From: Phaeovulum sp.
Lineage (GTDB): Bacteria; Pseudomonadota; Alphaproteobacteria; Rhodobacterales; Rhodobacteraceae
Assembly: GCF_030684035.1 (NCBI RefSeq)
Contig: NZ_JAUXPI010000037.1
Coordinates: forward strand, 1-64,000
Direction of reading: 5' to 3'
DNA length: 64,000 nucleotides
Shown here: one piece after another, positions 1-64,000 of the stretch
How the letters are laid out: the number at the start of each line of letters is the position of its first letter
How positions within the stretch are numbered: the first letter of the stretch is position 1
Program-made: the position numbers and the translations under genes
The notes under the pieces: generated by a model
Seen by the model: the letters and a program-made list of their open reading frames with translations, nothing else
Database searches by the model: none
Told to the model about the DNA's origin: nothing

Positions 1-135
1 GTGATGCCGGGCGACAACCTGAAGTTCGAGGTCGAGCTGATCCAGCCGATCGCGATGGAAGAAAAACTCCGCTTCGCCATCCGCGAAGGCGGCCGCACCG
101 TCGGCGCCGGCGTGGTCTCGAAGATCATCAAGTAA
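1..135 (+). CDS. tuf: Elongation factor Tu, C-terminal end (partial)
   Basis: The last 44 codons of EF-Tu run in from the left edge and stop with TAA at 133-135. The readable end ([17 protein letters not shown] ... [15 protein letters not shown]) is the domain 3 terminus of EF-Tu, the GTPase that delivers aminoacyl-tRNA to the ribosome. Domain 3 forms the beta-barrel that contacts the tRNA T-stem. The G-domain lies outside the window. A tuf gene directly before rpsJ is the usual str/S10 arrangement, and 72 bases separate it from the S10 start. Many Proteobacteria carry a second tuf copy, which cannot be judged from here. Confidence 0.97.
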
Positions 136-207
136 TGTGCGGTTCGACGCAGGCGGGGCATGAGGCCCTGTCTGCCTCTCAACCTTAAGCCCGCAAGAGG
201 CATGACA

Positions 208-516
208 ATGACTGGTCAAAATATCAGAATCCGGCTCAAGGCCTTCGATTTCCGCGTGCTGGATGCCAGCACCGCCGAGATTGTGAACACGGCCAAGCGC
301 ACGGGTGCCACGGTGCGCGGCCCGATTCCGCTGCCCAACAAGATCGAGAAATTCTGCGTTCTGCGCGGACCCCATATCGACAAGAAGTCGCGCGACCAGT
401 GGGAGATTCGCACCCACAAGCGGCTTCTGGACATCGTCGACCCCACCCCGCAGACCGTGGACGCGCTGATGAAGCTCGACCTCGCTGCCGGTGTGGATGT
501 CGAGATCAAGGTTTGA
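208..516 (+). CDS. rpsJ: 30S ribosomal protein S10
   Basis: First gene of the S10 block, 102 residues, close to the family's usual 102-103. S10 sits in the 30S head and also acts as NusE in transcription antitermination with NusB. The diagnostic segment is [12 protein letters not shown], the long loop that reaches into the subunit. An in-frame ATG at 202 and one further upstream at 160 are possible, but AGAGG at 196-200 is too close to 202 and well spaced for 208, giving a start of [13 protein letters not shown] as in related bacteria. Confidence 0.96.
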
Positions 517-529
517 GGGGGGCGTGGCA

Positions 530-1249
530 ATGTTGCGTTCTGGTGTAATCGCCAAGAAGCTGGGCATGACCCGGCTGTTCCTTGAGGACGGCAGGCAGGT
601 TCCTGTGACCGTCCTTCAACTCGACAACCTGCAAGTGGTCGCGCAGCGCACCACCGAGCGTGACGGCTATACCGCCGTTCAGCTGGGTGCGGGCGTCGCC
701 AAGGCCAAGCGCACCACCGCGGCGATGCGCGGCCATTTCGCGAAAGCGAACGTGGCACCCAAGCGCAAGATCGCGGAGTTCCGGGTGAGCCCGGAGAACC
801 TGATCGAAGTCGGGGCCGAGATTTCCGCCGAGCACTATGCCGCAGGGCAGTTCGTGGACATCGCCGGTACCTCGATCGGCAAAGGTTTTCAGGGTGCGAT
901 GAAGCGGCACAACTTTGGTGGCTTGCGCGCCTCGCACGGGGTTTCGGTTTCGCACCGCTCGCACGGCTCGATCGGCCAGTGCCAGGACCCCGGCAAGGTG
1001 TTCAAGGGCAAGAAGATGGCTGGCCACATGGGTGCGGTGCGTGTGACCACGCAAAACATCCAGGTGGTGCGCACCGATGCCGACCGTGGCCTGATCATGG
1101 TCAAGGGTTCGGTTCCGGGCAACAAGGGCGGCTGGGTCACGATCAAGGACGCGGTGAAGAAACCGCTGCCGAAGGACCTGCCGCTGCCCGCCGCTTTGAA
1201 GGTGGCGGCGTCGGTCGAAGCCCAATCGACCGAAGGGGGTGAAGCATGA
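530..1249 (+). CDS. rplC: 50S ribosomal protein L3
   Basis: A 239-residue L3, which binds 23S rRNA near the peptidyl-transferase centre and nucleates early 50S assembly. The signature [20 protein letters not shown] is present. It contains the Gln that the PrmB methylase modifies in E. coli. The start at 530 ([17 protein letters not shown]) follows a G-rich Shine-Dalgarno at 515-522. An upstream GTG at 491 would add 13 unrelated residues and overlap rpsJ. The C-terminal tail past about residue 215 is Ala-rich and variable in the family. The stop overlaps the rplD start by ATGA, so L3 and L4 are translationally coupled. Confidence 0.97.
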
Positions 1250-1866
1250 AACTCGATGTGATCAAGCTTGACGGCGGCAAGGCCGGCACGATCGATCTGG
1301 ATGAGGCCCTGTTCGGGCTGGAGCCGCGCGCCGACATTCTGCACCGTGTCGTGCGTTGGCAGCGCGCGCGCGCGCAGGCTGGCACCCATTCGGTGCTGAC
1401 CCGCGCCGAAGTGTCCTATTCGACCAAGAAGATCTATCGCCAGAAAGGCACCGGCGGCGCACGCCACGGGTCCAAGAAAGCCCCGATCTTCCGCCACGGC
1501 GGTGTTGTGAAGGGCCCGATCCCGCGCAGCCACGCACATGATCTGAACAAGAAGTTCCGTGCGCTTGGCCTCAAGCATGCGCTTTCGGCGAAAGCCGGTT
1601 CGGGCAACCTGATGGTGATCGACTCGATCGAGATGGCCGAAGGCAAGACCGCGGTGCTGGCGAAAGCCGCGCGCGAGCTTGGCTGGAAGCGCGTGCTGAT
1701 CATCGACGGTGCCGAAGTCAACGAAAACTTCGCCCGCGCGGCGCGCAACATCGAAGGTATCGATGTGCTGCCGTCGATGGGTGCCAATGTCTACGACATC
1801 CTGCTGCGCGATCAACTGGTGATCACCAAGGCCGGTGTCGAAGCCCTGGAGGCTCGTCTGAAATGA
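1246..1866 (+). CDS. rplD: 50S ribosomal protein L4
   Basis: L4, 206 residues, of normal length. The extended loop around residues 60-95 ([20 protein letters not shown]) lines the nascent-peptide exit tunnel and is the best-conserved part of the family. ATGA overlaps link it to rplC before and rplW after. In enterobacteria L4 represses its own S10 operon through an mRNA leader. The corresponding leader is not recognisable here, since only 72 bases lie between tuf and rpsJ, so that mechanism should not be assumed. Confidence 0.97.
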
Positions 1867-2159
1867 CCGCGAAACCCGAACATTACGACGTGATCCGCAA
1901 GCCGGTCATCACCGAAAAGGCTACCGCCGCATCAGAGCATGGCGCGGTGGTGTTTCAGGTGGCGATCGACGCCACCAAGCCGGTCATCAAGGAGGCCGTC
2001 GAGGCGCTCTTTGGGGTGAAGGTGAAGGCGGTCAATACCGTTGTCACCAAAGGCAAGGTGAAGAAATTCCGTGGCCGCCCCGGCGTGCGGAACGACGTGA
2101 AAAAGGCCTATGTGACCCTTGAAGAGGGGAACACTATCGACGTCTCTACGGGGCTTTGA
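1863..2159 (+). CDS. rplW: 50S ribosomal protein L23
   Basis: L23, 98 residues, sits at the mouth of the exit tunnel and docks trigger factor and SRP. It opens with a [13 protein letters not shown] segment and contains the [20 protein letters not shown] loop, both typical. Its start overlaps the rplD stop by ATGA. It is followed by the first large gap in the block (117 bases), which carries a strong hairpin before rplB. Confidence 0.96.
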
Positions 2160-2176
2160 TAGAAGGCGACGAATCT

Positions 2177-2201
2177 CGCGGCCCCGGGTTCCGGGGCCGC
2201 G
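2177..2201 (+). terminator. GC-rich hairpin between rplW and rplB
   Basis: A perfect 11-bp inverted repeat (2177-2187 pairs with 2191-2201) closes on a 3-base loop (GTT). A short TTTT run follows at 2207-2210. It lies 17 bases after the rplW stop and 75 bases before rplB. It could act as a partial terminator, an mRNA-processing or stabilising element, or a protein-binding leader for rplB. The strand assignment assumes it acts in the rplW-rplB transcript. Confidence 0.55.
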
Positions 2202-2276
2202 GATCATTTTGACGACGGGCACCCCTGCCCATACGGAAACGGACCCTTTGGTCCAAAGCAACGGAAGACAGAAAGC

Positions 2277-3113
2277 ATGGCACTCAAGTCGTATAATCCG
2301 ACTACGCCAGGCCAGCGCGGGCTGGTTCTGATCGACCGTTCGGAGCTTTGGAAAGGTCGCCCGGTCAAGACACTCACGCAGGGTCTTACCAAGACGGGCG
2401 GCCGGAACAATACCGGGCGGATCACGATGTGGCACAAGGGTGGCGGCGCCAAGCGCCTCTACCGGATCGTCGATTTCAAGCGCACCAAGTTCGACATGGC
2501 CGCTGTTGTCGAGCGGATCGAGTATGACCCGAACCGTACCGCCTTCATCGCACTGGTGAAATACGAAGACGGCGAGCAGACCTATATCCTCGCGCCGCAG
2601 CGCCTGGCTGTGGGCGACAGCGTTATCGCCGGTGCCAAGACCGACGTGAAACCCGGCAACGCGATGCCGTTTTCGGGGATGCCGATCGGCACCATCGTGC
2701 ACAACGTCGAGCTGAAGCCCGGCAAGGGTGGCCAGATGGCGCGGGCGGCGGGCACCTATGCCCAGTTCGTCGGCCGTGATGGCGGCTATGCACAGGTCCG
2801 GCTTTCATCCGGCGAATTGCGCATGGTTCGTCAGGAATGCATGGCCACGGTGGGCGCGGTGTCGAATGCCGACCACTCGAACCAGAACCTCGGCAAAGCC
2901 GGTCGCCGCCGCCACATGGGCATTCGCCCGACGGTGCGCGGCGTTGCAATGAACCCGATCGATCACCCGCATGGCGGCGGCGAAGGCCGCACCTCTGGTG
3001 GCCGTCACCCGGTCACCCCGTGGGGCAAGGGCACCAAGGGCACCAAGACCCGCAGCAACAAGGCAACCGACAAATACATCGTCCGTTCGCGCAACGCCAA
3101 GAAGGGTCGCTAA
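2277..3113 (+). CDS. rplB: 50S ribosomal protein L2
   Basis: L2, 278 residues, among the most conserved proteins of the 50S subunit and needed for subunit joining and peptidyl-transferase activity. The C-terminal hallmark [10 protein letters not shown] followed by HPVTPWG is intact, including the His important for peptidyl transfer in E. coli. The start codon follows GGAAGACAGAAAGC. A 117-base spacer with a hairpin precedes the gene, which is unusual in an otherwise tightly packed block. rpsS begins three bases after the stop. Confidence 0.97.
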
Positions 3114-3116
3114 TCC

Positions 3117-3395
3117 ATGGCACGTTCTGTTTGGAAGGGCCCCTTCGTTGACGCCTACCTGCTGAAGAAAGCAGAAAAGGCGCGCGGCACGGGCAAAGCT
3201 GAAGTCATCAAGATCTGGTCGCGCCGCTCGACCATTCTGCCGCAGTTCGTTGGCCTGACTTTTGGCGTTTACAACGGCAGGAAGCACATCCCGGTGAACG
3301 TCACCGAGGAAATGATCGGCCAGAAGTTCGGTGAATATTCGCCGACGCGCACCTACTACGGCCATGCCGCCGACAAGAAAGCGAAGAGGAAATAA
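3117..3395 (+). CDS. rpsS: 30S ribosomal protein S19
   Basis: S19, 92 residues, a 30S head protein that works with S13 at the intersubunit bridge and A-site finger. The core [15 protein letters not shown] and the [21 protein letters not shown] tail are canonical. The start ([12 protein letters not shown]) follows the rplB stop by three bases, with the Shine-Dalgarno AAGGGTCG inside the end of rplB. Confidence 0.97.
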
Positions 3396-3400
3396 CCGTC

Positions 3401-3796
3401 ATGGGTAAGGAAAAAAATCCGCGCCGCGTGGCGGACAACGAAGCGCTGGCGAAAGCCAAGATGCTGAAGACCTCGCCGCAGAAGCTCAACCTCGTGGCCG
3501 AGCTGATCCGTGGCAAAAAAGTCGAGAAGGCTCTGGCCGACCTGACCTTTTCGAAAAAGCGGGTGTCGGACGACGTGAAGAAATGCCTTCAGTCGGCCAT
3601 CGCCAATGCCGAAAACAACCACGGGCTGGATGTTGACAGCCTGATCGTCGCCGAGGCCTGGGTGGGCAAGAACATCACCCTCAAACGTGGTCGCCCGCGC
3701 GCCCGGGGCCGTTTCGGCAAGATCATGAAACCGTTTGCGGAAATTACCATCAAGGTCCGTCAGATCGAGGCCACCACTGCCGGGGAGCAAGCGTAA
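3401..3796 (+). CDS. rplV: 50S ribosomal protein L22
   Basis: L22, 131 residues. The globular body is followed by the extended beta-hairpin (residues about 85-110, [15 protein letters not shown]) that lines the exit tunnel. Mutations in this hairpin give macrolide resistance elsewhere. The N-terminus has a short Lys/Arg extension ([15 protein letters not shown]) relative to E. coli L22, which is common in alphaproteobacteria. The stop codon shares one base with the rpsC ATG (TAATG), so S3 translation is likely coupled. Confidence 0.96.
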
Positions 3797-4506
3797 TGGG
3801 TCAGAAGGTCAATCCGATCGGCATGCGCCTGCAGGTCAACCGCACCTGGGACAGCCGCTGGTTCGCCGAATCCAAGGACTACGGCAACCTGTTGCTGGAA
3901 GACCTGAAGATGCGCGACTTCATCCGTGAAGACGCGAAACTTGCCGGCATCAGCAAGGTCATCATCGAACGCCCGCACAAGAAGTGCCGCGTCACCATTC
4001 ATGCGGCGCGCCCCGGTGTCATCATCGGCAAGAAAGGTGCAGACATCGAGACGCTGCGCAAGAAGCTGGCGAACCTCACCAAGTCGGAACTGCACCTCAA
4101 CATCGTTGAAGTGCGCAAGCCCGAGCTTGATGCGCAGCTGGTGGCCGAATCGATCACCCAGCAGCTTGAACGCCGGGTTTCGTTCCGTCGCGCGATGAAG
4201 CGCGCGGTGCAGAACGCGATGCGCATGGGTGCGCTTGGTATTCGGGTGAACGTCGGTGGTCGCCTTGGCGGCGCTGAAATCGCGCGGGTGGAGTGGTATC
4301 GTGAAGGTCGGGTGCCGCTGCACACGCTGCGCGCCGACATCGACTATGCGCTCAGCGAGGCGGAAACCGCCTATGGCATCATCGGTGTCAAGGTCTGGAT
4401 CTTCAAAGGCGAGATCATGGAACACGACCCGCAAGCGCATGACCGTCGTGCAAGCGAAGCCCAGGAAGGCCCTGCGCCCCGTGGCCCGCGCCGCGACGCC
4501 CGGTGA
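3796..4506 (+). CDS. rpsC: 30S ribosomal protein S3
   Basis: S3, 236 residues, contributes to the mRNA entry tunnel and helicase activity of the 30S head. A type II KH domain lies at about residues 38-107, with the nucleotide-binding GxxG loop visible as [11 protein letters not shown]. The C-terminal domain ends in a hydrophilic, Arg-rich tail. It starts on the last base of the rplV stop codon and is followed after 11 bases by rplP. Confidence 0.97.
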
Positions 4507-4517
4507 GGAGAAAATAG

Positions 4518-4931
4518 ATGCTGCAACCTAAACGGACGAAGTTCCGCAAACAGCACAAGGGCCGCATTCACGGCGAAGCCAAAGGCGGCTTCCTCCTGAA
4601 CTTCGGTTCCTTCGCCCTGAAAGCGACCGAACCCGAGCGCGTCACCGCGCGGCAGATCGAAGCGGCCCGCCGCGCGATCACCCGCCACATGAAACGTCAG
4701 GGCCGGGTCTGGATCCGGATATTCCCCGATGTTCCGGTCTCGTCGAAACCCGTCGAAGTGCGGATGGGCAAGGGCAAGGGCGCGACGGACTACTGGGCAG
4801 CCAAGGTCAAGCCCGGCCGGATCATGTTCGAGATTGACGGCGTGGTCGAAACCGTGGCAAGGGAGGCTCTCCGTCTTGGGGCCAACAAGCTGCCGGTGAT
4901 GACCCGCATCGTGGCCCGCGAAGACTGGTAA
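4518..4931 (+). CDS. rplP: 50S ribosomal protein L16
   Basis: L16, 137 residues, binds near the A-site of the 50S and helps accommodate aminoacyl-tRNA. The opening [16 protein letters not shown] and the segment [12 protein letters not shown] are diagnostic. The Arg in that segment corresponds to the residue hydroxylated by YcfD in E. coli. The Shine-Dalgarno GAGGAGAA lies just upstream. A hairpin follows the stop before rpmC. Confidence 0.97.
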
Positions 4932-4943
4932 GATTTTGGCTCG

Positions 4944-4973
4944 AACCCCCGGCAGCCGCCGGGGGTTTGGGTT
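4944..4973 (+). terminator. Hairpin with T-rich tail between rplP and rpmC
   Basis: A 10-bp stem (4944-4953 with 4958-4967, loop AGCC) sits 12 bases after the rplP stop. The following sequence is T-rich (TTTGGGTTTTTCG, to about 4976). It resembles an intrinsic terminator, but rpmC and the rest of the spc genes follow with the usual order, so partial termination or mRNA processing inside the operon is more likely than full stop. Confidence 0.55.
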
Positions 4974-5045
4974 TTTCGTTGAAACCCACCAGGCACAGGG
5001 TAACCCGCAATGGGGCCCTCTGGTGAAATGGAAAGGTTGCGGCGC

Positions 5046-5249
5046 ATGAACGCCCAGGAACTGAAAGCAAAGACGCCTGACCAGCTCCGCGATGAGCTGC
5101 TGGCGCTGAAGAAGGAGGCGTTCAATTTGCGCTTCCGTCAGGCCACCGGCCAACTTGAAGACACCTCGCGCATGCGCCTCGTGCGCCGTGACGTGGCGCG
5201 TATCAAGACGGTGCTGAACCAGAAAGCCGCTGAAGCGGCAGCGAACTGA
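5046..5249 (+). CDS. rpmC: 50S ribosomal protein L29
   Basis: L29, 67 residues, a two-helix hairpin protein beside L23 at the tunnel exit. The start at 5046 gives [19 protein letters not shown], which matches the family N-terminus. The frame is open back to 5010, but that part lies in the leader after the rplP hairpin. The conserved helix [18 protein letters not shown] is complete. AAAGG at 5032-5036 is a plausible ribosome-binding site. Confidence 0.95.
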
Positions 5250-5259
5250 GGAGAGACCC

Positions 5260-5499
5260 ATGCCCAAACGTATCCTGCAAGGCGTCGTCACCTCGGACAA
5301 GAACGAGCAGACCATCACGGTTCTGGTCGAACGCCGCTTCAAGCACCCGCTGCTGCTCAAGACCGTGCGCAAATCGAAGAAATACCGCGCGCATGACGCG
5401 CTGAACCAGTTCAAGGAAGGCGACACCGTCCGGATTCAGGAATGTGCGCCGATCTCGAAAACGAAACGTTGGACGGTGGTAACTGAAGCGCAAGCCTAA
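5260..5499 (+). CDS. rpsQ: 30S ribosomal protein S17
   Basis: S17, 79 residues, an OB-fold primary 16S rRNA-binding protein needed for early 30S assembly. The opening [19 protein letters not shown] and the motif [19 protein letters not shown] are typical. GAGGAGAG directly precedes the ATG. The next gene starts 76 bases later, after a spacer containing GGGG/CCCC runs. Confidence 0.96.
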
Positions 5500-5575
5500 G
5501 TCCTCCTTCCAGCTTTGAACGAAACCCTGGGGCCCCCTTGAAACGGGAACGTCCCCACAGGTCGGGAGAAACCAA

Positions 5576-5944
5576 ATGATCCAGATGCAGACCAATCTGG
5601 ATGTAGCTGACAACTCCGGCGCTCGCCGGGTTCAGTGCATCAAGGTTCTGGGTGGCTCGCATCGCCGCTATGCTTCGGTGGGCGACATCATCGTGGTGTC
5701 GGTCAAGGAAGCGATTCCAAAAGGCCGTGTGAAAAAGGGCGACGTGCGCAAGGCCGTCGTCGTGCGCACCGCCAAGGAAGTTCGCCGTGAAGACGGCACC
5801 GCCATCCGTTTTGACCGCAATGCCGCCGTCATCCTGAACAACCAGGGCGAACCGGTCGGCACGCGCATCTTCGGGCCGGTGGTGCGCGAGCTGCGCGCCA
5901 AGAACTTCATGAAGATCATCTCGCTTGCGCCGGAGGTGCTGTGA
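5576..5944 (+). CDS. rplN: 50S ribosomal protein L14
   Basis: L14, 122 residues, exactly the canonical length. It forms intersubunit bridge B8 with 16S rRNA and is the docking site of the silencing factor RsfS. The start [19 protein letters not shown] is the family signature. The stop overlaps the rplX start (TGATG). Confidence 0.97.
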
Positions 5945-6249
5945 TGGCTGCCAAGCTGAAAAAAGGCGACAAGGTCGTCGTGCTTACCGGCAAGGACAAG
6001 GGTCGTCGGGGCGAAATCTCGTCGGTCAATCCGACCGAGAACAAGGCCGTGGTTGATGGCGTGAACATGGCGATTCGCCACACCCGCCAGACCCAGACCG
6101 AACAGGGCGGCCGCGTGCAGAAAGCCATGCCGATCGACCTGTCGAACCTTGCGATTCTGGACAAGAACGGCAAGGCGACCCGCGTCGGTTTCCGCATCGA
6201 AGGCGAGAAAAAGGTGCGTTACGCCAAAACCACCGGGGAGGCGATCTGA
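5944..6249 (+). CDS. rplX: 50S ribosomal protein L24
   Basis: L24, 101 residues, an assembly-initiating 23S-binding protein. A KOW motif lies at about residues 5-30 ([20 protein letters not shown]). The ATG at 5944 shares one base with the rplN stop. A GTG three bases earlier would add a single residue and is less likely. The stop codon in turn overlaps the rplE ATG (TGATG), giving a run of coupled genes. Confidence 0.96.
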
Positions 6250-6809
6250 TGCTCGACCAAGCCACCTATACCCCGCGTCTGAAAGCCTATTACAAGGCGA
6301 CCATTCGCGCCGCGCTGAAAGAGCAGTTCGGCTTCACCAACGTCATGCAGATTCCGCGCCTCGACAAGATCGTGCTGAACATGGGCGTCGGCGAAGCGGT
6401 CAAGGACACCAAGAAGGTGAAGCAGGCCGCCGAAGAGCTGACCCTGATCGCTGGCCAGAAGGCGGTGATCACCAAGGCCAAGAAATCGGTTGCCGCCTTC
6501 CGCGTCCGCGAGGAAATGCCGCTGGGCTGCAAGGTCACGCTGCGTGGCGACCGGATGTATGAATTCCTCGATCGTCTGATCACGGTTGCCCTGCCCCGCG
6601 TCCGCGACTTTCGCGGCATCAAGGGCAGTTCGTTCGACGGCCGCGGCAACTTTGCCATGGGCCTGAAAGAACACATCGTGTTCCCCGAAATCGACTTCGA
6701 CAAGGTCGATGAGGTTCTGGGGATGGACATCATCATCTGCACCACCGCGAGCAAAGACGCGGAAGCGAAGGCGCTGTTGAAAGCTTTCAACATGCCCTTC
6801 AACAGCTGA
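6249..6809 (+). CDS. rplE: 50S ribosomal protein L5
   Basis: L5, 186 residues, carries 5S rRNA into the central protuberance and contacts P-site tRNA. The motif [15 protein letters not shown] and the segment [16 protein letters not shown] are characteristic. Its start overlaps the rplX stop by one base. A 19-base spacer with GGAGGAACAGGAAC leads to rpsN. Confidence 0.97.
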
Positions 6810-6828
6810 TCGCGGAGGAACAGGAACA

Positions 6829-7134
6829 ATGGCCAAGAAATCCATGATTGAACGCGAGCTGAAGCGCGCCAAACTTGTGAAGCAGCATGCTTCCAAGCGG
6901 GCCGCGCTCAAGGCTGTCGTCGAAGACCAGGCCCGCCCGATGGAAGACCGCTTCAAGGCGTCTCTGAAGTTGGCGGCTCTGCCCCGCAATTCATCCGCCA
7001 CCCGGCTGCACAACCGCTGCCAGCTGACGGGCCGCCCGCATGCGTATTATCGCAAGCTCAAACTTTCGCGGATCATGCTGCGTGACCTGGCCCAGTTCGG
7101 CCAGATCCCCGGCATGGTCAAGTCGAGCTGGTAA
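6829..7134 (+). CDS. rpsN: 30S ribosomal protein S14 (zinc-free form)
   Basis: S14, 101 residues, in the 30S head. It is the long C-minus form. Only one cysteine is present ([16 protein letters not shown]) and the CXXC pairs of the short zinc-binding form are absent, so a zinc-dependent paralogue switch is not suggested by this copy. The C-terminus [15 protein letters not shown] is the canonical ending. Confidence 0.96.
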
Positions 7135-7146
7135 GGAGATCGCGAC

Positions 7147-7545
7147 ATGTCGATGAACGATCCTCTCGGCGATATGCTGACCCGTATCCGCAACGCGCAA
7201 ATGCGCGGCAAATCCACCGTGGCGACGCCGGCTTCCAAGCTGCGCGCCTGGGTGCTGGATGTGCTGGTGGGCGAAGGCTATATCCGTGGCTATGAAAAAA
7301 CGACCGGAGCCGATGGCCACCCGGAAATCGTAATCTCGCTGAAGTACTTCGAAGGCACCCCCGTGATCCGCGAACTCAAGCGCGTGTCCAAACCGGGTCG
7401 CCGCGTGTATGCCTCCGTCAAGGATATTCCCTCGGTCCGCAATGGCCTTGGGCTGTCCATCGTCTCCACACCCAAGGGTGTGATGTCGGACGCGGCCGCA
7501 CGCACCGCCAATGTTGGCGGCGAAGTTCTTTGCACCGTGTTCTGA
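7147..7545 (+). CDS. rpsH: 30S ribosomal protein S8
   Basis: S8, 132 residues, a primary binder of the central 16S domain. In E. coli it also represses the spc operon by binding the rplE mRNA. The opening [18 protein letters not shown] and the ending GGEVLCTVF are canonical. AAGGAGATC precedes the ATG. No clear S8 helix-21 mimic was recognised at the rplN-rplE junction, so autogenous control here remains open. Confidence 0.96.
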
Positions 7546-7555
7546 GGAGGGCAAG

Positions 7556-8089
7556 ATGTCTCGGATTGGGAAAAAACCGGTCGGGCTGCCCAACGGCGTC
7601 AGCGCCACGGTGAGCGGGCAGACGGTGGAAGTGAAGGGGCCGAAAGGCACCCGGAGCTTTACCGCAACCGACGATGTGACGATCACGCTCGAAGGCAGCG
7701 AAATCGTCGTGAAGCCGCGCGGCACCTCAAAGCGTGCGCGCCAGCAGTGGGGCATGGTCCGGTCGATGGTGGAAAACCTGACCATCGGCGTAACCACCGG
7801 CTTCAAGAAGGAAATGGAAATCCTGGGCGTGGGTTACCGCGCCGCGATGGCGGGCAACGTGCTCAAGCTGTCGCTGGGTTACAGCCATGAAGTCAACTTC
7901 GAGGTTCCGGCGGGCGTAACCGTCGTGACCCCGAAACAAACCGAAATCGTTGTGGAAGGCATTGATCAGCAGCTTGTTGGTCAAGTCGCCGCGAACATCC
8001 GCGAGTGGCGCCAGCCCGAGCCCTACAAGGGCAAGGGCATCCGCTACAAGGGCGAGTTCATCTTCCGCAAGGAAGGCAAGAAGAAGTAA
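7556..8089 (+). CDS. rplF: 50S ribosomal protein L6
   Basis: L6, 177 residues, two repeated alpha/beta domains. It binds helix 97 of 23S rRNA near the factor-binding site. The start [15 protein letters not shown] follows TGAGGAGGGC. An upstream in-frame TTG at 7511 lies inside rpsH and is rejected. The C-terminal signature [14 protein letters not shown] is complete. Confidence 0.97.
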
Positions 8090-8102
8090 AGGGGCGAGAG
8101 AA

Positions 8103-8462
8103 ATGGCAAACACCAAACGAGAGCTGTTCCTCAAGCGCCGTCTGCGCGTGCGGAACAAATTGCGGGCGATGGCCAACGGGCGTGCGCGCTTGTCGGTGCA
8201 TCGTTCGAACAAGAATATCAGCGTGCAGCTGATCGACGATGCGCGTGGCGTCACGCTTGCTGCCGCCTCGACCCTGGAAAAAGACCTGGGTCTGGTGGGC
8301 AAGAACACCGTCGAAGCCGCCGCGAAAATCGGCGCGGCAATTGCCGAACGTGCAAAAAAGGCTGGGGTCGAAGAATGCTACTTCGATCGCGGCGGTTTCC
8401 TCTTTCACGGCAAGATCAAGGCTTTGGCCGATGCTGCCCGTGAAGGCGGCCTGAAGTTCTGA
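8103..8462 (+). CDS. rplR: 50S ribosomal protein L18
   Basis: L18, 119 residues, carries 5S rRNA together with L5. The start is placed at [20 protein letters not shown] (8103), after GGGGCGAGAGAA. The open frame extends upstream into rplF, but those codons do not resemble L18. The C-terminal [24 protein letters not shown] is the standard ending. Confidence 0.96.
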
Positions 8463-8473
8463 GGAGTTGAAAT

Positions 8474-9028
8474 ATGGCAGAACGTGAAAACCGCCGGGAC
8501 CGCGCCCCGCGTGAAGAGAACCCCGAATTTGCCGACCGTCTGGTCGCTATCAACCGGGTGTCGAAAACCGTGAAGGGCGGCAAGCGCTTCGGCTTTGCAG
8601 CCCTCGTGGTGGTCGGCGACCAGCGCGGTCGCGTCGGCTTCGGCAAGGGCAAGGCGAAAGAAGTGCCCGAGGCGATCCGCAAGGCGACCGAGCAGGCGAA
8701 ACGCAGCCTTGTGCGCATTTCGCTGCGCGATGGCCGCACGCTGCACCACGATGTCGAGGGCCGTCATGGTGCCGGCAAGGTGGTGATGCGCACCGCCGTT
8801 GCAGGTACCGGTATCATCGCCGGTGGCCCGATGCGCGCGGTGTTCGAGATGCTCGGCGTGCAGGATGTGGTCGCCAAGTCGATCGGTTCGCAGAACCCCT
8901 ACAACATGATCCGCGCCACGATGGACGGTCTTGCCAAGGAATCCAGCCCCCGCCAGATCGCGCAGCGTCGCGGCAAGAAGGTGGCCGAGATCCTGCGCAG
9001 GCCCGAAGCCGAAGTCGCGGAAGCATAA
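8474..9028 (+). CDS. rpsE: 30S ribosomal protein S5
   Basis: S5, 184 residues, in the 30S body near the mRNA entry and decoding centre. Mutations in S5 confer spectinomycin or ram phenotypes. The N-terminal RNA-binding domain contains [15 protein letters not shown] and [17 protein letters not shown]. The C-terminal domain contains [15 protein letters not shown] and a C-terminal Glu/Ala extension. GAGGAG precedes the start. The TAA stop is part of the rpmD Shine-Dalgarno. Confidence 0.97.
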
Positions 9029-9040
9029 GGAGCAATGACA

Positions 9041-9232
9041 ATGGCCAAGAAAACCATCGTCGTGGAGCAATATGCTTCGGCGGCCCGCCGCCCCGACGTG
9101 CAGCGCCGTACCCTGATCGGGCTCGGGCTCAACAAGATCCGCCGCACCCGCGAGCTGGAAGATACGCCCTCGGTGCGCGGCATGGTGAACGCCATTCCGC
9201 ATCTTGTGCGGATCATCGAGACGCGCGGCTGA
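9041..9232 (+). CDS. rpmD: 50S ribosomal protein L30
   Basis: L30, 63 residues. The core [20 protein letters not shown] is diagnostic. Two in-frame ATGs exist, at 9035 and 9041. AAGGAG at 9027-9032 is only two bases from the first but eight from the second, so 9041 ([10 protein letters not shown]) is preferred. L30 is followed by a strong intrinsic terminator rather than directly by rplO. Confidence 0.95.
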
Positions 9233-9250
9233 GGCTTGCATAGCTGAACA

Positions 9251-9288
9251 AAAGCGCCCCGGTCGCAAGGCCGGGGCGCTTTGCTTTT
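9251..9288 (+). terminator. Intrinsic terminator after rpmD
   Basis: A 12-bp stem (9251-9262 with 9271-9282) contains AAAGCGCCCCGG pairing with CCGGGGCGCTTT. It is followed by GCTTTTG. It lies 18 bases after the rpmD stop and would end, or strongly reduce, transcription of the S10-spc genes before the next small gene. A second dyad at 9302-9320 (GCAGGC loop GCCTGC) lies in the same gap. Confidence 0.8.
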
Positions 9289-9406
9289 GTCGGGCAGTTC
9301 GGCAGGCATGCACTGCCTGCAAGGCGGGCCTTCCTGATCAGCTCTGGTCGCTGCACCGCAGCAGGACTATCTCGACAGCAACGAGATCGAGCGATCGGAG
9401 TAGAAC

Positions 9407-9556
9407 ATGCCCGCCGTCCAACGCCAGACCAGCCTGATGCACGAGGTTGCCCGCTTCCTCCAAGGGCTGGGCAACGCGATCAGGAACGTGCTGCCTGCCG
9501 AGCCGGTTCCCTACTGGACCGACTATCTGCACCAAGAGCGGAACAAGCACCAATAA
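9407..9556 (+). CDS. Unrecognised 49-residue protein inside the spc cluster
   Basis: An ATG at 9407 with GGAG at 9397-9400 (spacing six) opens a 49-codon frame ending TAA at 9554-9556. The protein starts MPAVQRQTSL, has an amphipathic middle (HEVARFLQGLGNAIRNVLP) and ends PVPYWTDYLHQERNKHQ. It has no cysteine, no membrane segment and no signal peptide. It sits between the rpmD terminator and its own terminator at 9577-9609, so it looks like a separate small transcription unit. The same frame is open for about 20 codons upstream (encoding DYLDSNEIERSE) but is cut by TAG at 9401-9403. I do not recognise the family. Confidence 0.6.
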   Translation: MPAVQRQTSLMHEVARFLQGLGNAIRNVLPAEPVPYWTDYLHQERNKHQ

Positions 9557-9576
9557 GCCCTACGGCAAAGTGATCG

Positions 9577-9609
9577 AAGCGCCCTGGCCATGATGGCGGG
9601 GCGCTTTTT
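9577..9609 (+). terminator. Intrinsic terminator after the 49-residue gene
   Basis: An 8-bp stem (9577-9584 with 9599-9606, AAGCGCCC-type with GGGCGCTT) is followed by a run of five Ts at 9605-9609 and CTTTTCTTG. It lies 20 bases after the small gene's stop. Together with the terminator at 9251 it isolates this small gene from both flanking ribosomal blocks. Confidence 0.75.
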
Positions 9610-9662
9610 GCTTTTCTTGCCTCGGGTTTGTTGCTGCCCGCGCGGCCCACCCAGCAGCGTGC

Positions 9663-9691
9663 TTGCATAGCAGCGTGTCAGCGTTTATACG
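9663..9691 (+). promoter_or_regulatory. Sigma70-like promoter upstream of rplO
   Basis: TTGCAT (9663-9668) and TATACG (9686-9691) are separated by exactly 17 bases. This placement, after two terminators and about 100 bases before rplO, fits a separate promoter for rplO-secY-adk and the alpha genes. It was found by eye and has not been scored against a matrix. Confidence 0.5.
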
Positions 9692-9791
9692 CCCGCGGGT
9701 GGCCCTGCACGGGTGCCACGAGAAGCAACAAGAAATGCCGTGTTTGCCCCATCCGTCGCAGGTAGGGCAGTTCCGGCCAAGGAGATGCGAC

Positions 9792-10268
9792 ATGAAACTG
9801 CATGAACTTTCCGATAACGCCGGCGCAGCGAAAAAGCAAAAGCGTGTGGCGCGTGGTCCCGGCTCGGGCAAGGGCAAAACCGCCGGCCGCGGCATCAAGG
9901 GCCAGAAATCGCGTTCTGGCGTGGCGATTGGCGGCTATGAAGGCGGCCAGATGCCGCTTTACCGCCGCCTGCCGAAGCGCGGCTTCAACAAGCCGAACCA
10001 GAAGCATTATGCTGTGGTCAACCTCGGGCTGATCCAGAAATTCATCGACGCGGGCAAGCTAGATGCCAAAGCCGAAATCACCGGCGAGGTCATGGTGGCA
10101 TCCGGCATGGTGCGCCGCGTGCTTGATGGCGTGCGGGTGCTTGCCAAGGGCGAGATCACCTCGGCGGTCAATCTCAACGTCGCGGGCGCATCGAAAGCTG
10201 CAATCGAGGCGGTGGAGAAGCTTGGCGGCAAGCTGACCGTGGCGGCGACAGCGGCGGCGGCGGAATAG
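9792..10268 (+). CDS. rplO: 50S ribosomal protein L15
   Basis: L15, 158 residues, late 50S assembly protein that bridges several 23S domains. The N-terminal RNA-binding tail ([22 protein letters not shown], then [20 protein letters not shown]) is diagnostic. The start follows AAGGAGATGCGAC. A much longer upstream frame from 9663 overlaps the promoter-like site and does not match L15. The C-terminal part is Ala-rich, as is common. Confidence 0.96.
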
Positions 10269-10316
10269 CAGTTGTAGGCAGCGCTTGCGCCGCTTACATA
10301 GCAACCAGTTTTCCAG

Positions 10317-10350
10317 GCACCGCCGACCGGAGGACGGTTCGGCGGTGCTT
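10317..10350 (+). terminator. Hairpin between rplO and secY
   Basis: A 10-bp stem (10317-10326 with 10339-10348) pairs GCACCGCCGA-type sequence with TCGGCGGTGC and is followed by TTT. It lies 48 bases after rplO and 20 bases before secY, so it could set the ratio of secY to ribosomal-protein expression. The T-tract is short, so readthrough is expected. Confidence 0.5.
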
Positions 10351-10368
10351 TCATGAAAGAGACCGGGC

Positions 10369-11730
10369 ATGGCATCTGCTGCAGAGCAAATGGCGGCGAA
10401 CCTTAGCTGGGGCGCCTTGGGTAAGGCGACCGAGCTTCGCCAACGTATCTTCTTCACCTTGGGGCTGCTGATCGTTTACCGGCTTGGAACCTATATTCCG
10501 GTGCCCGGCATCGATGCGGTGGCGCTGCGCCAGTTCATGGAAGAAGCTGCGTCGGGCATTGGCGGCATCCTGTCGATGTTCACCGGCGGCGCGCTGGGGC
10601 GGATGGGCGTATTCGCGCTCGGCATCATGCCCTATATTTCGGCCTCGATCATCGTGCAGCTGCTGACCTCGATGGTGCCCGCGCTTGAGCAACTGAAGAA
10701 AGAGGGTGAGGCGGGTCGCAAGAAGATCAACCAATACACCCGCTACGGAACCGTTCTGCTGGCGCTGTTTCAGGCATGGGCACTGGCAGTCAGCCTTGAG
10801 GCGGGCGAGCTGGCGCAAGACCCGGGGCTGTTCTTCAAGCTCGCCGTCGTCATCACGCTGGTTGGCGGCACCATGTTCCTGATGTGGCTGGGCGAGCAGA
10901 TTACAGCGCGCGGCATCGGCAATGGTATCTCGCTGATCATCTTTGTCGGCATCGTGGCCGAAATTCCGCGCGCGCTGGCGCAGTTTTTCAGCCAGGGCCG
11001 CTCGGGTGCCGTTTCCACCCCGGTCATTCTGGGCGTGATGGTGATGGTCGTGGTGGTGATCGGCTTTGTGGTGTTCATGGAGCGGGCGCAGCGCAAGATT
11101 CACATCCAGTATCCGCGCCGTCAGGTCGGCATGAAGGTCTATGACGGTGGCTCGTCGCATCTGCCGGTCAAGGTCAACCCGGCCGGCGTGATTCCGGCGA
11201 TTTTCGCCAGCTCTCTGCTGCTGCTGCCGACCACGATCTCGACCTTTTCGGGGGCACAGACAGGGCCGATCATGTCAACGATTCTGGCATATTTTGGCCC
11301 CGGCCAGCCGCTTTACCTTTTGTTCTTCACCGCGATGATCGTGTTCTTCACCTATTTCTATACCGCCAACGTTGCCTTCAAATCGGACGACGTGGCCGAC
11401 AATCTGAAGAACCAGGGCGGTTTCATTCCCGGCATCCGGCCCGGCAAGAAGACCGAGGATTATCTTGACTATGTGGTGGCGCGGATTCTGGTGCTCGGCT
11501 CGGCCTATCTGGCTGCGGTCTGCCTGCTGCCCGAAATTCTGCGTTCACAGCTTTCGATACCGTTCTACTTTGGCGGAACCTCGCTGCTGATCGTGGTCAG
11601 CGTGACGATGGACACGATCAATCAGGTCCAGTCGCATCTGCTGGCGCATCAATACGAAGGGCTGATCGAGAAATCGCAACTTCGCGGCAAAAAGCGCACC
11701 GGCCCGAAAAAACCGCCGTCGCGTCGCTGA
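10369..11730 (+). CDS. secY: Protein translocase channel subunit SecY
   Basis: SecY, 453 residues, the pore of the Sec translocon in the inner membrane. It exports unfolded preproteins with SecA and inserts membrane proteins with SRP and YidC. Ten hydrophobic segments can be followed, from [19 protein letters not shown] near the N-terminus to the last helix before a basic tail. The cytosolic loop [20 protein letters not shown] and the segment [15 protein letters not shown] are family hallmarks. secY in the spc cluster is the usual location. adk follows after 15 bases. Confidence 0.97.
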
Positions 11731-11745
11731 GTGCCGGGGGTCAAA

Positions 11746-12399
11746 ATGGTCAACATAATTCTGCTCGGGCCACCCGGCGCGGGCAAGGGTACACAGGCGC
11801 GGCTGCTGGTTGAGCGTCGCAACATGGTGCAGCTTTCGACCGGTGACATGCTGCGCGACGCCAAGGCATCGGGCAGCCCGATGGGGCGGCGCGTCGCCGA
11901 GGTGATGGACCGGGGCGAACTCGTCTCTGACGAGATCGTGATCGGGCTGATCGGCGAAAAGCTGGCAGCGGGCGGCGGCGGCTACATTTTCGATGGCTTC
12001 CCGCGCACCTTGGCGCAGGCCGACGCGCTGGCGCGTCTGTTGGAGCGTGTCGGTCAACGGCTGAGCGCGGTGATCGAGATGCGGGTGGATGATGCGGCGC
12101 TGCTGGCGCGCATTACCGGCCGCTACACCTGCGGCAACTGCGGCGAAGTGTACCACGATGTTACGCGACCTACGGCCGTGCCGGGTGTCTGCGATGTCTG
12201 CGGTTCAACCGATCTGCGCCGCCGCGCCGACGATACCGAAGAAAGCCTGAAACAGCGGCTGCTGGAATATTACAAGAAAACCTCGCCGCTTGTCGGGTAC
12301 TACTACGCGACGGGCGATCTGGTCACGGTTGATGGCCTGGGCGAGATCGAGGCGGTCGCTGCCAAGATTGCGGCGGTGCTTGAAGGCCAGGGAGACTGA
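11746..12399 (+). CDS. adk: Adenylate kinase
   Basis: Adenylate kinase (ATP + AMP to 2 ADP), cytosolic, 217 residues from ATG 11746. The P-loop [10 protein letters not shown] is at residues 7-16. The AMP-binding segment [10 protein letters not shown] and FDGFPRT are present. The LID domain carries four cysteines in CGNCGEVYH and [11 protein letters not shown], so it is the long, zinc-type LID. A GTG at 11731 immediately after the secY stop is possible, but GGGG at 11735-11739 is better spaced for 11746. The secY-adk pairing is conserved. Confidence 0.96.
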
Positions 12400-12579
12400 C
12401 TGAAGGCCTTGACGCCGCCTGGATAAGCCTTTACTGCACAGCGTCCGGCCGAGGAATCGTTCCAGCTTCGGCACCCGACGGACAAGCGGAGCATCAGCGG
12501 CCCGAAGGCGGTGCTTTCGGGCTTTCGGTTGTGAAAAAAGGTTCTGGCATGACGGAACCGCAACAAAAGGAAAACACGT

Positions 12580-12948
12580 TTGGCACGTATTGCTGGCGTC
12601 AACATTCCGACGGGGAAGCGCGTCCCCATCGCATTGACCTATATCACGGGCATTGGCCCCTACATCGCGGAACAGATCTGCGCCTCCGTGGGTATCGACC
12701 GCGCCCGCCGCGTCAACCAGCTTTCGGATACTGAAGTACTGGCGATCCGCGAGTACATCGATGCGAATCTGACCGTTGAAGGCGACCTGCGCCGCGAAGT
12801 CACCATGAACATCAAGCGGGCGATGGACCTCGGTTCCTACCGCGGCCTGCGCCACCGCCGCAACCTGCCCGTGCGCGGCCAGCGCACCCACACGAACGCT
12901 CGCACCCGCAAGGGCCCCGCGAAGGCGATCGCCGGTAAGAAGAAATAA
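12580..12948 (+). CDS. rpsM: 30S ribosomal protein S13 (TTG start)
   Basis: S13, 122 residues, in the 30S head contacting the P-site tRNA and 50S bridges. The N-terminus [18 protein letters not shown] and the C-terminal [17 protein letters not shown] are canonical. The only start that gives the full N-terminus is TTG at 12580, preceded by AAAAGG at 12565-12570 (spacing nine). No in-frame ATG or GTG is available. TTG is rare for a highly expressed ribosomal gene and may lower initiation. Confidence 0.95.
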
Positions 12949-12963
12949 GGGGAGGGTTCGCAG

Positions 12964-13353
12964 ATGGCTCGTGACAAGACCCGCGTGAAGCGGAAAGAGC
13001 GCAAGAACATCGCCTCGGGCGTTGCGCATGTGAACTCGTCGTTCAACAACACCAAGATCCTGATCTCCGATGTGCAAGGCAACGCGATTGCCTGGTCGTC
13101 GTCGGGCACCATGGGCTTCAAGGGGTCGCGCAAATCGACCCCCTATGCCGCCCAGATGGCTGCCGAAGATGCTGGCAAGAAGGCGCAGGAACACGGCGTG
13201 AAAACGCTTGAGGTCGAAGTGCAGGGCCCCGGTTCGGGCCGCGAAAGCGCGCTGCGCGCACTGGCCGCGGTGGGGCTGAACATCACCTCTATTCGTGACG
13301 TGACGCCGATTGCGCACAACGGTTGCCGCCCGCCCAAACGTCGTCGGGTGTAA
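12964..13353 (+). CDS. rpsK: 30S ribosomal protein S11
   Basis: S11, 129 residues, on the 30S platform, shaping the mRNA exit (Shine-Dalgarno) cleft. The motif [13 protein letters not shown] and the ending [13 protein letters not shown]-like ([14 protein letters not shown]) are canonical. GGGGAGGGTT precedes the start. A strong hairpin follows before rpoA. Confidence 0.97.
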
Positions 13354-13365
13354 CGATATTCTTCC

Positions 13366-13400
13366 GGCCCCCGCCGCGCGCTTCCCGCGCGGCCGGGGCC
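13366..13400 (+). terminator. Strong hairpin between rpsK and rpoA
   Basis: An inverted repeat of 15 positions with one C-C mismatch (13366-13380 against 13386-13400, loop of five) lies 12 bases after rpsK and 69 bases before rpoA. No T-tract follows. It may act as an mRNA-stability or processing element that sets rpoA dosage relative to the ribosomal proteins. Confidence 0.5.
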
Positions 13401-13469
13401 ATTCGCATTTAACCTCGGGCGTGCCGGACTTAGGGACATGGGTCTGGGACAAGTATGGAGGCGGAACGC

Positions 13470-14486
13470 ATGATCCACAAGAATTGGGCTGAGCTGATCA
13501 AGCCGCAGCAACTCATCGTCAAGATCGGCAACGACCCGGCGCGGCAAGCCACGGTGATCGCCGAGCCGCTGGAGCGTGGCTTCGGGCTGACGCTTGGCAA
13601 CGCGCTGCGCCGGATCCTGATGTCGTCGCTGCAAGGCGCTGCGATCACCTCGATCCAGATCGACAACGTGCTGCACGAGTTTTCGAGCGTGGCGGGCGTG
13701 CGCGAGGATGTCACCGATATCGTTTTGAACCTCAAGGGTGTCAGCCTGAAGATGGATGTCGAAGGGCCGAAGCGGCTGTCGATTTCCGCCAAGGGACCCG
13801 GCATTGTTACCGCAGGTGACATTTCCGAATCGAGCGGCATCGAAGTGCTCAACAAGGAGCACGTCGTCTGCCACCTTGATGACGGTGCCGACCTGTTCAT
13901 CGAACTTACGGTGAATACCGGCAAGGGCTATGTGGCGGCCGACAAGAACCGGCCGGAAGATGCGCCAATTGGCCTGATCCCGATCGACGCGATCTATTCG
14001 CCGGTGAAAAAGGTCAGCTATGAAGTGCAGCCCACCCGCGAGGGCCAGGTGCTCGACTATGACAAGCTGACCATGAAGGTTGAAACCGATGGCAGCCTGA
14101 CCCCGGAAGATGCCGTCGCCTATGCCGCGCGCATTCTGCAAGACCAACTGTCGATCTTCGTCAACTTCGATGAACCCGAATCGGCCTCGAAAGCGGACGC
14201 CGAGGACGGGCTGGAGTTCAATCCTCTCCTGCTCAAGAAGGTTGACGAGCTGGAGCTGAGCGTGCGTTCGGCCAACTGCCTGAAGAACGACAATATCGTT
14301 TATATCGGCGATCTGATCCAGAAGACCGAAGCCGAAATGCTGCGCACCCCGAACTTTGGCCGCAAATCCTTGAACGAGATCAAGGAAGTGCTGTCGGGCA
14401 TGGGGCTGCACCTCGGCATGGAAGTGGAAGACTGGCCGCCGGAAAACATCGAAGATCTGGCCAAGCGATTCGAAGACCAGTTCTGA
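13470..14486 (+). CDS. rpoA: RNA polymerase alpha subunit
   Basis: RNA polymerase alpha, 338 residues. The N-terminal domain dimerises and scaffolds beta and beta-prime. The C-terminal domain (from about residue 250) binds UP elements and activators. The start [15 protein letters not shown] has GGAGG at 13457-13461 with eight bases spacing. The ATG at 13455 overlaps that site and is rejected. The core [19 protein letters not shown] and the alpha-CTD segment [12 protein letters not shown]-like ([14 protein letters not shown]) are intact. Confidence 0.97.
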
Positions 14487-14491
14487 GGTTC

Positions 14492-14515
14492 GCGGGGTCG
14501 GGTTACCGGCCCCGC
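14492..14515 (+). terminator. Hairpin between rpoA and rplQ
   Basis: A 10-bp stem with one T-G pair (14492-14501 with 14506-14515, loop GTTA) starts six bases after the rpoA stop. AAAAT follows rather than a T-run, so it is not a classical terminator. rplQ starts 101 bases further on. Confidence 0.45.
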
Positions 14516-14616
14516 AAAATGCCCGGATCTGCCGGGGAAGACTGGGCGTGAAGCCCCAAGGTGAGCGGCCCATGCGAGGGCTGCCGGACAATGCAAAATA
14601 GGTTAGGAGAACCAAA

Positions 14617-15027
14617 ATGAACCACGGAGCCGGCTACCGCCGCCTGAACCGCACCCACGAGCACCGCAAGGCGCTTTTTGCCAACATGGCCGGGTCACTG
14701 ATCGAGCACGAGCAGATCAAGACTACGCTTCCGAAAGCCAAGGAACTGCGCCCGATCATCGAAAAGCTGATCACGCTTGCCAAACGCGGTGATCTGCATG
14801 CCCGCCGCCAGGCGGGCTCGCAGCTCAAGCAAGATCAGTATGTCACCAAGCTGTTTGACATTCTCGGGCCGCGCTACAAGGACCGTGCCGGTGGCTATGT
14901 GCGCGTGCTCAAAGCGGGCTTTCGCTATGGCGACATGGCCCCCATGGCGATCATCGAATTTGTGGATCGCGATCCGGCGGCAAAAGGGGCCGCCGACATC
15001 GCGCGCAACGAGGCAGAAAACGCCTGA
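14617..15027 (+). CDS. rplQ: 50S ribosomal protein L17
   Basis: L17, 136 residues, last gene of the alpha block, located near the exit tunnel rim. The opening [20 protein letters not shown] and the segment [20 protein letters not shown] are canonical. TTAGGAGAACCAAA provides the ribosome-binding site. It ends at an intrinsic terminator with a T6 tail. Confidence 0.97.
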
Positions 15028-15052
15028 GTCGCGCCGCGCCGAAGTTTTTCTG

Positions 15053-15080
15053 AAACCCCGCCCTCCAGGCGGGGTTTTTT
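15053..15080 (+). terminator. Intrinsic terminator of the alpha operon
   Basis: A 10-bp stem (15053-15062 with 15068-15077, loop CTCCA) is followed directly by TTTTTT. It lies 25 bases after rplQ and ends the ribosomal cluster. It is also where the converging reverse-strand small gene ends, so it may serve both directions. Confidence 0.85.
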
Positions 15081-15083
15081 CTT

Positions 15084-15272
15084 TCAGGGGTCAGCTTGCG
15101 GCGGGGGGTGCAGCGACAGATCGTCGCCCACGCGCGCCAGAAATTCTTCGACAATCTGTGCAAACTCGCTGTCGTCCAGCTTTGTCGTTGCCGCTGCCTC
15201 CAGCAAATCCGCACGAAGACGCTCGGGCAGAAGCGCCAGTCGGGCATTGATAACAGCGTCTGGTTCGGTCAT
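15084..15272 (-). CDS. Small hypothetical protein, convergent with rplQ
   Basis: A reverse-strand frame of 62 codons (MTEPDAVINARLALLPERLR...) running towards rplQ and starting 76 bases from the luxR start, divergently. The predicted protein is helical and acidic, with a Pro-rich end (HPPPQADP). A GTG at 15302 would add ten residues. Neither start has a strong Shine-Dalgarno. I do not recognise it. The composition (few rare residues, sensible helix) favours a real gene over a shadow, but the overlapping forward frame is also open. Confidence 0.45.
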   Translation of the reverse strand: MTEPDAVINARLALLPERLRADLLEAAATTKLDDSEFAQIVEEFLARVGDDLSLHPPPQADP

Positions 15273-15294
15273 TTCGGCACCGCTGCGCGCACTA

Positions 15295-15342
15295 CAACCC
15301 ACTCACTTTAAGGTTGACGATATTCCTGGCAACTTGTCTAAA
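15295..15342 (+). promoter_or_regulatory. Candidate luxR promoter and dyad
   Basis: TTGACG (15314-15319) and TCTAAA (15337-15342) are 17 bases apart, a good sigma70-type spacing. A dyad CAACC (15295-15299) / GGTTG (15312-15316), 22 bases across, overlaps the -35 box and has the size of a lux box. Transcription from this site would begin at about 15349, at or inside the luxR start codon. Spotted by eye; no matrix score. Confidence 0.4.
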
Positions 15343-15348
15343 AAGACA
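15335..15348 (+). promoter_or_regulatory. Inverted repeat TGTCT-N4-AGACA over the luxR start
   Basis: TGTCT (15335-15339) and AGACA (15344-15348) form a perfect 5-bp inverted repeat with four A in between. It spans the proposed -10 box and touches the ATG. It could be an operator for LuxR itself or for another regulator, or a small RNA hairpin at the 5' end of the mRNA. Confidence 0.35.
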
Positions 15349-15959
15349 TGACTACTCATTCTGGAATCGATCTGGAACTGCGCAAACTGGGGCGACTTGC
15401 CCCACAAGGCTTCTATATCGGTCTGCATATTCGCTTTACCTCGCCGCTGATGTCTTTCCAGACCTACAATCCGACGTGGGTCAACCATTACACGGAAAAC
15501 GGCTATGTGCTGCGCGACCCGATGACAGCCTGGGGGTTTTCTACCACCGGCACCATCCGCTGGAGCGACAAGCGGCTGATAGACCCGTTCGGACTTTTCA
15601 AGGAAGCCGCGACCTACGGCCTGAAATATGGGGTGACGGTCGCCTGTGGGCCGATCCGGTCGCGAACAGTGTGCAGCTTCGCCCGCGATGACCGGGAATT
15701 CACCGATGAGGAGATCGCGGTGATTTCGGCCATTGTGCACAAGCTGCACGACATGACCGAACCCCCGGAAAAGCTTACGAGTGCCCAAGTCGAGGCGCTC
15801 AAATGTATTGCGGGGGGCGACCGTCACGCTGCGGCGGCCGCAAAGCTGGGAATCTCGGAAAGCGCGCTCAAGGCACGGCTCACCTCTGCTCGGGACCGGC
15901 TGATGGCGCGTACGACGGCCGAGGCAATTCAGCGGGCCAAAGATTACCGACTGCTCTGA
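15348..15959 (+). CDS. LuxR-family quorum-sensing regulator
   Basis: A 203-residue transcription factor with an N-terminal acyl-homoserine-lactone-binding domain (about 1-140) and a C-terminal LuxR-type HTH (about 143-200, AAKLGISESALKARL). Residues that line the ligand pocket in TraR and LasR can be matched: W44, Y48, D57 (in RDP) and W72. The partner luxI lies 55 bases downstream, so this is probably the cognate receptor. The first ATG lacks a Shine-Dalgarno and nearly coincides with the predicted transcription start, suggesting a leaderless message. The next Met (35) would delete part of the domain. The HTH ends with an unusual basic tail. Confidence 0.9.
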   Translation: MTTHSGIDLELRKLGRLAPQGFYIGLHIRFTSPLMSFQTYNPTWVNHYTENGYVLRDPMTAWGFSTTGTIRWSDKRLIDPFGLFKEAATYGLKYGVTVACGPIRSRTVCSFARDDREFTDEEIAVISAIVHKLHDMTEPPEKLTSAQVEALKCIAGGDRHAAAAAKLGISESALKARLTSARDRLMARTTAEAIQRAKDYRLL

Positions 15960-16014
15960 TTACCCGCCTTCCGCAAGGTTACGACTCTACCACAAACCCT
16001 TGTAGGAGGCTGCC

Positions 16015-16605
16015 ATGCGAACGACTACACTTTCCTTTGAGAACCTGCACAACCACGGCGAGCTTTTCGCCAATATGCTTCGCGCTCGGCGTGAGCTTTT
16101 CATCGTCCACAACAAGTGGAACCTGCCCGAGGCGCTGGGCATGGAATATGACCAGTACGACACACCTGCCAGCCGCTGGGTGGTGGTGCATGACGAACTG
16201 GGCAGGGTGTTGGCTGGCAATCGCCTGACCCCCACCACCGCCAAATGCGGCATCTATACCTACATGATCCGCGATGCGCAGCGCGGGCTTCTGGATACGA
16301 TTCCGGCAGAGCTGCTTTATGACGAAGCACCGGTGTCCGAGACTGTATGGGAAAGCTCGCGCCTGTTCGTGTCGCACCATGTGCCGCTTGCCGAAAGGCG
16401 CAAGGTGCATGCCAAGCTGGTGGCCGATCTCGGCTCGGCGGCGCGGCAGGTGGGTGCGAAAACCTGCCTCACCCTGCTGAATGCGAACTGGCCGCTCTGG
16501 GCTGGTCGCGTCGGGGTGAACATGTCGCCGATGGGTCCGGTCATGGTCATCGACGGTGTGCGCAATCAGGTGGTGGCGATGGACTTCTCGTCGAACCTGC
16601 ACTGA
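16015..16605 (+). CDS. Acyl-homoserine-lactone synthase (LuxI family)
   Basis: A 196-residue LuxI enzyme that makes N-acyl-homoserine lactone from S-adenosylmethionine and acyl-ACP (or acyl-CoA). The conserved catalytic set is present: R25/R26, F29 and W35 in RRELFIVHNKW, D46 and D49, R70 in AGNRLTPT, E113 and R116 in WESSRLFV. TAGGAGG precedes the ATG. The gene directly follows luxR in the same direction and is followed by a hairpin terminator, so luxR-luxI looks like a closed two-gene unit. Acyl chain length cannot be predicted from the sequence alone. Confidence 0.94.
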   Translation: MRTTTLSFENLHNHGELFANMLRARRELFIVHNKWNLPEALGMEYDQYDTPASRWVVVHDELGRVLAGNRLTPTTAKCGIYTYMIRDAQRGLLDTIPAELLYDEAPVSETVWESSRLFVSHHVPLAERRKVHAKLVADLGSAARQVGAKTCLTLLNANWPLWAGRVGVNMSPMGPVMVIDGVRNQVVAMDFSSNLH

Positions 16606-16615
16606 ATGCGGTGCC

Positions 16616-16640
16616 GAGCCGCCCCGCGCCGGGGCGGCTC
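16616..16640 (+). terminator. Hairpin after luxI
   Basis: A perfect 10-bp stem (16616-16625 with 16631-16640, loop GCGCC) begins 11 bases after the luxI stop. The following sequence (GTCAAAGCGTGCTTTTG) is only weakly T-rich. It separates luxRI from rarA, which starts 48 bases later. Confidence 0.6.
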
Positions 16641-16687
16641 GTCAAAGCGTGCTTTTGTCTGCCCCGTGGCAGGGGTAGGGTGGGTGC

Positions 16688-17998
16688 ATGGCCGATCTGT
16701 TCGACACGCCCGACGCTACCGCGCAGCCGCAGGCCTCGCGCCCGCTGGCCGACCGTATTCGCCCGGCCACCCTGGCCGAGGTGATCGGTCAGGCGCATGT
16801 GCTCGGCCCCGAGGCACCCTTGGGCGCGATGCTGGTTGCGGGCTCGCTGTCGTCGCTTATTCTCTGGGGGCCGCCCGGGGTGGGTAAAACCACCATCGCG
16901 CGGCTTCTGGCTGATGCGACAAGTCTCAGCTTCGTGCAGATCAGCGCGATCTTTTCCGGCGTGCCCGAACTGCGCAAGGTGTTCGAGGCGGCGCGCTTGC
17001 GCCGCCAACAGGGGCGCGGAACCCTGTTGTTCGTTGACGAGATTCACCGCTTCAACAAGGCGCAGCAAGATGGCTTTCTGCCCTATATGGAAGATGGCAC
17101 CATTGTGCTCGTGGGGGCCACCACCGAAAACCCTTCCTTCGAGCTGAACGCGGCGCTGCTTAGCCGCGCGCAGGTGGTGGTGCTGGAACGTCTGAGCCTT
17201 GCTGATCTGGAGCGGCTTGCGCAGCGGGCCGAGCAGGCGCTGGGGCAGGCGCTGCCGCTAACGGCGCAAGCCCGCGAGGCGCTGCTGGAGATGGCCGATG
17301 GCGACGGGCGCGCGCTGCTCAACCTGATCGAACAGCTTGCCGCGTGGAAGTTGCAAGCCGCGCTGGATACAGCGGCTCTTTCCAGCCGCCTAATGCGCCG
17401 CGCCGCGAAATACGACAAATCCGGCGACGAGCACTACAATCTCATTTCCGCGCTGCACAAATCCATCCGCGGGTCAGACCCGGATGCGGCGCTCTACTGG
17501 TTCGCGCGAATGCTGGAGGGGGGCGAAGACCCCCGTTTCCTTGCCCGCCGCCTGACCCGCATGGCGATCGAGGATATTGGCTTGGCCGAGCCCGCCGCGC
17601 AGGCGCAATGCCTGCACGCCTGGCAGGTCTATGAACGCCTCGGCAGCCCCGAGGGAGAGCTGGCGCTGGCGCAGGCGGTTATCTACCTTGCGCTCGCGCC
17701 GAAATCGAATGCGGGCTATGCCGCCTATGGTGCGGCGCGGGCGGAAGCACGGCGCACCGGGTCGGAGCCGCCGCCAAAGCACATCCTCAACGCGCCGACC
17801 AAGCTGATGAAGGACCAGGGCTTTGGCGCGGGCTACGCCTACGACCATGACGCAGAGGACGGCTTTTCCGGGCAGAACTACTTTCCCGAGGGGATGCGCC
17901 GCCCGCTGCTGTATCAACCCGTCGAGCGCGGCTTTGAACGCGAGCTGAAAAAGCGGCTTGAGTGGTTTGCCAAGCAGCGCGAAAAGCGCGGCGGTTGA
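16688..17998 (+). CDS. rarA: Replication-associated recombination ATPase RarA (MgsA)
   Basis: RarA, 436 residues, a clamp-loader-like AAA+ ATPase that acts at stalled replication forks and interacts with SSB. Walker A is GPPGVGKTT (about residue 60) and Walker B is LLFVDEIHRF. The sensor segment GATTENPSFELNAALLSR is typical of the WRNIP1/RarA family. The C-terminal half (from about 250) is the RarA oligomerisation domain (ALHKSIRGSDPDAALYW, then ARRLTRMAIEDIGLA). The start is the ATG after GGGTGGGTGC. It is unrelated functionally to the luxRI unit before it. Confidence 0.95.
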   Translation: MADLFDTPDATAQPQASRPLADRIRPATLAEVIGQAHVLGPEAPLGAMLVAGSLSSLILWGPPGVGKTTIARLLADATSLSFVQISAIFSGVPELRKVFEAARLRRQQGRGTLLFVDEIHRFNKAQQDGFLPYMEDGTIVLVGATTENPSFELNAALLSRAQVVVLERLSLADLERLAQRAEQALGQALPLTAQAREALLEMADGDGRALLNLIEQLAAWKLQAALDTAALSSRLMRRAAKYDKSGDEHYNLISALHKSIRGSDPDAALYWFARMLEGGEDPRFLARRLTRMAIEDIGLAEPAAQAQCLHAWQVYERLGSPEGELALAQAVIYLALAPKSNAGYAAYGAARAEARRTGSEPPPKHILNAPTKLMKDQGFGAGYAYDHDAEDGFSGQNYFPEGMRRPLLYQPVERGFERELKKRLEWFAKQREKRGG

Positions 17999-18029
17999 CT
18001 TTCGTCCAACGCGCGGCCAAGAGAGGCCG

Positions 18030-18407
18030 ATGATCCAGGCCTTTCTCTCGGTGGCCCTCGGCGGGGCCTTGGGTGCTTCAGCGCGCTACCTTGTCAACAT
18101 CTCGTTGCCGAGGTTCTTGGGGCATGGTTTTCCCTATGCGACGCTGACCGTAAACGTTGTCGGCAGCCTGCTCATGGGGGTGCTCGTGGTGGTGCTGGCC
18201 GAGAAATCCGGCAACCGCTATGCGCCGTTTCTGATGACCGGGGTGCTTGGCAGTTTCACCACCTTCTCGGCCTTCTCGCTTGATGCGCTGACCATCTGGG
18301 AACGCGGGCAGGGCGCGCTTGCGGCGGCCTATGTGACGGGCTCGGTCGTGCTGTCGCTGGCGGGCATCGTGGCAGGCATGGCGCTGGCGCGGGGTTGGTT
18401 TGCATGA
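18030..18407 (+). CDS. crcB: Fluoride channel CrcB (Fluc)
   Basis: CrcB, 125 residues with four membrane helices, a dual-topology dimeric fluoride exporter of the inner membrane. The conserved GGALGASARY, the pore-lining NVVGSLLMG and the GSFTTFSAFSLD motif are all present. The start at 18030 (MIQAFLSVALGG) follows AGAGG. The frame is open upstream into rarA but only this start gives the family N-terminus. No fluoride riboswitch was recognised in the 31 bases upstream. Its end overlaps the next gene by ATGA. Confidence 0.94.
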   Translation: MIQAFLSVALGGALGASARYLVNISLPRFLGHGFPYATLTVNVVGSLLMGVLVVVLAEKSGNRYAPFLMTGVLGSFTTFSAFSLDALTIWERGQGALAAAYVTGSVVLSLAGIVAGMALARGWFA

Positions 18408-19450
18408 TCGGCGTGCAAATGATCCGGGTGGCCGAGGGCGAGGGCGAGCAGCGGCTTGACCGCTGGCTGAAGCGGCGCTTTGCACAGCTCAATCAGGGCA
18501 CTGTCGAAAAGCTTTGCCGCACCGGGCAGATCCGTGTCGATGGCGGCCGTGTCAAGGCCGCCACGCATGTCTTGCCGGGGCAGGAGGTGCGGGTGCCACC
18601 CTTGCCCGAGGCCGCGCCCGAGGCACCTGCGGCCCCGGCCCGCAATTCACGCATCACCGAGGCCGACGAGCGGATGATCGAGGCAGCGGTGCTGTGGCGC
18701 GATGAGCACATCATAGCGCTGAACAAGCCACCGGGCCTGCCAAGCCAGGGCGGATCGGGCCAGGGCGAACGCCATGTGGACGGGCTGACCGAGGCGCTCA
18801 AGTTCGGTTACAAGGATCGCCCCAAACTGGTGCACAGGCTCGACAAGGATACTTCGGGCGTGCTTCTGCTTGCCCGCACCGACCGCGTCGCCCGCGCGCT
18901 TTCCGAGGCGTTCCGCGAGCGCGACACCCGCAAGATCTACTGGGCGATCGTGGCGGGTGTGCCAAGCCCACGCAAGGGCACGGTGCGCTTTGGTCTGGTG
19001 AAGGCGGCGGGGCGAGGTGGCGAAGAAAAGATGCTCTGCATCCACCCGGGCAAGGTGGCCGAAACCGAAGGCGCAAAACGCGCCACCACCGATTTCGCCG
19101 TGCTTGAAGCGCTGGGCAGCCGCGCCGCCTGGGTGGCGCTGGTTCCGGTCACCGGGCGCACGCACCAGTTGCGCGCGCATATGGCCGAGATCGGGCACCC
19201 GATCATTGGCGATGGCAAATATGGCGGGTCCGGGCAGGAAAACCTTGGCGATGGCTGGGGTGCGCAACTGGGTGGAGACATCAGCCGCAAGCTGCATCTG
19301 CACGCACGCTCGATCAGCTTTACCCATCCGATCACCAAAAAGGTGATGACACTGGTGGCCCCGCTGCCCGAGCATATGGCGCGCAGCTGGAAAACGCTCG
19401 GCTGGAGCGAGGGCGATGTGCCCGCCGACCCGTTCGAGGACGAGGCATGA
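18404..19450 (+). CDS. rluC: RluC-family 23S rRNA pseudouridine synthase
   Basis: A 348-residue pseudouridine synthase of the RluA superfamily. An N-terminal S4 RNA-binding domain (about 10-75, RLDRWLKRRFAQLNQGTVEK) precedes the catalytic domain. The catalytic Asp is in HRLDKDTSGVLLLA. The segment GRTHQLRAHMAEIGHPIIGD is the family signature. The subfamily is probably RluC (23S positions 955/2504/2580 in E. coli), but RluD-like specificity cannot be excluded. ATG 18404 overlaps the crcB stop. A second Met at 18419 is the alternative. It is linked by ATGA to the following HAD gene. Confidence 0.88.
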   Translation: MIGVQMIRVAEGEGEQRLDRWLKRRFAQLNQGTVEKLCRTGQIRVDGGRVKAATHVLPGQEVRVPPLPEAAPEAPAAPARNSRITEADERMIEAAVLWRDEHIIALNKPPGLPSQGGSGQGERHVDGLTEALKFGYKDRPKLVHRLDKDTSGVLLLARTDRVARALSEAFRERDTRKIYWAIVAGVPSPRKGTVRFGLVKAAGRGGEEKMLCIHPGKVAETEGAKRATTDFAVLEALGSRAAWVALVPVTGRTHQLRAHMAEIGHPIIGDGKYGGSGQENLGDGWGAQLGGDISRKLHLHARSISFTHPITKKVMTLVAPLPEHMARSWKTLGWSEGDVPADPFEDEA

Positions 19451-20115
19451 GGCCGCGCCTAGCGGTGTTCGACATTGACGGCACCTTGTCGGACAGCCAG
19501 CACCACATTCACGCAGCCATGCAGCAGGCTTTCGAGGCGCAGGGTCTTGGCGCGCCCGATCTGGCCGCGGTGCGCCAGATAGTCGGGTTGTCGCTGCCCA
19601 TCGCGGTCGCGCGGCTGGCACCCGGGGCCGATGTGGGCCTCGTTGCGGATATCGTGCAGGGCTACAAGCAAAGCTACTTTTGGGCGCGCTCGGCCGAACC
19701 GGCACCGCTTTTCGCCGGTGCCGCAGACATGTTGCAGCGACTTGCGGCGCGGGGTGACATTCGGCTTGGCATCGCCACCGGCAAATCGCGGCGGGGTCTT
19801 GACGCGCTGCTGGCGCATTTCGACCTTGGGTCGATCTTCGTCACCAGACAGGTTTCAGACAACCATCCATCGAAGCCGCACCCGGCGATGCTGCTTGCCG
19901 CGCTTGCCGAGACCGGTGTTGCCGCCGATGACGCGGTGATGATCGGCGATACCACATTCGATATCGAAATGGCCCGCGCCGCAGGGGTGCGGGGTATTGG
20001 CGTGCGCTGGGGCTACCACGAGGCCGAACAACTTGCAGCGGCGGGCGCGGCGCGACTGGTGGCAGATTTCGCCGCACTTGAAGCGGTGCTGGACGAGCTT
20101 CTGGGGCAGGCATGA
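19447..20115 (+). CDS. HAD-family hydrolase (phosphoglycolate-phosphatase-like)
   Basis: A 222-residue haloacid dehalogenase superfamily phosphatase. Motif I is FDIDGTLSDS (nucleophile Asp), motif II is in GIATGKSRRG, motif III Lys is in SKPHP and motif IV is IGDTTFD. The cap domain is a C1 helical type at about residues 20-80. The substrate is unknown; sugar phosphates or nucleotides are the usual candidates. ATGA overlaps join it to the pseudouridine synthase before and the ATP12 gene after. Confidence 0.88.
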   Translation: MRPRLAVFDIDGTLSDSQHHIHAAMQQAFEAQGLGAPDLAAVRQIVGLSLPIAVARLAPGADVGLVADIVQGYKQSYFWARSAEPAPLFAGAADMLQRLAARGDIRLGIATGKSRRGLDALLAHFDLGSIFVTRQVSDNHPSKPHPAMLLAALAETGVAADDAVMIGDTTFDIEMARAAGVRGIGVRWGYHEAEQLAAAGAARLVADFAALEAVLDELLGQA

Positions 20116-20828
20116 GCGGCTGGAAGGCAAAGCGGTTCTGGAAAGCGGCAACGGTGACCGAGGCCGCAGGCGGCTATGGCGTTGCGCTTGATGGCCGACC
20201 GGTCAGAACCCCCGCGAAAGCGCTGCTCGCGGTGCCGACCGAAGCGCTTGCTGCGGCAATCGCCGCCGAATGGGACGCGCAGTCGGGCCTGATCGACCCA
20301 CGCACAATGCCGATGACCCGAAGCGCCAATGCCGCCATCGACAAGATCATGCCGCAACGGGCCGAAGTTGCCGCGCTGCTGGCCGACTACGGCGGCACCG
20401 ATCTGCTCTGCTATCGTGCCGCCACGCCTGCCAACCTGCGCGCGCGGCAGAATGCGGCATGGCAGCCGCTGCTCGACTGGGCCGAAACCCGCTTTGGCGC
20501 GCGCCTCGTTGTGACCGAGGGCGTACAGCCGGTGCCGCAAGACCCGGCGGCGCTGGCGCGTCTTGCGGCGCAGGTGGTGGCGATGGACCCGTTCGAGCTG
20601 GCCGCGCTTCACGATCTGGTGGCGATTACCGGCAGCCTTGTTCTGGGTCTCGCGGTGACCGACGCGCAGATCAGCGCCGATGCAGCATGGCAGCTTTCGC
20701 GGGTTGATGAGGATTGGCAGATATCCCAATGGGGCGCAGATGATGAGGCTACGGCGCAAGCGGCGCTGAAGCGCGCCGCCCTGCTTGGTGCCGAAAGCTT
20801 CTGGCACTTGGCTCATTTGCGCGCCTGA
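20112..20828 (+). CDS. ATP12-family F1-ATPase assembly chaperone
   Basis: A 238-residue member of the ATP12 family. In mitochondria Atp12 binds the F1 alpha subunit and prevents its aggregation, and alphaproteobacteria carry homologues. The N-terminal WKAKRFWKAATV, followed by YGVALDGRPVRTPAK, is the family signature, and the conserved middle EWDAQSGLIDPRTMPMTR is present. The ATGA overlap with the HAD gene indicates coupling in the crcB-rluC-HAD-ATP12 string. The atp operon is not in the window. Confidence 0.9.
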   Translation: MSGWKAKRFWKAATVTEAAGGYGVALDGRPVRTPAKALLAVPTEALAAAIAAEWDAQSGLIDPRTMPMTRSANAAIDKIMPQRAEVAALLADYGGTDLLCYRAATPANLRARQNAAWQPLLDWAETRFGARLVVTEGVQPVPQDPAALARLAAQVVAMDPFELAALHDLVAITGSLVLGLAVTDAQISADAAWQLSRVDEDWQISQWGADDEATAQAALKRAALLGAESFWHLAHLRA

Positions 20829-20905
20829 ACCGGGGGTGGATTGCCGATCCTTGAGGCAGCGACAGATTTGCTCATCGCGCGCTAACATTTGCAGAGAATG
20901 TGCCC

Positions 20906-20935
20906 TTGACGCGCTCTTTCAAATTCGACCACACT
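20906..20935 (+). promoter_or_regulatory. Weak promoter-like site upstream of bztA
   Basis: TTGACG (20906-20911) and CACACT (20930-20935) are spaced by 18 bases. The -35 is good and the -10 poor (three of six). A 203-base gap separates the ATP12 gene from bztA, and part of it (20990-21012) can fold as CCGCCC / GGGCGG. A nitrogen-control site was looked for but not recognised. Confidence 0.3.
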
Positions 20936-21031
20936 CTCTGCACTTGGGTGCAAACCCAAACTCGAAGTCATGGCCGCAGGGCCGACACAACCGCCCTTCG
21001 CAATGGGCGGCAACACAGGAAGAGGTAAGGA

Positions 21032-22048
21032 ATGAAGAAATCGGTTTTTTTTGGCACGCTGACCGCCGCCGGCCTGGTGGCTGGTTTTGCGGCCGCCGGC
21101 ACGCTTGACGATGTCAAGGCGCGCGGCGAACTGAACTGTGGCGTGAACACCGGCCTCGTGGGTTTTGCCGCCCCCGATGCTAACGGCAATTGGTCCGGCT
21201 TTGACGTGGCGATCTGCAAAGCCGTCGCAGCAGCTGTGTTGGGCGACCCCAACAAGGTGAAATATGTGCCCACCTCGGGCCAGACCCGGTTTACCGCGCT
21301 CGCTTCGGGCGAGGTTGACGTGCTGGCGCGCAACTCGACCTGGACTTTCCTGCGCGACAACGACCTGAAGCTCGATTTCGTCGGTGTCAACTACTACGAC
21401 GGTCAGGGTTTCATGGTTCCGAAGGCGCTGGGCGTTTCCTCGGCGAAAGAACTTGATGGCGCCACCATCTGCATTCAAACCGGCACCACGACCGAGCTGA
21501 ACCTGGCCGACTTCTTCAAGGCCAACAACATGACCTACCAGCCGATCGCGATCGATTCGAACGCCGAAGGCGAGCAGCAGTATCTGGCTGGTGCCTGCGA
21601 CGCCTACACCACCGACGCATCGGGCCTTGCGGCCACCCGCGCCGCCTTTGCCAGCCCTGGTGACCATATCATCCTGCCGGAAATCATCTCGAAAGAGCCG
21701 CTGGGGCCAGCAGTGCGCCACGGCGACAACCAGTGGGGCGATATCGTCCGCTGGACGCTGAACGCGCTGATCGCCGCCGAAGAATACGGCGTCACCTCGG
21801 CGAACCTGGAAGAACTTTCGAAGGGCAGCGCCAACCCGGAAATCGACCGTCTGCTTGGTACCGCGGGCGATCTCGGGCCGATGCTCGGGCTTGACAACCT
21901 CTGGGCCAAACGCGCGATCGCCGCGGGCGGCAACTACGGCGAAATCTTCGCCGCGACCATCGGAGAATCGACCCCGATCGCGCTTGCGCGCGGGTTGAAC
22001 GCACAATGGACCCAGGGCGGGTTGCTCTACACCCCGCCGTTCCGTTGA
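21032..22048 (+). CDS. bztA: Glutamate/glutamine/aspartate/asparagine-binding protein BztA (AapJ)
   Basis: A 338-residue periplasmic substrate-binding protein of ABC importer family 3 (PAAT). It has a signal peptide (MKKSVFFGTLTAAGLVAGFAAA). The mature part has two SBP_bac_3 lobes with WSGFDVAICKAVAAA and LASGEVDVLARNSTWTF. The close match is to Rhodobacter capsulatus BztA and rhizobial AapJ, which serve broad L-amino-acid uptake. GGAAGAGGTAAGGA precedes the ATG. It is the first gene of a four-gene importer, and a hairpin after it probably keeps its expression higher than the permeases. Confidence 0.93.
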   Translation: MKKSVFFGTLTAAGLVAGFAAAGTLDDVKARGELNCGVNTGLVGFAAPDANGNWSGFDVAICKAVAAAVLGDPNKVKYVPTSGQTRFTALASGEVDVLARNSTWTFLRDNDLKLDFVGVNYYDGQGFMVPKALGVSSAKELDGATICIQTGTTTELNLADFFKANNMTYQPIAIDSNAEGEQQYLAGACDAYTTDASGLAATRAAFASPGDHIILPEIISKEPLGPAVRHGDNQWGDIVRWTLNALIAAEEYGVTSANLEELSKGSANPEIDRLLGTAGDLGPMLGLDNLWAKRAIAAGGNYGEIFAATIGESTPIALARGLNAQWTQGGLLYTPPFR

Positions 22049-22064
22049 TCTGACCCGACCAGAC

Positions 22065-22098
22065 GGGCGCGCGGAGCCAGCTTCGCGCGCCCTTTCTT
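22065..22098 (+). terminator. Hairpin with T-rich tail between bztA and bztB
   Basis: A 9-bp stem (22065-22073 with 22084-22092, GGGCGCGCG pairing with CGCGCGCCC) is followed by TTTCTT. It lies 17 bases after bztA and 94 bases before bztB. Such elements are common after the first gene of binding-protein-dependent importers and favour excess binding protein by partial termination or 3'-end protection. Confidence 0.7.
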
Positions 22099-22191
22099 CG
22101 ACTGCAAAATCGAAAACCTGACAGCGTGGGGCAAAGACCCCGAAAACCGCGGCGAATGCCGTTAGCGCGTGTCAGACCAGGGGAACGTAGA

Positions 22192-23442
22192 ATGGCCTTT
22201 GTTTCTGAACCGCCGAGGCAGGGCTTTCGGCTCAGCCAGCTTTTGTATGACACCCGCTATCGGTCGATGACCATTCAGGTCGTGGTGCTCATGATGTTCA
22301 TGGCGGTGGCGGCATGGCTTGTTGACAATACGATCAACAACCTTGCCGACCGCGGCAAGGATTTCAACTTCAGCTTCCTCGGCGTCCGGTCAGGCTATGA
22401 CATCGGCCAGCGATTGATCGCCTATGATTCCGACAGCACCCATGCCCGCGCCATGCTGGTGGGGCTGCTCAATACCCTGCTGGTTTCGTTCCTCGGTTGC
22501 ATCGTCGCCACGTTGATCGGCGTGTTTGTTGGTGTGCTTCGGCTTTCCAAGAACTGGCTCGTGTCGCGGCTGATGACCCTTTACGTCGAAATCTTCCGCA
22601 ACATTCCGCTGCTGCTGTGGATCCTCATCATCTTTGCGGCTTTCACCGAAATTGCACCGCTGCCCAATGCCTTCAAGGAGGGCGGCGGGGCTTCGCTGCT
22701 GCTGTTCGATTCGGTTGCAATCACCAACCGTTACACGGCGGTGCCGGACCCGCTTTTCTCGCGGAGCCTCGGGAATATCGACATTGGCATTTTCCTGATT
22801 TCCGCCGACCTTCTGGCCATCGTCGCGGCAGTGGCGGCAGGATGGTATGTCAACCGGCTGGTGCTGCGCCGCGCGACCGTGGTGCAAAACGCCACTGGTG
22901 TGCGACCGGTAACCTGGTGGAAGACGCTCGCGCTTTGGACCCTGCCCGGCATTCTCACGCTCGCCGCGCTTGGCTTCCATCTGGGTCTTCCGACGCTCAA
23001 GGGTTTCAACTTCACCGGCGGCATCAACGTGACCAACTCCTTGATGGCGCTGTGGCTGGCGCTGTCGCTTTACACCGGTGCCTTCATCGCCGAGATCGTG
23101 CGCGCCGGGGTCATGGCGGTGTCGCATGGCCAGACCGAGGCGGCCTATGCGCTGGGGCTGCGACCGGGGCGCACCATGAGCCTTGTCATTCTGCCCCAGG
23201 CGCTCAGGGTCATCATTCCGCCGCTGATCTCGCAGTTTCTCAACCTGACCAAGAACTCGTCGCTGGCGATTGCCACCGGCTATCTTGATCTGCGCGGTAC
23301 GCTCGGGGGGATCACGCTCAACCAGACCGGACGCGAGTTGGAGACGGTGCTCCTGATGATGCTCATCTACCTTGTGCTGAGCCTGATGATCTCGGGCGCG
23401 ATGAACGTTTACAACGCTTCCGTCAAACTGAAGGAGCGCTGA
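22192..23442 (+). CDS. bztB: Amino-acid ABC transporter permease BztB (AapQ)
   Basis: A 416-residue inner-membrane permease. It is longer than a minimal PAAT permease because of an extended N-terminal region and a central insert, as in BztB/AapQ. The EAA loop is EAAYALGLRPGRTMSLVILPQAL, in the C-terminal third, where the ATPase docks. The ATG at 22192 (MAFVSEPPRQGF) follows GGGGAACGTAGA. Upstream in-frame codons belong to the leader. A single base separates it from bztC. Confidence 0.93.
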   Translation: MAFVSEPPRQGFRLSQLLYDTRYRSMTIQVVVLMMFMAVAAWLVDNTINNLADRGKDFNFSFLGVRSGYDIGQRLIAYDSDSTHARAMLVGLLNTLLVSFLGCIVATLIGVFVGVLRLSKNWLVSRLMTLYVEIFRNIPLLLWILIIFAAFTEIAPLPNAFKEGGGASLLLFDSVAITNRYTAVPDPLFSRSLGNIDIGIFLISADLLAIVAAVAAGWYVNRLVLRRATVVQNATGVRPVTWWKTLALWTLPGILTLAALGFHLGLPTLKGFNFTGGINVTNSLMALWLALSLYTGAFIAEIVRAGVMAVSHGQTEAAYALGLRPGRTMSLVILPQALRVIIPPLISQFLNLTKNSSLAIATGYLDLRGTLGGITLNQTGRELETVLLMMLIYLVLSLMISGAMNVYNASVKLKER

Positions 23443-23443
23443 G

Positions 23444-24892
23444 ATGAGCGAGCACCATTCCGCCGCCTATGTCCGTTCTGCCATGCTGCCCGAGCAAGCA
23501 CCGCCGGTCAGCGAAATCGGCGTCATCCGTTGGTTGCGCGAAAACCTGTTTTCGGGGCCGCTCAATACCTTTCTGACGCTGGCGGGAAGCTTCATCCTCT
23601 ATTTCCTGGTCAAGGAATATTACCCCTGGCTTCGCCATTCGGTCTGGCATGCGGGCTCGGTGGGCGAATGCCGCGACATCGTGACCGCGACCTGGGGCGA
23701 GGGGGCGACAGGTGCCTGCTGGGCCATCATTCGCGATCGCTGGAACATGTTCATGTTCGGCTTCTACCCGCGAGAGCATTATTGGCGGCCGACGTTGGCA
23801 CTTGGACTGCTGATCTTCGCGGCGGCACCGGTGCTGTTTGCCGAAAGCCGCAGTATCCGCATGGTGGTGCTTGGCATCGTGGCGGCTTTCCTGTTGGTCG
23901 CCTTTCCGGGCCTTGGCGTCGGCGCGGCGGCGAACCTGATGCTGGCGGCGGCACTGGCGGCAATGCTGGTTGTCGCCTGGTCGCGCCCCTGGGGGCTGTT
24001 GTGGCTGACCGGCATCTACCCCGGGCTGGCGGTGTGGATGCTCTGGGGTGGGTCGGTCTGGGGGCCGGTTCTGGCGATGTCGGGGTTTGTGCTTGGCTGG
24101 GCCGCATGGCTCGCAACCCGCCGTTTCGGCACGATCCTTTCGGTGGGCGCGGCGGTGCTGGTTCCCGTGGCCTGGTGGCTGTTCGGGGTCGAGCAGGTGC
24201 TGCCACTGTTTGATGCGGTTCTGCCCTACAGCATCGACGCGGTCCGCTCCGAGAAATTCGGCGGCTTCGTGCTGGCACTGACCATAGGCGTGGCCGGGAT
24301 CGTGCTCAGCCTGCCGATTGGCGTGGTGCTGGCGCTGGCGCGGCGGTCGGACATGCTGCTGGTCAAGGCGCTGGCGGTGGGATTCATCGAATTCATTCGT
24401 GGCGTGCCGCTGATCTCGCTTTTGTTTGTCGCCTCGCTGCTGCTCAACTATTTCCTGCCGCCGGGCACCAACTTCGACATCATCCTGCGCGTCATCATCA
24501 TGGTCACGCTGTTCGCCGCTGCCTATATTGCCGAGGTGGTGCGCGGCGGGCTTGCGGCGCTGCCGCGCGGGCAGTTCGAGGCGGCCGACAGTCTTGGCCT
24601 TGATTACTGGAAGGCGCAGCGGTTGATCGTGCTGCCGCAGGCCTTGAAAATATCGATCCCCGGCATCGTCTCGACCTTCATCGGCATGTTCAAGGATACC
24701 ACGCTGGTGGTTTTCGTGGGTCTTCTTGACCCATTGAAAGGCATCACCGATTCGGTTCGCGCCAGCTTTGAATGGAAGGGGGCCTATTGGGAGCCCTATA
24801 TCTTCGTTGGCTGCATCTTCTTCATCTTCAACTTCAGCATGTCGCGGTACTCGATGTATCTCGAACGTCGGCTGAAGCGTGACCACCGTTAA
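23444..24892 (+). CDS. bztC: Amino-acid ABC transporter permease BztC (AapM)
   Basis: A 482-residue permease that pairs with BztB. Six or more extra hydrophobic segments lie in the middle (about 110-255). The C-terminal permease domain (about 280-470) contains the EAA loop [21 protein letters not shown]. The GTP-like motif seen in some frames is not real. The start is one base after the bztB stop, with GAAGGAGCGCTGAG as ribosome-binding site. The long central hydrophobic block is larger than in AapM of rhizobia as I recall it, and may be a lineage feature. Confidence 0.92.
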
Positions 24893-24902
24893 GGAGCCTC
24901 TC

Positions 24903-25694
24903 ATGGCAGAAACCCAAATAGAGCGCCAGATCGACCGATCGCACATGACGGTCAGCGATGAGGTGGCGATACAGATCACCGCGATGAACAAGTGGTTCGG
25001 CACTTTCCATGTGCTGCGCGACATCAACCTGACGGTGAACCGAGGCGAGCGAATCGTCATCGCCGGGCCATCTGGCTCGGGCAAATCGACGCTGATCCGC
25101 TGCATCAACCGGCTGGAAGAGCATCAGTCGGGGCAGATTATCGTCGATGGCACCGAGCTGACATCGGATCTCAAGAACATCGACAAGGTGCGGTCGGAAG
25201 TGGGGATGGTGTTTCAGCACTTCAACCTGTTCCCGCATCTCACGATCATGGAAAACCTGACATTGGCACCGATCTGGGTGCGCAAGGTACCGAAGAAAGA
25301 GGCCGACGAGGTGGCGATGTACTACCTCGAAAAGGTCAAGATCCCCGAGCAGGCGCTGAAATACCCCGGCCAGCTTTCCGGCGGACAGCAGCAGCGGGTG
25401 GCAATTGCCCGCTCGCTCTGCATGAAGCCGCGGATCATGCTTTTTGACGAGCCGACCTCGGCGCTTGATCCCGAGATGATCAAGGAAGTGCTCGATACGA
25501 TGATCGAACTTGCCGAGGAAGGCATGACGATGATCTGCGTGACCCACGAGATGGGCTTTGCGCAGGCGGTGGCAAACCGGGTGATCTTCATGGATCAGGG
25601 CCAGATCGTCGAACAGAACGAGCCCTATGAATTCTTCAACAACCCGCAGTCGGAACGCACAAAGCTGTTTCTCAGCCAGATCCTCGGGCATTGA
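24903..25694 (+). CDS. bztD: Amino-acid ABC transporter ATP-binding protein BztD (AapP)
   Basis: A 263-residue ABC ATPase of the PAAT type. Walker A is GPSGSGKST, the signature is [15 protein letters not shown], Walker B is [14 protein letters not shown] and the switch His is in [11 protein letters not shown]. The start at 24903 (MAETQIERQ) follows AAGGAG at 24894-24899. The upstream ATG at 24879 overlaps bztC and has no better site. The N-terminal ~20 residues form a hydrophilic leader before the domain. It ends the bzt operon at a GC-rich hairpin. Confidence 0.94.
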
Positions 25695-25696
25695 GG

Positions 25697-25716
25697 GCGG
25701 GGGGCCAGCCCCCCGC
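25697..25716 (+). terminator. Hairpin after bztD
   Basis: An 8-bp stem (25697-25704 with 25709-25716, loop CCAG) starts three bases after the bztD stop. There is no T-tract, so it could be a bidirectional structure for the convergent bztD and sixA ends rather than a classical terminator. Confidence 0.5.
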
Positions 25717-25766
25717 ACCCCCCGGGGTATTTGGTCATTGAAGAAGCGGGCGGGGTTGCGCGGCCC

Positions 25767-26285
25767 TCAGCCGCGGCCGGCGGGCAGGAAGAAATCGAGC
25801 ACCGAGCCCTCGCCCAGTTTCAGATCGGCCCAGTCGCTGATCTGGAAATCGACCACGAGCGTCGCCGAGGTCGGGTAGCGGGCAAAATCTGGAGAAAGTG
25901 GCGGGCGGGCGCAAAGCTGGCGGGCAAAATCGGCGATGCCGGGGTTGTGCGCAAGCACCATGACCGACGCCGCCGAGGCGGTCTTGAGCAGTGCCAGCAA
26001 GGTTTCCGGCGCGGCCTGATAGAGGTCTGGTTCGTAGCGCACCTGCGGGCGCACTTCGAGCACCGCAGCGGCGACATGCTCCCAGGTTTCGCGGGTGCGC
26101 AGTGCGGTGGAGCAGAGCACTTCGTCGGGCTCGTAGCCGCGCGAAGCGAGCCAGTCGCCGAGTTCGCGCGCCGCGCGCTGGCCGCGGGCATTGAGTGGGC
26201 GGTCATGGTCCGACAGGTTCGGGTTGTCCCAGGCGGATTTTGCGTGGCGCGAGAGGATCAGGCGGCGGTGTCCCTGCGGTGTCAT
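25767..26285 (-). CDS. SixA-type histidine phosphatase
   Basis: A 172-residue histidine-phosphatase-superfamily protein. The catalytic phospho-His is in LILSRHAKSAW near the N-terminus, the Arg in STALRTRETWE and the second His in VMVLAHNPGIADFA. In E. coli SixA dephosphorylates phosphohistidine on the nitrogen-PTS protein NPr and was first described acting on ArcB. A similar target is possible here but inferred. The ATG at 26285 overlaps the end of the iron-sulphur gene (ATGA), so it is the last gene of an argB-linked string. Confidence 0.85.
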   Translation of the reverse strand: MTPQGHRRLILSRHAKSAWDNPNLSDHDRPLNARGQRAARELGDWLASRGYEPDEVLCSTALRTRETWEHVAAAVLEVRPQVRYEPDLYQAAPETLLALLKTASAASVMVLAHNPGIADFARQLCARPPLSPDFARYPTSATLVVDFQISDWADLKLGEGSVLDFFLPAGRG

Positions 26286-26929
26286 TGGTGAAATTGCCTC
26301 ATGTGCCAAGCAGATTGCCCGGCCAGCCTGCCATAGGCGGCACTCAGGGGGCAAGCGCGGCGAGTGCCGCAGCCGAAAGAAAGGCAGTCTGCGCCTGCAG
26401 GGGTGTCGAGATATGTGTGGCAAGCTTCGAGCGCGTATCCGCCGGGGCCGAGGGCAGCGACCGGGCAGGCGGTGCGGCAGGGTGCCGGGCAGCCTTCGCA
26501 GGGGCTTTGCCGAGGTGAAGGAAGCGCCAGCGCCTCGCGCAGCGCCAGCGCGCCGCGATACGAGGCCCAAAGCCCCATGCGGTGATGCACCAGCAGCGAA
26601 ACCGGAGAGCGGAAGGCTTCGCCGGAGCGAAGCGCCCAAGAGAAGAAGGGCTGCCATGGCGGGCCGCCAAAAGGGAACAGGGCGCGCGCGCCAAACGCCT
26701 CTGCCAGCTCCCCGATGACGCGGCTCGACCAGCGGTCGAGCGGGTCGGGGGCGGCATCGGCAAACTCTGGCGCGGCGCTTACATGCGGCCAGAATCCCGG
26801 CTCGGCGGGGGAAAGCAGCACCAGCGTGCCGGTGCCTTCGGGCGTGGCGTCGGCGGGCGCAGGGTGAAAAGCGCCGGAGACGAATAGCCGGTGCGGCATT
26901 GCCGCGGCTTCGATGGTTGCAAGGTTCAC
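26282..26929 (-). CDS. 4Fe-4S protein of unknown function (QueG-like cysteine pattern)
   Basis: A 215-residue protein whose C-terminal third carries a ferredoxin-like cysteine set, [14 protein letters not shown] (C-x2-C-x3-C-x3-CP), then further Cys in CHTYL and [10 protein letters not shown]. This spacing recalls the ferredoxin half of epoxyqueuosine reductase QueG, but the cobalamin-binding N-terminal half is not evident. The N-terminal part includes [15 protein letters not shown] and [15 protein letters not shown]. The GTG start at 26929 overlaps the argB stop (GTGA). An internal ATG at 26899 would drop ten residues. Substrate and partner are unknown. Confidence 0.75.
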
Positions 26930-27819
26930 CTTGTGCGCGGTTTCAGGCGCGGTTCCGTCGAGCGGATCAGGCTGCCGGCACCGTGGTCGGTGAACAGCTC
27001 CAGCAGGCAGGCGTTGGGAACGCGGCCGTCAAGAATGACGACGGCGCGCACGCCCTCCTCCAGCGCCTTCAGCGCGGTTTCGGCCTTCGGGATCATGCCA
27101 CCGGCGATGGTGCCATCGGCGATCATGCCGCGCACTTCATCGGGGCTCATCTGGGTGACAACCTCGCCCGCCGGGTTCTTCACGCCTGCAACATCGGTCA
27201 GGAGCAAAAGCCTGTCGGCCTTCAGCGCTCCGGCAATGGCACCGGCGGCGGTATCGCCGTTGACGTTGAAGGTTTCGTTGTCGTTGATGCCGGTGGCGAC
27301 CGGGGCGACAACGGGAATGATGCCGGCATTGTAGAGATCGCGCAGAACCTGCACGTTCATCTCGACCGGCTTGCCGACAAACCCGAGTTCGGGGTCGTCC
27401 GGCTCGCAGACCATCATGTCATCATCCTTGCCGGAAATGCCCACGGCGCGGCCGCCCTGATCGTTGATCGCCTGCACGATGCGTTTGTTGACGAGCCCCG
27501 AAAGCACCATTTCGACCACCTCGACGGTGGCCTGATCGGTTACCCGCTTGCCGCGGACCCAATCGGATTTGATGCCGAGCCTGGCCAGAAGCTCGTTGAT
27601 CATCGGGCCGCCGCCATGCACCACCACCGGGTTCATTCCGACCTGACGCATCAGCACGATATCGCGGGCGAAATCGGCCATCGCCTTTTCGTCGCCCATC
27701 GCGTTGCCGCCGAATTTCACCACCACGACGGCACCGGTATAGCGCTGCAGGTAGGGCAGGGCTTCGGAAAGCGTGCGGGCGGTGGCGATCCAGTCTCGGT
27801 TCATGCTCTGCGGTCTCAT
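26926..27819 (-). CDS. argB: Acetylglutamate kinase
   Basis: ArgB, 297 residues, phosphorylates N-acetyl-L-glutamate in arginine biosynthesis (cytosol). The amino-acid-kinase fold shows [10 protein letters not shown] near the N-terminus, [11 protein letters not shown] in the glutamate/ATP region, and [25 protein letters not shown]. The N-terminal extension (to about residue 30, [11 protein letters not shown]) is typical of arginine-inhibited, hexameric ArgB. ATG 27819 has GAGGA eight bases upstream. A second Met at 27804 is the alternative. argH lies 34 kb away in this window, so arginine genes are dispersed. Confidence 0.95.
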
Positions 27820-27863
27820 CCTGGGGTTCCTCGGGGCGGCGCGAGGCCAGTGTTACGGCCATT

Positions 27864-27885
27864 CGCCCCCACTGCCAAGGGGGCG
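27864..27885 (-). terminator. Hairpin between engB and argB
   Basis: A 7-bp stem (27864-27870 with 27879-27885, CGCCCCC/GGGGGCG) lies in the 126-base gap between engB and argB. It may reduce readthrough from the rpmH-engB string into argB. No T-tract is evident on the reverse strand. Confidence 0.4.
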
Positions 27886-27945
27886 GCGGCGGCGACCGGG
27901 CTGCCCTCCGGGGGGGATATTTCTGTCTGAAGCAGATGCGGGGGG

Positions 27946-28593
27946 TCAGGCGAGGGTGGCGATGACGGCGCGCAGGGTTTCGATGCCGTCGCCGTTTTCG
28001 GACGAAGTGACGATCAACTCGGGGTAGGCGGCAGGGTGTTTGGCTACCGCGCCGCGGACCTGCGCGAGGATCATTTCCCGATCCGCCTGGCTCACCTTGT
28101 CGGCCTTGGTCAGCACCACCTGGAAGGTGACCGCGGAGCGATCAAGCAGCGTCAGGATTTCGTCATCCACCGGCTTGATGCCGTGCCGGGTGTCGATCAG
28201 CACGAAGGCGCGGCGCAAGGTTGCGCGGCCTGCGAGATAGGATTTGAGCAGGCGTTGCCATTTTTCGACCACGGCCTTGGGGGCCTCGGCATAGCCATAG
28301 CCGGGCAGGTCAACCAGATACGGGCCCGCGGTGGTGAAATAGTTGATTTCCTGGGTGCGGCCCGGGGTGTTGGAAGCCCGTGCCAAGGCCTTGCGCCCGG
28401 TAAGCGCGTTGATCAGGCTCGATTTGCCGACATTGGAGCGGCCTGCGAAGCACACCTCCAGCCGGTCGGGCGGCGGCAGGCCATCCATTGCCACAACGCC
28501 TTTGAGAAATTCCACCGGCCCGGCAAACAGCAGCCGACCTTTTTCGCGGGATAAGGTGTCGGGCTCGGGCGCGAGGGGAAAGTGCATCTGCAT
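27946..28593 (-). CDS. engB: Ribosome biogenesis GTPase EngB (YihA/YsxC)
   Basis: EngB, 215 residues, a small TRAFAC-class GTPase needed for 50S assembly. Motifs: G1 GRSNVGKSS (about 55-63), switch I TPGRTQ, G3 DLPGYGYA, G4 TKADK and G5 TSS. The start at 28593 (MQMHFPLAP) shares one base with the MOSC stop (TGATG). A third codon Met at 28587 is the alternative. Its place downstream of yidC and the MOSC gene is a common alphaproteobacterial order. Confidence 0.94.
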
Positions 28594-29345
28594 CAGATAA
28601 TCTCCACGGAGTCGCCCTGGGCAATCTCGCCGCCGGTCAGCACCCGGGCATAGACGCCGAAATCCTTGTGGCCCCAGAGCGTGTCGAGTGCTGCGAGGGT
28701 ATCGCAGTCGTCCGCGCCGGTTTCGGGGTTCACGCAGGTGGCGCGGCAGCGGGTGACGGGCTGCACGATTTCGAGCATCGCGGTGCCGATGCGGAGCCGC
28801 CGCCCGATCAGCGCCCGTTCCGCGAGTGGTTCCCAGCCCGCAATCCAGAGGTTGCCGCGCCAGCGGTTGGGGTGGAGCGGCCAACCTGCGTGGTGCGAAA
28901 GCGCATCGAGCGAAGCGAGCGACAGGAGCGACAAGAACGGGTCGGGCCAATCGGTCAGCGCCTGCCCCGGCACCTCGACCACATGGCTGGGGGCGGGGCG
29001 GCCTTCGGGCCAGAGCGGCGTGAGCCATGCGATCAGGCGGAGATGGTCGGCCTCGGACGCCATGTCGAGCGCGATTGTCCCGGCCCTGGGGTGGTGGAGC
29101 GAGACCTTTGCGCCATCGCTGCGGGCGGTGATCGCCATCAGTTCCGGCCCCGCAACGCCGCGCAGGAAGTTCAGCTTCGACTGCCAGGCACCGGGTTGCC
29201 CCTCGAATTTCGCCGACCGATGCGCAACCGCCCAGCGGCGGTCGGAAGCGAGCGCGCGCCCCGCGTGCAGAGAGGCGCGCGCAATTTCCTCAACCCCCAC
29301 CGCCTTGATCGGGTGGCGCAGGATATGGGCCAGACGGGCGGTCAT
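28593..29345 (-). CDS. MOSC-domain protein (molybdenum cofactor sulphurase-like)
   Basis: A 250-residue protein with an N-terminal beta-barrel segment ([30 protein letters not shown]) and a C-terminal MOSC domain. The conserved Cys of MOSC is in [20 protein letters not shown] proteins such as YiiM or the mARC family handle Moco-linked sulphur or N-hydroxylated compounds; the exact role here is unknown. The ATG at 29345 overlaps the yidC stop (ATGA). mobA at 44392 shows that this organism makes molybdenum cofactor. Confidence 0.8.
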
Positions 29346-31177
29346 GTCTTTGGTGGCGTGCCCGGCTTCTTGCGAAAGCCGTCCAGGATATTGCCGAAAA
29401 GGTCGGGGCGTTTGTGGTGCATCGACATGATCGTGTATTGCTGGATGAAGGTGATGGTGTTGTTGGCGATCCAGTAGACCACGAGGCCCGAGGCAAAGCT
29501 GCCGAGCATGAACATGAACACCCAGGGCATCCAGGCGAAGATCATCTTCTGCGTCGGATCGGCGGGGGCTGGGTTCAGCTTTTGCTGGAACCACATCGAG
29601 ATACCCAGAAGGATCGGCAACACGCCAAGCGACAGGATGAAGAAGATCGAGCCCTGTTCTGGCGTGTTGAACGGCAAGAGCCCGAACAGGTTTAGGATCG
29701 ACGACGGGTCGGGTGCCGAGAGGTCGCGGATCCAGCCGAACCATGGCGCGTGGCGCAGTTCGATGGTGACGTAGATCACCTTGTAGAGCGAAAAGAAGAT
29801 CGGGATCTGCAGCACGATGGGCAGGCAGCCCGACGCCGGGTTGACCTTTTCGCGCTTGTAGAGCGCCATCATCTCTTGCTGCATCTTGGCCTTGTCGTCG
29901 CCGGTGCGTTCCTTCAGCTTTTCCATCTCGGGCTGAAGTTCCTTCATCTTCGCCATCGAGATGTAGGATTTGCGGGCAAGCGGAAACACCAGAAGCTTGA
30001 TGACAATGGTCAGCGCGATGATCGCCCATCCCATGTTGCCGATTGCGCCATGCAGCCAGTGCAGAAGCCAGAACATCGGCTTGGTAAGAAAGTAGAACCA
30101 GCCCCAGTCGATCGAATCGATGAAGCGGTCGATCTTGGCCTCGGTTTCGTAGGCGCGAATGGTCTCCCATTCCTTCGCCCCGGCAAAGAGCATCGAAGTG
30201 GCACTGGCGCTAGCGCCGGGGGCAACTTCAAGCACCGGCATCCGCGCCTCGGTCTGGTAGATGTCGGCACCCGGAACATATTTGACCACCGAGGTGAAGG
30301 CCTGCCCTGGCATTGGGGCAAGCGTTGTCATCCAGTACTTGTCGGTAAAGCCGGTCCAGCCGTTTTCAGCGACCACGACGACATCTGCGGGGCCTTCGGC
30401 CTGCACCGCATCAAGCTTGGTGATGTCCTTGTAATCAAGCTCTTGCAACTTGCCATCCGACATCCGCACTGCGCCCTCGTGCAGCACATAGACAGGCCGG
30501 GTGTCGGGAATGCCGTGGCGTGCGACGATGCCGTAGGGGGCAAGCCGCACGGCGGCCGCGGTGGCATTTGTTACCGACTGGGTGATGGTGAAGAGGTAGT
30601 TTTCATCGACCGAAATCTGCCGGGTGAAGGTCAGACCCGCGCCATTGTCCCAGGCCAGCGTTACCGGTGTGCCGGGGGCGAGGGTGGCATTGGCCGGGGC
30701 GGTCCAGAGCGTGCGGGCGTTCGGCACCGCGGTGGCATCAAGGCCGCCTGCCGGGCTCCAGCCATAGACCGCGTAATAGGGTTTGGCCGCGTTCAACTCG
30801 ATGCCGCCGACTTGCGCCAGCAGTCGCACGTCTGGCGAGCCTTTTTCGATCGTCTCGTGATAGCCCACCAGCGAGAGGTCGTCGATGCGCCCGCCAAGAA
30901 GCGAGATCGACCCCTTGAGGCGCGGCGTGTCGATGGTGATGCGCGCGGCGGCTGCAAGCTCGGTTGCCGCAGCGGCGGTGGCGGCGACCCCGGCGGCGGG
31001 GGCGGTGGTGGCAAGCACGGGGGCCGCAGGGGCCGCGGTATCGGTCACGCCCGCGGTCTCGGTGGCGGCGGGGACGACAGGCACCGGCGGCGGCGGCGCG
31101 AATACCGTGTACCACAGCAGGATGACCACGAAGGAAAGCACCGTCGCGAGAATGAGATTCTTGTTCTGATCGTCCAT
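29342..31177 (-). CDS. yidC: Membrane protein insertase YidC
   Basis: YidC (Oxa1 family), 611 residues, inserts and folds inner-membrane proteins with or without SecYEG. An N-terminal anchor (ILATVLSFVVILLWYTVF) is followed by an Ala/Thr/Pro-rich linker (about 30-70) and a large periplasmic beta domain (about 80-350). The five-helix insertase core follows (ALTIVIKLLVFPLARKSY, KVNPASGCLPIVLQIPIFF, and so on). The hydrophilic-groove Arg is consistent with KLLVFPLARKSYI. Start at 31177 (MDDQNKNLILA) rather than GTG 31192. It is separated from the GGDEF-EAL gene by 342 bases. Confidence 0.95.
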   Translation of the reverse strand: MDDQNKNLILATVLSFVVILLWYTVFAPPPPVPVVPAATETAGVTDTAAPAAPVLATTAPAAGVAATAAAATELAAAARITIDTPRLKGSISLLGGRIDDLSLVGYHETIEKGSPDVRLLAQVGGIELNAAKPYYAVYGWSPAGGLDATAVPNARTLWTAPANATLAPGTPVTLAWDNGAGLTFTRQISVDENYLFTITQSVTNATAAAVRLAPYGIVARHGIPDTRPVYVLHEGAVRMSDGKLQELDYKDITKLDAVQAEGPADVVVVAENGWTGFTDKYWMTTLAPMPGQAFTSVVKYVPGADIYQTEARMPVLEVAPGASASATSMLFAGAKEWETIRAYETEAKIDRFIDSIDWGWFYFLTKPMFWLLHWLHGAIGNMGWAIIALTIVIKLLVFPLARKSYISMAKMKELQPEMEKLKERTGDDKAKMQQEMMALYKREKVNPASGCLPIVLQIPIFFSLYKVIYVTIELRHAPWFGWIRDLSAPDPSSILNLFGLLPFNTPEQGSIFFILSLGVLPILLGISMWFQQKLNPAPADPTQKMIFAWMPWVFMFMLGSFASGLVVYWIANNTITFIQQYTIMSMHHKRPDLFGNILDGFRKKPGTPPKT

Positions 31178-31519
31178 CGGGGGGAGCACCACCAGCCAGT
31201 TCAGGGTTGGGCTGGTTCAACAGAAGGGGGGCGCAAAGGTCAAGCGGTTTTACCCGTTGCAAAGGCCGGACACGGCGGAATGACGGCTGCGCAGGCAACG
31301 CCCGGCGGTTCGGCGCTGCGCGGCGCGGCCTGGCACCGCTCTTTTACCGGGCGGCGTGGCCCCGCGCGCGCTGACGCGGCGATACCCGCGGTTGGCGGGT
31401 CATGCGCCAAGACCGGTCTGCCGGGGCCTGGAACAGGCCAGAGCTGTGCCGAAAGCTGTGGCTTGCGCGCGCCCCGGCAGCCATCGCGACAGCGGCTCGT
31501 GCAAGCCGCCCCCGCCCGC
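31178..31519 (-). other. Intergenic region between the GGDEF-EAL gene and yidC
   Basis: No convincing gene is seen in these 342 bases. A multi-branched fold is possible at 31420-31478: an 8-bp outer stem (31420-31427 with 31471-31478) encloses CCTG-GAA-CAGG and a second arm at 31438-31445/31454-31461 with one mismatch. It lies just downstream of the GGDEF-EAL stop, so it may be a transcript end. A promoter-like TTGACC-N17-TTGAAC on the reverse strand (31243 to 31215) could drive yidC. Frames here look like shadows. Confidence 0.35.
31215..31243 (-). promoter_or_regulatory. Weak promoter-like site upstream of yidC
   Basis: On the reverse strand TTGACC (31243 to 31238) and TTGAAC (31220 to 31215) are 17 bases apart and 38 bases before the yidC ATG. 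The -35 is good and the -10 matches only three of six. It would explain how yidC is expressed independently of the long gap behind it. Confidence 0.25.
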
Positions 31520-33049
31520 TCAACGTTTGCGGAGGCCGAGCCTTGGCGTCGCTTGCAGCTTGGCGCGGTGCCGCCCGATCCATTCGAGCGTGTCTTCATA
31601 TGCCATTGCGCGTGCGACGGCGGGGCCTTGCACATAACCGCAGCCAAGCTGCGCCAGCATCGCGTGCTCGCCAAGGCTGGCGACCCCGTCGGCCAGTGTT
31701 TCGACGCCGAGCTGCTCGGCAAGTGAGAGGATAGCAGCGACAAGGCTTTGCTGTTCGGGGTCGCTGTCCACATGCACGACGAAGCTGCGGTCGATTCGCA
31801 GGCGACGAACCGAGCATTTCCGGATTGCGGAAATCGGTGCCGGTCCGTTGCCAAATCCCGCCAGTTCGATGCTGCACCCGATCTGCGCGAGTTTTGCGAG
31901 GGTATGGCTGGCAATATCCTGTGCGCTGTCCGAAGCTGAGGTCTCTGGCACTTGCACACGCAGCCGCGCCGGGGCGGTATCGAAGCGGTCGAGGTCCCAT
32001 TTCAGCCGCTCTGGCAGGCTGGGGTTGCGCAACTCGTCAAGCGTGACCGGCAGTGTCAGGGTGGCCGCACCGAGACCCTCGCCCGCCCAACCGCGAAGCG
32101 CCGAGAAGCCGTGGTAGAGCATCACCTCGCTCAACCGGGCTTGCAGGCCCTCGGCACGGATGGCCGGAGCGAAATCGGCGGAGGTCAAAAAGCCGCGCTC
32201 GGGGTGCAGCCAGACAGGAACCAGCTCAAAGCCCGAAACCTCGCCGGTGTCAGAGCAAAGCTGCGGCAGGAAATGCGCGATGATCTGCCCTTCTTCCAAC
32301 GCGGCACCAACCTGCCCGGTCAGTTCGGAATGCTCGTGCACCGACCGTTCGATCTCGGTGGAATAGGCACGGATTGCGCCGGGCCCGAAGCGGCGCGCCT
32401 CGTCGGCGGCGGTTTCGGCGGCGGCGAGCATGGCGGTGCCGTTGCGCGCCGGGGCGCGGCTGACAAGGCAAAAGCCGACATGCGCCGAAACGTAGACCGT
32501 GCCCTGATCGCGCGACAATGGCACTTCGACCGCCGATTGAAGCCGCGCGGCGATTTGCAGCACGCTTTCAAGGTCGGCGCGGCGGACCGGGGCAAGAACA
32601 ACGGCAAACCGCCCGCCGCCGAGCTGGGCTACCAGATCATGCTCGCGCAGCGCGCCATGTAGGCGCTCGGCCGTGCGGCGCATGACCTCGGCAAAGCCTG
32701 CCTCGCCGCTTGCGGTCGCCAGCGCCTCGGCATCATCCAGCCCGATGACGAAGGCGGCGGTGCCGCGACCGCTGGCGGCGGCATCTTCAAGTGCCGCTTC
32801 AAGCACCGCCTCGGCTTCGGCGCGCAGTGGCAGCCGGGTTGCGGGGTCGCGTTCGGGCTGCGCGGCCGCCGGAGCGGTGTTCGGCATCCGCGCGAGCCAG
32901 GCCACCGCCACAGCTGCGCTGACCACCAGAAGCGCGCCTGCCAGACCAAACCAGTAGCCCGCCAGGCCTGCCGCAGGCACAAAGGCCAGCATGTCGCGCC
33001 GGGTCATTTCGCCCAGCCAGGCAAGGCCGCGGATATGTTTGAACGACAT
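31520..33049 (-). CDS. Degenerate GGDEF-EAL membrane protein
   Basis: A 509-residue protein with two N-terminal membrane segments (about 18-52), a GGDEF-like domain (about 65-235) and an EAL-like domain (about 245-495). Catalytic motifs are lost. GGDEF reads GGGRF (144-148). EAL reads ELV (275-277) followed by Pro instead of Arg. DDFG reads LAGFG (396-400), and AEGVE reads ADGVA (453-457). RIDRSF (419-423) and the ending GCGYVQGPAVARA keep the fold recognisable. It is therefore probably an inactive c-di-GMP sensor, scaffold or RNA-related protein rather than an enzyme. It sits between ttcA and yidC in the rpmH cluster. Confidence 0.85.
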   Translation of the reverse strand: MSFKHIRGLAWLGEMTRRDMLAFVPAAGLAGYWFGLAGALLVVSAAVAVAWLARMPNTAPAAAQPERDPATRLPLRAEAEAVLEAALEDAAASGRGTAAFVIGLDDAEALATASGEAGFAEVMRRTAERLHGALREHDLVAQLGGGRFAVVLAPVRRADLESVLQIAARLQSAVEVPLSRDQGTVYVSAHVGFCLVSRAPARNGTAMLAAAETAADEARRFGPGAIRAYSTEIERSVHEHSELTGQVGAALEEGQIIAHFLPQLCSDTGEVSGFELVPVWLHPERGFLTSADFAPAIRAEGLQARLSEVMLYHGFSALRGWAGEGLGAATLTLPVTLDELRNPSLPERLKWDLDRFDTAPARLRVQVPETSASDSAQDIASHTLAKLAQIGCSIELAGFGNGPAPISAIRKCSVRRLRIDRSFVVHVDSDPEQQSLVAAILSLAEQLGVETLADGVASLGEHAMLAQLGCGYVQGPAVARAMAYEDTLEWIGRHRAKLQATPRLGLRKR

Positions 33050-33125
33050 CGCTTCTCACCCGTCCATGCTGCGGGCGCGCAAGCCCCCGGTGCGGCGAGG
33101 TTAGGCAGTTTTGGTGAGCCAGCGG

Positions 33126-34016
33126 TTAATCGGCGTGCCGCAGATTTGGCGGCATTCGCGTAAAACCCGCAGCACTTTCGGCCCCGGACGCATCAAGCGC
33201 CAACCCGGCAAAATCGAACAGCGCCGGATCGAGCAGATGCGAGGGGCGCGCATTCTTCAGGGCGCGGAACATCACCTGCCGACGGCCGGGGCTGCGGGCC
33301 TCCCAGCCATCGAGGATCGATTTCACCTGCTGGCGCTGCAAACCATCCTGACTGCCGCAGAGGTCGCAAGGAATGATCGGGTAGTTCATCGCCCGCGCGA
33401 ACCTGTCGCAATCGGCCTCGGCCACGAAGGCCAAGGGGCGGAGCACGAAAAGATCGCCCTCTTCGTTCACCAGCTTCGGCGGCATCGTCGCCAGCCGCCC
33501 GCCGTGAAAGAGGTTCATGAAGAAGGTTTCCAGAATGTCGTCGCGGTGGTGGCCGAGCACCACGGCCGAGCACCCCTCTTCGCGCGCGATGCGGTAAAGG
33601 TTGCCGCGCCGGAGCCGCGAGCACAGGCTGCACATGGTGCCACCCGGCGCGATCTTGTCCATCACCACCGAATAGGTATCCTGATACTCGATCCGGTGTT
33701 TCACCCCCATGCGCGTCAGAAATGCGGGCAGCACGGTGGCGGGAAAGCCGGGCTGGCCCTGATCGAGGTTGCAGGCGATCAGTTCGACCGGCAAGAGGCC
33801 GCGCCATTGCAGCTCGTGCAGCACGGCAAGCAGGGTGTAGCTGTCCTTGCCGCCGGAAAGGCAGACAAGCCAGCGCGCACCACGTTCCACCATGGCGTAG
33901 GCATGAATGGCGTCGCGCACCTCGCGCACCAGCCGCTTGCGCAGTTTGCGAAACTCGGTCGAGGTAGGCGCGCCCTGAAACAGCGGATGGATTTCGCCCG
34001 CGTCGTCATTCGGCAT
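33126..34016 (-). CDS. ttcA: tRNA 2-thiocytidine(32) synthetase TtcA
   Basis: A 296-residue PP-loop ATPase. The PP-loop is [12 protein letters not shown], and two CXXC pairs (CSLCSR and CDLCGS) bind the 4Fe-4S cluster that distinguishes TtcA from TilS. TtcA thiolates cytidine 32 of some tRNAs using IscS-derived sulphur. The Arg-rich segment [15 protein letters not shown] and [15 protein letters not shown] match the family. Start at 34016 ([11 protein letters not shown]); upstream codons overlap yidD by 11 bases only. Being in the rpmH-yidC string is a Rhodobacterales-type arrangement, by recollection. Confidence 0.92.
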
Positions 34017-34251
34017 CGTGGTCCCCCTTGCAGGGCGGCACCGGGTCATAGCCATGCCCGCCCCAGGGGTGACACCGCAACACCCGCGCCGCAGCAAGCC
34101 AGGTGCCCTTGAATGCGCCGTGTTTTTCCAACGCCTCAAGCGCATAGGCCGAGCAGGTGGGCTGATAGCGGCAGCCATGCCCGACCCATGGGCTGAACAA
34201 AAGCCGATAGGCGCGCACCGGAAGCGCGACAACATGGGCAAGCGGGGTCAT
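34006..34251 (-). CDS. yidD: Membrane protein insertion efficiency factor YidD
   Basis: YidD, 81 residues, a small inner-membrane-associated protein that assists YidC-dependent insertion. The family core [22 protein letters not shown] and [13 protein letters not shown] is complete, with its conserved cysteines. The ATG overlaps the rnpA stop (ATGA) and the stop overlaps ttcA by 11 bases, so translation of all three is coupled. The rnpA-yidD-yidC order is conserved in bacteria, here with two insertions. Confidence 0.94.
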
Positions 34252-34691
34252 TTCGCGTCTCCGTGAAGCTGCGCCAGAACCCGCGTCAGATCGGCCACCA
34301 TCGCGGCAAAATCGCGCTCTGCCGTGGCGCCGGCGCGGCCTACCAGAACATAGTCCCAGCCGGGGCGGGCACCAAGGGGCAGCACCTCGCGCGCCAATGC
34401 GCGCAGCCGCCGCTTGGCCCGGTTGCGCGCCACCGCATTGCCGACCTTTTTCGAGCAGGTAAATCCGACCCGCACCGCCTGCGCCTGTGCCGCCTCGGTC
34501 TCGGCCCGTTTGCGCGCCTGCAACAGGAATCCCGGGGTGCTTTGGCGGCGGGCGCTTGCGGCGCGCAGAAAATCGGGGCGCTTGCGCAGGGTTTCAAACG
34601 CCAGCCTTCCCGTCGCACAAACGGAAACCGCCGGTGCGCTTCCCGGTTCCCGACCAATTGGGCGGTTTGCGGGAGCCTCCGGCGGTGCCAT
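34248..34691 (-). CDS. rnpA: Ribonuclease P protein component
   Basis: RnpA, 147 residues, the protein subunit of RNase P that helps RnpB RNA mature tRNA 5' ends. The RNR box is [15 protein letters not shown], in the C-terminal half, and [13 protein letters not shown] precedes it. A 30-residue N-terminal extension precedes the core ([15 protein letters not shown]). It is 18 bases downstream of rpmH, the usual neighbour, and overlaps yidD. Confidence 0.94.
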
Positions 34692-34708
34692 GCCGTGTGA
34701 CCTGTGGC

Positions 34709-34843
34709 TTAGGCCGAAAGCTTCGCGCGGCCCTTGGCGCGGCGGGCGTTCAGCACACGACGGCCACCTTTGGTGGCCATGCGCGCACGAAAACCGTGGC
34801 GGCGGGCGCGAACGAGGTTCGACGGCTGGAACGTGCGCTTCAT
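34709..34843 (-). CDS. rpmH: 50S ribosomal protein L34
   Basis: L34, 44 residues, found by translating the reverse strand. It starts [20 protein letters not shown] and ends with the basic tail [25 protein letters not shown] precedes the ATG at 34843. It heads the reverse-strand cluster rpmH-rnpA-yidD-ttcA and onward. In many bacteria this block flanks the replication origin, but no dnaA or origin is seen here. Confidence 0.96.
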
Positions 34844-34903
34844 CGTGTCTTCTCCGGTTCAGGCAGCCCGACAGGATCGGAATCGAGCGCCGCAGTCATT
34901 CGA

Positions 34904-34924
34904 AGCCCGGTCTTTAGTCGGGCT
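34904..34924 (-). promoter_or_regulatory. Inverted repeat AGCCCG-N9-CGGGCT over the rpmH -10 region
   Basis: Two 6-bp arms (34904-34909 and 34919-34924) flank the proposed -10 hexamer of rpmH symmetrically. This could be an operator, or a start-proximal RNA hairpin. Only the symmetry is seen; the binding protein is unknown. Confidence 0.3.
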
Positions 34925-34939
34925 GGCCGCTCAAGTCAA
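34911..34939 (-). promoter_or_regulatory. Promoter for the rpmH cluster
   Basis: On the reverse strand TTGACT (34939 to 34934) and TAAAGA (34916 to 34911) are 17 bases apart, about 70 bases before the rpmH start. It is placed correctly for the whole rpmH-rnpA-yidD-ttcA string. Called by eye. Confidence 0.45.
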
Positions 34940-35084
34940 TTCGTTCGGCACGGGTATTTGTTGCAATCCACCGCGCATCCGCCGCTGCCGCTCTTCGGCA
35001 CCCTGTTTTTCCGGCGAAAGCTTTGATAACGCTGTTGGGGCGTGGCGCTGCACCCCTTGGCCAGCGCCGCCGCGCGAGGAAGGC

Positions 35085-36482
35085 ATGGTTGTCAACACGC
35101 TCTCGGGCCGGTTTGCGCTGCTCACCACGCTGTTCGTGGTGCTGGCAGAGGTGCTGATCCTGTTGCCTTCGCTGGCGAGTTTCCGGCAGGATTACCTCTC
35201 GTCACGGCTTGAGCGGGCGCAGATTGCCTCGCTCGCGCTGCTGACCACTGATGCGATGATCGAGCCCGAGCTTGAGGCCGAGCTGTTGCTTAATGCCGGA
35301 GTGCTGAACGTGGTTCTGCGCCGCGACGACGTGCGCGAACTTGTGCTTTCCTCGCCGGTGCCGACGCCGGTCTATGCCACCTACGATCTGCGCGATGCTA
35401 CGCTTCCCGGGCTGATCGGCGATGCGCTGATGCTGCTTGGCGAGACCGAGGAAAGGGTGATTCGGGTGATTGGCGCGCCGGTGCAGAGCGGCGGGCAGCT
35501 GATCGAAATCACCCTGAAGACCCAAAGCTTGCGCAGTGAAATGATCGAATACGGGCTGCGCGTGCTGGCACTTTCCGCAGTGTTTTCGGTAGCGACCGCG
35601 ATTTTGCTTTTCGTTGCCGCGCGAAGCCTCATCGTGGTGCCGATCCAGCGGGTTGTGCGCCACATGACCGCCTGGGCCGAGGCACCGGAAGATGCGCGCC
35701 GCATCATCACCCCTTCGGCGCGGGTCAACGAGTTGCGCGAGGCCGAGGGGGCGCTTGCCTCGATGCAGCACCAGCTTGTGGCCTCGCTCCGGCAAAAGGA
35801 ACGGCTGGCACAGCTTGGGCAGGCGGTGGCCAAGATCAGCCACGATCTGCGCAATATCCTGACCACGGCGCAGCTTTTTGCCGACCGCATGGAGGAAAGC
35901 CAGGACCCCGCGGTCAAGCGGGCGGCCCCCAAACTGGTAAACTCGATTTCGCGCGCGGTGAACCTGTGCGAAAGCACCCTTGCCTTTGGCAGGGCGCAGG
36001 AGCCGCCGCCTTCGCTTACCCGCTTCATGCTGGCGGAACTGTTCGCAGAGGTGATCGAGGGCGAGGCAATGGCGGCCGAAGCCATGGGCGTCGAATTCGT
36101 CACCGACGTTGTTCCCAATCTGGTGATCCGGGCAGACCGCGACCAGTTGCACCGGGTTCTTTCAAATCTGGCGCGCAACGCGCGCCAGGCGATTGCCGCA
36201 ACCGGCAAGCCCGGCACCATCGAGCTGGGCGGCGGCGAGGAAGAAGCGGGTTGGTGGCTGCGGGTGGGCGACACTGGCCCCGGTCTGCCCGAACGGGCGC
36301 GCGAGCACCTTTTCCAGCCGTTCCAGGGTGGCAGCCGCCAGGGCGGCAGCGGCCTTGGCCTTGCCATTGCCGCTGAACTGGTGCGCGGTCACGGGGGCAG
36401 GCTGGACCTGTTGCGCACCGATGCCGACGGCACCGAATTTCTGCTCCACCTGCCGCGCGAGCTGGACGAGGCCGACACCTAG
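35085..36482 (+). CDS. Orphan membrane sensor histidine kinase
   Basis: A 465-residue kinase. TM1 is at about 10-30 (FALLTTLFVVLAEVLILLPSL), a periplasmic sensor at about 30-155, TM2 at about 160-185, then HAMP and HisKA. The phosphoacceptor is H253 in KISHDLRN. The N-box reads LSNLARNARQAI, G1 is VGDTGPGLP and G2 is GGSGLGLAIAAEL. GAGGAAGG precedes the ATG at 35085. No response regulator lies beside it, so it is an orphan, with targets elsewhere or a phosphorelay. It is divergent from rpmH with a 240-base gap. Confidence 0.9.
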   Translation: MVVNTLSGRFALLTTLFVVLAEVLILLPSLASFRQDYLSSRLERAQIASLALLTTDAMIEPELEAELLLNAGVLNVVLRRDDVRELVLSSPVPTPVYATYDLRDATLPGLIGDALMLLGETEERVIRVIGAPVQSGGQLIEITLKTQSLRSEMIEYGLRVLALSAVFSVATAILLFVAARSLIVVPIQRVVRHMTAWAEAPEDARRIITPSARVNELREAEGALASMQHQLVASLRQKERLAQLGQAVAKISHDLRNILTTAQLFADRMEESQDPAVKRAAPKLVNSISRAVNLCESTLAFGRAQEPPPSLTRFMLAELFAEVIEGEAMAAEAMGVEFVTDVVPNLVIRADRDQLHRVLSNLARNARQAIAATGKPGTIELGGGEEEAGWWLRVGDTGPGLPERAREHLFQPFQGGSRQGGSGLGLAIAAELVRGHGGRLDLLRTDADGTEFLLHLPRELDEADT

Positions 36483-36599
36483 ATCGCCCGTTGTGGCCCG
36501 AGCGGGTCAGCCCTGCGCGCCGTACCGCTCTGGCCAGCGCATGCGCGCGGTGGAATGACCCGGTCATGGTCCGGGCGCGGAACGGCACGCATTTAGCCC

Positions 36600-36628
36600 T
36601 TGCAAAGCCCCGTCGCCGCGTCTAAATG
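36600..36628 (+). promoter_or_regulatory. Promoter for tRNA-Arg
   Basis: TTGCAA (36600-36605) and TAAATG (36623-36628) are separated by 17 bases and end 12 bases before the tRNA. The position fits a dedicated tRNA promoter. Confidence 0.55.
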
Positions 36629-36640
36629 CCCCTCCACAGT

Positions 36641-36717
36641 GCACCCGTAGCTCAGCTGGATAGAGCATCAGACTACGAATCTGAGGGCCGGGCGTTCGAA
36701 TCGCTCCGGGTGCACCA
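36641..36717 (+). tRNA. tRNA-Arg (ACG)
   Basis: A 77-base cloverleaf with CCA encoded (36715-36717). The acceptor stem GCACCCG (36641-36647) pairs with CGGGTGC (36707-36713). The anticodon stem TCAGA (36668-36672) pairs with TCTGA (36680-36684), and the loop CTACGAA gives anticodon ACG at 36675-36677, reading CGU and, with A-to-I editing, CGC and CGA. The T-loop TTCGAAT is normal. An intrinsic terminator follows. Confidence 0.96.
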
Positions 36718-36726
36718 ATGAATACA

Positions 36727-36757
36727 AGGGCTTGGGCGTCGCCGCCCGAGCCCTTTG
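36727..36757 (+). terminator. Terminator after tRNA-Arg
   Basis: A 12-bp stem with one T-G pair (36727-36738 with 36743-36754, AGGGCT-type arms) is followed by TTTGCGTTTCG. It ends the tRNA transcript ten bases after the CCA. Confidence 0.7.
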
Positions 36758-36892
36758 CGTTTCGTGCCTGCACCGGCTCGCGGCGTTTCCCGGCCGGCTG
36801 CCGCAAGGCGACAACCGATCACGCGAAGGACACGATCCCCGCCCGCTTGCGGGCATGTTGCGCGGGGCCGATGGCGGCGGTTGACGGCCGGA

Positions 36893-37459
36893 TCAATCCT
36901 TGGCGCGTTCCTGATAGGCATAGTCGTCGGTGGAAATCACCACCCGGGTGCCCGCGCCGATATGTGGCGGCACCATGATGCGCAGCCCGTTCGAGCAGAT
37001 GGCGGGTTTGTAGGACGACGAGGCGGTCTGCCCCTTCACCACCGGCTCGGTTTCGGTAATTTCGACCGTCACCTTTTGCGGCAGTTCGATGGCAATCGCC
37101 ACGCCTTCAAAGGTTTTCAGAAATACCTTGATGCCTTCGTTCAGGAATACCTTGCTGTTACCCACCACATCGGCGCTGACCGTGACCTGTTCGTAATTGT
37201 CAGGGTTCATGAAGTGGTAGCCTTCACCATCTTCATAGAGAAAATCGTATTCGCGCTCGTCCACGGTCGCCTTCTCCACCATTTCGGTGGTGCGCCAGCG
37301 TTCGCTTACCTTCACCCCGTCGGCGATGCGGCGCATGTCGATGCTGGTGGTGGGGGTGCCCTTGCCGGGGTGGAAGTTTTCGGCGGTGAGCACGACATAG
37401 AGTTTGCCTTCCAGCTCGACGACGTTGCCCTTGCGAAGCGATGAGGCGATGACTTTCAC
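36893..37459 (-). CDS. efp: Elongation factor P
   Basis: EF-P, 188 residues, relieves ribosome stalling at polyproline stretches. The N-terminal KOW-like domain ends in the loop HPGKGTP, whose Lys (K33) is the residue beta-lysinylated by EpmA in gamma- and some alphaproteobacteria. Two OB domains follow, ending with [22 protein letters not shown] precedes the ATG on the reverse strand. The modifying enzyme epmA is divergently adjacent, which supports the lysine-type modification. Confidence 0.96.
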
Positions 37460-37566
37460 GGGTGCGGTTCCTTGCGATTACGTTACCCGCAGCGTATCAC
37501 GCGCGGGCTTTGGCCCTGCACCTAGCCCATGTTCCAAAAAATCTCCAGCCGAAAGCCGCGCTCCCA

Positions 37567-38625
37567 ATGGCCTCAAAGGCAGAAAACCCCGCCCCTTCGC
37601 CCTGGTGGTCGCCGGGCCGCCATGCCGACCGTCGCCCGGTTCTGTTGGCGCGCAACCGGGTGCAGGCGGCGCTGCGCGGCTGGCTGGCCGCCGAAGGCTT
37701 CACCGAGGTTGACCCGGTGGGGCTGCAAATCAGCCCCGGCAACGAGGCGCATCTGCACGGCTTTGCCACCGAAGCGATCGGCAATGACGGCGCGGCGCGG
37801 CGGATGTATCTGCACACCAGCCCCGAGTTTGCGATGAAGAAACTGCTGGCGGCGGGCGAGGCGCGGATTGCCGCCTTTGCCCATGTCTGGCGCAACCGCG
37901 AGCGTGGGCCGCTGCACAGCCCCGAATTCACGATGCTTGAATGGTATCGAGCGGGCGAGCCTTACGAGGCGCTGATGGCGGATTGCGCGGCGGTGCTTCG
38001 GCTTGCGGCCGAGGCGTCGCAAACACCCGTGCTGCGCTACCGGGATCGCAGCTGCGACCCCTTGTTGCAGCCCGAGCGGATAAGCGTTGCGGAGGCCTTT
38101 ACCCGATACGCGGGGATCGACCTCTTGGCGACGCTTGCCCCCGATGGCACGCCCGACAGGGCGGCGATGGCGGCTGCGATGCAGGCTGCCGGGCTGCGGG
38201 TGGCCGAGGACGATACCTGGTCCGACATGCTCAGCCGGGCGCTGGTGCAAAAGGTCGAGCCGAACCTCGGCCTCGGCCGCGCCACGATCCTTGACCGTTA
38301 CCCCGCCGCCGAGGCCGCTCTGGCGCGGCGCACGACAGACGATCCGCGCGTGGCCGAAAGGTTTGAGCTTTATGCCTGCGGGGTGGAACTGGCCAACGGC
38401 TTTGGCGAGTTGACCGACGCCGCCGAGCAGCGCCGCCGGTTCATGCTGGAAATGGACGAGAAGGCCCGGGTCTACGGCGAACGCTACCCATTGGACGAAG
38501 ATTTCCTTGCAGCGCTGGCGATCATGCCCGCCGCCAGCGGGATCGCGCTCGGCTTCGATCGGCTGGTGATGCTGGCCACCGGTGCGCCGCGCATTGATGA
38601 TGTGCTCTGGGCACCGGTTGCCTGA
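37567..38625 (+). CDS. epmA: EF-P--lysine ligase EpmA (PoxA/GenX)
   Basis: EpmA, 352 residues, a lysyl-tRNA synthetase paralogue that attaches beta-lysine to EF-P. The class II catalytic core has the motif 2 region RNRERGPLHSPEFTMLEWY and motif 3 GIALGFDRLVML. The tRNA anticodon-binding domain of LysS is absent, as expected. The start MASKAENPAPSPWWSPGRHA is chosen because WWSPGRHADRRP is the usual beginning, though the Shine-Dalgarno is weak. EpmB (the 2,3-aminomutase) and EpmC are not in the window. It converges on tsaC with five bases between stops. Confidence 0.9.
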   Translation: MASKAENPAPSPWWSPGRHADRRPVLLARNRVQAALRGWLAAEGFTEVDPVGLQISPGNEAHLHGFATEAIGNDGAARRMYLHTSPEFAMKKLLAAGEARIAAFAHVWRNRERGPLHSPEFTMLEWYRAGEPYEALMADCAAVLRLAAEASQTPVLRYRDRSCDPLLQPERISVAEAFTRYAGIDLLATLAPDGTPDRAAMAAAMQAAGLRVAEDDTWSDMLSRALVQKVEPNLGLGRATILDRYPAAEAALARRTTDDPRVAERFELYACGVELANGFGELTDAAEQRRRFMLEMDEKARVYGERYPLDEDFLAALAIMPAASGIALGFDRLVMLATGAPRIDDVLWAPVA

Positions 38626-38630
38626 GCATT

Positions 38631-39590
38631 TCAGCGCGGCGCTGCGGCGCGGCGCAGGCGGTCATTTATCGCACGGCCAAGGCCCTTTTCGGGAATCGGC
38701 GAAACCGCAATGCGCCCCTTCGGGCCGGCCAGCGCATCCGCCTCGCGCAGCGCTTGAAACAGGTTCGCCGCCGCCTCGACCAGATCGCCCGAAGCCGAAA
38801 GCGTGAGCGCCCCGCCTGAGACAGGCGCGCCAAAACCGATCCAGACCTCGCCCGCCACGGGCGCTTGCGCGTCAAGCCGCAGCGCGGCAGCAGGGGCGTA
38901 GTGAGAAGCGAGCTGACCGGGGGCAAGCGGCCTGGCAGGGTCGGGGTCGCTGGCAAGCGGCCCCCCGAGGCAAGCCTCGATCGCCTCCAGCGGCAACCCG
39001 CCGGGGCGCAGCAGGCGCGGCGGGTCAAGCGCCACGATGCTGCTTTCCAGCCCCACCGCGCAGGGGCCGCCATCGACAACGGCAGCAACGCGCCCCGCAA
39101 GCCCCGCCAGCACATGCGCCGCCCGCGTCGGGCTGACCTTGCCTGACGGATTGGCCGATGGTGCCGCCAGCGGGCCACCGAAGGCGCGGAGCAGGGCTTG
39201 CGCCACCGGGTGCGCGGGCACCCGGATTGCCACGCTTTCGTTGCCCGCCGTGACCAGCGGCGAAAGACCCGCGCCTTCGCGCAGCGGCAACACCAGCGTC
39301 AGCGGTCCCGGCCAGAAGGCGGCGGCCAGCCGCTCGGCCTCGGGCGAGACATGCGCAACCGCGGCTGCTGCGGCAAGGTCCGGCACATGCACGATCAGCG
39401 GGTTGAACCGCGGCCGCCCCTTGGCCGCGAATATCCGCGCCACCGCGAGGTCGCTTCTGGCGTCGCCGCCCAGCCCGTAGACGGTTTCTGTCGGAAACGC
39501 GACCAAGGCACCGCTGCGCAGCAGTGCCGCCGCCTCGGCAATGCCGGGGCCGGTGGGGGCGATCAGGCGGGTGGCGACGGCTTCGGGCAT
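38631..39590 (-). CDS. tsaC: Threonylcarbamoyl-AMP synthase, Sua5 type
   Basis: A 319-residue Sua5 protein that makes threonylcarbamoyl-AMP for the universal tRNA t6A modification. The YrdC domain (about 1-205) has FPTETVYGLGGDAR, KGRPRFNPLIVH and APSANPSGKVSPT. The C-terminal Sua5 domain (about 220-319) begins after the linker PLAPGQLASHYAP. The start at 39590 (MPEAVATRLIAP) fits. An open frame reaches 39701 but lies in the promoter gap. It is divergent from the acyl-CoA dehydrogenase and convergent with epmA. Confidence 0.93.
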   Translation of the reverse strand: MPEAVATRLIAPTGPGIAEAAALLRSGALVAFPTETVYGLGGDARSDLAVARIFAAKGRPRFNPLIVHVPDLAAAAAVAHVSPEAERLAAAFWPGPLTLVLPLREGAGLSPLVTAGNESVAIRVPAHPVAQALLRAFGGPLAAPSANPSGKVSPTRAAHVLAGLAGRVAAVVDGGPCAVGLESSIVALDPPRLLRPGGLPLEAIEACLGGPLASDPDPARPLAPGQLASHYAPAAALRLDAQAPVAGEVWIGFGAPVSGGALTLSASGDLVEAAANLFQALREADALAGPKGRIAVSPIPEKGLGRAINDRLRRAAAPR

Positions 39591-39699
39591 TCGTGACGCT
39601 GCGTTGATGCTGTGCAACTGGCCGCCATGGGCTAACCATTGACAAAAGCCATACGCGCCCCGGCCCGTGATGCCAAGGCGCGCGCGAGGGAGGAAAACC

Positions 39700-41391
39700 A
39701 TGCCGTATCATTCACCCGTGGGCGAATTCCGCTTCATCCTCGGGCAGGTGGTGCCCCTGGCTCCGCTTGCTGCGACCGAGCGCTTTGCCGAGGCAACGCC
39801 CGATATGGTCGAAGCGATTCTCGAAGGTGCCGGGCGGATGTGCGACGAGGTGCTGGCCCCGCTGGCGCGGGCGGGCGACCGGACCCCGGCGCGTCTGGAG
39901 AATGGCGTGGTGCGGTCATCACCCGGCTTCAAGGAAGGCTTCGCGGCGATTGCCGAGGGCGGCTGGGTGGCGGTGGCGGCATCGGCCGATTTCGGCGGCA
40001 TGGGGCTGCCGCAAACGCTGAACATGGTGGTGAACGACATGATGTCGGGGGCCTGCCTGCCATTGCAGCTGAACGCGCTCTTGACCCAGGGCCAGATCGA
40101 GGCGCTGGAGCACCATGCCAGCGACGAGATCAAGGCGCTCTACCTGCCCAAGCTGATTTCCGGTGAATGGTCGGGCACGATGAACCTGACCGAGCCGCAA
40201 GCGGGCAGCGACGTGGGCGCGCTGCGCAGCAAGGCCGAGCCCCTGGGCGACGGCACCTATGCGATTTCCGGGCAGAAGATATTCATCACCTGGGGCGACA
40301 GCGACCTGACCGCGAACGTCTGCCATCTTGTGCTCGCCCGCCTGCCAGACGGAGCGCCGGGAACCCGCGGCATCAGCCTGTTCATGGTGCCGAAGTTCCT
40401 GCCCGATGCCAGCGGCGACCCCGGCGTGGCAAACAGCCTGAAGGTGGTGAGCCTTGAGCACAAGCTGGGCCTGCATGGCTCACCGACCTGCGTCATGGCG
40501 TACGAAGCGGCCAAGGGCTGGCTGGTGGGAGAACCGCACAAGGGCATGGCGGCGATGTTCACCATGATGAACAATGCGCGGCTGGCGGTGGGTGTGCAAG
40601 GCGTGGGGGTGGCCGAGGCGGCGTATCAGAAGGCGCTGGAATACGCGGGCGAGCGCAACCAGATGGGCCCGATCATCAACCACGCCGATGTGCGCCGGAT
40701 GCTGGCGACGATGAAGGCCGAGGTCTTTGCTGCTCGGGCCATCGCGCTGGCCTGCGCGGTGGCGCTCGATCTGGGCCGCGCGACCGGCGAGGCGGACTGG
40801 GCGGCGCGGGCAGCCCTGCTGACCCCTATTGCCAAGGCCTATGGCACCGACGTGGGCATGAACGTGTCGGAGACCTGCGTGCAGGTGCACGGCGGCATGG
40901 GTTACATCGAGGAAACCGGAGCCGCGCAGTTCTACCGCGATGTGCGGGTGACGGCGATTTATGAAGGCACCAACGGCATTCAGGCGATGGACCTTGTCGG
41001 GCGCAAGATGATGGACAGCGGCGAGGCCGCCTTCCGCTTGCTGCAGGAAGTCGAAGACAATGCCGAAGCGGCGCGTGCCCTCGTGCCGCAGCTTGCGGGC
41101 GATGTCTGGGCCGCCGCCGAGACCCTCCGCGAGGCCACCGAACTGCTTCTGGCGCAGGGCATGGAAGATCGCTTTGCCGGTGCCGTGCCCTATCTGCGTG
41201 CCTTCGCCCGGGTGCTTGGCGCGCATTACCACCTTCGCGCGGCGGTGGCAGAGGGCGGCACCGGGCCGCGAACGGCACTTGCTGCCGTCTATATCCGCCG
41301 CCTGCTGCCGCAATATGCCGCCGCGCTGGCCGAAGCGCGCGAGGGGGGCGAGGGGCTTTTCGCGCTTTCGCCCGAGGATCTGGCGCTGTGA
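39700..41391 (+). CDS. Acyl-CoA dehydrogenase (DmdC-like family)
   Basis: A 563-residue FAD-dependent acyl-CoA dehydrogenase. The FAD/acyl-binding segments MNLTEPQAGSDVGAL and ISGQKIFITWGD are present, and the catalytic Glu is in IYEGTNGIQAMDLVGRKM. The extra C-terminal domain (about 440-563) is that of the long family that includes 3-methylmercaptopropionyl-CoA dehydrogenase DmdC, which acts in DMSP breakdown. A general fatty acyl-CoA role is equally possible. The start at 39700 follows GGGAGGAAAACC. The stop overlaps the next gene by GTGA, so the two are co-translated. Confidence 0.9.
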   Translation: MPYHSPVGEFRFILGQVVPLAPLAATERFAEATPDMVEAILEGAGRMCDEVLAPLARAGDRTPARLENGVVRSSPGFKEGFAAIAEGGWVAVAASADFGGMGLPQTLNMVVNDMMSGACLPLQLNALLTQGQIEALEHHASDEIKALYLPKLISGEWSGTMNLTEPQAGSDVGALRSKAEPLGDGTYAISGQKIFITWGDSDLTANVCHLVLARLPDGAPGTRGISLFMVPKFLPDASGDPGVANSLKVVSLEHKLGLHGSPTCVMAYEAAKGWLVGEPHKGMAAMFTMMNNARLAVGVQGVGVAEAAYQKALEYAGERNQMGPIINHADVRRMLATMKAEVFAARAIALACAVALDLGRATGEADWAARAALLTPIAKAYGTDVGMNVSETCVQVHGGMGYIEETGAAQFYRDVRVTAIYEGTNGIQAMDLVGRKMMDSGEAAFRLLQEVEDNAEAARALVPQLAGDVWAAAETLREATELLLAQGMEDRFAGAVPYLRAFARVLGAHYHLRAAVAEGGTGPRTALAAVYIRRLLPQYAAALAEAREGGEGLFALSPEDLAL

Positions 41392-42449
41392 ACCGCGTGC
41401 CGGGCATTGCCCCGGTCCGCCACCCCTGGGCCGAGCCGCCCGCGCCCGGCAAGGCGCATGAGGTAGCGCCGGGCGTGCTCTGGCTGCGGCTGCCGCTGCC
41501 GATGGTGCTCGATCATGTCAACGCCTTCGCGCTTGATGATGGCGAAGGCTGGACCGTGATCGACCCGGGCATGGATACGCCAGCCGCGCGGACGGTCTGG
41601 GCGGCGCTTCTGTCCGGGCCGCTTGCGGGCAAGCCGGTGGTGCGGGTGCTGGTCACGCATTACCACCCCGATCATATCGGCCTTGCGGGCTGGTTTCAGG
41701 CGCGGGGTGCCGCGCTTTGGACCACCCGCACGAGCTGGCTTTTCGCGCGCATGCTGGCGCTCGACGAACAGCCGGTGCCGGCGGCCGAAACGCTCGCATT
41801 CTGGCACGCAGCGGGGATGGAGCCCGCGCTGCTCGCCCGCCGCGCCAGGGAGCGGCCCTTCAACTTCTGCGACACGGTGCACCCGCTGCCACTTGGCTAT
41901 CGGCGCATTGCCGAGGCCGAGGCAATCACCGCGGGCGGGCGCAGCTGGCGCGTGCGGATCGGCCATGGCCACGCACCGGAACATGCGACGTTTTGGAGCG
42001 AAAGCGACGATCTGGTGATTGGCGGCGACCAGCTCTTGCCCTCGATCAGCGCCAACCTTGGCGTTTACGCGACCGAGCCCGAGGCTGACCCGGTGGGCGA
42101 ATGGCTCGAGTCCTGTGCGCATCTGGCGCGCTTTGCCGAGGATCAGCACCTCGTGCTGCCCGGCCACAAGCTGCCTTTCACCGGCCTGCCGCAGCGGCTG
42201 GCGCAGATGGCCGAGGCGCATCACAAGGGGCTGGCGCGGTTGCAGGCGCTACTGGCAGAACCGCGCACCGCCTGCGCCTGCTTCCCGGCGCTTTTCCGAC
42301 GCAGCATCGGCGAAGCGGAATACGGCCTTGCACTGGTCGAGACCGTGGCGCACCTGAACCACCTTTTGCAGACCGGTCGCGCCACGCGCCGGTTGAGCGG
42401 TGAGGGCGTCTGGCTTTGGCAGGCAGCAAGGTCGCACGGCGGGGCGTGA
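41388..42449 (+). CDS. Metallo-beta-lactamase-fold hydrolase
   Basis: A 353-residue MBL-fold hydrolase. The metal motif is THYHPDHIGLAG (HxHxDH), with later ligands in GHGHAPEHATFW and GGDQLLPSISANLG. A winged-helix-like C-terminal region (about 270-350, LARLQALLAEPRT) is shared with the group that includes hydroxyacylglutathione hydrolases and acyl-CoA thioesterase-like proteins. GTG 41388 overlaps the acyl-CoA dehydrogenase stop, which suggests a shared pathway, perhaps CoA thioester or ester hydrolysis. Exact substrate unknown. Confidence 0.85.
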   Translation: MNRVPGIAPVRHPWAEPPAPGKAHEVAPGVLWLRLPLPMVLDHVNAFALDDGEGWTVIDPGMDTPAARTVWAALLSGPLAGKPVVRVLVTHYHPDHIGLAGWFQARGAALWTTRTSWLFARMLALDEQPVPAAETLAFWHAAGMEPALLARRARERPFNFCDTVHPLPLGYRRIAEAEAITAGGRSWRVRIGHGHAPEHATFWSESDDLVIGGDQLLPSISANLGVYATEPEADPVGEWLESCAHLARFAEDQHLVLPGHKLPFTGLPQRLAQMAEAHHKGLARLQALLAEPRTACACFPALFRRSIGEAEYGLALVETVAHLNHLLQTGRATRRLSGEGVWLWQAARSHGGA

Positions 42450-42510
42450 CAGATTGCCGCAGATTTGCTAGATCGGCTGCAACCCAACCGGATTGAACAG
42501 GGAGAGAGCC

Positions 42511-42645
42511 ATGGCTGACCACGCATCGGGGAACATGAATATTGCGGCGCAACAGCACACGTTTGCCAGCTTCGTGACCTTTGTGAAGCGCGCATCCGTT
42601 GCCATTGCGGTGATTTTGGTGTTTCTAGCAATCGTCAACGGCTGA
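42511..42645 (+). CDS. aa3-type cytochrome c oxidase subunit IV, small
   Basis: A 44-residue single-pass membrane protein (MADHASGNMNIAAQQHTFAS, then a helix to VFLAIVNG). It matches the bacterial aa3 oxidase subunit IV family, whose members start MADH, have a conserved Gln/Thr-Phe-Phe-type segment and end in one helix. AGGGAGAGAG precedes the ATG. The catalytic subunits (CtaC, CtaD, CtaE) are not in the window, so this is the usual orphan location for the family. Confidence 0.85.
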   Translation: MADHASGNMNIAAQQHTFASFVTFVKRASVAIAVILVFLAIVNG

Positions 42646-42669
42646 CCCCCGAACCCTGGAGCCTGCAAG

Positions 42670-43299
42670 ATGCGCCGCCTGCTCATTTGCCTCTTCCTGC
42701 CGCTGCTTCTGGCTGCCTGCGGTGCCGAGCCTGTCTGGGCCCCCGATGACGCTGTCGCCCGTGCGGTCTATTCGAGCAAGGCCCCACCTTCGATCACGCT
42801 CTTTACCGTGATCAGCACCGACACCGGCTCGGGTGCGCATTCGGCACTGATCATTGATGGTGTCCAGCGCGTGCTTTTTGACCCGGCGGGCACCTGGTAC
42901 CACCCCTTTGTGCCCGAGCGGAACGATGTGCATTACGGCATCACCGACCAGATGCGGGTCTTCTACATCGATTACCACGCGCGCGAGACCTATTGGGTGC
43001 TTGAACAGACAGTGCCGGTTTCGCTTGAGGTGGCCGAGGTGCTGCGGGCACGGGTTGAGGCTTATGGTGCGGTGCCGAAGGCATTTTGCAGCAACTCGGT
43101 CTCGACCATTCTCGGCGGAGTGCCGGGCTTCGAGAATGTCAACACGACCATGTTCCCCAAGGCACTTTCGCGCGCCTTTGGCGAATTGCCGGGGGTTACC
43201 AGGGCCGAACACTACGATGGCGACCCGGATGACAATTCGGGCGTGCTGATGGTGACCCCGGCCGAGTTGCGCGCGGGCGTGACCCCTACCCTAGGCTGA
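42670..43299 (+). CDS. Lipoprotein, possible permuted papain-like fold
   Basis: A 209-residue lipoprotein: the signal peptide ends in the lipobox LLAAC (Cys 17). A conserved-looking His lies in SGAHSALIIDG and is followed by FDPAGTWYH, then a Cys in AFCSNSVSTIL about 85 residues later. The His-before-Cys order and these contexts recall permuted NlpC/P60-type (YiiX/YebB) proteins, but no catalysis is known here. The family is otherwise unrecognised. Its last 14 bases overlap the azlD end tail to tail. Confidence 0.6.
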   Translation: MRRLLICLFLPLLLAACGAEPVWAPDDAVARAVYSSKAPPSITLFTVISTDTGSGAHSALIIDGVQRVLFDPAGTWYHPFVPERNDVHYGITDQMRVFYIDYHARETYWVLEQTVPVSLEVAEVLRARVEAYGAVPKAFCSNSVSTILGGVPGFENVNTTMFPKALSRAFGELPGVTRAEHYDGDPDDNSGVLMVTPAELRAGVTPTLG

Positions 43300-43615
43300 A
43301 CAAGGCGAGATAGAGCACCGCCAGCCCGCCGATGATACCGGCGAGGTTGTTGCGTGTCACGATGCCAATACCCACCGTCGCCACCGCCGCCAGAAACCGC
43401 GGCAGATCGAAAGCACCATCGGTGGCGGCGGGCCAGAGCACCAGCGGAGCCACAAGCCCAGGCAGCACCGCCACTGGCGTATAGCGCAGATACCGCAGCG
43501 CCCATTCCGGCAGCGAGCGGTTGCCGATCATGCCAAGGAATGAAAAGCGCAACAGAAACGTGCCGATGCCCAGCCCGATGATGACGACCCAGATTGCGCC
43601 GGTCGAATAGCTCAC
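43286..43615 (-). CDS. azlD: Branched-chain amino acid transport protein AzlD
   Basis: AzlD, 109 residues, the small partner of AzlC, with four membrane helices. Family features are RFSFLGMIGNRSLPEWALRYLRY, then AVLPGLVAPLVLW. The start is GTG 43615, which overlaps the azlC stop (GTGA) and has GGAGG five bases upstream, giving the expected N-terminus SYSTGAIWVVIIGLG. An ATG at 43636 would overlap azlC by 25 bases. AzlCD exports branched-chain amino acids or analogues. Confidence 0.88.
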   Translation of the reverse strand: MSYSTGAIWVVIIGLGIGTFLLRFSFLGMIGNRSLPEWALRYLRYTPVAVLPGLVAPLVLWPAATDGAFDLPRFLAAVATVGIGIVTRNNLAGIIGGLAVLYLALFSLG

Positions 43616-44322
43616 ATCCGCCTCCGTTGTTGCCATAGCTCGACCTGCGCTCCGCTGAACATTGCCGCCGCGGCAGCGATGAGCAGACCGACCCCGCCCG
43701 GCAGGAACGCAAGCAACAGTGCCACCGTTACCGAAACCGTTGCCGCCACCACATGCGCGAGGCTGCGCAGCATCGGCGCAAGCATGGCAAGAAAGGTGAT
43801 CGGCACCGCAAAATCGAGCGCGAATTCGGCCGGAATCGCCTGGCCCACGGTGGCTCCGACCAATGTCGAGACATACCACTGCGGGCAGACCGGGGTGCAG
43901 GCCCCGGCGTAATAGGCGATCTTTTCCGCCACGCTGCGGCTCGGGCGGCGTTCATATTCCTGTATCGCCAGCGCATAGGTCTGATCGACCATGAAATACG
44001 CAGCAAGCGCCTTCTGCCATGTCGGCGCGGCCCCGAGATGCGGCGTCAACGAGGCGGAATACATCGCCATCCGCAAATTCACCGCGAGCGAGGTGACGAG
44101 CACCATCACCACCGGCGCATTGTCGGCCATCAGTTGCACTGCGGCAAACTGCGACGCGCCGGCGATCACCAGCACCGAAAACCCCATGACTTCGGTCAGG
44201 TTGAACCCCGCCTCGCTGCCGGCAACGCCAAACAGCAGGCCAAAGGGAATGATTACCAGCACGAACGGAAGGCTGTGGCGAAAGCCGAGCCAGTAGGCGG
44301 CGGAAACGGAAGATCGGGGCAT
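43612..44322 (-). CDS. azlC: Branched-chain amino acid exporter subunit AzlC
   Basis: AzlC, 236 residues, LIV-E family. It has about six to seven helices. The family core reads PFVLVIIPFGLLFG, GASQFAAVQLM and NLRMAMYSASLTPHL. Start at 44322 (MPRSSVSAAYWLGFRHS). It is the upstream gene of a two-gene azlCD unit on the reverse strand. No regulator (such as an Lrp-family protein) lies next to it. Confidence 0.9.
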   Translation of the reverse strand: MPRSSVSAAYWLGFRHSLPFVLVIIPFGLLFGVAGSEAGFNLTEVMGFSVLVIAGASQFAAVQLMADNAPVVMVLVTSLAVNLRMAMYSASLTPHLGAAPTWQKALAAYFMVDQTYALAIQEYERRPSRSVAEKIAYYAGACTPVCPQWYVSTLVGATVGQAIPAEFALDFAVPITFLAMLAPMLRSLAHVVAATVSVTVALLLAFLPGGVGLLIAAAAAMFSGAQVELWQQRRRM

Positions 44323-44391
44323 GGAGCTTGGCTTTCGGGCGCGAATGCGCCAGTCATATTGCAATAGGTGGGGGATGCAAGCGGGGCCGTG

Positions 44392-44973
44392 GTGCGGATT
44401 GCGGGGATGATACTTGCGGGCGGCGCGGGGCGGCGCCTCGGTGGCACCGACAAGGCGTTGCTGCCGCTCGCCGGGCGGCCGCTTCTGGCGCATGTCGTGG
44501 CGTGTCTTGCACCGCAAGTGGCAGCGCTGGCGCTTTCGGCCAACGGCGATGCCGCGCGGTTTGCGGAATATGGGCTGCCGGTGCTGGCCGATGCCTCGGG
44601 CCGCGTGGGCGAAGGGCCTTTGGCTGGCGTTCTCGCGGGGCTTGACTGGGCAGCGGGGCTTGGTGCCGAAAGGCTGCTGGTCTCGGCGGTCGATACCCCG
44701 TTTCTGCCCGCCGACCTTTCGGCGCGGCTCGCGGCGGAACCCGGCGCGGCCTACGCTGCCTGTGCCGGGCGCGACCACCCGAGCATTGCGCTCTGGCCGG
44801 TGGCTGGCCGTGCGCGGCTTGCGGCGCTATTTGCTACGGGCGAACGGCGTTTACGGGCGGCGCTGGCAGGGGCTGAACGGGTGGAGTTTGACGGCCCCGA
44901 GCATTTCTTCAACATCAACACGCCCGATGATCTTGCCGCCGCCGAGGCGTTTTTGGCGGGGCGGGCATCGTGA
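44392..44973 (+). CDS. mobA: Molybdenum cofactor guanylyltransferase MobA
   Basis: MobA, 193 residues from GTG 44392, converts Mo-molybdopterin to the bis-MGD form by adding GMP. The nucleotide-binding signature AGMILAGGAGRRLGG with KALLPLAGRPLLAHV is clear, and VSAVDTPFLP carries the metal-binding Asp. Several starts are possible (GTG 44368, 44389, 44392; ATG 44407); 44392 gives MRIAGMILAGG, as in relatives. Dependence on bis-MGD implies DMSO-reductase-family enzymes elsewhere. It ends in a GTGA overlap with the next gene. Confidence 0.88.
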   Translation: MRIAGMILAGGAGRRLGGTDKALLPLAGRPLLAHVVACLAPQVAALALSANGDAARFAEYGLPVLADASGRVGEGPLAGVLAGLDWAAGLGAERLLVSAVDTPFLPADLSARLAAEPGAAYAACAGRDHPSIALWPVAGRARLAALFATGERRLRAALAGAERVEFDGPEHFFNINTPDDLAAAEAFLAGRAS

Positions 44974-45554
44974 GGGTTGGCTATGCCCGCAGTCTCTCGC
45001 CCGCTGACCGACAGGCGGCAGCCGCGCTCTACTGGCTCGCCTTCGGCTCCAAGCTGGCGAAAGTCATGGGCCCGGAGAAAAAGGCGCTCGCTTTCATCGA
45101 AAGGGTGCTTGACCCCGCGCATGTGCTGCTCGCGCGCGACAGGAACGACGCGGTGCTGGGCCTTGTCGGGTTTCGCACGGCGCGGGGGGCATTTGTCGGC
45201 GGCGGGCTGGCTGATCTCTGCGCTGTCTACGGCCGATTTGGCGGGCTTTGGCGCGCTGCCTGCCTGCGCCTGCTCGCACAGGATATTGCCGCCGAGGGGA
45301 TTGTGGTCGATGGCCTATCGGTGCTTTCCAAGGCGCGCGGGCAGGGTATAGGCGCGGCCTTGCTGGAGGCGCTCTGCGCCGAGGCGGCGGCGCGCGGGCA
45401 CCGCTCCGTCCGGCTTGAAGTGGTTGAGGAAAATCTGCGCGCGCGCGCGCTTTACGAGCGGCGCGGTTTTGTTGTGCACGCCCGGCGCAGCAGCAGGCTG
45501 ACGCGCTGGCTGTTCGAATTCGGCGGCTTCTGGGTGATGGTGCGCGACCTTTGA
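44970..45554 (+). CDS. GNAT-family N-acetyltransferase
   Basis: A 194-residue GNAT protein. The acetyl-CoA pyrophosphate-binding motif is KARGQGIGAALLEALC, and the C-terminal LEVVEENLRARALYERRGF is the usual second signature. The N-terminal part (LYWLAFGSKLAKVMGP) differs from Rim proteins, so the substrate is unknown. GTG 44970 overlaps the mobA stop (GTGA), giving translational coupling, although no functional link is known. It converges on the next reverse-strand gene. Confidence 0.85.
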   Translation: MRVGYARSLSPADRQAAAALYWLAFGSKLAKVMGPEKKALAFIERVLDPAHVLLARDRNDAVLGLVGFRTARGAFVGGGLADLCAVYGRFGGLWRAACLRLLAQDIAAEGIVVDGLSVLSKARGQGIGAALLEALCAEAAARGHRSVRLEVVEENLRARALYERRGFVVHARRSSRLTRWLFEFGGFWVMVRDL

Positions 45555-45563
45555 CGCGGTGCC

Positions 45564-46598
45564 TCAGTCGAAGGTGCCGGTGACGCGACCGAGCAGCATG
45601 AAAGCGCGCGCGGTGCGGGTTTCGGCAAGCTCGGCCACTTCTGCATCCGAGGCGTTCTTTTCAAACTCGGTAAAGGTCTTGTCGAACTGCCGCAGAAAAT
45701 GGTGCGCGGCATCGCGGAAGATCGTGTCGCCGCGCATCCGCCCGGCGGTGAGAGTGAGGCTTGAGCGATCGCGCACCCCGCCGAGCCCGGCCACCTCGCG
45801 CCCACGTTCGCCATTGGCAAACCGCCGCCAGACCTCGGGCCGGGCGCGGTCCGGTTTCAGATCGTCCATGTAGATGCCGTCTTGCGACAAGAGCGTCAGC
45901 ACATCCTGCGCGGCGCGGATCAGTTTTGCCGTGCCGCGTTCCTCGAGCGCCCGGCGCAGCGCGCGAAAGCCCTCGGCGTCTTCGCCGCTGTCGGGAAAGT
46001 TCAGCGCCCGGATGAAATCGGCCACCGAAACCGGTGCCGCGAGCTGTTCTGCCGGGGTGCCGAGCGCGAGCGACGGTTCATCTTCGCCCGGCGTAGCGCG
46101 GGGCACCACCAGCGCCGCCTTGCGGTCGGCGGAAGGCTGGCTTGCCTGCCCGTCGCGGCGCGAGGTGAAGGTTGCCACTGCGGTTTCGGTCTGCCGCGCC
46201 GAGGCGGCGATTTCTTCCAGCCTGCGCTCGAATGGCCGCGCCAGTGCGGCCTGATTTGCCTGCCAGCCCAGCCGCATGGTGTCGATGGTCTGTTGCAGAC
46301 GCTGCGCTTCGGCGCGCATTTCGCGCGCGGTGCGGGCGGTGATCGCTGCCACCCAGATCATCGCAACCGGCAGAAATATGCCCACCAGTGTCATCATCAC
46401 CGGCAGCACCCCGGTGCCGCCTTCGCCGCCACTATCGACAAGCACGAAAAACAGCGCCACCAAACCCAGCCAGACCAGTGTCAGCACCAGCGCCACGATC
46501 TCGGCCCCGCTGTAGCGGCACGAGGTTGGCGGCGCTGCGAAGCCGCGCAAACCTATGCCTTGGCTTTCGGACTTGGGGTCGGGGCGGGCGTCGGACAT
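45564..46598 (-). CDS. Membrane protein with coiled coil, unknown function
   Basis: A 344-residue protein, start at ATG 46598 (MSDARPDPKSESQG). Two hydrophobic helices (about 34-90, ALVLTLVWLGLVALFFVLVD and GVLPVMMTLVGIFLPVAMIW) are followed by a helical, Gln/Glu-rich stretch (about 95-150, MRAEAQRLQQTIDTMRLGW) that looks like a coiled coil. The soluble C-terminal part has no recognised domain. It lies downstream of greA on the same strand, with 11 bases between them. I do not recognise the family. Confidence 0.75.
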   Translation of the reverse strand: MSDARPDPKSESQGIGLRGFAAPPTSCRYSGAEIVALVLTLVWLGLVALFFVLVDSGGEGGTGVLPVMMTLVGIFLPVAMIWVAAITARTAREMRAEAQRLQQTIDTMRLGWQANQAALARPFERRLEEIAASARQTETAVATFTSRRDGQASQPSADRKAALVVPRATPGEDEPSLALGTPAEQLAAPVSVADFIRALNFPDSGEDAEGFRALRRALEERGTAKLIRAAQDVLTLLSQDGIYMDDLKPDRARPEVWRRFANGERGREVAGLGGVRDRSSLTLTAGRMRGDTIFRDAAHHFLRQFDKTFTEFEKNASDAEVAELAETRTARAFMLLGRVTGTFD

Positions 46599-46609
46599 GT
46601 GCACCCCGC

Positions 46610-47080
46610 TCAGACGAAGCGGACAGTAAGAACTTCGTAGTTTTTCTCGCCGCCGGGGGTGCGCACTTCGACGCTGTCGCCCTCGTCCTTGCCGATCAGT
46701 GCGCGCGCAAGCGGCGAGCGGATATTGAGCAGGCCGTTCTCGATATTGGCCTCGACCTCGCCGACAATCTGGTAGGTGTGCGTTTCGCTCGAATGTTCAT
46801 CGACCAGCGTCACCGTGGCACCAAACTTGATCGCGCCGGTGAAGCGGCTCGGGTCGATCACCTCGGCACGGCTGATGACCGCCTCAAGCTCCTTGATTCG
46901 GCCCTCGATGAAGCTCTGGCGTTCGCGTGCCGCGTGATACTCGGCGTTCTCCGACAAATCGCCATGCGCGCGCGCCTCCGCGATGTCGCGGATGACGGCG
47001 GGGCGATCCACCGTTTTCAGGGTCTTGAGTTCGTCATCGAGGGCGTCAAAGCCCCCCCGTGTCATCGGGATTTTTTCCAT
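46610..47080 (-). CDS. greA: Transcription elongation factor GreA
   Basis: GreA, 156 residues, rescues backtracked RNA polymerase by inserting its coiled coil into the secondary channel. The N-terminal coiled coil (about 1-75, RPAVIRDIAEARAHGDLSENAEY) has the acidic tip residues that coordinate the cleavage Mg2+. The C-terminal FKBP-like domain ends GEKNYEVLTVRFV. ATG 47080 (MEKIPMTRGGF) matches homologues but has no good Shine-Dalgarno. A perfect AGGAGGT at 47119-47125 is better spaced for a TTG at 47107 that adds nine residues. Confidence 0.93.
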   Translation of the reverse strand: MEKIPMTRGGFDALDDELKTLKTVDRPAVIRDIAEARAHGDLSENAEYHAARERQSFIEGRIKELEAVISRAEVIDPSRFTGAIKFGATVTLVDEHSSETHTYQIVGEVEANIENGLLNIRSPLARALIGKDEGDSVEVRTPGGEKNYEVLTVRFV

Positions 47081-47238
47081 GAGGCCATCGCTCGCGAAAG
47101 CTGACAAAACTGCAGCTCACCTCCTCTAAATCCGCGTTGCGGCCCGAAAGTCAAGGCCGGGGCACGAATTTGCGCTGTTCGGCAAAATTTTGCCGCGATC
47201 CTGGGTATGGTGGCAAGGCGAATGGCAAGGGGTGCGGC

Positions 47239-48276
47239 ATGCGAAACTACTTTCTGGTGACACTGGCATATCTGGCCTTTGCCCTGATCGTGGCTGCCTT
47301 GGTCGCAGAGGCTCCGCTGGCTGCGCTTGGTGCCGCGGGCGGGGCTATGCAGGAACTGGCGGAGCTGTTGCTCATTCCGGTGTCGGTGCTGTTTTGCATT
47401 GCAACACTGCGGGCACTGCTCTGGCCGGTGCCACAAGCGCGCCAGCGCCTGCTGGATTTCTGGCTGGCGGCCGCTTCCTTGCTGCCGCTGCATGTCGGGT
47501 TCGCTACCCTCAAGACCTTGCTGCCGGGGATGGTTCCCTTTTACGCCGACCCGGCATTGGCGCAGGTCGATGCCTGGCTGCACGGCGGCACCGACGCCTG
47601 GGTGCTGGTGCACGCATGGGGGCGCGGGCTGCCGGTGGCGCTGGTTGAGCAGATCTATCTTCTCGGCTGGTCCTTCGTGGCGGTGCTTTTTCCGCTGATG
47701 CTGGCCGCGAGCGATGATGACAAAGACCGCCGCCGTCGGTTTTTGACACTCTACCTTGCAAGCTGGATCGTGCTTGGAAATCTACTGGCGCTGGCGGGCT
47801 CTTCCGCAGGCCCGGTCTTTTACGATCAGCTTCTGGGCGCTGCCCGGTTTATGGCGCTCGGCCCGACGTTGCTGGAAAGCGGCATTGCCGATTCGCAGAT
47901 TGGCGCAATTCAGGATTACATGTGGTGGAATTACCTTAACGGTGCCCAGCAACCCAGCGCCGCGATTTCGGCATTTCCCAGCTTGCATGTCGCCATCGCC
48001 ACGTTGTTCGCGCTCTATCTGGCCGAGCGGAGCCGTTGGCTTGCGCCCATAGGTGCGGCTTTTCTGCTGGCGATCCTGTTCATGTCGGCATTCACCGGCT
48101 ACCACTACGCGATTGATGGCTACGTCTCGATCGCCTTCGTGGGACTTGTCTGGCTGGCGCAAAGGCAAGGCGCGGCAAGTGCTGTGCTGCTCGCCGCCAA
48201 GGCGCTGACACGGTTGCCTGCGCTGCTTTCACGCGGCAACTTCGCAGCGTTACGATTGCGCCGTTCGGTCAGGTAA
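47239..48276 (+). CDS. PAP2-superfamily membrane protein (inositolphosphoceramide-synthase-like)
   Basis: A 345-residue polytopic protein with about six to eight helices. The two PAP2 catalytic signatures are visible: PSLHVA in ISAFPSLHVAIATLF and the second His/Asp set in TGYHYAIDGYVSIAF. The layout (long N-terminal helical region, then PSLH and HYAID near the C-terminus) resembles the AUR1/Ipt-type branch, which transfers phospho-head groups between lipids. ATG 47239 follows AAGGGG. Divergent from greA. Confidence 0.75.
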   Translation: MRNYFLVTLAYLAFALIVAALVAEAPLAALGAAGGAMQELAELLLIPVSVLFCIATLRALLWPVPQARQRLLDFWLAAASLLPLHVGFATLKTLLPGMVPFYADPALAQVDAWLHGGTDAWVLVHAWGRGLPVALVEQIYLLGWSFVAVLFPLMLAASDDDKDRRRRFLTLYLASWIVLGNLLALAGSSAGPVFYDQLLGAARFMALGPTLLESGIADSQIGAIQDYMWWNYLNGAQQPSAAISAFPSLHVAIATLFALYLAERSRWLAPIGAAFLLAILFMSAFTGYHYAIDGYVSIAFVGLVWLAQRQGAASAVLLAAKALTRLPALLSRGNFAALRLRRSVR

Positions 48277-48329
48277 GCTACGCAGTTTCCGGCAGAAGCG
48301 AGACGCAGTGGCAGCCGGAGGAACCGAGC

Positions 48330-49976
48330 ATGACCGGGATCGAACGCGAGTCGATGGAATATGATGTGGTGATCGTGGGTGCCGGGCCAGCGGGCCTTTC
48401 CGCTGCGATCCGGCTGAAGCAGATCAACACCGCGCTTTCGGTGGTGGTGCTGGAAAAGGGCTCTGAGGTCGGCGCGCATATCCTTTCGGGCGCGGTGCTC
48501 GACACGTCGGGGCTGGATGCGCTGATCCCCGACTGGGCCGAGCGCGGTGCGCCGGTGAAAACCCGGGTCGCGCGCGACGATATCTATCTGCTCGGTCCGG
48601 CGGGCCAGATGCGCATTCCCAATTTCACCATGCCGCCGCTGATGTCGAACCACGGCAAATACATCGTATCCATGGGCAACGTCTGCCGTTGGCTGGCCGA
48701 GCAGGCCGAGGCGCTGGGCGTGGAAATCTTTCCCGGCATGGCGGCAAGCCAACTGGTGCTGGAAGGCGAGCGTGTGGTTGGCGTGGTGGCGGGCGAGTTT
48801 GGCAAGAATGCCGACGGCAGCCTTGGCGCAAGCTATGAACCGGGCATGGAGCTGCGCGGCAAATACGTGTTCCTGTCCGAGGGCGTGCGCGGCAGCCTCG
48901 CCAAGGCGGTGATCGAGAAATACGACCTTTCCGCCGGGCACGAGCCGCAGAAGTTCGGGCTGGGGATGAAGGAGATCTGGCAGATCGACCCGGCCAAGCA
49001 CCAGCTTGGCAATGTCACGCATACCATGGGCTGGCCGCTTGGCGGCAATGCCGGTGGCGGCGGTTTCATCTACCACGCGGAAAACAATCAGGTTTACATC
49101 GGCTTCGTGGTGCATCTGAACTACGAGAACCCCTGGGTGTACCCCTACATGGAATTCCAGCGGATGAAACACCATCCGATGGTGGCCGAGCTATTGGAGG
49201 GCGGCAAGCGCGTGGCTTACGGCGCGCGGGCAATTTCCGAGGGCGGCTGGCAGTCGATCCCCAAGGTTTCCTTCCCCGGCGGCGCGCTGCTTGGGTGTTC
49301 GGCAGGCCTGGTGAATGTGCCGCGGATCAAGGGCAACCACAACGCCATGCACTCCGGCATTGCCGCAGCCGAGGCGGCGGCAGATGCAATTGCCGCCGGG
49401 CGCGGTGGCGACGATCTGGTGGAATACGAAACCGCGTTGCGTTCCGGCCCGGTCGCCCGCGACCTTCGGCGGGTGCGCAACATGAAGCCGCTTTGGGCCA
49501 AGTTCGGCATGCTGGCGAGCCTCGGGCTTGGCGGTTTTGACATGTGGGTGGCCAGCCTGACCGGCTGGAACCCGTTCGGGACCGTGCATCACGGAAAATC
49601 CGATGCTGCCGCAACCGGGCTGGCGGGCAACTATGCGCCGATCGATTACCCCAAACCCGATGGCAAGCTGAGCTTTGACCGGCTGACCAACGTCGCCTTT
49701 TCGGCCACCAACCATGAGGAAAACCAGCCCTGCCACCTGCATCTGGCCGATGCCGAGGTGCCGATTGCGGTGAACCTGCCGAAATACGGCGAACCGGCGC
49801 AGCGCTATTGCCCGGCGGGGGTTTATGAGGTGCTCGACGGGCCAGAAGGGCCGCGGTTCCAGATCAATTTCCAGAACTGCGTGCATTGCAAGACCTGCGA
49901 TATCAAGGACCCGAGCCAGAACATCACCTGGACCACGCCGCAGGGTGGCGACGGGCCGAACTACCCCAACATGTAA
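48330..49976 (+). CDS. etfD: Electron transfer flavoprotein-ubiquinone oxidoreductase
   Basis: ETF-QO, 548 residues, passes electrons from acyl-CoA dehydrogenases via ETF to ubiquinone at the inner membrane. The FAD-binding GAGPAGLSAAIRLKQ is near the N-terminus. The C-terminal 4Fe-4S ferredoxin domain is complete (NCVHCKTCDIKDPSQNITW, with CPAGVYE before it). The membrane-association segment lies in the quinone-binding middle. ATG 48330 follows GGAGGAA. The ACAD at 39700 would be one of its electron donors through ETF, whose genes are not here. Confidence 0.95.
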   Translation: MTGIERESMEYDVVIVGAGPAGLSAAIRLKQINTALSVVVLEKGSEVGAHILSGAVLDTSGLDALIPDWAERGAPVKTRVARDDIYLLGPAGQMRIPNFTMPPLMSNHGKYIVSMGNVCRWLAEQAEALGVEIFPGMAASQLVLEGERVVGVVAGEFGKNADGSLGASYEPGMELRGKYVFLSEGVRGSLAKAVIEKYDLSAGHEPQKFGLGMKEIWQIDPAKHQLGNVTHTMGWPLGGNAGGGGFIYHAENNQVYIGFVVHLNYENPWVYPYMEFQRMKHHPMVAELLEGGKRVAYGARAISEGGWQSIPKVSFPGGALLGCSAGLVNVPRIKGNHNAMHSGIAAAEAAADAIAAGRGGDDLVEYETALRSGPVARDLRRVRNMKPLWAKFGMLASLGLGGFDMWVASLTGWNPFGTVHHGKSDAAATGLAGNYAPIDYPKPDGKLSFDRLTNVAFSATNHEENQPCHLHLADAEVPIAVNLPKYGEPAQRYCPAGVYEVLDGPEGPRFQINFQNCVHCKTCDIKDPSQNITWTTPQGGDGPNYPNM

Positions 49977-50005
49977 CGCTTGCGCGATACCGGGTTCAGG
50001 GTCGC

Positions 50006-50026
50006 GCGCCCGCATTGCGCGGGCGC
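50006..50026 (+). terminator. Hairpin after etfD
   Basis: An 8-bp stem (50006-50013 with 50019-50026, GCGCCCGC with GCGGGCGC, loop ATTGC) follows the ETF-QO stop by 29 bases and precedes the TPR gene. No T-tract follows. Confidence 0.45.
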
Positions 50027-50050
50027 TGCGGCCTCGCTAGGCTTGCCGCC

Positions 50051-51787
50051 ATGCCAATGAGGAGCCGCATCTTGCCTTGTCAATCTGCCCGCGCCCTGCT
50101 CGTGCTCTGCCTTGCCGCCGCGCTGCCGCTTGCTGCCCGCGCCCAGGACAGCGAAGATTTCGCCGGGCCTTACCTAGCCGCGCGCGAGGCAGCGGTTGCA
50201 AATGATTTCGCCGCAGCGGCGCGCTATTCGGTGCAGGTGCTGGCGGCCGACCCCGGGAACCTGTTCCTGCAAGAAGCGGCGCTTATTGCGCAGGTCGCGG
50301 TAGGCGATATCACCGCCGCCGCCGCGCTGGCCGAAACCATGGCGACCGGGCCGAATGGCAGCCAGATGGCTTCGCTGGTGCGGCTTGCGGGTGCCGCCCG
50401 AAGTGGCGATTTGGCGCAGGTGCAGGCGCTGGTCGCGGCGGGAACCAACACCGGGCCGCTGCTTGACGGACTTCTGCTTGCCTGGGCCCGGCTTGGCGGC
50501 GGCCAGACGCAAGAGGCGCTGGCAGGCTTCAACGCGCTTGCCGCAGATGAAAGCTACGCGGCCTTCGGCCTCTACCACAAGGCGCTCGCGCTGGCGAGTG
50601 TGGGTGATTTCGAAGGGGCCGACGCGATTCTGTCGGGTGCCGAAGCGGGGCCGTTACGGGCTACGCGGCGCTCGGTGATTGCGCATGCACAGGTGCTCAG
50701 CCAGCTTGACCGAGGTGCCGATGCGCTGGAAATGCTCACCGCCCTGTTCGGCCCTGATCCGGACCCTGCCATTGCCGCGCTTCGCGACCGGCTGGAGGCG
50801 GGCGAGGCGCTGCCCTTTAGCCTGATCGGTTCAGCGCGCGACGGACTGGCCGAGGTGTTCTTTACCGTTGCTGGTGCACTGAACAGCGAAACACCCGACA
50901 GCTATGCACTGGCCTACGCGCGCTTTGCCGAATTCGTGCGGCCCGAGCATGTCGATGCGGTGCTGCTGGTGGCGAGCATTCTGGAGCGGATGAAGCAATA
51001 TGACCTCGCAACCGGCGTCTATGCCGGTATTGCGCGCAGCAGCGAGGCATTTCACGCAGCCGAGCTGGGCCGCGCAGGGGCGCTTTTCGAAGCCGGGCGC
51101 AGGGAAGCGGCGCTTGAAGTGCTGACAGCCCTTGCGCGCGATTTTCCCGATACACCCGGCATCTGGAGCGCGCTAGGCGATATGCAGCGGCGCACCCAGA
51201 TCTATGCCGAAGCGGCGCTTTCCTATGACCGGGCGATCGCGATTTACGGCGAACCCGCGCCGGATCAGTGGTTCCTCTACTATGCGCGCGGCATGGCAAA
51301 CGAGCGCGCCGGTGCATGGGCGGCCTCAGAGGCCGACTTTCGCACCGCGCTGCGGCTGAACCCCGACCAGCCGCAGGTGCTCAACTACCTCGGTTATTCC
51401 TTCGTTGACCGCAACGAGAACCTCGACGAGGCTTTGGGCATGATCGAGCGCGCGGTGGCTGCGGTGCCCAATGACGGTGCCATCGTCGACAGCCTCGGCT
51501 GGGTGCTCTACCGGCTTGGCCGCTATCAGGAAGCCGTGGGCCATATGGAAAAGGCGGCGTCGCTGATGCCGGTCGATGCGCTGGTCAACGATCATCTGGG
51601 CGATGTCTTCTGGGCCGTGGGGCGGCTGCGCGAGGCCGAATTCCAGTGGCGCCGCGCTCTTTCCTTCGGCCCCGAGACCGAGGAGGAGGCGGCGCGAATC
51701 CGGCGCAAGCTTGAGGTCGGGCTTGATGTCGTGCTGGCCGAAGAAGGTATGCCGCCGCTGAAGGCGCTCGCCGCCAATGGCAATTGA
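50051..51787 (+). CDS. Exported TPR-repeat protein
   Basis: A 578-residue protein with an N-terminal signal ([18 protein letters not shown]) and Ala-rich tetratricopeptide repeats. Clear TPR units appear at about 400-560 ([38 protein letters not shown] and [17 protein letters not shown]). It probably acts in the periplasm or outer membrane as a scaffold. The start at 50051 is chosen from two close ATGs (also 50057), with a poor Shine-Dalgarno. Its last 11 bases overlap ispE, so translation may be coupled. Confidence 0.8.
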
Positions 51788-52613
51788 TGAAGCTGCCCCG
51801 GCCAAGGTGAACCTGACGCTGCACGTTACTGGCCAGCGCGCCGACGGCTATCATCTGCTCGATTCACTTGTGGTGTTCACCGAAACGGGCGACCGGCTGC
51901 ACTTTGCGTCCGCGGATGCCCTCAGCCTCGGCGTGACCGGACCAATGGCAAAGGGGTTGCCATCGGACCCTACGAATCTTGTGTTGCGGGCCGCAGCGCT
52001 GATGGGCGGCTGCGGCGCGATGATCACCCTTGAAAAGCACTTGCCGGTGGCGGCGGGGCTGGGTGGCGGCTCATCCGACGCCGCCGCGGCGCTGCGCGGC
52101 CTCGCGCGGCTCTGCAACCGGGCGCTGCCCGATCTGCGCGAGGTGGCGCGGCTTGGGGCTGACCTGCCGGTGTGCCTTGCGCCCCGGCCCCGGCGGATGG
52201 GCGGAATCGGCGAGGTGCTGGCAGAGGTGCCGCAACTGCCGCCATTCTGGCTGGTGCTCGCCAACCCCGGGGTCGCGGTTGCGACGCCTGCGGTATTCGC
52301 CGCGCTGGCGGACAAGACCGGCAAACCCATGCCGCAGACGCTGCCGCGTTGCGCATCGGCGGCGGAACTGGCGAGCTTCCTGCGCATGCAGCGCAATGAT
52401 CTGGAACTTCCGGCGCGACATCTTGCCCCGGTGATAGGCAAGGTGCTGGCGGCGCTTGCCGCGCAGCCGGGCTGCCTGTTGGCGCGGATGTCGGGGTCAG
52501 GTGCCACCAGCTTCGGGATTTTTGCCGACCCGCTGCACGCTGCCGCCGCAGCGCGCGCCATTGCAGCCGCCGAGCCCGGCTGGTGGGTGCGTGACACCGC
52601 GCTTTCCGCCTGA
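51777..52613 (+). CDS. ispE: 4-diphosphocytidyl-2-C-methyl-D-erythritol kinase
   Basis: IspE, 278 residues, a GHMP kinase of the MEP isoprenoid pathway. [21 protein letters not shown] is the N-terminal motif, the ATP loop is [17 protein letters not shown], and the C-terminal GHMP motif is [12 protein letters not shown]. The start overlaps the TPR gene by 11 bases. It converges with the polyprenyl synthase gene, ten bases apart. The two enzymes are both in isoprenoid metabolism (precursor and quinone side chain). Confidence 0.95.
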
Positions 52614-52623
52614 ACCGGCTGCC

Positions 52624-53625
52624 TCAGACCGTTCGCGCCACAACGTAGTCGGCCAGTTCGTCCAGCATCGTGCGCAAGGGATGCGCGGGCAATTCGGCAA
52701 GTGCCGCGCGCGCCTTGCTGGCCCAGTGCCGCGCCTCAAGCCGCGTCGCCTCAAGCGTGCCGTGCCGCGCCATGACCGCCATTGCCTGCGCAAGGTCGCC
52801 TTCGCGCTGGTTGCCCTTTTCGATTACCCGGCTCCAGAAACCGCGCTCTTCAGCATTGGCCTTTGCAACCGCCAGTATCACCGGCAGCGTCAGCTTGCGC
52901 TCGCGGAAATCGTCACCGGTGTTCTTGCCGATCGCCCCGGCATCGCCGGCATAGTCAAGGTAGTCATCGACCATCTGGAACGCCACGCCCAGGGCATCGC
53001 CATAGGTGAAGAGCGCGCGCACCTGTGCCTCGGGCGCGCCCGCAATCACCCCGCCGACCTCGGTCGCCGCCGAGAAAAGCGCTGCGGTCTTGCCGCGGAT
53101 CACCTGCAGATAAACCGCCGTATCGGTGCGCAGATCCTGTGCCGCGGTCAGTTGAAGAACTTCGCCCTCGGCGATGACCGCCGAAGCATTTGCGAGAATG
53201 TCGAGCACCCGCATATTGCCGGTTTCGGTCATCAACTGGAACGAGCGGGCAAAAAGGTAATCGCCCACCAGCACGCTCGACTTGTTGTCCCACAAGAGGT
53301 TGGCGGTGGGTCGCCCACGCCGCTGCGCGCTTTCGTCAACCACGTCATCGTGCAGCAGCGTGGCGGTGTGAATGAACTCCACCGTTGCGGCCAGATGCAC
53401 ATGGTAAGGCCCAGCGTAGCCGCAAAGCCGCGCCGCGGCGAGGGTGAGCATCGGTCGAAGCCGCTTGCCACCCGCTTCGACCAGATGCGCGGTCACCTCG
53501 GGAATGCGGGGGGCGTGTTCGCTTGCCATCCGGCTGCGGATCAGCGCGTTCACCGCCGCCATGTCCTCGGCAAGCGCCTCGGCGAGTTGGTCATGCGGCT
53601 TATGCGTTTTGTCCTGTCGCCCCAT
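52624..53625 (-). CDS. ispB: Long-chain polyprenyl diphosphate synthase (ubiquinone side chain)
   Basis: A 333-residue trans-prenyltransferase. First Asp-rich motif: LLHDDVVDES (DDxxD). Second: MVDDYLDYAGD. GGKRLRPMLTLAAARLC lies N-terminal. Such IspB/DdsA enzymes set the isoprenoid tail length of ubiquinone, often ten units in Rhodobacterales, which cannot be read here. The start at 53625 (MGRQDKTHKPHDQ) has GGAG nine bases upstream; Met at 53640 and 53691 are alternatives, the last conflicting with the divergent gene. Confidence 0.9.
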   Translation of the reverse strand: MGRQDKTHKPHDQLAEALAEDMAAVNALIRSRMASEHAPRIPEVTAHLVEAGGKRLRPMLTLAAARLCGYAGPYHVHLAATVEFIHTATLLHDDVVDESAQRRGRPTANLLWDNKSSVLVGDYLFARSFQLMTETGNMRVLDILANASAVIAEGEVLQLTAAQDLRTDTAVYLQVIRGKTAALFSAATEVGGVIAGAPEAQVRALFTYGDALGVAFQMVDDYLDYAGDAGAIGKNTGDDFRERKLTLPVILAVAKANAEERGFWSRVIEKGNQREGDLAQAMAVMARHGTLEATRLEARHWASKARAALAELPAHPLRTMLDELADYVVARTV

Positions 53626-53689
53626 CGCCGCGGTCTCCATTTCTCGGGCGACCTCGACAGGGCAGGCATTCGTGCCTAAGTCTGGTCGC

Positions 53690-53902
53690 ATGAAAGAGCT
53701 TTTGCGCACCACCGACCCGGTGAAAATCGCCTTCGCCACCGCCCTTCTTGAGGGCGAGGGTATAACGGCGTTTCAGATGGACGTCCACATGAGCGTTCTT
53801 GAAGGCAGCATAGGCATATTGCCGCGCCGCCTGATGGTGGCGGATGCGGATCTGGATGAGGCGCGCGCGGTATTGGCCGATAACGGGCTGGACGGGGCGT
53901 GA
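53690..53902 (+). CDS. DUF2007-type small protein
   Basis: A 70-residue protein (MKELLRTTDPVKIAFATALLEGEGI...) with the DUF2007 pattern of a two-strand/helix fold, VKIAFATALLEGEGITAFQMD and RRLMVADADLDEARAVL. DUF2007 proteins are small putative signal-transduction proteins of unknown function. The ATG begins on a base within a few bases of the alternative upstream start of the divergent ispB. It overlaps the next gene's start (TGATG). Confidence 0.75.
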   Translation: MKELLRTTDPVKIAFATALLEGEGITAFQMDVHMSVLEGSIGILPRRLMVADADLDEARAVLADNGLDGA

Positions 53903-54657
53903 TGTTCGCCGACGATTCGCTGAGCGAAGACGCGTTTCTGGGCGGACGGCTGCGGCTTTTGCAGCCGCGCGAGGGGTTTCGGGCGGCGATGGATGCGGTT
54001 CTGCTTGCGGCAGCCTGCCCGGCAGTCGCGGGCCAATCGGTGCTGGAGCTTGGCTGCGGCGCGGGGGTTGCAAGCCTCTGCCTCGGGGCGCGGGTACCGG
54101 GGCTGCGACTTCAGGGCATCGAGATGCAGGCGGATTATGCCGACCTCGCGCGCCGCAATGCGGAACGCAGCGCCCAGATCTTCGAGGTGTTCGAGGGTGA
54201 TCTGGCCGCGCCGCCCTCGGCGCTGCGCGCCCGAAGCTTCGACCATGTGCTCGCCAACCCGCCGTTTTTCGCGCATCCCGGAAGTGCCGCCGCCGACCCC
54301 GGCCGTGAAACTGCGCAGCGCGAGGCGACGCCGCTTGCGGTCTGGTTAGAAACCGGTCTGCGGCGGCTTGTCAGCGGTGGCTACCTGACGCTGATATTGC
54401 GTGCCGACCGCCTGCCCGATGCGCTTGCCGCGTTTGCACCGGGTGCCTTCGGCGTTACCGTGCTGCCGATCGCCGCGCGCGTGGCGCGGCCAGCGGGGCG
54501 GGTGCTGGTGTTGGCGCGCAAGGGCGGGCGCGGCGCGTTCCGGCTGCTTGCGCCGTTTCACATGCACGCAGCGCCCCGCCATCTGCGCGACGGCGAAGAC
54601 CTGACCGATGCCGCCCGCGCGATCCTGCGCGATGGTGCCGCGCTCGCCTGGCGCTAG
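53902..54657 (+). CDS. N6-adenine methyltransferase, tRNA1(Val)-type
   Basis: A 251-residue class I methyltransferase. SAM-binding motif I is VLELGCGAGVASLCLG, and motif IV is LANPPFFAHP (NPPF), as in N6-adenine methyltransferases such as YfiC/TrmN6, which methylates A37 of tRNA1(Val). The start at 53902 overlaps the DUF2007 stop (TGATG), so the two are coupled. The C-terminal region (about 190-250) is Arg-rich. RNA specificity remains an inference. Confidence 0.82.
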   Translation: MFADDSLSEDAFLGGRLRLLQPREGFRAAMDAVLLAAACPAVAGQSVLELGCGAGVASLCLGARVPGLRLQGIEMQADYADLARRNAERSAQIFEVFEGDLAAPPSALRARSFDHVLANPPFFAHPGSAAADPGRETAQREATPLAVWLETGLRRLVSGGYLTLILRADRLPDALAAFAPGAFGVTVLPIAARVARPAGRVLVLARKGGRGAFRLLAPFHMHAAPRHLRDGEDLTDAARAILRDGAALAWR

Positions 54658-54780
54658 GCCGCGCCGCGACCAACGCGCGCAGCTTGCGCAAAAACCTCGA
54701 TCAGCGCCGCCACCGGGCGTGACACCGCCGCCGGAATGTGATGCAATCATGACAATGAGCACCAGAAGAAGGAGACGGCC

Positions 54781-54948
54781 ATGACGGTTGATGCCCACAT
54801 CGAAGAGCTGCGCAAAAAGCACGAGGCGCTTTCCGCGGCGGTCGAAGAAGCGCAGCGCAGCCCCGGCTCCAGCGACGTTGAAATTGCCGAACTCAAGAAA
54901 CAAAAGCTGAAGATCAAGGAAGAAATCCACCGCCTGACCCACGAATAG
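54781..54948 (+). CDS. DUF465 (YdcH-type) small protein
   Basis: A 55-residue, highly charged helical protein (MTVDAHIEELRKKHEALSAA ... KIKEEIHRLTHE), the DUF465/YdcH family found widely in Rhodobacterales, often in several copies. Function unknown. AGAAGGAGACGGCC gives a strong ribosome-binding site. It stops three bases before the reverse-strand transporter gene ends. The gene is short but its sequence and site are convincing. Confidence 0.85.
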   Translation: MTVDAHIEELRKKHEALSAAVEEAQRSPGSSDVEIAELKKQKLKIKEEIHRLTHE

Positions 54949-54951
54949 GCG

Positions 54952-55815
54952 TTATCGCCGCGCAGCGCGCGCGGCAAGCAAGGCCCCGCCAGCAATCAGC
55001 ACGGCCGCAAGCGCCAATGTGGGGCTTGGCCTTGCCATTCCCGCCAGCACCAGCGCCAGCGTTGAAAACAGCGGCGCGGCATAAGAGGCGGTGCCGAGCA
55101 TCTGGATGTCGCCACGCTTCACGCCGATATCCCAGGTGTAGAATGCCAGCCCCACCGGCCCGAGCCCAAGCGCCAGAACCGCGCCCCAGCCAATGGCCCC
55201 TACCGGCCACCGGGTTTCCTCAAGCGCCAGATGCGCGGGCAGGGAAAGCGCTGAAGTTGCAAGACAAAACACCGCGACTGTCGCCGTGGGCACGGCACCC
55301 AAGCGCCGTGAGATCAGCGAATAGCTCGCCCAGGTGAGCGCGCAGAGCAAGGCGAGCAGGTGGCCGGGTTGCAGCCCGCCCCCGATGCCACGCCCCCCGG
55401 CCACGATCAGCGCCGCCCCGGCAAAGGCGACCGCCGCCCCGGCAACATGCGCCCGCCGCAGCTTTTCGCCGGGCAACAGCCCGGAAAACAGCACGATCAG
55501 CAGCGGCCAGAGATAGGCAATCAGCCCCGCCTCGGCGGGTGGCGCCATCCGCAGGGCGCTGAAGTAAAGAAAGTGGTAGCCAAAAAGACCGGCGGTGCCG
55601 AAAGCATAGACCTTTAGCGGCACGGTTCCGAGTTGCCTGAACCCGCCGCTGCGCGCGACCCAGATCAACCCCATGGTGCCGCCGATGGCGAAGGTCATGG
55701 CGTTGAGCTGCAACGGTGGCACCGGTGCCGACCCCACGGTGAACAGGGCCAGCAGCGACCAGAGCACCACCGCCGAAAACCCGACAAGAGTTGCGCGCCT
55801 GCGCTCAGCCAACAT
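54952..55815 (-). CDS. EamA/DMT-family transporter (YddG-like)
   Basis: A 287-residue drug/metabolite transporter with ten helices in two EamA repeats. The N-terminal ATLVGFSAVVLWSLLALFTVGSA and the segment LIAYLWPLLIVLFSGLLPGEKL fit the YddG-type aromatic amino acid/nucleoside exporters. The C-terminal repeat has SYLISRRLG-type (ASYSLISRRLGAVP). Substrate is inferred. No regulatory gene is adjacent. Confidence 0.82.
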   Translation of the reverse strand: MLAERRRATLVGFSAVVLWSLLALFTVGSAPVPPLQLNAMTFAIGGTMGLIWVARSGGFRQLGTVPLKVYAFGTAGLFGYHFLYFSALRMAPPAEAGLIAYLWPLLIVLFSGLLPGEKLRRAHVAGAAVAFAGAALIVAGGRGIGGGLQPGHLLALLCALTWASYSLISRRLGAVPTATVAVFCLATSALSLPAHLALEETRWPVGAIGWGAVLALGLGPVGLAFYTWDIGVKRGDIQMLGTASYAAPLFSTLALVLAGMARPSPTLALAAVLIAGGALLAARAARR

Positions 55816-55841
55816 GCCCTGACTCTTCCTGCGCCTCGCGC

Positions 55842-57035
55842 CTAGTGGCTCGCCGCATTGAAAGCCGCATCGCGCAGCTTCTGGTCAGCACGCCGCCGCT
55901 CCTGATCTATTTCTGCGGCAGCAAAAAGCACCCGAAACTCGGGGTTCAGCATGCCCCGATCCGCACAAAACTGGTAAAGCGCATGATGCGGGTTGGTGTT
56001 GATTTCGGTTATCACCGGGCCGCGCGTGGTCTGCACGATGTCAAAGCCCAATATCCCGTGGCCCGGAAACATGCGGTGCGCCTCGGTTGCCATGCGGGTC
56101 ACCTCTGCCCAGTGCGGATAGTGCATTCCCACCACAGGTGCCTCGGGGAAAAGCTGCGAATGCGTGATGAACTTGCGACCGCCTGAAGCACTCAGCATTG
56201 CGCGGGTTGCCTCGCCGGTTGCCGGGTCGATCAGAACCAGCACGTTGTCGCCGCCCATCAGCGAATCGACCATCGCCCCAGGGGCCGGAAGCTTTGACCC
56301 CGCGTAAAGCAGCTGCGGCCCGCCGGGCACCCAAAGCGTGACCAGCCGCATGCTCGACAGCGTCTCGCCCGCGATGGCGATGATTTCGGGGGGCTGGCGC
56401 AGCAGTTCCTGAAACAAATAGCCGCGGTGGAAATACTGCATGATCTCTTCAGCAATCGCGGCAACGCTTGCCTGCCGCCCGTCGCCCAGCAGAACTTCGG
56501 CACCATCTGGCGTAACCGACAGGAACGACGCAGCCCCCACCGACTGCGAGCTGTTCACCGGCTTGCCGAATACCGGCAGGTTCGCCGGGTCGCGCAGAAA
56601 AGCGACGATATCTGCCGCCGTGCGCAGCGCCGACATCGCGCCGTAATTGGCATCGACCGAAAGAATCGCGCGGGTTTCGGGCACCGGAAATCCGGCAGCT
56701 TTCAACACGACAGCGGTCAGCACCTTGTCGATGGTCAGCGACGATTGCAGCTCGCGCGATGGCGGCGAAAAGCGGGCGTTGAGCAGGTCGCTGCCGTGGG
56801 GCGAAAGGAAGGCGGCACGCTCGGCGGCGGAGAGTGTCGGCCGATAGAGCTCATAGCGCAGGTAGTCGTAGGGGCGCAGCTTGCCGGGACCACCCGCCAG
56901 CCGTGCCATGTCCCAGATCATCGCGGCGGTCGAGCGCCCGCCAGCGCTCTGCGCCTTGCGCAACCAGAAGGCCAGATCGGGCTTGTTGGCGCGGATTCTG
57001 GTTGCAAGGATGGTTTCGGATTTGGTCGCGGTCAT
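55842..57035 (-). CDS. Uncharacterised ATP-grasp protein
   Basis: A 397-residue protein of the ATP-grasp fold, sugar-transfer-associated branch. The ATP-binding Lys region is in NLPVFGKPVNSSQSVGAAS, and the metal-binding C-terminal motif is ILGFDIVQTTRGPVITEINTN, with Asp, Glu and Asn in the ATP-grasp order. The N-terminal 90 residues are basic and hydrophilic. No glycosyltransferase lies beside it, so the amide or ester ligase partner is unknown. It lies downstream of phaB on the same strand behind a hairpin. Confidence 0.75.
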   Translation of the reverse strand: MTATKSETILATRIRANKPDLAFWLRKAQSAGGRSTAAMIWDMARLAGGPGKLRPYDYLRYELYRPTLSAAERAAFLSPHGSDLLNARFSPPSRELQSSLTIDKVLTAVVLKAAGFPVPETRAILSVDANYGAMSALRTAADIVAFLRDPANLPVFGKPVNSSQSVGAASFLSVTPDGAEVLLGDGRQASVAAIAEEIMQYFHRGYLFQELLRQPPEIIAIAGETLSSMRLVTLWVPGGPQLLYAGSKLPAPGAMVDSLMGGDNVLVLIDPATGEATRAMLSASGGRKFITHSQLFPEAPVVGMHYPHWAEVTRMATEAHRMFPGHGILGFDIVQTTRGPVITEINTNPHHALYQFCADRGMLNPEFRVLFAAAEIDQERRRADQKLRDAAFNAASH

Positions 57036-57056
57036 TCGGCGCTCCGCCTGAGGGCT

Positions 57057-57091
57057 GCGGGCGAAGGCTAACCGCCTTCCCCCGCGCCCGC
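57057..57091 (-). terminator. Hairpin downstream of phaB
   Basis: A bulged stem (57057-57062 with 57086-57091, and inner 57063-57068 with 57074-57079; six-base bulge) begins 14 bases past the phaB stop. It lies between phaB and the ATP-grasp gene and may limit their co-expression. No T-tract. Confidence 0.4.
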
Positions 57092-57104
57092 AATCGGTGC
57101 ATTG

Positions 57105-57830
57105 TCAGACGACGAACTGCCCGCCGTTTGCACTGATGGTCGAACCGGTAATGAAGCCCGCGCCATCGGCCGCAAGAAATACCACGCAACGCGCAATTTC
57201 CTCGGGCTCGCCAAGGCGGCCGACCGGAATCTGCGGAATGATGCGCTCGGCCAGCACCTTGGGGTCGATGGCGCGGACCATTTCGGTGCCGATGTAGCCG
57301 GGGCAGATAGCGTTTACGGTGATGCCCGCGCGCGCGCCTTCTTGCGCCAGTGCCTTGGTGAAGCCCAGATCGCCTGCCTTCGCGGCGGAATAATTCGCCT
57401 GCCCCGCCTGCCCCTTCTGGCCGTTGATCGACGAGATGTTGATGACCCGGCCAAACTTGCGATCACGCATGCCGTTCCAGACCGGATGCGTCATGTTGAA
57501 CAGGCCGGAAAGGTTGGTATCCATCACCTCTTTCCACATTTGCGGCGTCATCTTGTGGAACATCGCATCGCGGGTGATGCCGGCGTTGTTGACCAACACA
57601 TCCACCGGGCCAAGATCTGCCTCGACACGGGCGATTCCCGCCACGCAGGCCTCGTAATCCGCAACCGACCATTTGTAGGTGGCAATGCCGGTTTCAGCGG
57701 CAAATTTTGCAGCCGCCTCGTCGTTGCCGGCGTAGTTGGCTGCTACCTTGTAGCCCGCTGCCTTCAGCGCGATTGAAATGGCCGCGCCAATGCCGCGCGA
57801 GCCGCCGGTTACAAGTGCCACTCTCGACAT
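57105..57830 (-). CDS. phaB: Acetoacetyl-CoA reductase PhaB
   Basis: PhaB, 241 residues, an NADPH-dependent short-chain dehydrogenase that reduces acetoacetyl-CoA to (R)-3-hydroxybutyryl-CoA for PHB synthesis. The cofactor loop is VTGGSRGIGAAIS and the catalytic Tyr-Lys is YSAAKAGDLGF, preceded by NISSINGQKGQAGQ, which is characteristic of PhaB. The ending FITGSTISANGGQFVV is standard. PhaA is 97 bases upstream. The PHB synthase PhaC is not in the window. Confidence 0.95.
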   Translation of the reverse strand: MSRVALVTGGSRGIGAAISIALKAAGYKVAANYAGNDEAAAKFAAETGIATYKWSVADYEACVAGIARVEADLGPVDVLVNNAGITRDAMFHKMTPQMWKEVMDTNLSGLFNMTHPVWNGMRDRKFGRVINISSINGQKGQAGQANYSAAKAGDLGFTKALAQEGARAGITVNAICPGYIGTEMVRAIDPKVLAERIIPQIPVGRLGEPEEIARCVVFLAADGAGFITGSTISANGGQFVV

Positions 57831-57886
57831 GATTCCTCCCGAAAATCAGTTTCCCTTGAAATCCTGTTACCGAAAAGAAACCAGGC

Positions 57887-57903
57887 GCGCAACAATGTTG
57901 CGC
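57887..57903 (-). terminator. Hairpin between phaA and phaB
   Basis: A 7-bp stem (57887-57893 with 57897-57903, GCGCAAC with GTTGCGC, three-base loop) lies in the 97-base phaA-phaB gap. It may set the phaA:phaB ratio or stabilise the phaA mRNA. A short stem with no T-tract. Confidence 0.35.
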
Positions 57904-57927
57904 CCCCGGCTTCGCATTTGCAGAAAT

Positions 57928-59103
57928 TCAGGCCCGCTCGAGGCACATGGCCACGCCCATGCCGCCGCCGATGCAGAGCGTCGCGAGCCCCTTGTTCGCG
58001 CCCGAGCGCTTCATTTCGAACAGCAGCGTGTTCAGAATGCGCGCGCCCGAGGCACCGATCGGGTGGCCAATGGCAATGGCCCCGCCGTTGACGTTGACCC
58101 GTGCCGTATCCCAGCCAAGATCGGCATTGACCGCGCAGGCCTGCGCCGCAAAGGCTTCGTTCGCTTCGATCAGATCGAGGTCCGAGGCCTTCCAGCCCGC
58201 TTTTTCCAGTGCTTTCCGGCTCGCCGGAATCGGCCCGCAACCCATGATCGAGGGGTCAACGCCCGCCGTCGCGTAAGAGGCGATGCGCGCCAGCGGCACC
58301 AGCCCGCGCCGCGCCGCCTCGGCCTCGGTCATCAAAAGCACCGCCGCCGCGCCGTCGTTGATGCCCGAGGCGTTGCCTGCGGTCACCGTGCCATCCTTGG
58401 TGAAGGCGGGTCGCAATTTCTGCATCGATTCAAGCGTGGCACCGTGGCGGATGTATTCATCCGCGCTCACCACGATGTCGCCCTTGCGGGTCTTGACCGT
58501 GAAGGCGACGATTTCGTCGGCGAACTTACCTGCCTTCTGCGCGGCTTCGGCCTTGTTCTGGCTGGCCAAGGCAAAGGCATCCTGCATATCGCGGCTGATC
58601 TGCCATTGTTTGGCGACGTTTTCGGCGGTCTGGCCCATGTGGTAACCGTTGAAGGCATCCCAAAGCCCATCGCGAATCATCGAATCGATGAAGCTCAGGT
58701 CGCCCATCTTCTGCCCGGCGCGCAGATGCGCGACATGGGGCGCGAGCGACATGCTTTCCTGCCCACCCGCAATCACGATATCCGCATCGCCAAGCTGAAT
58801 GTGCTGCGCGGCAAGCGCCACCGAACGCAGTCCGGAGCCGCAGACCTGGTTGATGCTCCAGGCCGCCGCTTCGATCGGCAGCCCGGCTTTTATATGCGCC
58901 TGTCGGGCGGGGTTCTGGCCCTGCCCGGCGGTCAGCACCTGGCCGAGAATGGTTTCGCTCACCTCAGCCTTGTCGATCCCCGCCCGCGCCACAACCTCGG
59001 CAAGCACGACGGCACCCAGTTCATGCGCGGGCGTGTTGGCGAACGCGCCGTTGAAGCTGCCGACAGCGGTGCGCGCCGCCGAAACGATTACGACATTGGT
59101 CAT
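57928..59103 (-). CDS. phaA: Acetyl-CoA acetyltransferase (beta-ketothiolase) PhaA
   Basis: PhaA, 391 residues, condenses two acetyl-CoA to acetoacetyl-CoA. The nucleophile is C88 in [10 protein letters not shown], the acid/base pair is H347 in IGHPIGASG and C377 in LCIGGGMG. The start at 59103 ([15 protein letters not shown]) is preceded by GGGAGGGG. Upstream codons to 59193 do not resemble thiolases. It leads a phaA-phaB unit. Confidence 0.95.
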
Positions 59104-59250
59104 GAAACCCCTCCCATTGCGGATAAGCGAAAACAAGGCGCTTCCGCGCCTCGATGCCGCTGTGCAGCATGCGCAAAGCTGGTCGCTGGTCAAGCCAAAT
59201 GGTTAGGGCGCGCGGGTGGTCGCGCAATTTTCTTGCGCAGTGGCAGGGGT

Positions 59251-60090
59251 TCAGGCGCGCAGTTGCGCGGCGGGAACTTTCCATGGCGGCACGATTGTGG
59301 GCGCGCCATAGTAGTAGCCCTGCATGCAGTCGATGCCGAGGCTTTGCAAGAATGCAGCGTCGCGCCCGTTCTCGACCGACTCGGCCACCGTGAACATGTC
59401 AAAGTGCCGCGCAATCGACATCAGCGCCTGTGTCAACACCTGATTGTCGGCGTTGTCGCTGATGCCGCGGATGAACTGCCCGTCGATCTTGATGATGTCA
59501 AAGTAGAATTCGCGCAGGTAACGAAACGAGGTGAAGCCGGCACCAAAATCGTCAAGCGCAAACGAAACGCCGCGCTGCTGAAGGTCATGCATGAAGACGG
59601 TCACGATTTCGGGCATGACCATGGCCGAGCTTTCGGTGATTTCGAGAATCAGCCGCTCGGCCGCGGTGTCATCCATTGCCAAACCCTTGCTCAACGTTTT
59701 CATCCAGAGCGGATAGCCGATCGATCGCGCCGACATGTTGATGGCAAGCCGCAGGCCCGGGTCGGCGGCAAGCGCGATCAGCCCCATTTCCAGCGACAGG
59801 CAATCGATCTTGCGACCAAGCTCGGTGGTTTCGATGGTCTCGATGAAATCCTTGGCCGGAATGATCCGCCCGGTTTCATCCAGAATCCGAATCAGGCCCT
59901 CGTAAAAGGCCGGGCGATCGGGGCTGGCACCCTGCACAATAGGCTGAAACGCCAGCACCACATCGCGCCGTTCCACCGCGCAGCGCACCATCGACATGGT
60001 TTCACGGTCTTGCTGTGCCACAGCGTAATTGAGCGGGCTGACCAGCCCGGGCTCGACAGGCTCGGTCGGAGGAAGAACACGTTGATGCAT
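59251..60090 (-). CDS. EAL-domain protein, likely c-di-GMP phosphodiesterase
   Basis: A 279-residue stand-alone EAL protein. The catalytic set is intact: E64 in YEGLIRI, N118 in INMSA, E150 in LEITES, D180-D181 in LDDFGAGFTSF, K201 in KIDGQFI and E237 in VAESVE. EGL substitutes for EAL, which is tolerated. No GGDEF, sensor or membrane domain is seen. ATG 60090 has GGGAG six bases upstream. An open frame to 60213 is rejected. It sits upstream of the phaAB unit on the same strand. Confidence 0.88.
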   Translation of the reverse strand: MHQRVLPPTEPVEPGLVSPLNYAVAQQDRETMSMVRCAVERRDVVLAFQPIVQGASPDRPAFYEGLIRILDETGRIIPAKDFIETIETTELGRKIDCLSLEMGLIALAADPGLRLAINMSARSIGYPLWMKTLSKGLAMDDTAAERLILEITESSAMVMPEIVTVFMHDLQQRGVSFALDDFGAGFTSFRYLREFYFDIIKIDGQFIRGISDNADNQVLTQALMSIARHFDMFTVAESVENGRDAAFLQSLGIDCMQGYYYGAPTIVPPWKVPAAQLRA

Positions 60091-60258
60091 GGCCCGCTCC
60101 CTGCTGCTTCGACGCAATTTCGCCTTGAAGCCGCTAAGAAGGAGTAAAGGTTCGCGTTTGCGTAGAATTTGCTGGAAATCTTCGGGCAGGCAGACCGGGC
60201 CCTTCATGGGCATCGCGCCCGCAACCTTGCGCAGCCCCCCGCCGCGCCAATGGTCGGT

Positions 60259-60828
60259 TCAGTTCGTCGGCCCAGGCGTTCCCTCGGCCACTAACGCGGC
60301 AAGCAGCGCGCGCGCTTCAGCCCCATCCCAAGCCGCATCACCGATCATCCGCGCCACTTCCTGTCCTTCGCGGTTCAGGATCAGTGTTACCGGCAGGCCG
60401 AGAATGCCCAGTTCCCGCGACATTGTCTGGCGCTCATCGCGCAAGATCTGCAAATGCGTCACGCCCGCCTCGGCAAAGAACTTTTCGATTGCAGGCATCG
60501 AATTGCGCCCGGTGGCAACGGTGAGAACCTCGAAAGCATCGCTTCCCATGGCACCCTGAAGCCTGTCGAGTGAAGGCATTTCGGTGCGGCAACTGGCGCA
60601 CCATGTCGCCCAGAAATTTACCACCAGAACCTTGCCGCGCCATTCATCAAGGCGGCGCTTGGCACCCTTTTCATCAAGCAGCACGACCTCGGGCATCGCC
60701 GTGGGCGGCGCGGTAACCGCCAGCTTTTTCATGTCACCCAAACGCAAAGCCTCGATGTCGGCGGCAAACGCCCCCTGGGCGGTGAAGGCCAGTGCAGCGA
60801 CGAGGGCAAGGCGGCGAAACAGGGGCAT
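60259..60828 (-). CDS. TlpA-like periplasmic thioredoxin
   Basis: A 189-residue protein with a cleavable signal (MPLFRRLALVAALAFTAQGAFA) and a TlpA/ResA-type thioredoxin domain. The redox motif is VVNFWATWCASCRTEMP (CASC), and the later cis-Pro is in LGLPVTLILNREGQ. Such proteins reduce apocytochrome or copper chaperone cysteines in the periplasm. Target unknown here. The start at 60828 follows GAGGAGAAAGCC. It is divergent from the DUF2087 gene. Confidence 0.88.
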   Translation of the reverse strand: MPLFRRLALVAALAFTAQGAFAADIEALRLGDMKKLAVTAPPTAMPEVVLLDEKGAKRRLDEWRGKVLVVNFWATWCASCRTEMPSLDRLQGAMGSDAFEVLTVATGRNSMPAIEKFFAEAGVTHLQILRDERQTMSRELGILGLPVTLILNREGQEVARMIGDAAWDGAEARALLAALVAEGTPGPTN

Positions 60829-61104
60829 GGCTTTCTCCTCATGGCGGCTTGGCCGCTGTGAAGCATTTAACTCTTCGACCGCCGCGGCGAAAGCCACCTC
60901 ACCAACTCGTCATCGCAGGGCAGGGCTTGAGGTGGTGCGGTTTTTGCGGCAGATTGTGCCCGGGTCGGCAGTTCACCCAGGCGTCACCGTGCCGCAAAGG
61001 CAAGCTAAACCTGCACCTTGCACAGGGGTCAACAGCCCTCGCGTGCCGCGTCGAAAGCCGGTGACCATCGACCCTGAAAGGCCCGGCACGAGACGAGGAC
61101 GGCC

Positions 61105-61641
61105 ATGACACGAACTGCTTATGCCTTTGAAGTTGCTGATATTTCGTCGCTGGCCAAGGCGCTGGTGCGGCAATTGGGCGAAACGCCCGCGCCGCCCGGC
61201 CACCTGGCAATGCTCAACATGCTGGCGCGCGGCGCGGGTTGGCGCAATTTTCAGCATTTCCGCGCCAGCTACGGGGCCAGGGCGGCCCTGGCGGAACCCG
61301 CGCCGGCCGAGACGGTCGATTTCACCCAGGTCGCCCGCGCGCTGCGCCAATTTGACGCCGAAGCGCGGCTGATCCGCTGGCCATCGCGCGCCAGCCAGAT
61401 CAGCCTGTGCCTCTGGGCGCTTTGGGCGCATATCCCCGCCGATACATCCATGTCCGAGCGCGAGGTGAACGTGCATCTGAACGCCTGGCACCTTTTTGGC
61501 GACCCGGCGCAATTGCGCCGTTTCATGGTCGGCGCGGGAATGATGTCGCGCAAACCCGATTGCACCGATTACCGCCGCATCGAACAGCGCCCGCCGCCCG
61601 AGGCGCTGGCGCTGATCCGCCAGCTTTCGGCGCGCGGATAG
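61105..61641 (+). CDS. DUF2087-domain protein
   Basis: A 178-residue protein. Residues about 70-165 (DFTQVARALRQFDAEARLIRWPS, then SEREVNVHLNAWHLFGDPAQLRRFMV) match the DUF2087 domain, which appears alone or behind ArsR/MarR-like regulators. The first 50 residues include a segment LAMLNMLARGAGWRNFQHFR of unclear role. GACGAGGACGGCC is a plausible site for the ATG. It precedes argH by 85 bases on the same strand; no functional link is shown. Confidence 0.75.
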   Translation: MTRTAYAFEVADISSLAKALVRQLGETPAPPGHLAMLNMLARGAGWRNFQHFRASYGARAALAEPAPAETVDFTQVARALRQFDAEARLIRWPSRASQISLCLWALWAHIPADTSMSEREVNVHLNAWHLFGDPAQLRRFMVGAGMMSRKPDCTDYRRIEQRPPPEALALIRQLSARG

Positions 61642-61726
61642 GGCGGCAATCGCGGCGCGGGCATTTGCGCGCAGAGCCCGCGCCGTGTAAGGCTCGGCGC
61701 AGAGATGTTGCGCCGAGGCCGAGCCG

Positions 61727-63127
61727 ATGACCGATTCCACCGATACCCAGTCGAATGCCATGTGGGGAGGGCGGTTCAGCGCCGGACCCGATGCGATCAT
61801 GCAGGCAATCAACGCTTCGATCAGCTTTGACAAACGCCTTTATGCGCAAGACATTCAGGGCAGCCGCGCGCATGCCGCCATGCTTGCCGCGCAGGGCATC
61901 ATATCGGGGGCGGATGCCGAGGCGATCCGGGGCGGCCTTCTGACGGTGCTTGCCGAGATCGAGGCGGGGTCGTTTCCGTTCCGGGTAGCGCTGGAAGACA
62001 TCCACATGAACGTTGAAGCGCGGCTGAAGGAGATCATCGGCGCGCCTGCGGGGCGGCTTCACACGGCGCGAAGCCGCAACGATCAGGTGGCAACCGATTT
62101 TCGGCTCTGGGTGCGCGATCAATGCGACGCGGCGATTTCCGGGCTGGAAGCGCTGATCCGCGCGGCGCTGGCGCAGGCCGAGGCGGGGGCAGATTGGGTG
62201 ATGCCGGGCTTCACCCATTTGCAGACCGCCCAGCCGGTGACCTGGGGCCACCACATGATGGCCTATGTCGAAATGCTGGCGCGCGATCGCTCGCGCTTCA
62301 TCGACGCCCGCGCGCGGATGAACGAATGCCCCCTGGGTGCGGCGGCGCTCGCGGGAACATCCTTCCCGATCGACCGCCACGCCACGGCGGCGGCGCTCGG
62401 CTTTGACCGGCCGATGGCCAACAGCCTTGATGCGGTATCCGACCGAGATTTTGCGTTGGAGTTTCTGGCTGCCGCATCGATCTCGGCCATGCACCTTTCG
62501 CGCCTCGCGGAAGAGCTGGTGATCTGGTCTTCGGCGCAATTCCGCTTTGTCGCGCTCAGCGACCGCTGGTCCACCGGCTCGTCGATCATGCCGCAAAAGC
62601 GTAACCCCGACGCCGCCGAGCTTATCCGCGCCAAGATCGGGCGCATCCTTGGCGCATCGGTGGCGCTCTTTACCGTGATGAAAGGGTTGCCACTGACCTA
62701 TTCCAAGGACATGCAGGAAGACAAGGAACAGGTCTTTGATGCCGCCGACACGCTGTTGCTGGCGCTGGCGGCAATGGAGGGAATGCTGCGCGATCTGACA
62801 GTAAACCGTGCCAATCTCGAAAGCGCGGCGTCGAGCGGGTTTTCCACCGCCACCGACCTTGCGGATTGGCTGGTGCGCGAGGCGGGGCTGCCGTTTCGCG
62901 AGGCGCATCATGTGACCGGTGCCTTGGTGGCAGTGGCCGAGGCGCGCGGCTGCGATTTGCCCGCGCTCAGCCTTGGCGACATGCAGGCGGTGCACCCGGC
63001 GATCACCGAGGCGGTGTTCGCGGTGCTCGGCGTGCACAATTCGGTAGCGTCGCGGCTGAGCCATGGCGGCACCGCGCCCGCGCAGGTGCGCGCGCAGATC
63101 GCGCGCTGGAAGGAGGTTCTCGGATGA
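61727..63127 (+). CDS. argH: Argininosuccinate lyase
   Basis: ArgH, 466 residues, splits argininosuccinate into arginine and fumarate. The fumarase/aspartase superfamily signature [15 protein letters not shown] is complete, and the N-terminal [11 protein letters not shown] and [16 protein letters not shown] are family features. It ends in an ATGA overlap with a small lipoprotein gene. Together with argB at 27 kb it shows arginine genes are not clustered. The start is the ATG at 61727, after GCCGAGCCG. Confidence 0.96.
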
Positions 63128-63276
63128 CCCGTCTCATCGCGTTTGCCGTGTTGGCGCTGGCTGGCTGCACCGACCCCGCGCTGACCGCCCGCATCAAGAT
63201 GGATGATACCGGGGTGCGCGTACAGCCGGTGATCACCGGCCAGATCGGCGGGCTGACCGTGGGGGTGGCACCATGA
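63124..63276 (+). CDS. Small lipoprotein, unknown
   Basis: A 50-residue lipoprotein with lipobox LALAGC (Cys 15) after a short signal ([15 protein letters not shown]). The mature part ([20 protein letters not shown]) has no known domain. It overlaps argH by ATGA before and the next gene by ATGA after. Being co-translated between argH and lysA, it may belong with the following LptM-like gene. Confidence 0.7.
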
Positions 63277-63401
63277 TCCGCATTGCGCTCCTGTTCGTGC
63301 TTGCCCTACCGCTTGCCGCATGCGGCATTGATGGCGCGCCGAAACCACAAGGCGGCGCGGCGACGCTGCCTGCCGGGGTTGGCCCGACCTTCGACCGCTG
63401 A
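63273..63401 (+). CDS. LptM-like small lipoprotein
   Basis: A 42-residue lipoprotein with lipobox PLAAC (Cys 17). The mature N-terminus CGIDGAPKPQ resembles the CGxKGPLxxP start of LptM/YifL, the lipoprotein that matures the LptD-LptE outer-membrane LPS translocon in E. coli (there encoded before dapF). Position before lysA and overlap with a second lipoprotein fit the alphaproteobacterial arrangement. The overlap with the previous gene is ATGA. Similarity is short, so the assignment is tentative. Confidence 0.6.
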   Translation: MIRIALLFVLALPLAACGIDGAPKPQGGAATLPAGVGPTFDR

Positions 63402-63486
63402 CCCCCCATTGATGAACGGACCCAAAGATGCCGCGCCTTGCCCGCTGCCACCCTACCCCGCCGCAAGCCTCGTGCCGGAGGCGGTG

Positions 63487-64000
63487 ATGGATCATTTCCT
63501 TTACCGGGGCGGGGTGCTTCATGCCGAAGATGTGCCGATCCCGGAAATTGCCGCTTCGGTGGGCACACCCTTCTACGTCTATTCCACCGCGACATTGACC
63601 CGCCATTACCGGCTGTTTCAAGAGGCCCTGGCGGGGCTGCCACATCTGATCTGCTTTGCGGTCAAGGCGAATGGCAATCTGGCCGTGCTCAAGACCCTCG
63701 GCGATCTCGGCGCGGGGATGGATGTGGTTTCGGCGGGCGAATACCTGCGCGCGCGCGCCGCCGGCGTGCCGGGCAGCCGCATCGTCTTTTCCGGTGTCGG
63801 CAAGACCCGGGGCGAGTTGCGGCTGGCGCTTGCGGGCGGCATCCGGCAATTCAACGTCGAAAGCGAGCCCGAGCTTCGGGCGCTTTCCGAAATTGCCGCG
63901 AGCATGGGCCTGCGCGCGCCGATTGCGCTGCGTGTCAACCCCGACGTGGATGCCAAAACGCACGAGAAGATCGCCACTGGCAAATCGGAAAACAAGTTCG
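63487..64000 (+). CDS. lysA: Diaminopimelate decarboxylase (partial)
   Basis: The first 171 codons of LysA, cut by the window edge. It makes L-lysine from meso-diaminopimelate with PLP. The PLP Lys is K60 in CFAVKANGNL, and VSAGEYLRA and GVGKTRGELRLAL lie in the alpha/beta-barrel domain. ATG 63487 (MDHFLYRGG) is the expected start with GGAGGCGGTG before it. An in-frame ATG at 63412 would add 25 unrelated residues. Spacing of 85 bases from the LptM-like gene suggests the same transcript as argH. Confidence 0.94.
   Translation, partial: MDHFLYRGGVLHAEDVPIPEIAASVGTPFYVYSTATLTRHYRLFQEALAGLPHLICFAVKANGNLAVLKTLGDLGAGMDVVSAGEYLRARAAGVPGSRIVFSGVGKTRGELRLALAGGIRQFNVESEPELRALSEIAASMGLRAPIALRVNPDVDAKTHEKIATGKSENKF

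Follow-up and report, generated by a model that had tools for sequence, protein, structure and literature searches.

A gtaR-gtaI locus behind rplQ in a Phaeovulum genome, with a predicted GtaR operator over the -10 element and a probably leaderless start codon

The luxR and luxI genes that follow the ribosomal protein gene rplQ in the analyzed stretch of DNA (64,000 nt of one Phaeovulum sp. contig, called the window here) are the gtaR-gtaI, or luxR1-luxI1, system of Rhodobacterales, which is ordinary and widely conserved. We favor, with a probability of roughly 0.8, a reading in which the two genes form an operon, gtaR is leaderless, and GtaR is a self-repressor released by acyl-homoserine lactone (AHL). 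Comparison across relatives makes a strong case that a single conserved element combines the operator of a LuxR autorepressor, the -10 element, and a leaderless start codon.

A preliminary description had reported a luxRI pair directly behind rplQ, and the pair is real. All features are on the forward strand unless stated. The ribosomal cluster ends with rplQ (ribosomal protein L17; 14617–15027; TIGR00059, E = 2.8e-43; PF01196, E = 1.6e-39). The gene gtaR (15348–15959) codes for a LuxR-family AHL-responsive regulator of 203 aa, whose autoinducer-binding domain scores 52.6 bits against PF03472 (cut-off 23; E = 4.5e-14) and which phmmer matches to the RhlR and SdiA structures. All six AHL-pocket residues (W, Y, D, P, W, and G) are found in GtaR when it is aligned with RhlR, and the alignment reaches residue 193. 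The C-terminal HTH has a GerE score of 15.6 bits, below the Pfam cut-off of 23.5; a low GerE score is also found for GtaR of Cereibacter sphaeroides. An AHL synthase of 196 aa, with orthologues in relatives, is encoded by gtaI (16015–16605; PF00765, E = 1.2e-8; Autoind_synth domain, 35.2 bits with a cut-off of 24), and synteny identifies the next gene, for the AAA+ ATPase rarA/mgsA (16688–17998; PF12002, E = 6e-65), as a conserved downstream neighbor. The genome has only one autoinducer-binding LuxR gene, gtaR. GtaR of Rhodobacter capsulatus and LuxR1 of Dinoroseobacter shibae have been placed in one orthogroup with conserved synteny (PMC11655674).

The promoter and repeat proposed for luxR in the preliminary description are both present. 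A -35 element, TTGACG (15314–15319), is separated by a 17-nt spacer from a -10 element, TCTAAA (15337–15342), and five bases lie between the latter and the ATG (15348–15350), which predicts that transcription begins on the A of this codon or on an adjacent base. The TGTCT-N4-AGACA repeat covers the -10 element as the core palindrome TGTCTAAAAAGACA (15335–15348), and its final A is the A of the gtaR ATG. The full operator, AACTTGTCTAAAAAGACATGAC (15331–15352), lies over the -10 element and the start codon and matches 20 of the 22 positions of a published motif, RACMTGTCYWWWWRGACAKGTY, which was derived from the gtaR upstream regions of 24 Rhodobacteraceae in work on C. sphaeroides (PMC11655674). 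According to Fogg 2019 (PMC6363796), the site that GtaR binds in its own promoter spans the -10 element and transcription start. Judged by its sequence, the palindrome is a GtaR operator of the LuxR-family type. Exact copies of TGTCYWWWWRGACA occur at two sites in the 2.96-Mb genome, and the 22-bp motif, with up to three mismatches allowed, also occurs at two sites in the whole genome, one of them at gtaR. Within the window alone there is one exact match to the palindrome, and allowing one mismatch gives two, compared to 0.6 expected.

The strongest evidence against chance is position and register, which are kept upstream of about 80 orthologues. Relative to the luxR ATG, the GtaR motif is placed at exactly -17 in 81 distinct upstream sequences, and a further 13 have it at -3. 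Across 74 non-redundant orthologous promoters, the operator, -35 element, -10 element, and ATG share one fixed register, with TTGA in place in 67 and TCTAAA in the same position in 60. Two blocks are conserved in these canonical promoters, -44 to -30 and -19 to +5, and information is close to zero upstream of -45. The gtaR -10 element matches the consensus at only four of six positions, and because the operator encloses it, some of its conservation reflects that of the operator. A subclade including Tabrizicola and Cypionkella is without the canonical operator and -35 element. In some relatives (at least seven loci), the palindrome lies 14 bp further downstream, centered in the first luxR codons, and the -35 region differs in several of the relatives with this arrangement.

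The luxR start codon had been described as lacking a Shine-Dalgarno sequence and as possibly leaderless. The first point is confirmed, as none of AGGA, GGAG, and GAGG occurs between -18 and -5, and comparison of orthologous loci supports the second: the Shine-Dalgarno core is found before 0 of 77 luxR genes versus 68 of 71 luxI and 78 of 78 rplQ genes. In the window, gtaI has a perfect AGGAGG (16004–16009). Upstream of the gtaR ATG, a stop is reached before any other in-frame start, and the next Met is codon 35. Since the fixed-register promoter puts the start on the ATG and the Shine-Dalgarno core is absent, the gtaR message is probably leaderless, with transcription starting on the ATG. The same core is missing from rarA and is found in only two of 75 of its relatives. 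In the rarA start region (16637–16690), a TA-containing, -10-like element ends a few bases before the ATG. The sequence around rarA suggests that it is possibly leaderless too; leaderless translation would then not be special to gtaR, and leaderlessness may be common in this area.

Alternatively, gtaR could be transcribed from further upstream, from another promoter or by read-through from rplQ, as a leadered message translated independently of a Shine-Dalgarno sequence; the hexamers would then be incidental and the palindrome a roadblock or an RNA hairpin. Initiation of this kind is possible, and by a simple test for terminators 24 of 79 relatives are without one after rplQ, compared to 55 that score. 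We nevertheless consider such a start unlikely. An intrinsic terminator of rplQ, AAACCCCGCC-loop-GGCGGGGTTT-TTTTT (15052–15085; ΔG = -17.8 kcal/mol), lies between rplQ and gtaR, the region upstream of the two conserved blocks shows no conservation, and an operator alone does not account for a -35 element held at a fixed distance in most orthologues.

In the proposed mechanism for the self-repressed, leaderless operon, RNA polymerase would use TTGACG-N17-TCTAAA and begin transcription on the A of the gtaR ATG or beside it, and gtaI would be read from the same transcript through its normal ribosome-binding site. At low AHL, a GtaR dimer on the operator would block polymerase and gtaRI expression would stay low; long-chain AHL from GtaI would then free the operator of GtaR and induce the operon. 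For this strain, we infer the leaderless start, the AHL response, and the type of signal. A response of the gtaR promoter to AHL is expected by analogy, because the palindrome reads as a LuxR-family operator and GtaR of the model species represses its own operon until AHL is present. The C. sphaeroides work (PMC11655674) states that R. capsulatus GtaR represses gtaRI without AHL. In D. shibae, AHL addition raises luxR1 expression within 10 min, and deleting CtrA-phosphorelay genes does not affect it. This rise of luxR1 after AHL, and the fact that LuxR proteins are mostly activators, would also fit GtaR as an AHL-dependent activator at a lux-box-type site instead of an AHL-released repressor. 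That reading is very unlikely, however, given the repression reported for R. capsulatus and a site that covers the -10 element and start, the position of a repressor.

The preliminary description had also placed a main luxRI pair near this part of the chromosome in some other Rhodobacterales. A neighborhood comparison of 80 named Rhodobacterales loci bears this out, with rplQ upstream at 79, luxI downstream of luxR at nearly all, and rarA at most within the stretch compared. The rplQ-luxR-luxI synteny is already published, L17 being one of the luxRI neighbors given by Cude and Buchan 2013 (PMC3824088), and adjacency to rplQ is an inherited neighborhood. The suggested coupling of quorum sensing to this neighborhood, in which shared control with the rplQ operon would tie the pair to growth, is favored by that near-constant adjacency, but we reject it as extremely improbable, since the strong terminator separates rplQ from gtaR, gtaR has its own promoter and a variable distance from rplQ, conservation stops at -45, and the D. 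shibae luxR1 transcript responds to AHL. At 10 loci, in Tabrizicola and other relatives, the orthologous pair near rplQ and rarA stands in tandem with a second, divergent luxR-luxI pair.

The second site for the 22-bp motif in the genome (contig C55, 2558–2579) matches 21 of 22 positions and lies 78–99 bp upstream of an XRE/HTH_3 regulator gene. The best 30 motif loci from 247 genomes include 12 before a gtaR-type gene and at least eight before an XRE gene; one more is a ninth XRE case by its coordinates, and the remainder are single cases. With gtaR status read from search E-values, an XRE-upstream site of at least 19/22 is found in 28 of 53 genomes with gtaR and 0 of 34 without it (Fisher P = 3.5e-8). 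The genomes compared are related, and kinship stays in this comparison: support in a tree built from the XRE protein (120 aa) is too weak to remove it, with too few supported independent pairs of XRE site and gtaR. A reversed motif never reached 19 upstream of the XRE orthologues. These patterns suggest that the XRE regulator is likely a second direct target of GtaR, and it is a concrete gene to test for the indirect control of ctrA by LuxR proteins in R. capsulatus and C. sphaeroides. Its assignment as a PraR orthologue was rejected as unsupported by the neighborhood, in which a hisN-like gene follows.

An unannotated gene for a protein of 62 aa (15084–15272, reverse strand) lies beside gtaR and diverges from it across the operator. 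It belongs to a conserved family (E = 2.5e-5 with an HMM built without the window copy) that was found by clustering and HMM; tblastn with the ORF at E = 1e-5 gave no matches, and the protein matches no Pfam or NCBIfam family. Similar ORFs, with the consensus LFxxLMRLPxxxRxDLLEFLGATPVxDAQL and a pooled pN/pS of 0.39, stand upstream of gtaR in divergent orientation at about 50 of 162 loci. The family goes with the canonical operator (41/68 versus 3/59, P = 9e-12). Genome-wide, the gene is single copy and adjoins gtaR in 11 of the 12 genomes having it; two close relatives of the window are without it. A consensus scan gives a putative divergent promoter, TTGCCA-N16-TAAAGT (15305–15332, reverse strand), with a score of 9/12 that is by itself not evidence of function. 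A conserved element of the CAATTTAAGG type, here CACTTTAAGG (15304–15313, no strand assigned), makes up the -44 to -35 block of the 74 promoters. It is retained more often at loci with the small gene (38/41) than at those without it (15/27; P = 6e-4), as expected for the -10 region of that gene, and is likely that region of the divergent promoter, a UP-like element of gtaR, or both. The element was rejected as a recurrent genome element, having a single occurrence in its own genome, at gtaR.

A bidirectional operator could control both the leaderless gtaR and the divergent small protein, with a conserved remote operator at the XRE regulator, and the small protein could modulate XRE as CinS does PraR. 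We regard this core circuit, which is not described in the literature searched, as doubtful; if true, it would be a route for indirect ctrA control by quorum sensing. The small protein was also compared, as a candidate CinS/SinI-type (CinS/MmaP) mimic of the XRE C-terminal dimerization helix, and rejected (hhalign score of 13.9; column-shuffled controls, 14.7–19.3).

The published gtaR-gtaI system accounts for the palindrome and promoter and does away with the suggested ribosomal coupling, and the XRE-upstream operator and the divergent small gene are two new testable leads. The R. capsulatus gtaR-gtaI operon likewise joins a LuxR autorepressor and an AHL synthase under the same motif family and has its operator across the -10 element and start. 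Known GtaR targets there include gafA, whose promoter is without a matching motif (PMC6363796). The D. shibae luxR1-luxI1 pair likewise has an orthologous regulator and conserved synteny; it is AHL-induced and stands at the top of a quorum-sensing hierarchy with further luxRI pairs, unlike the single autoinducer-binding LuxR here. In Rhizobium (cinR-cinI-cinS with PraR) and Methylobacterium (mmaR-mmaI-mmaP with PraR), a small protein likewise accompanies the quorum-sensing locus and an XRE-type regulator takes part in the circuit. The small gene here is divergent and does not follow luxI, the gene after XRE is hisN-like and not metK, and the similarity between small protein and XRE is not significant. 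Cereibacter sphaeroides keeps a gtaR orthologue with the same operator family in the same synteny; gtaI has been lost, and CerM/CerN took over CtrA control.
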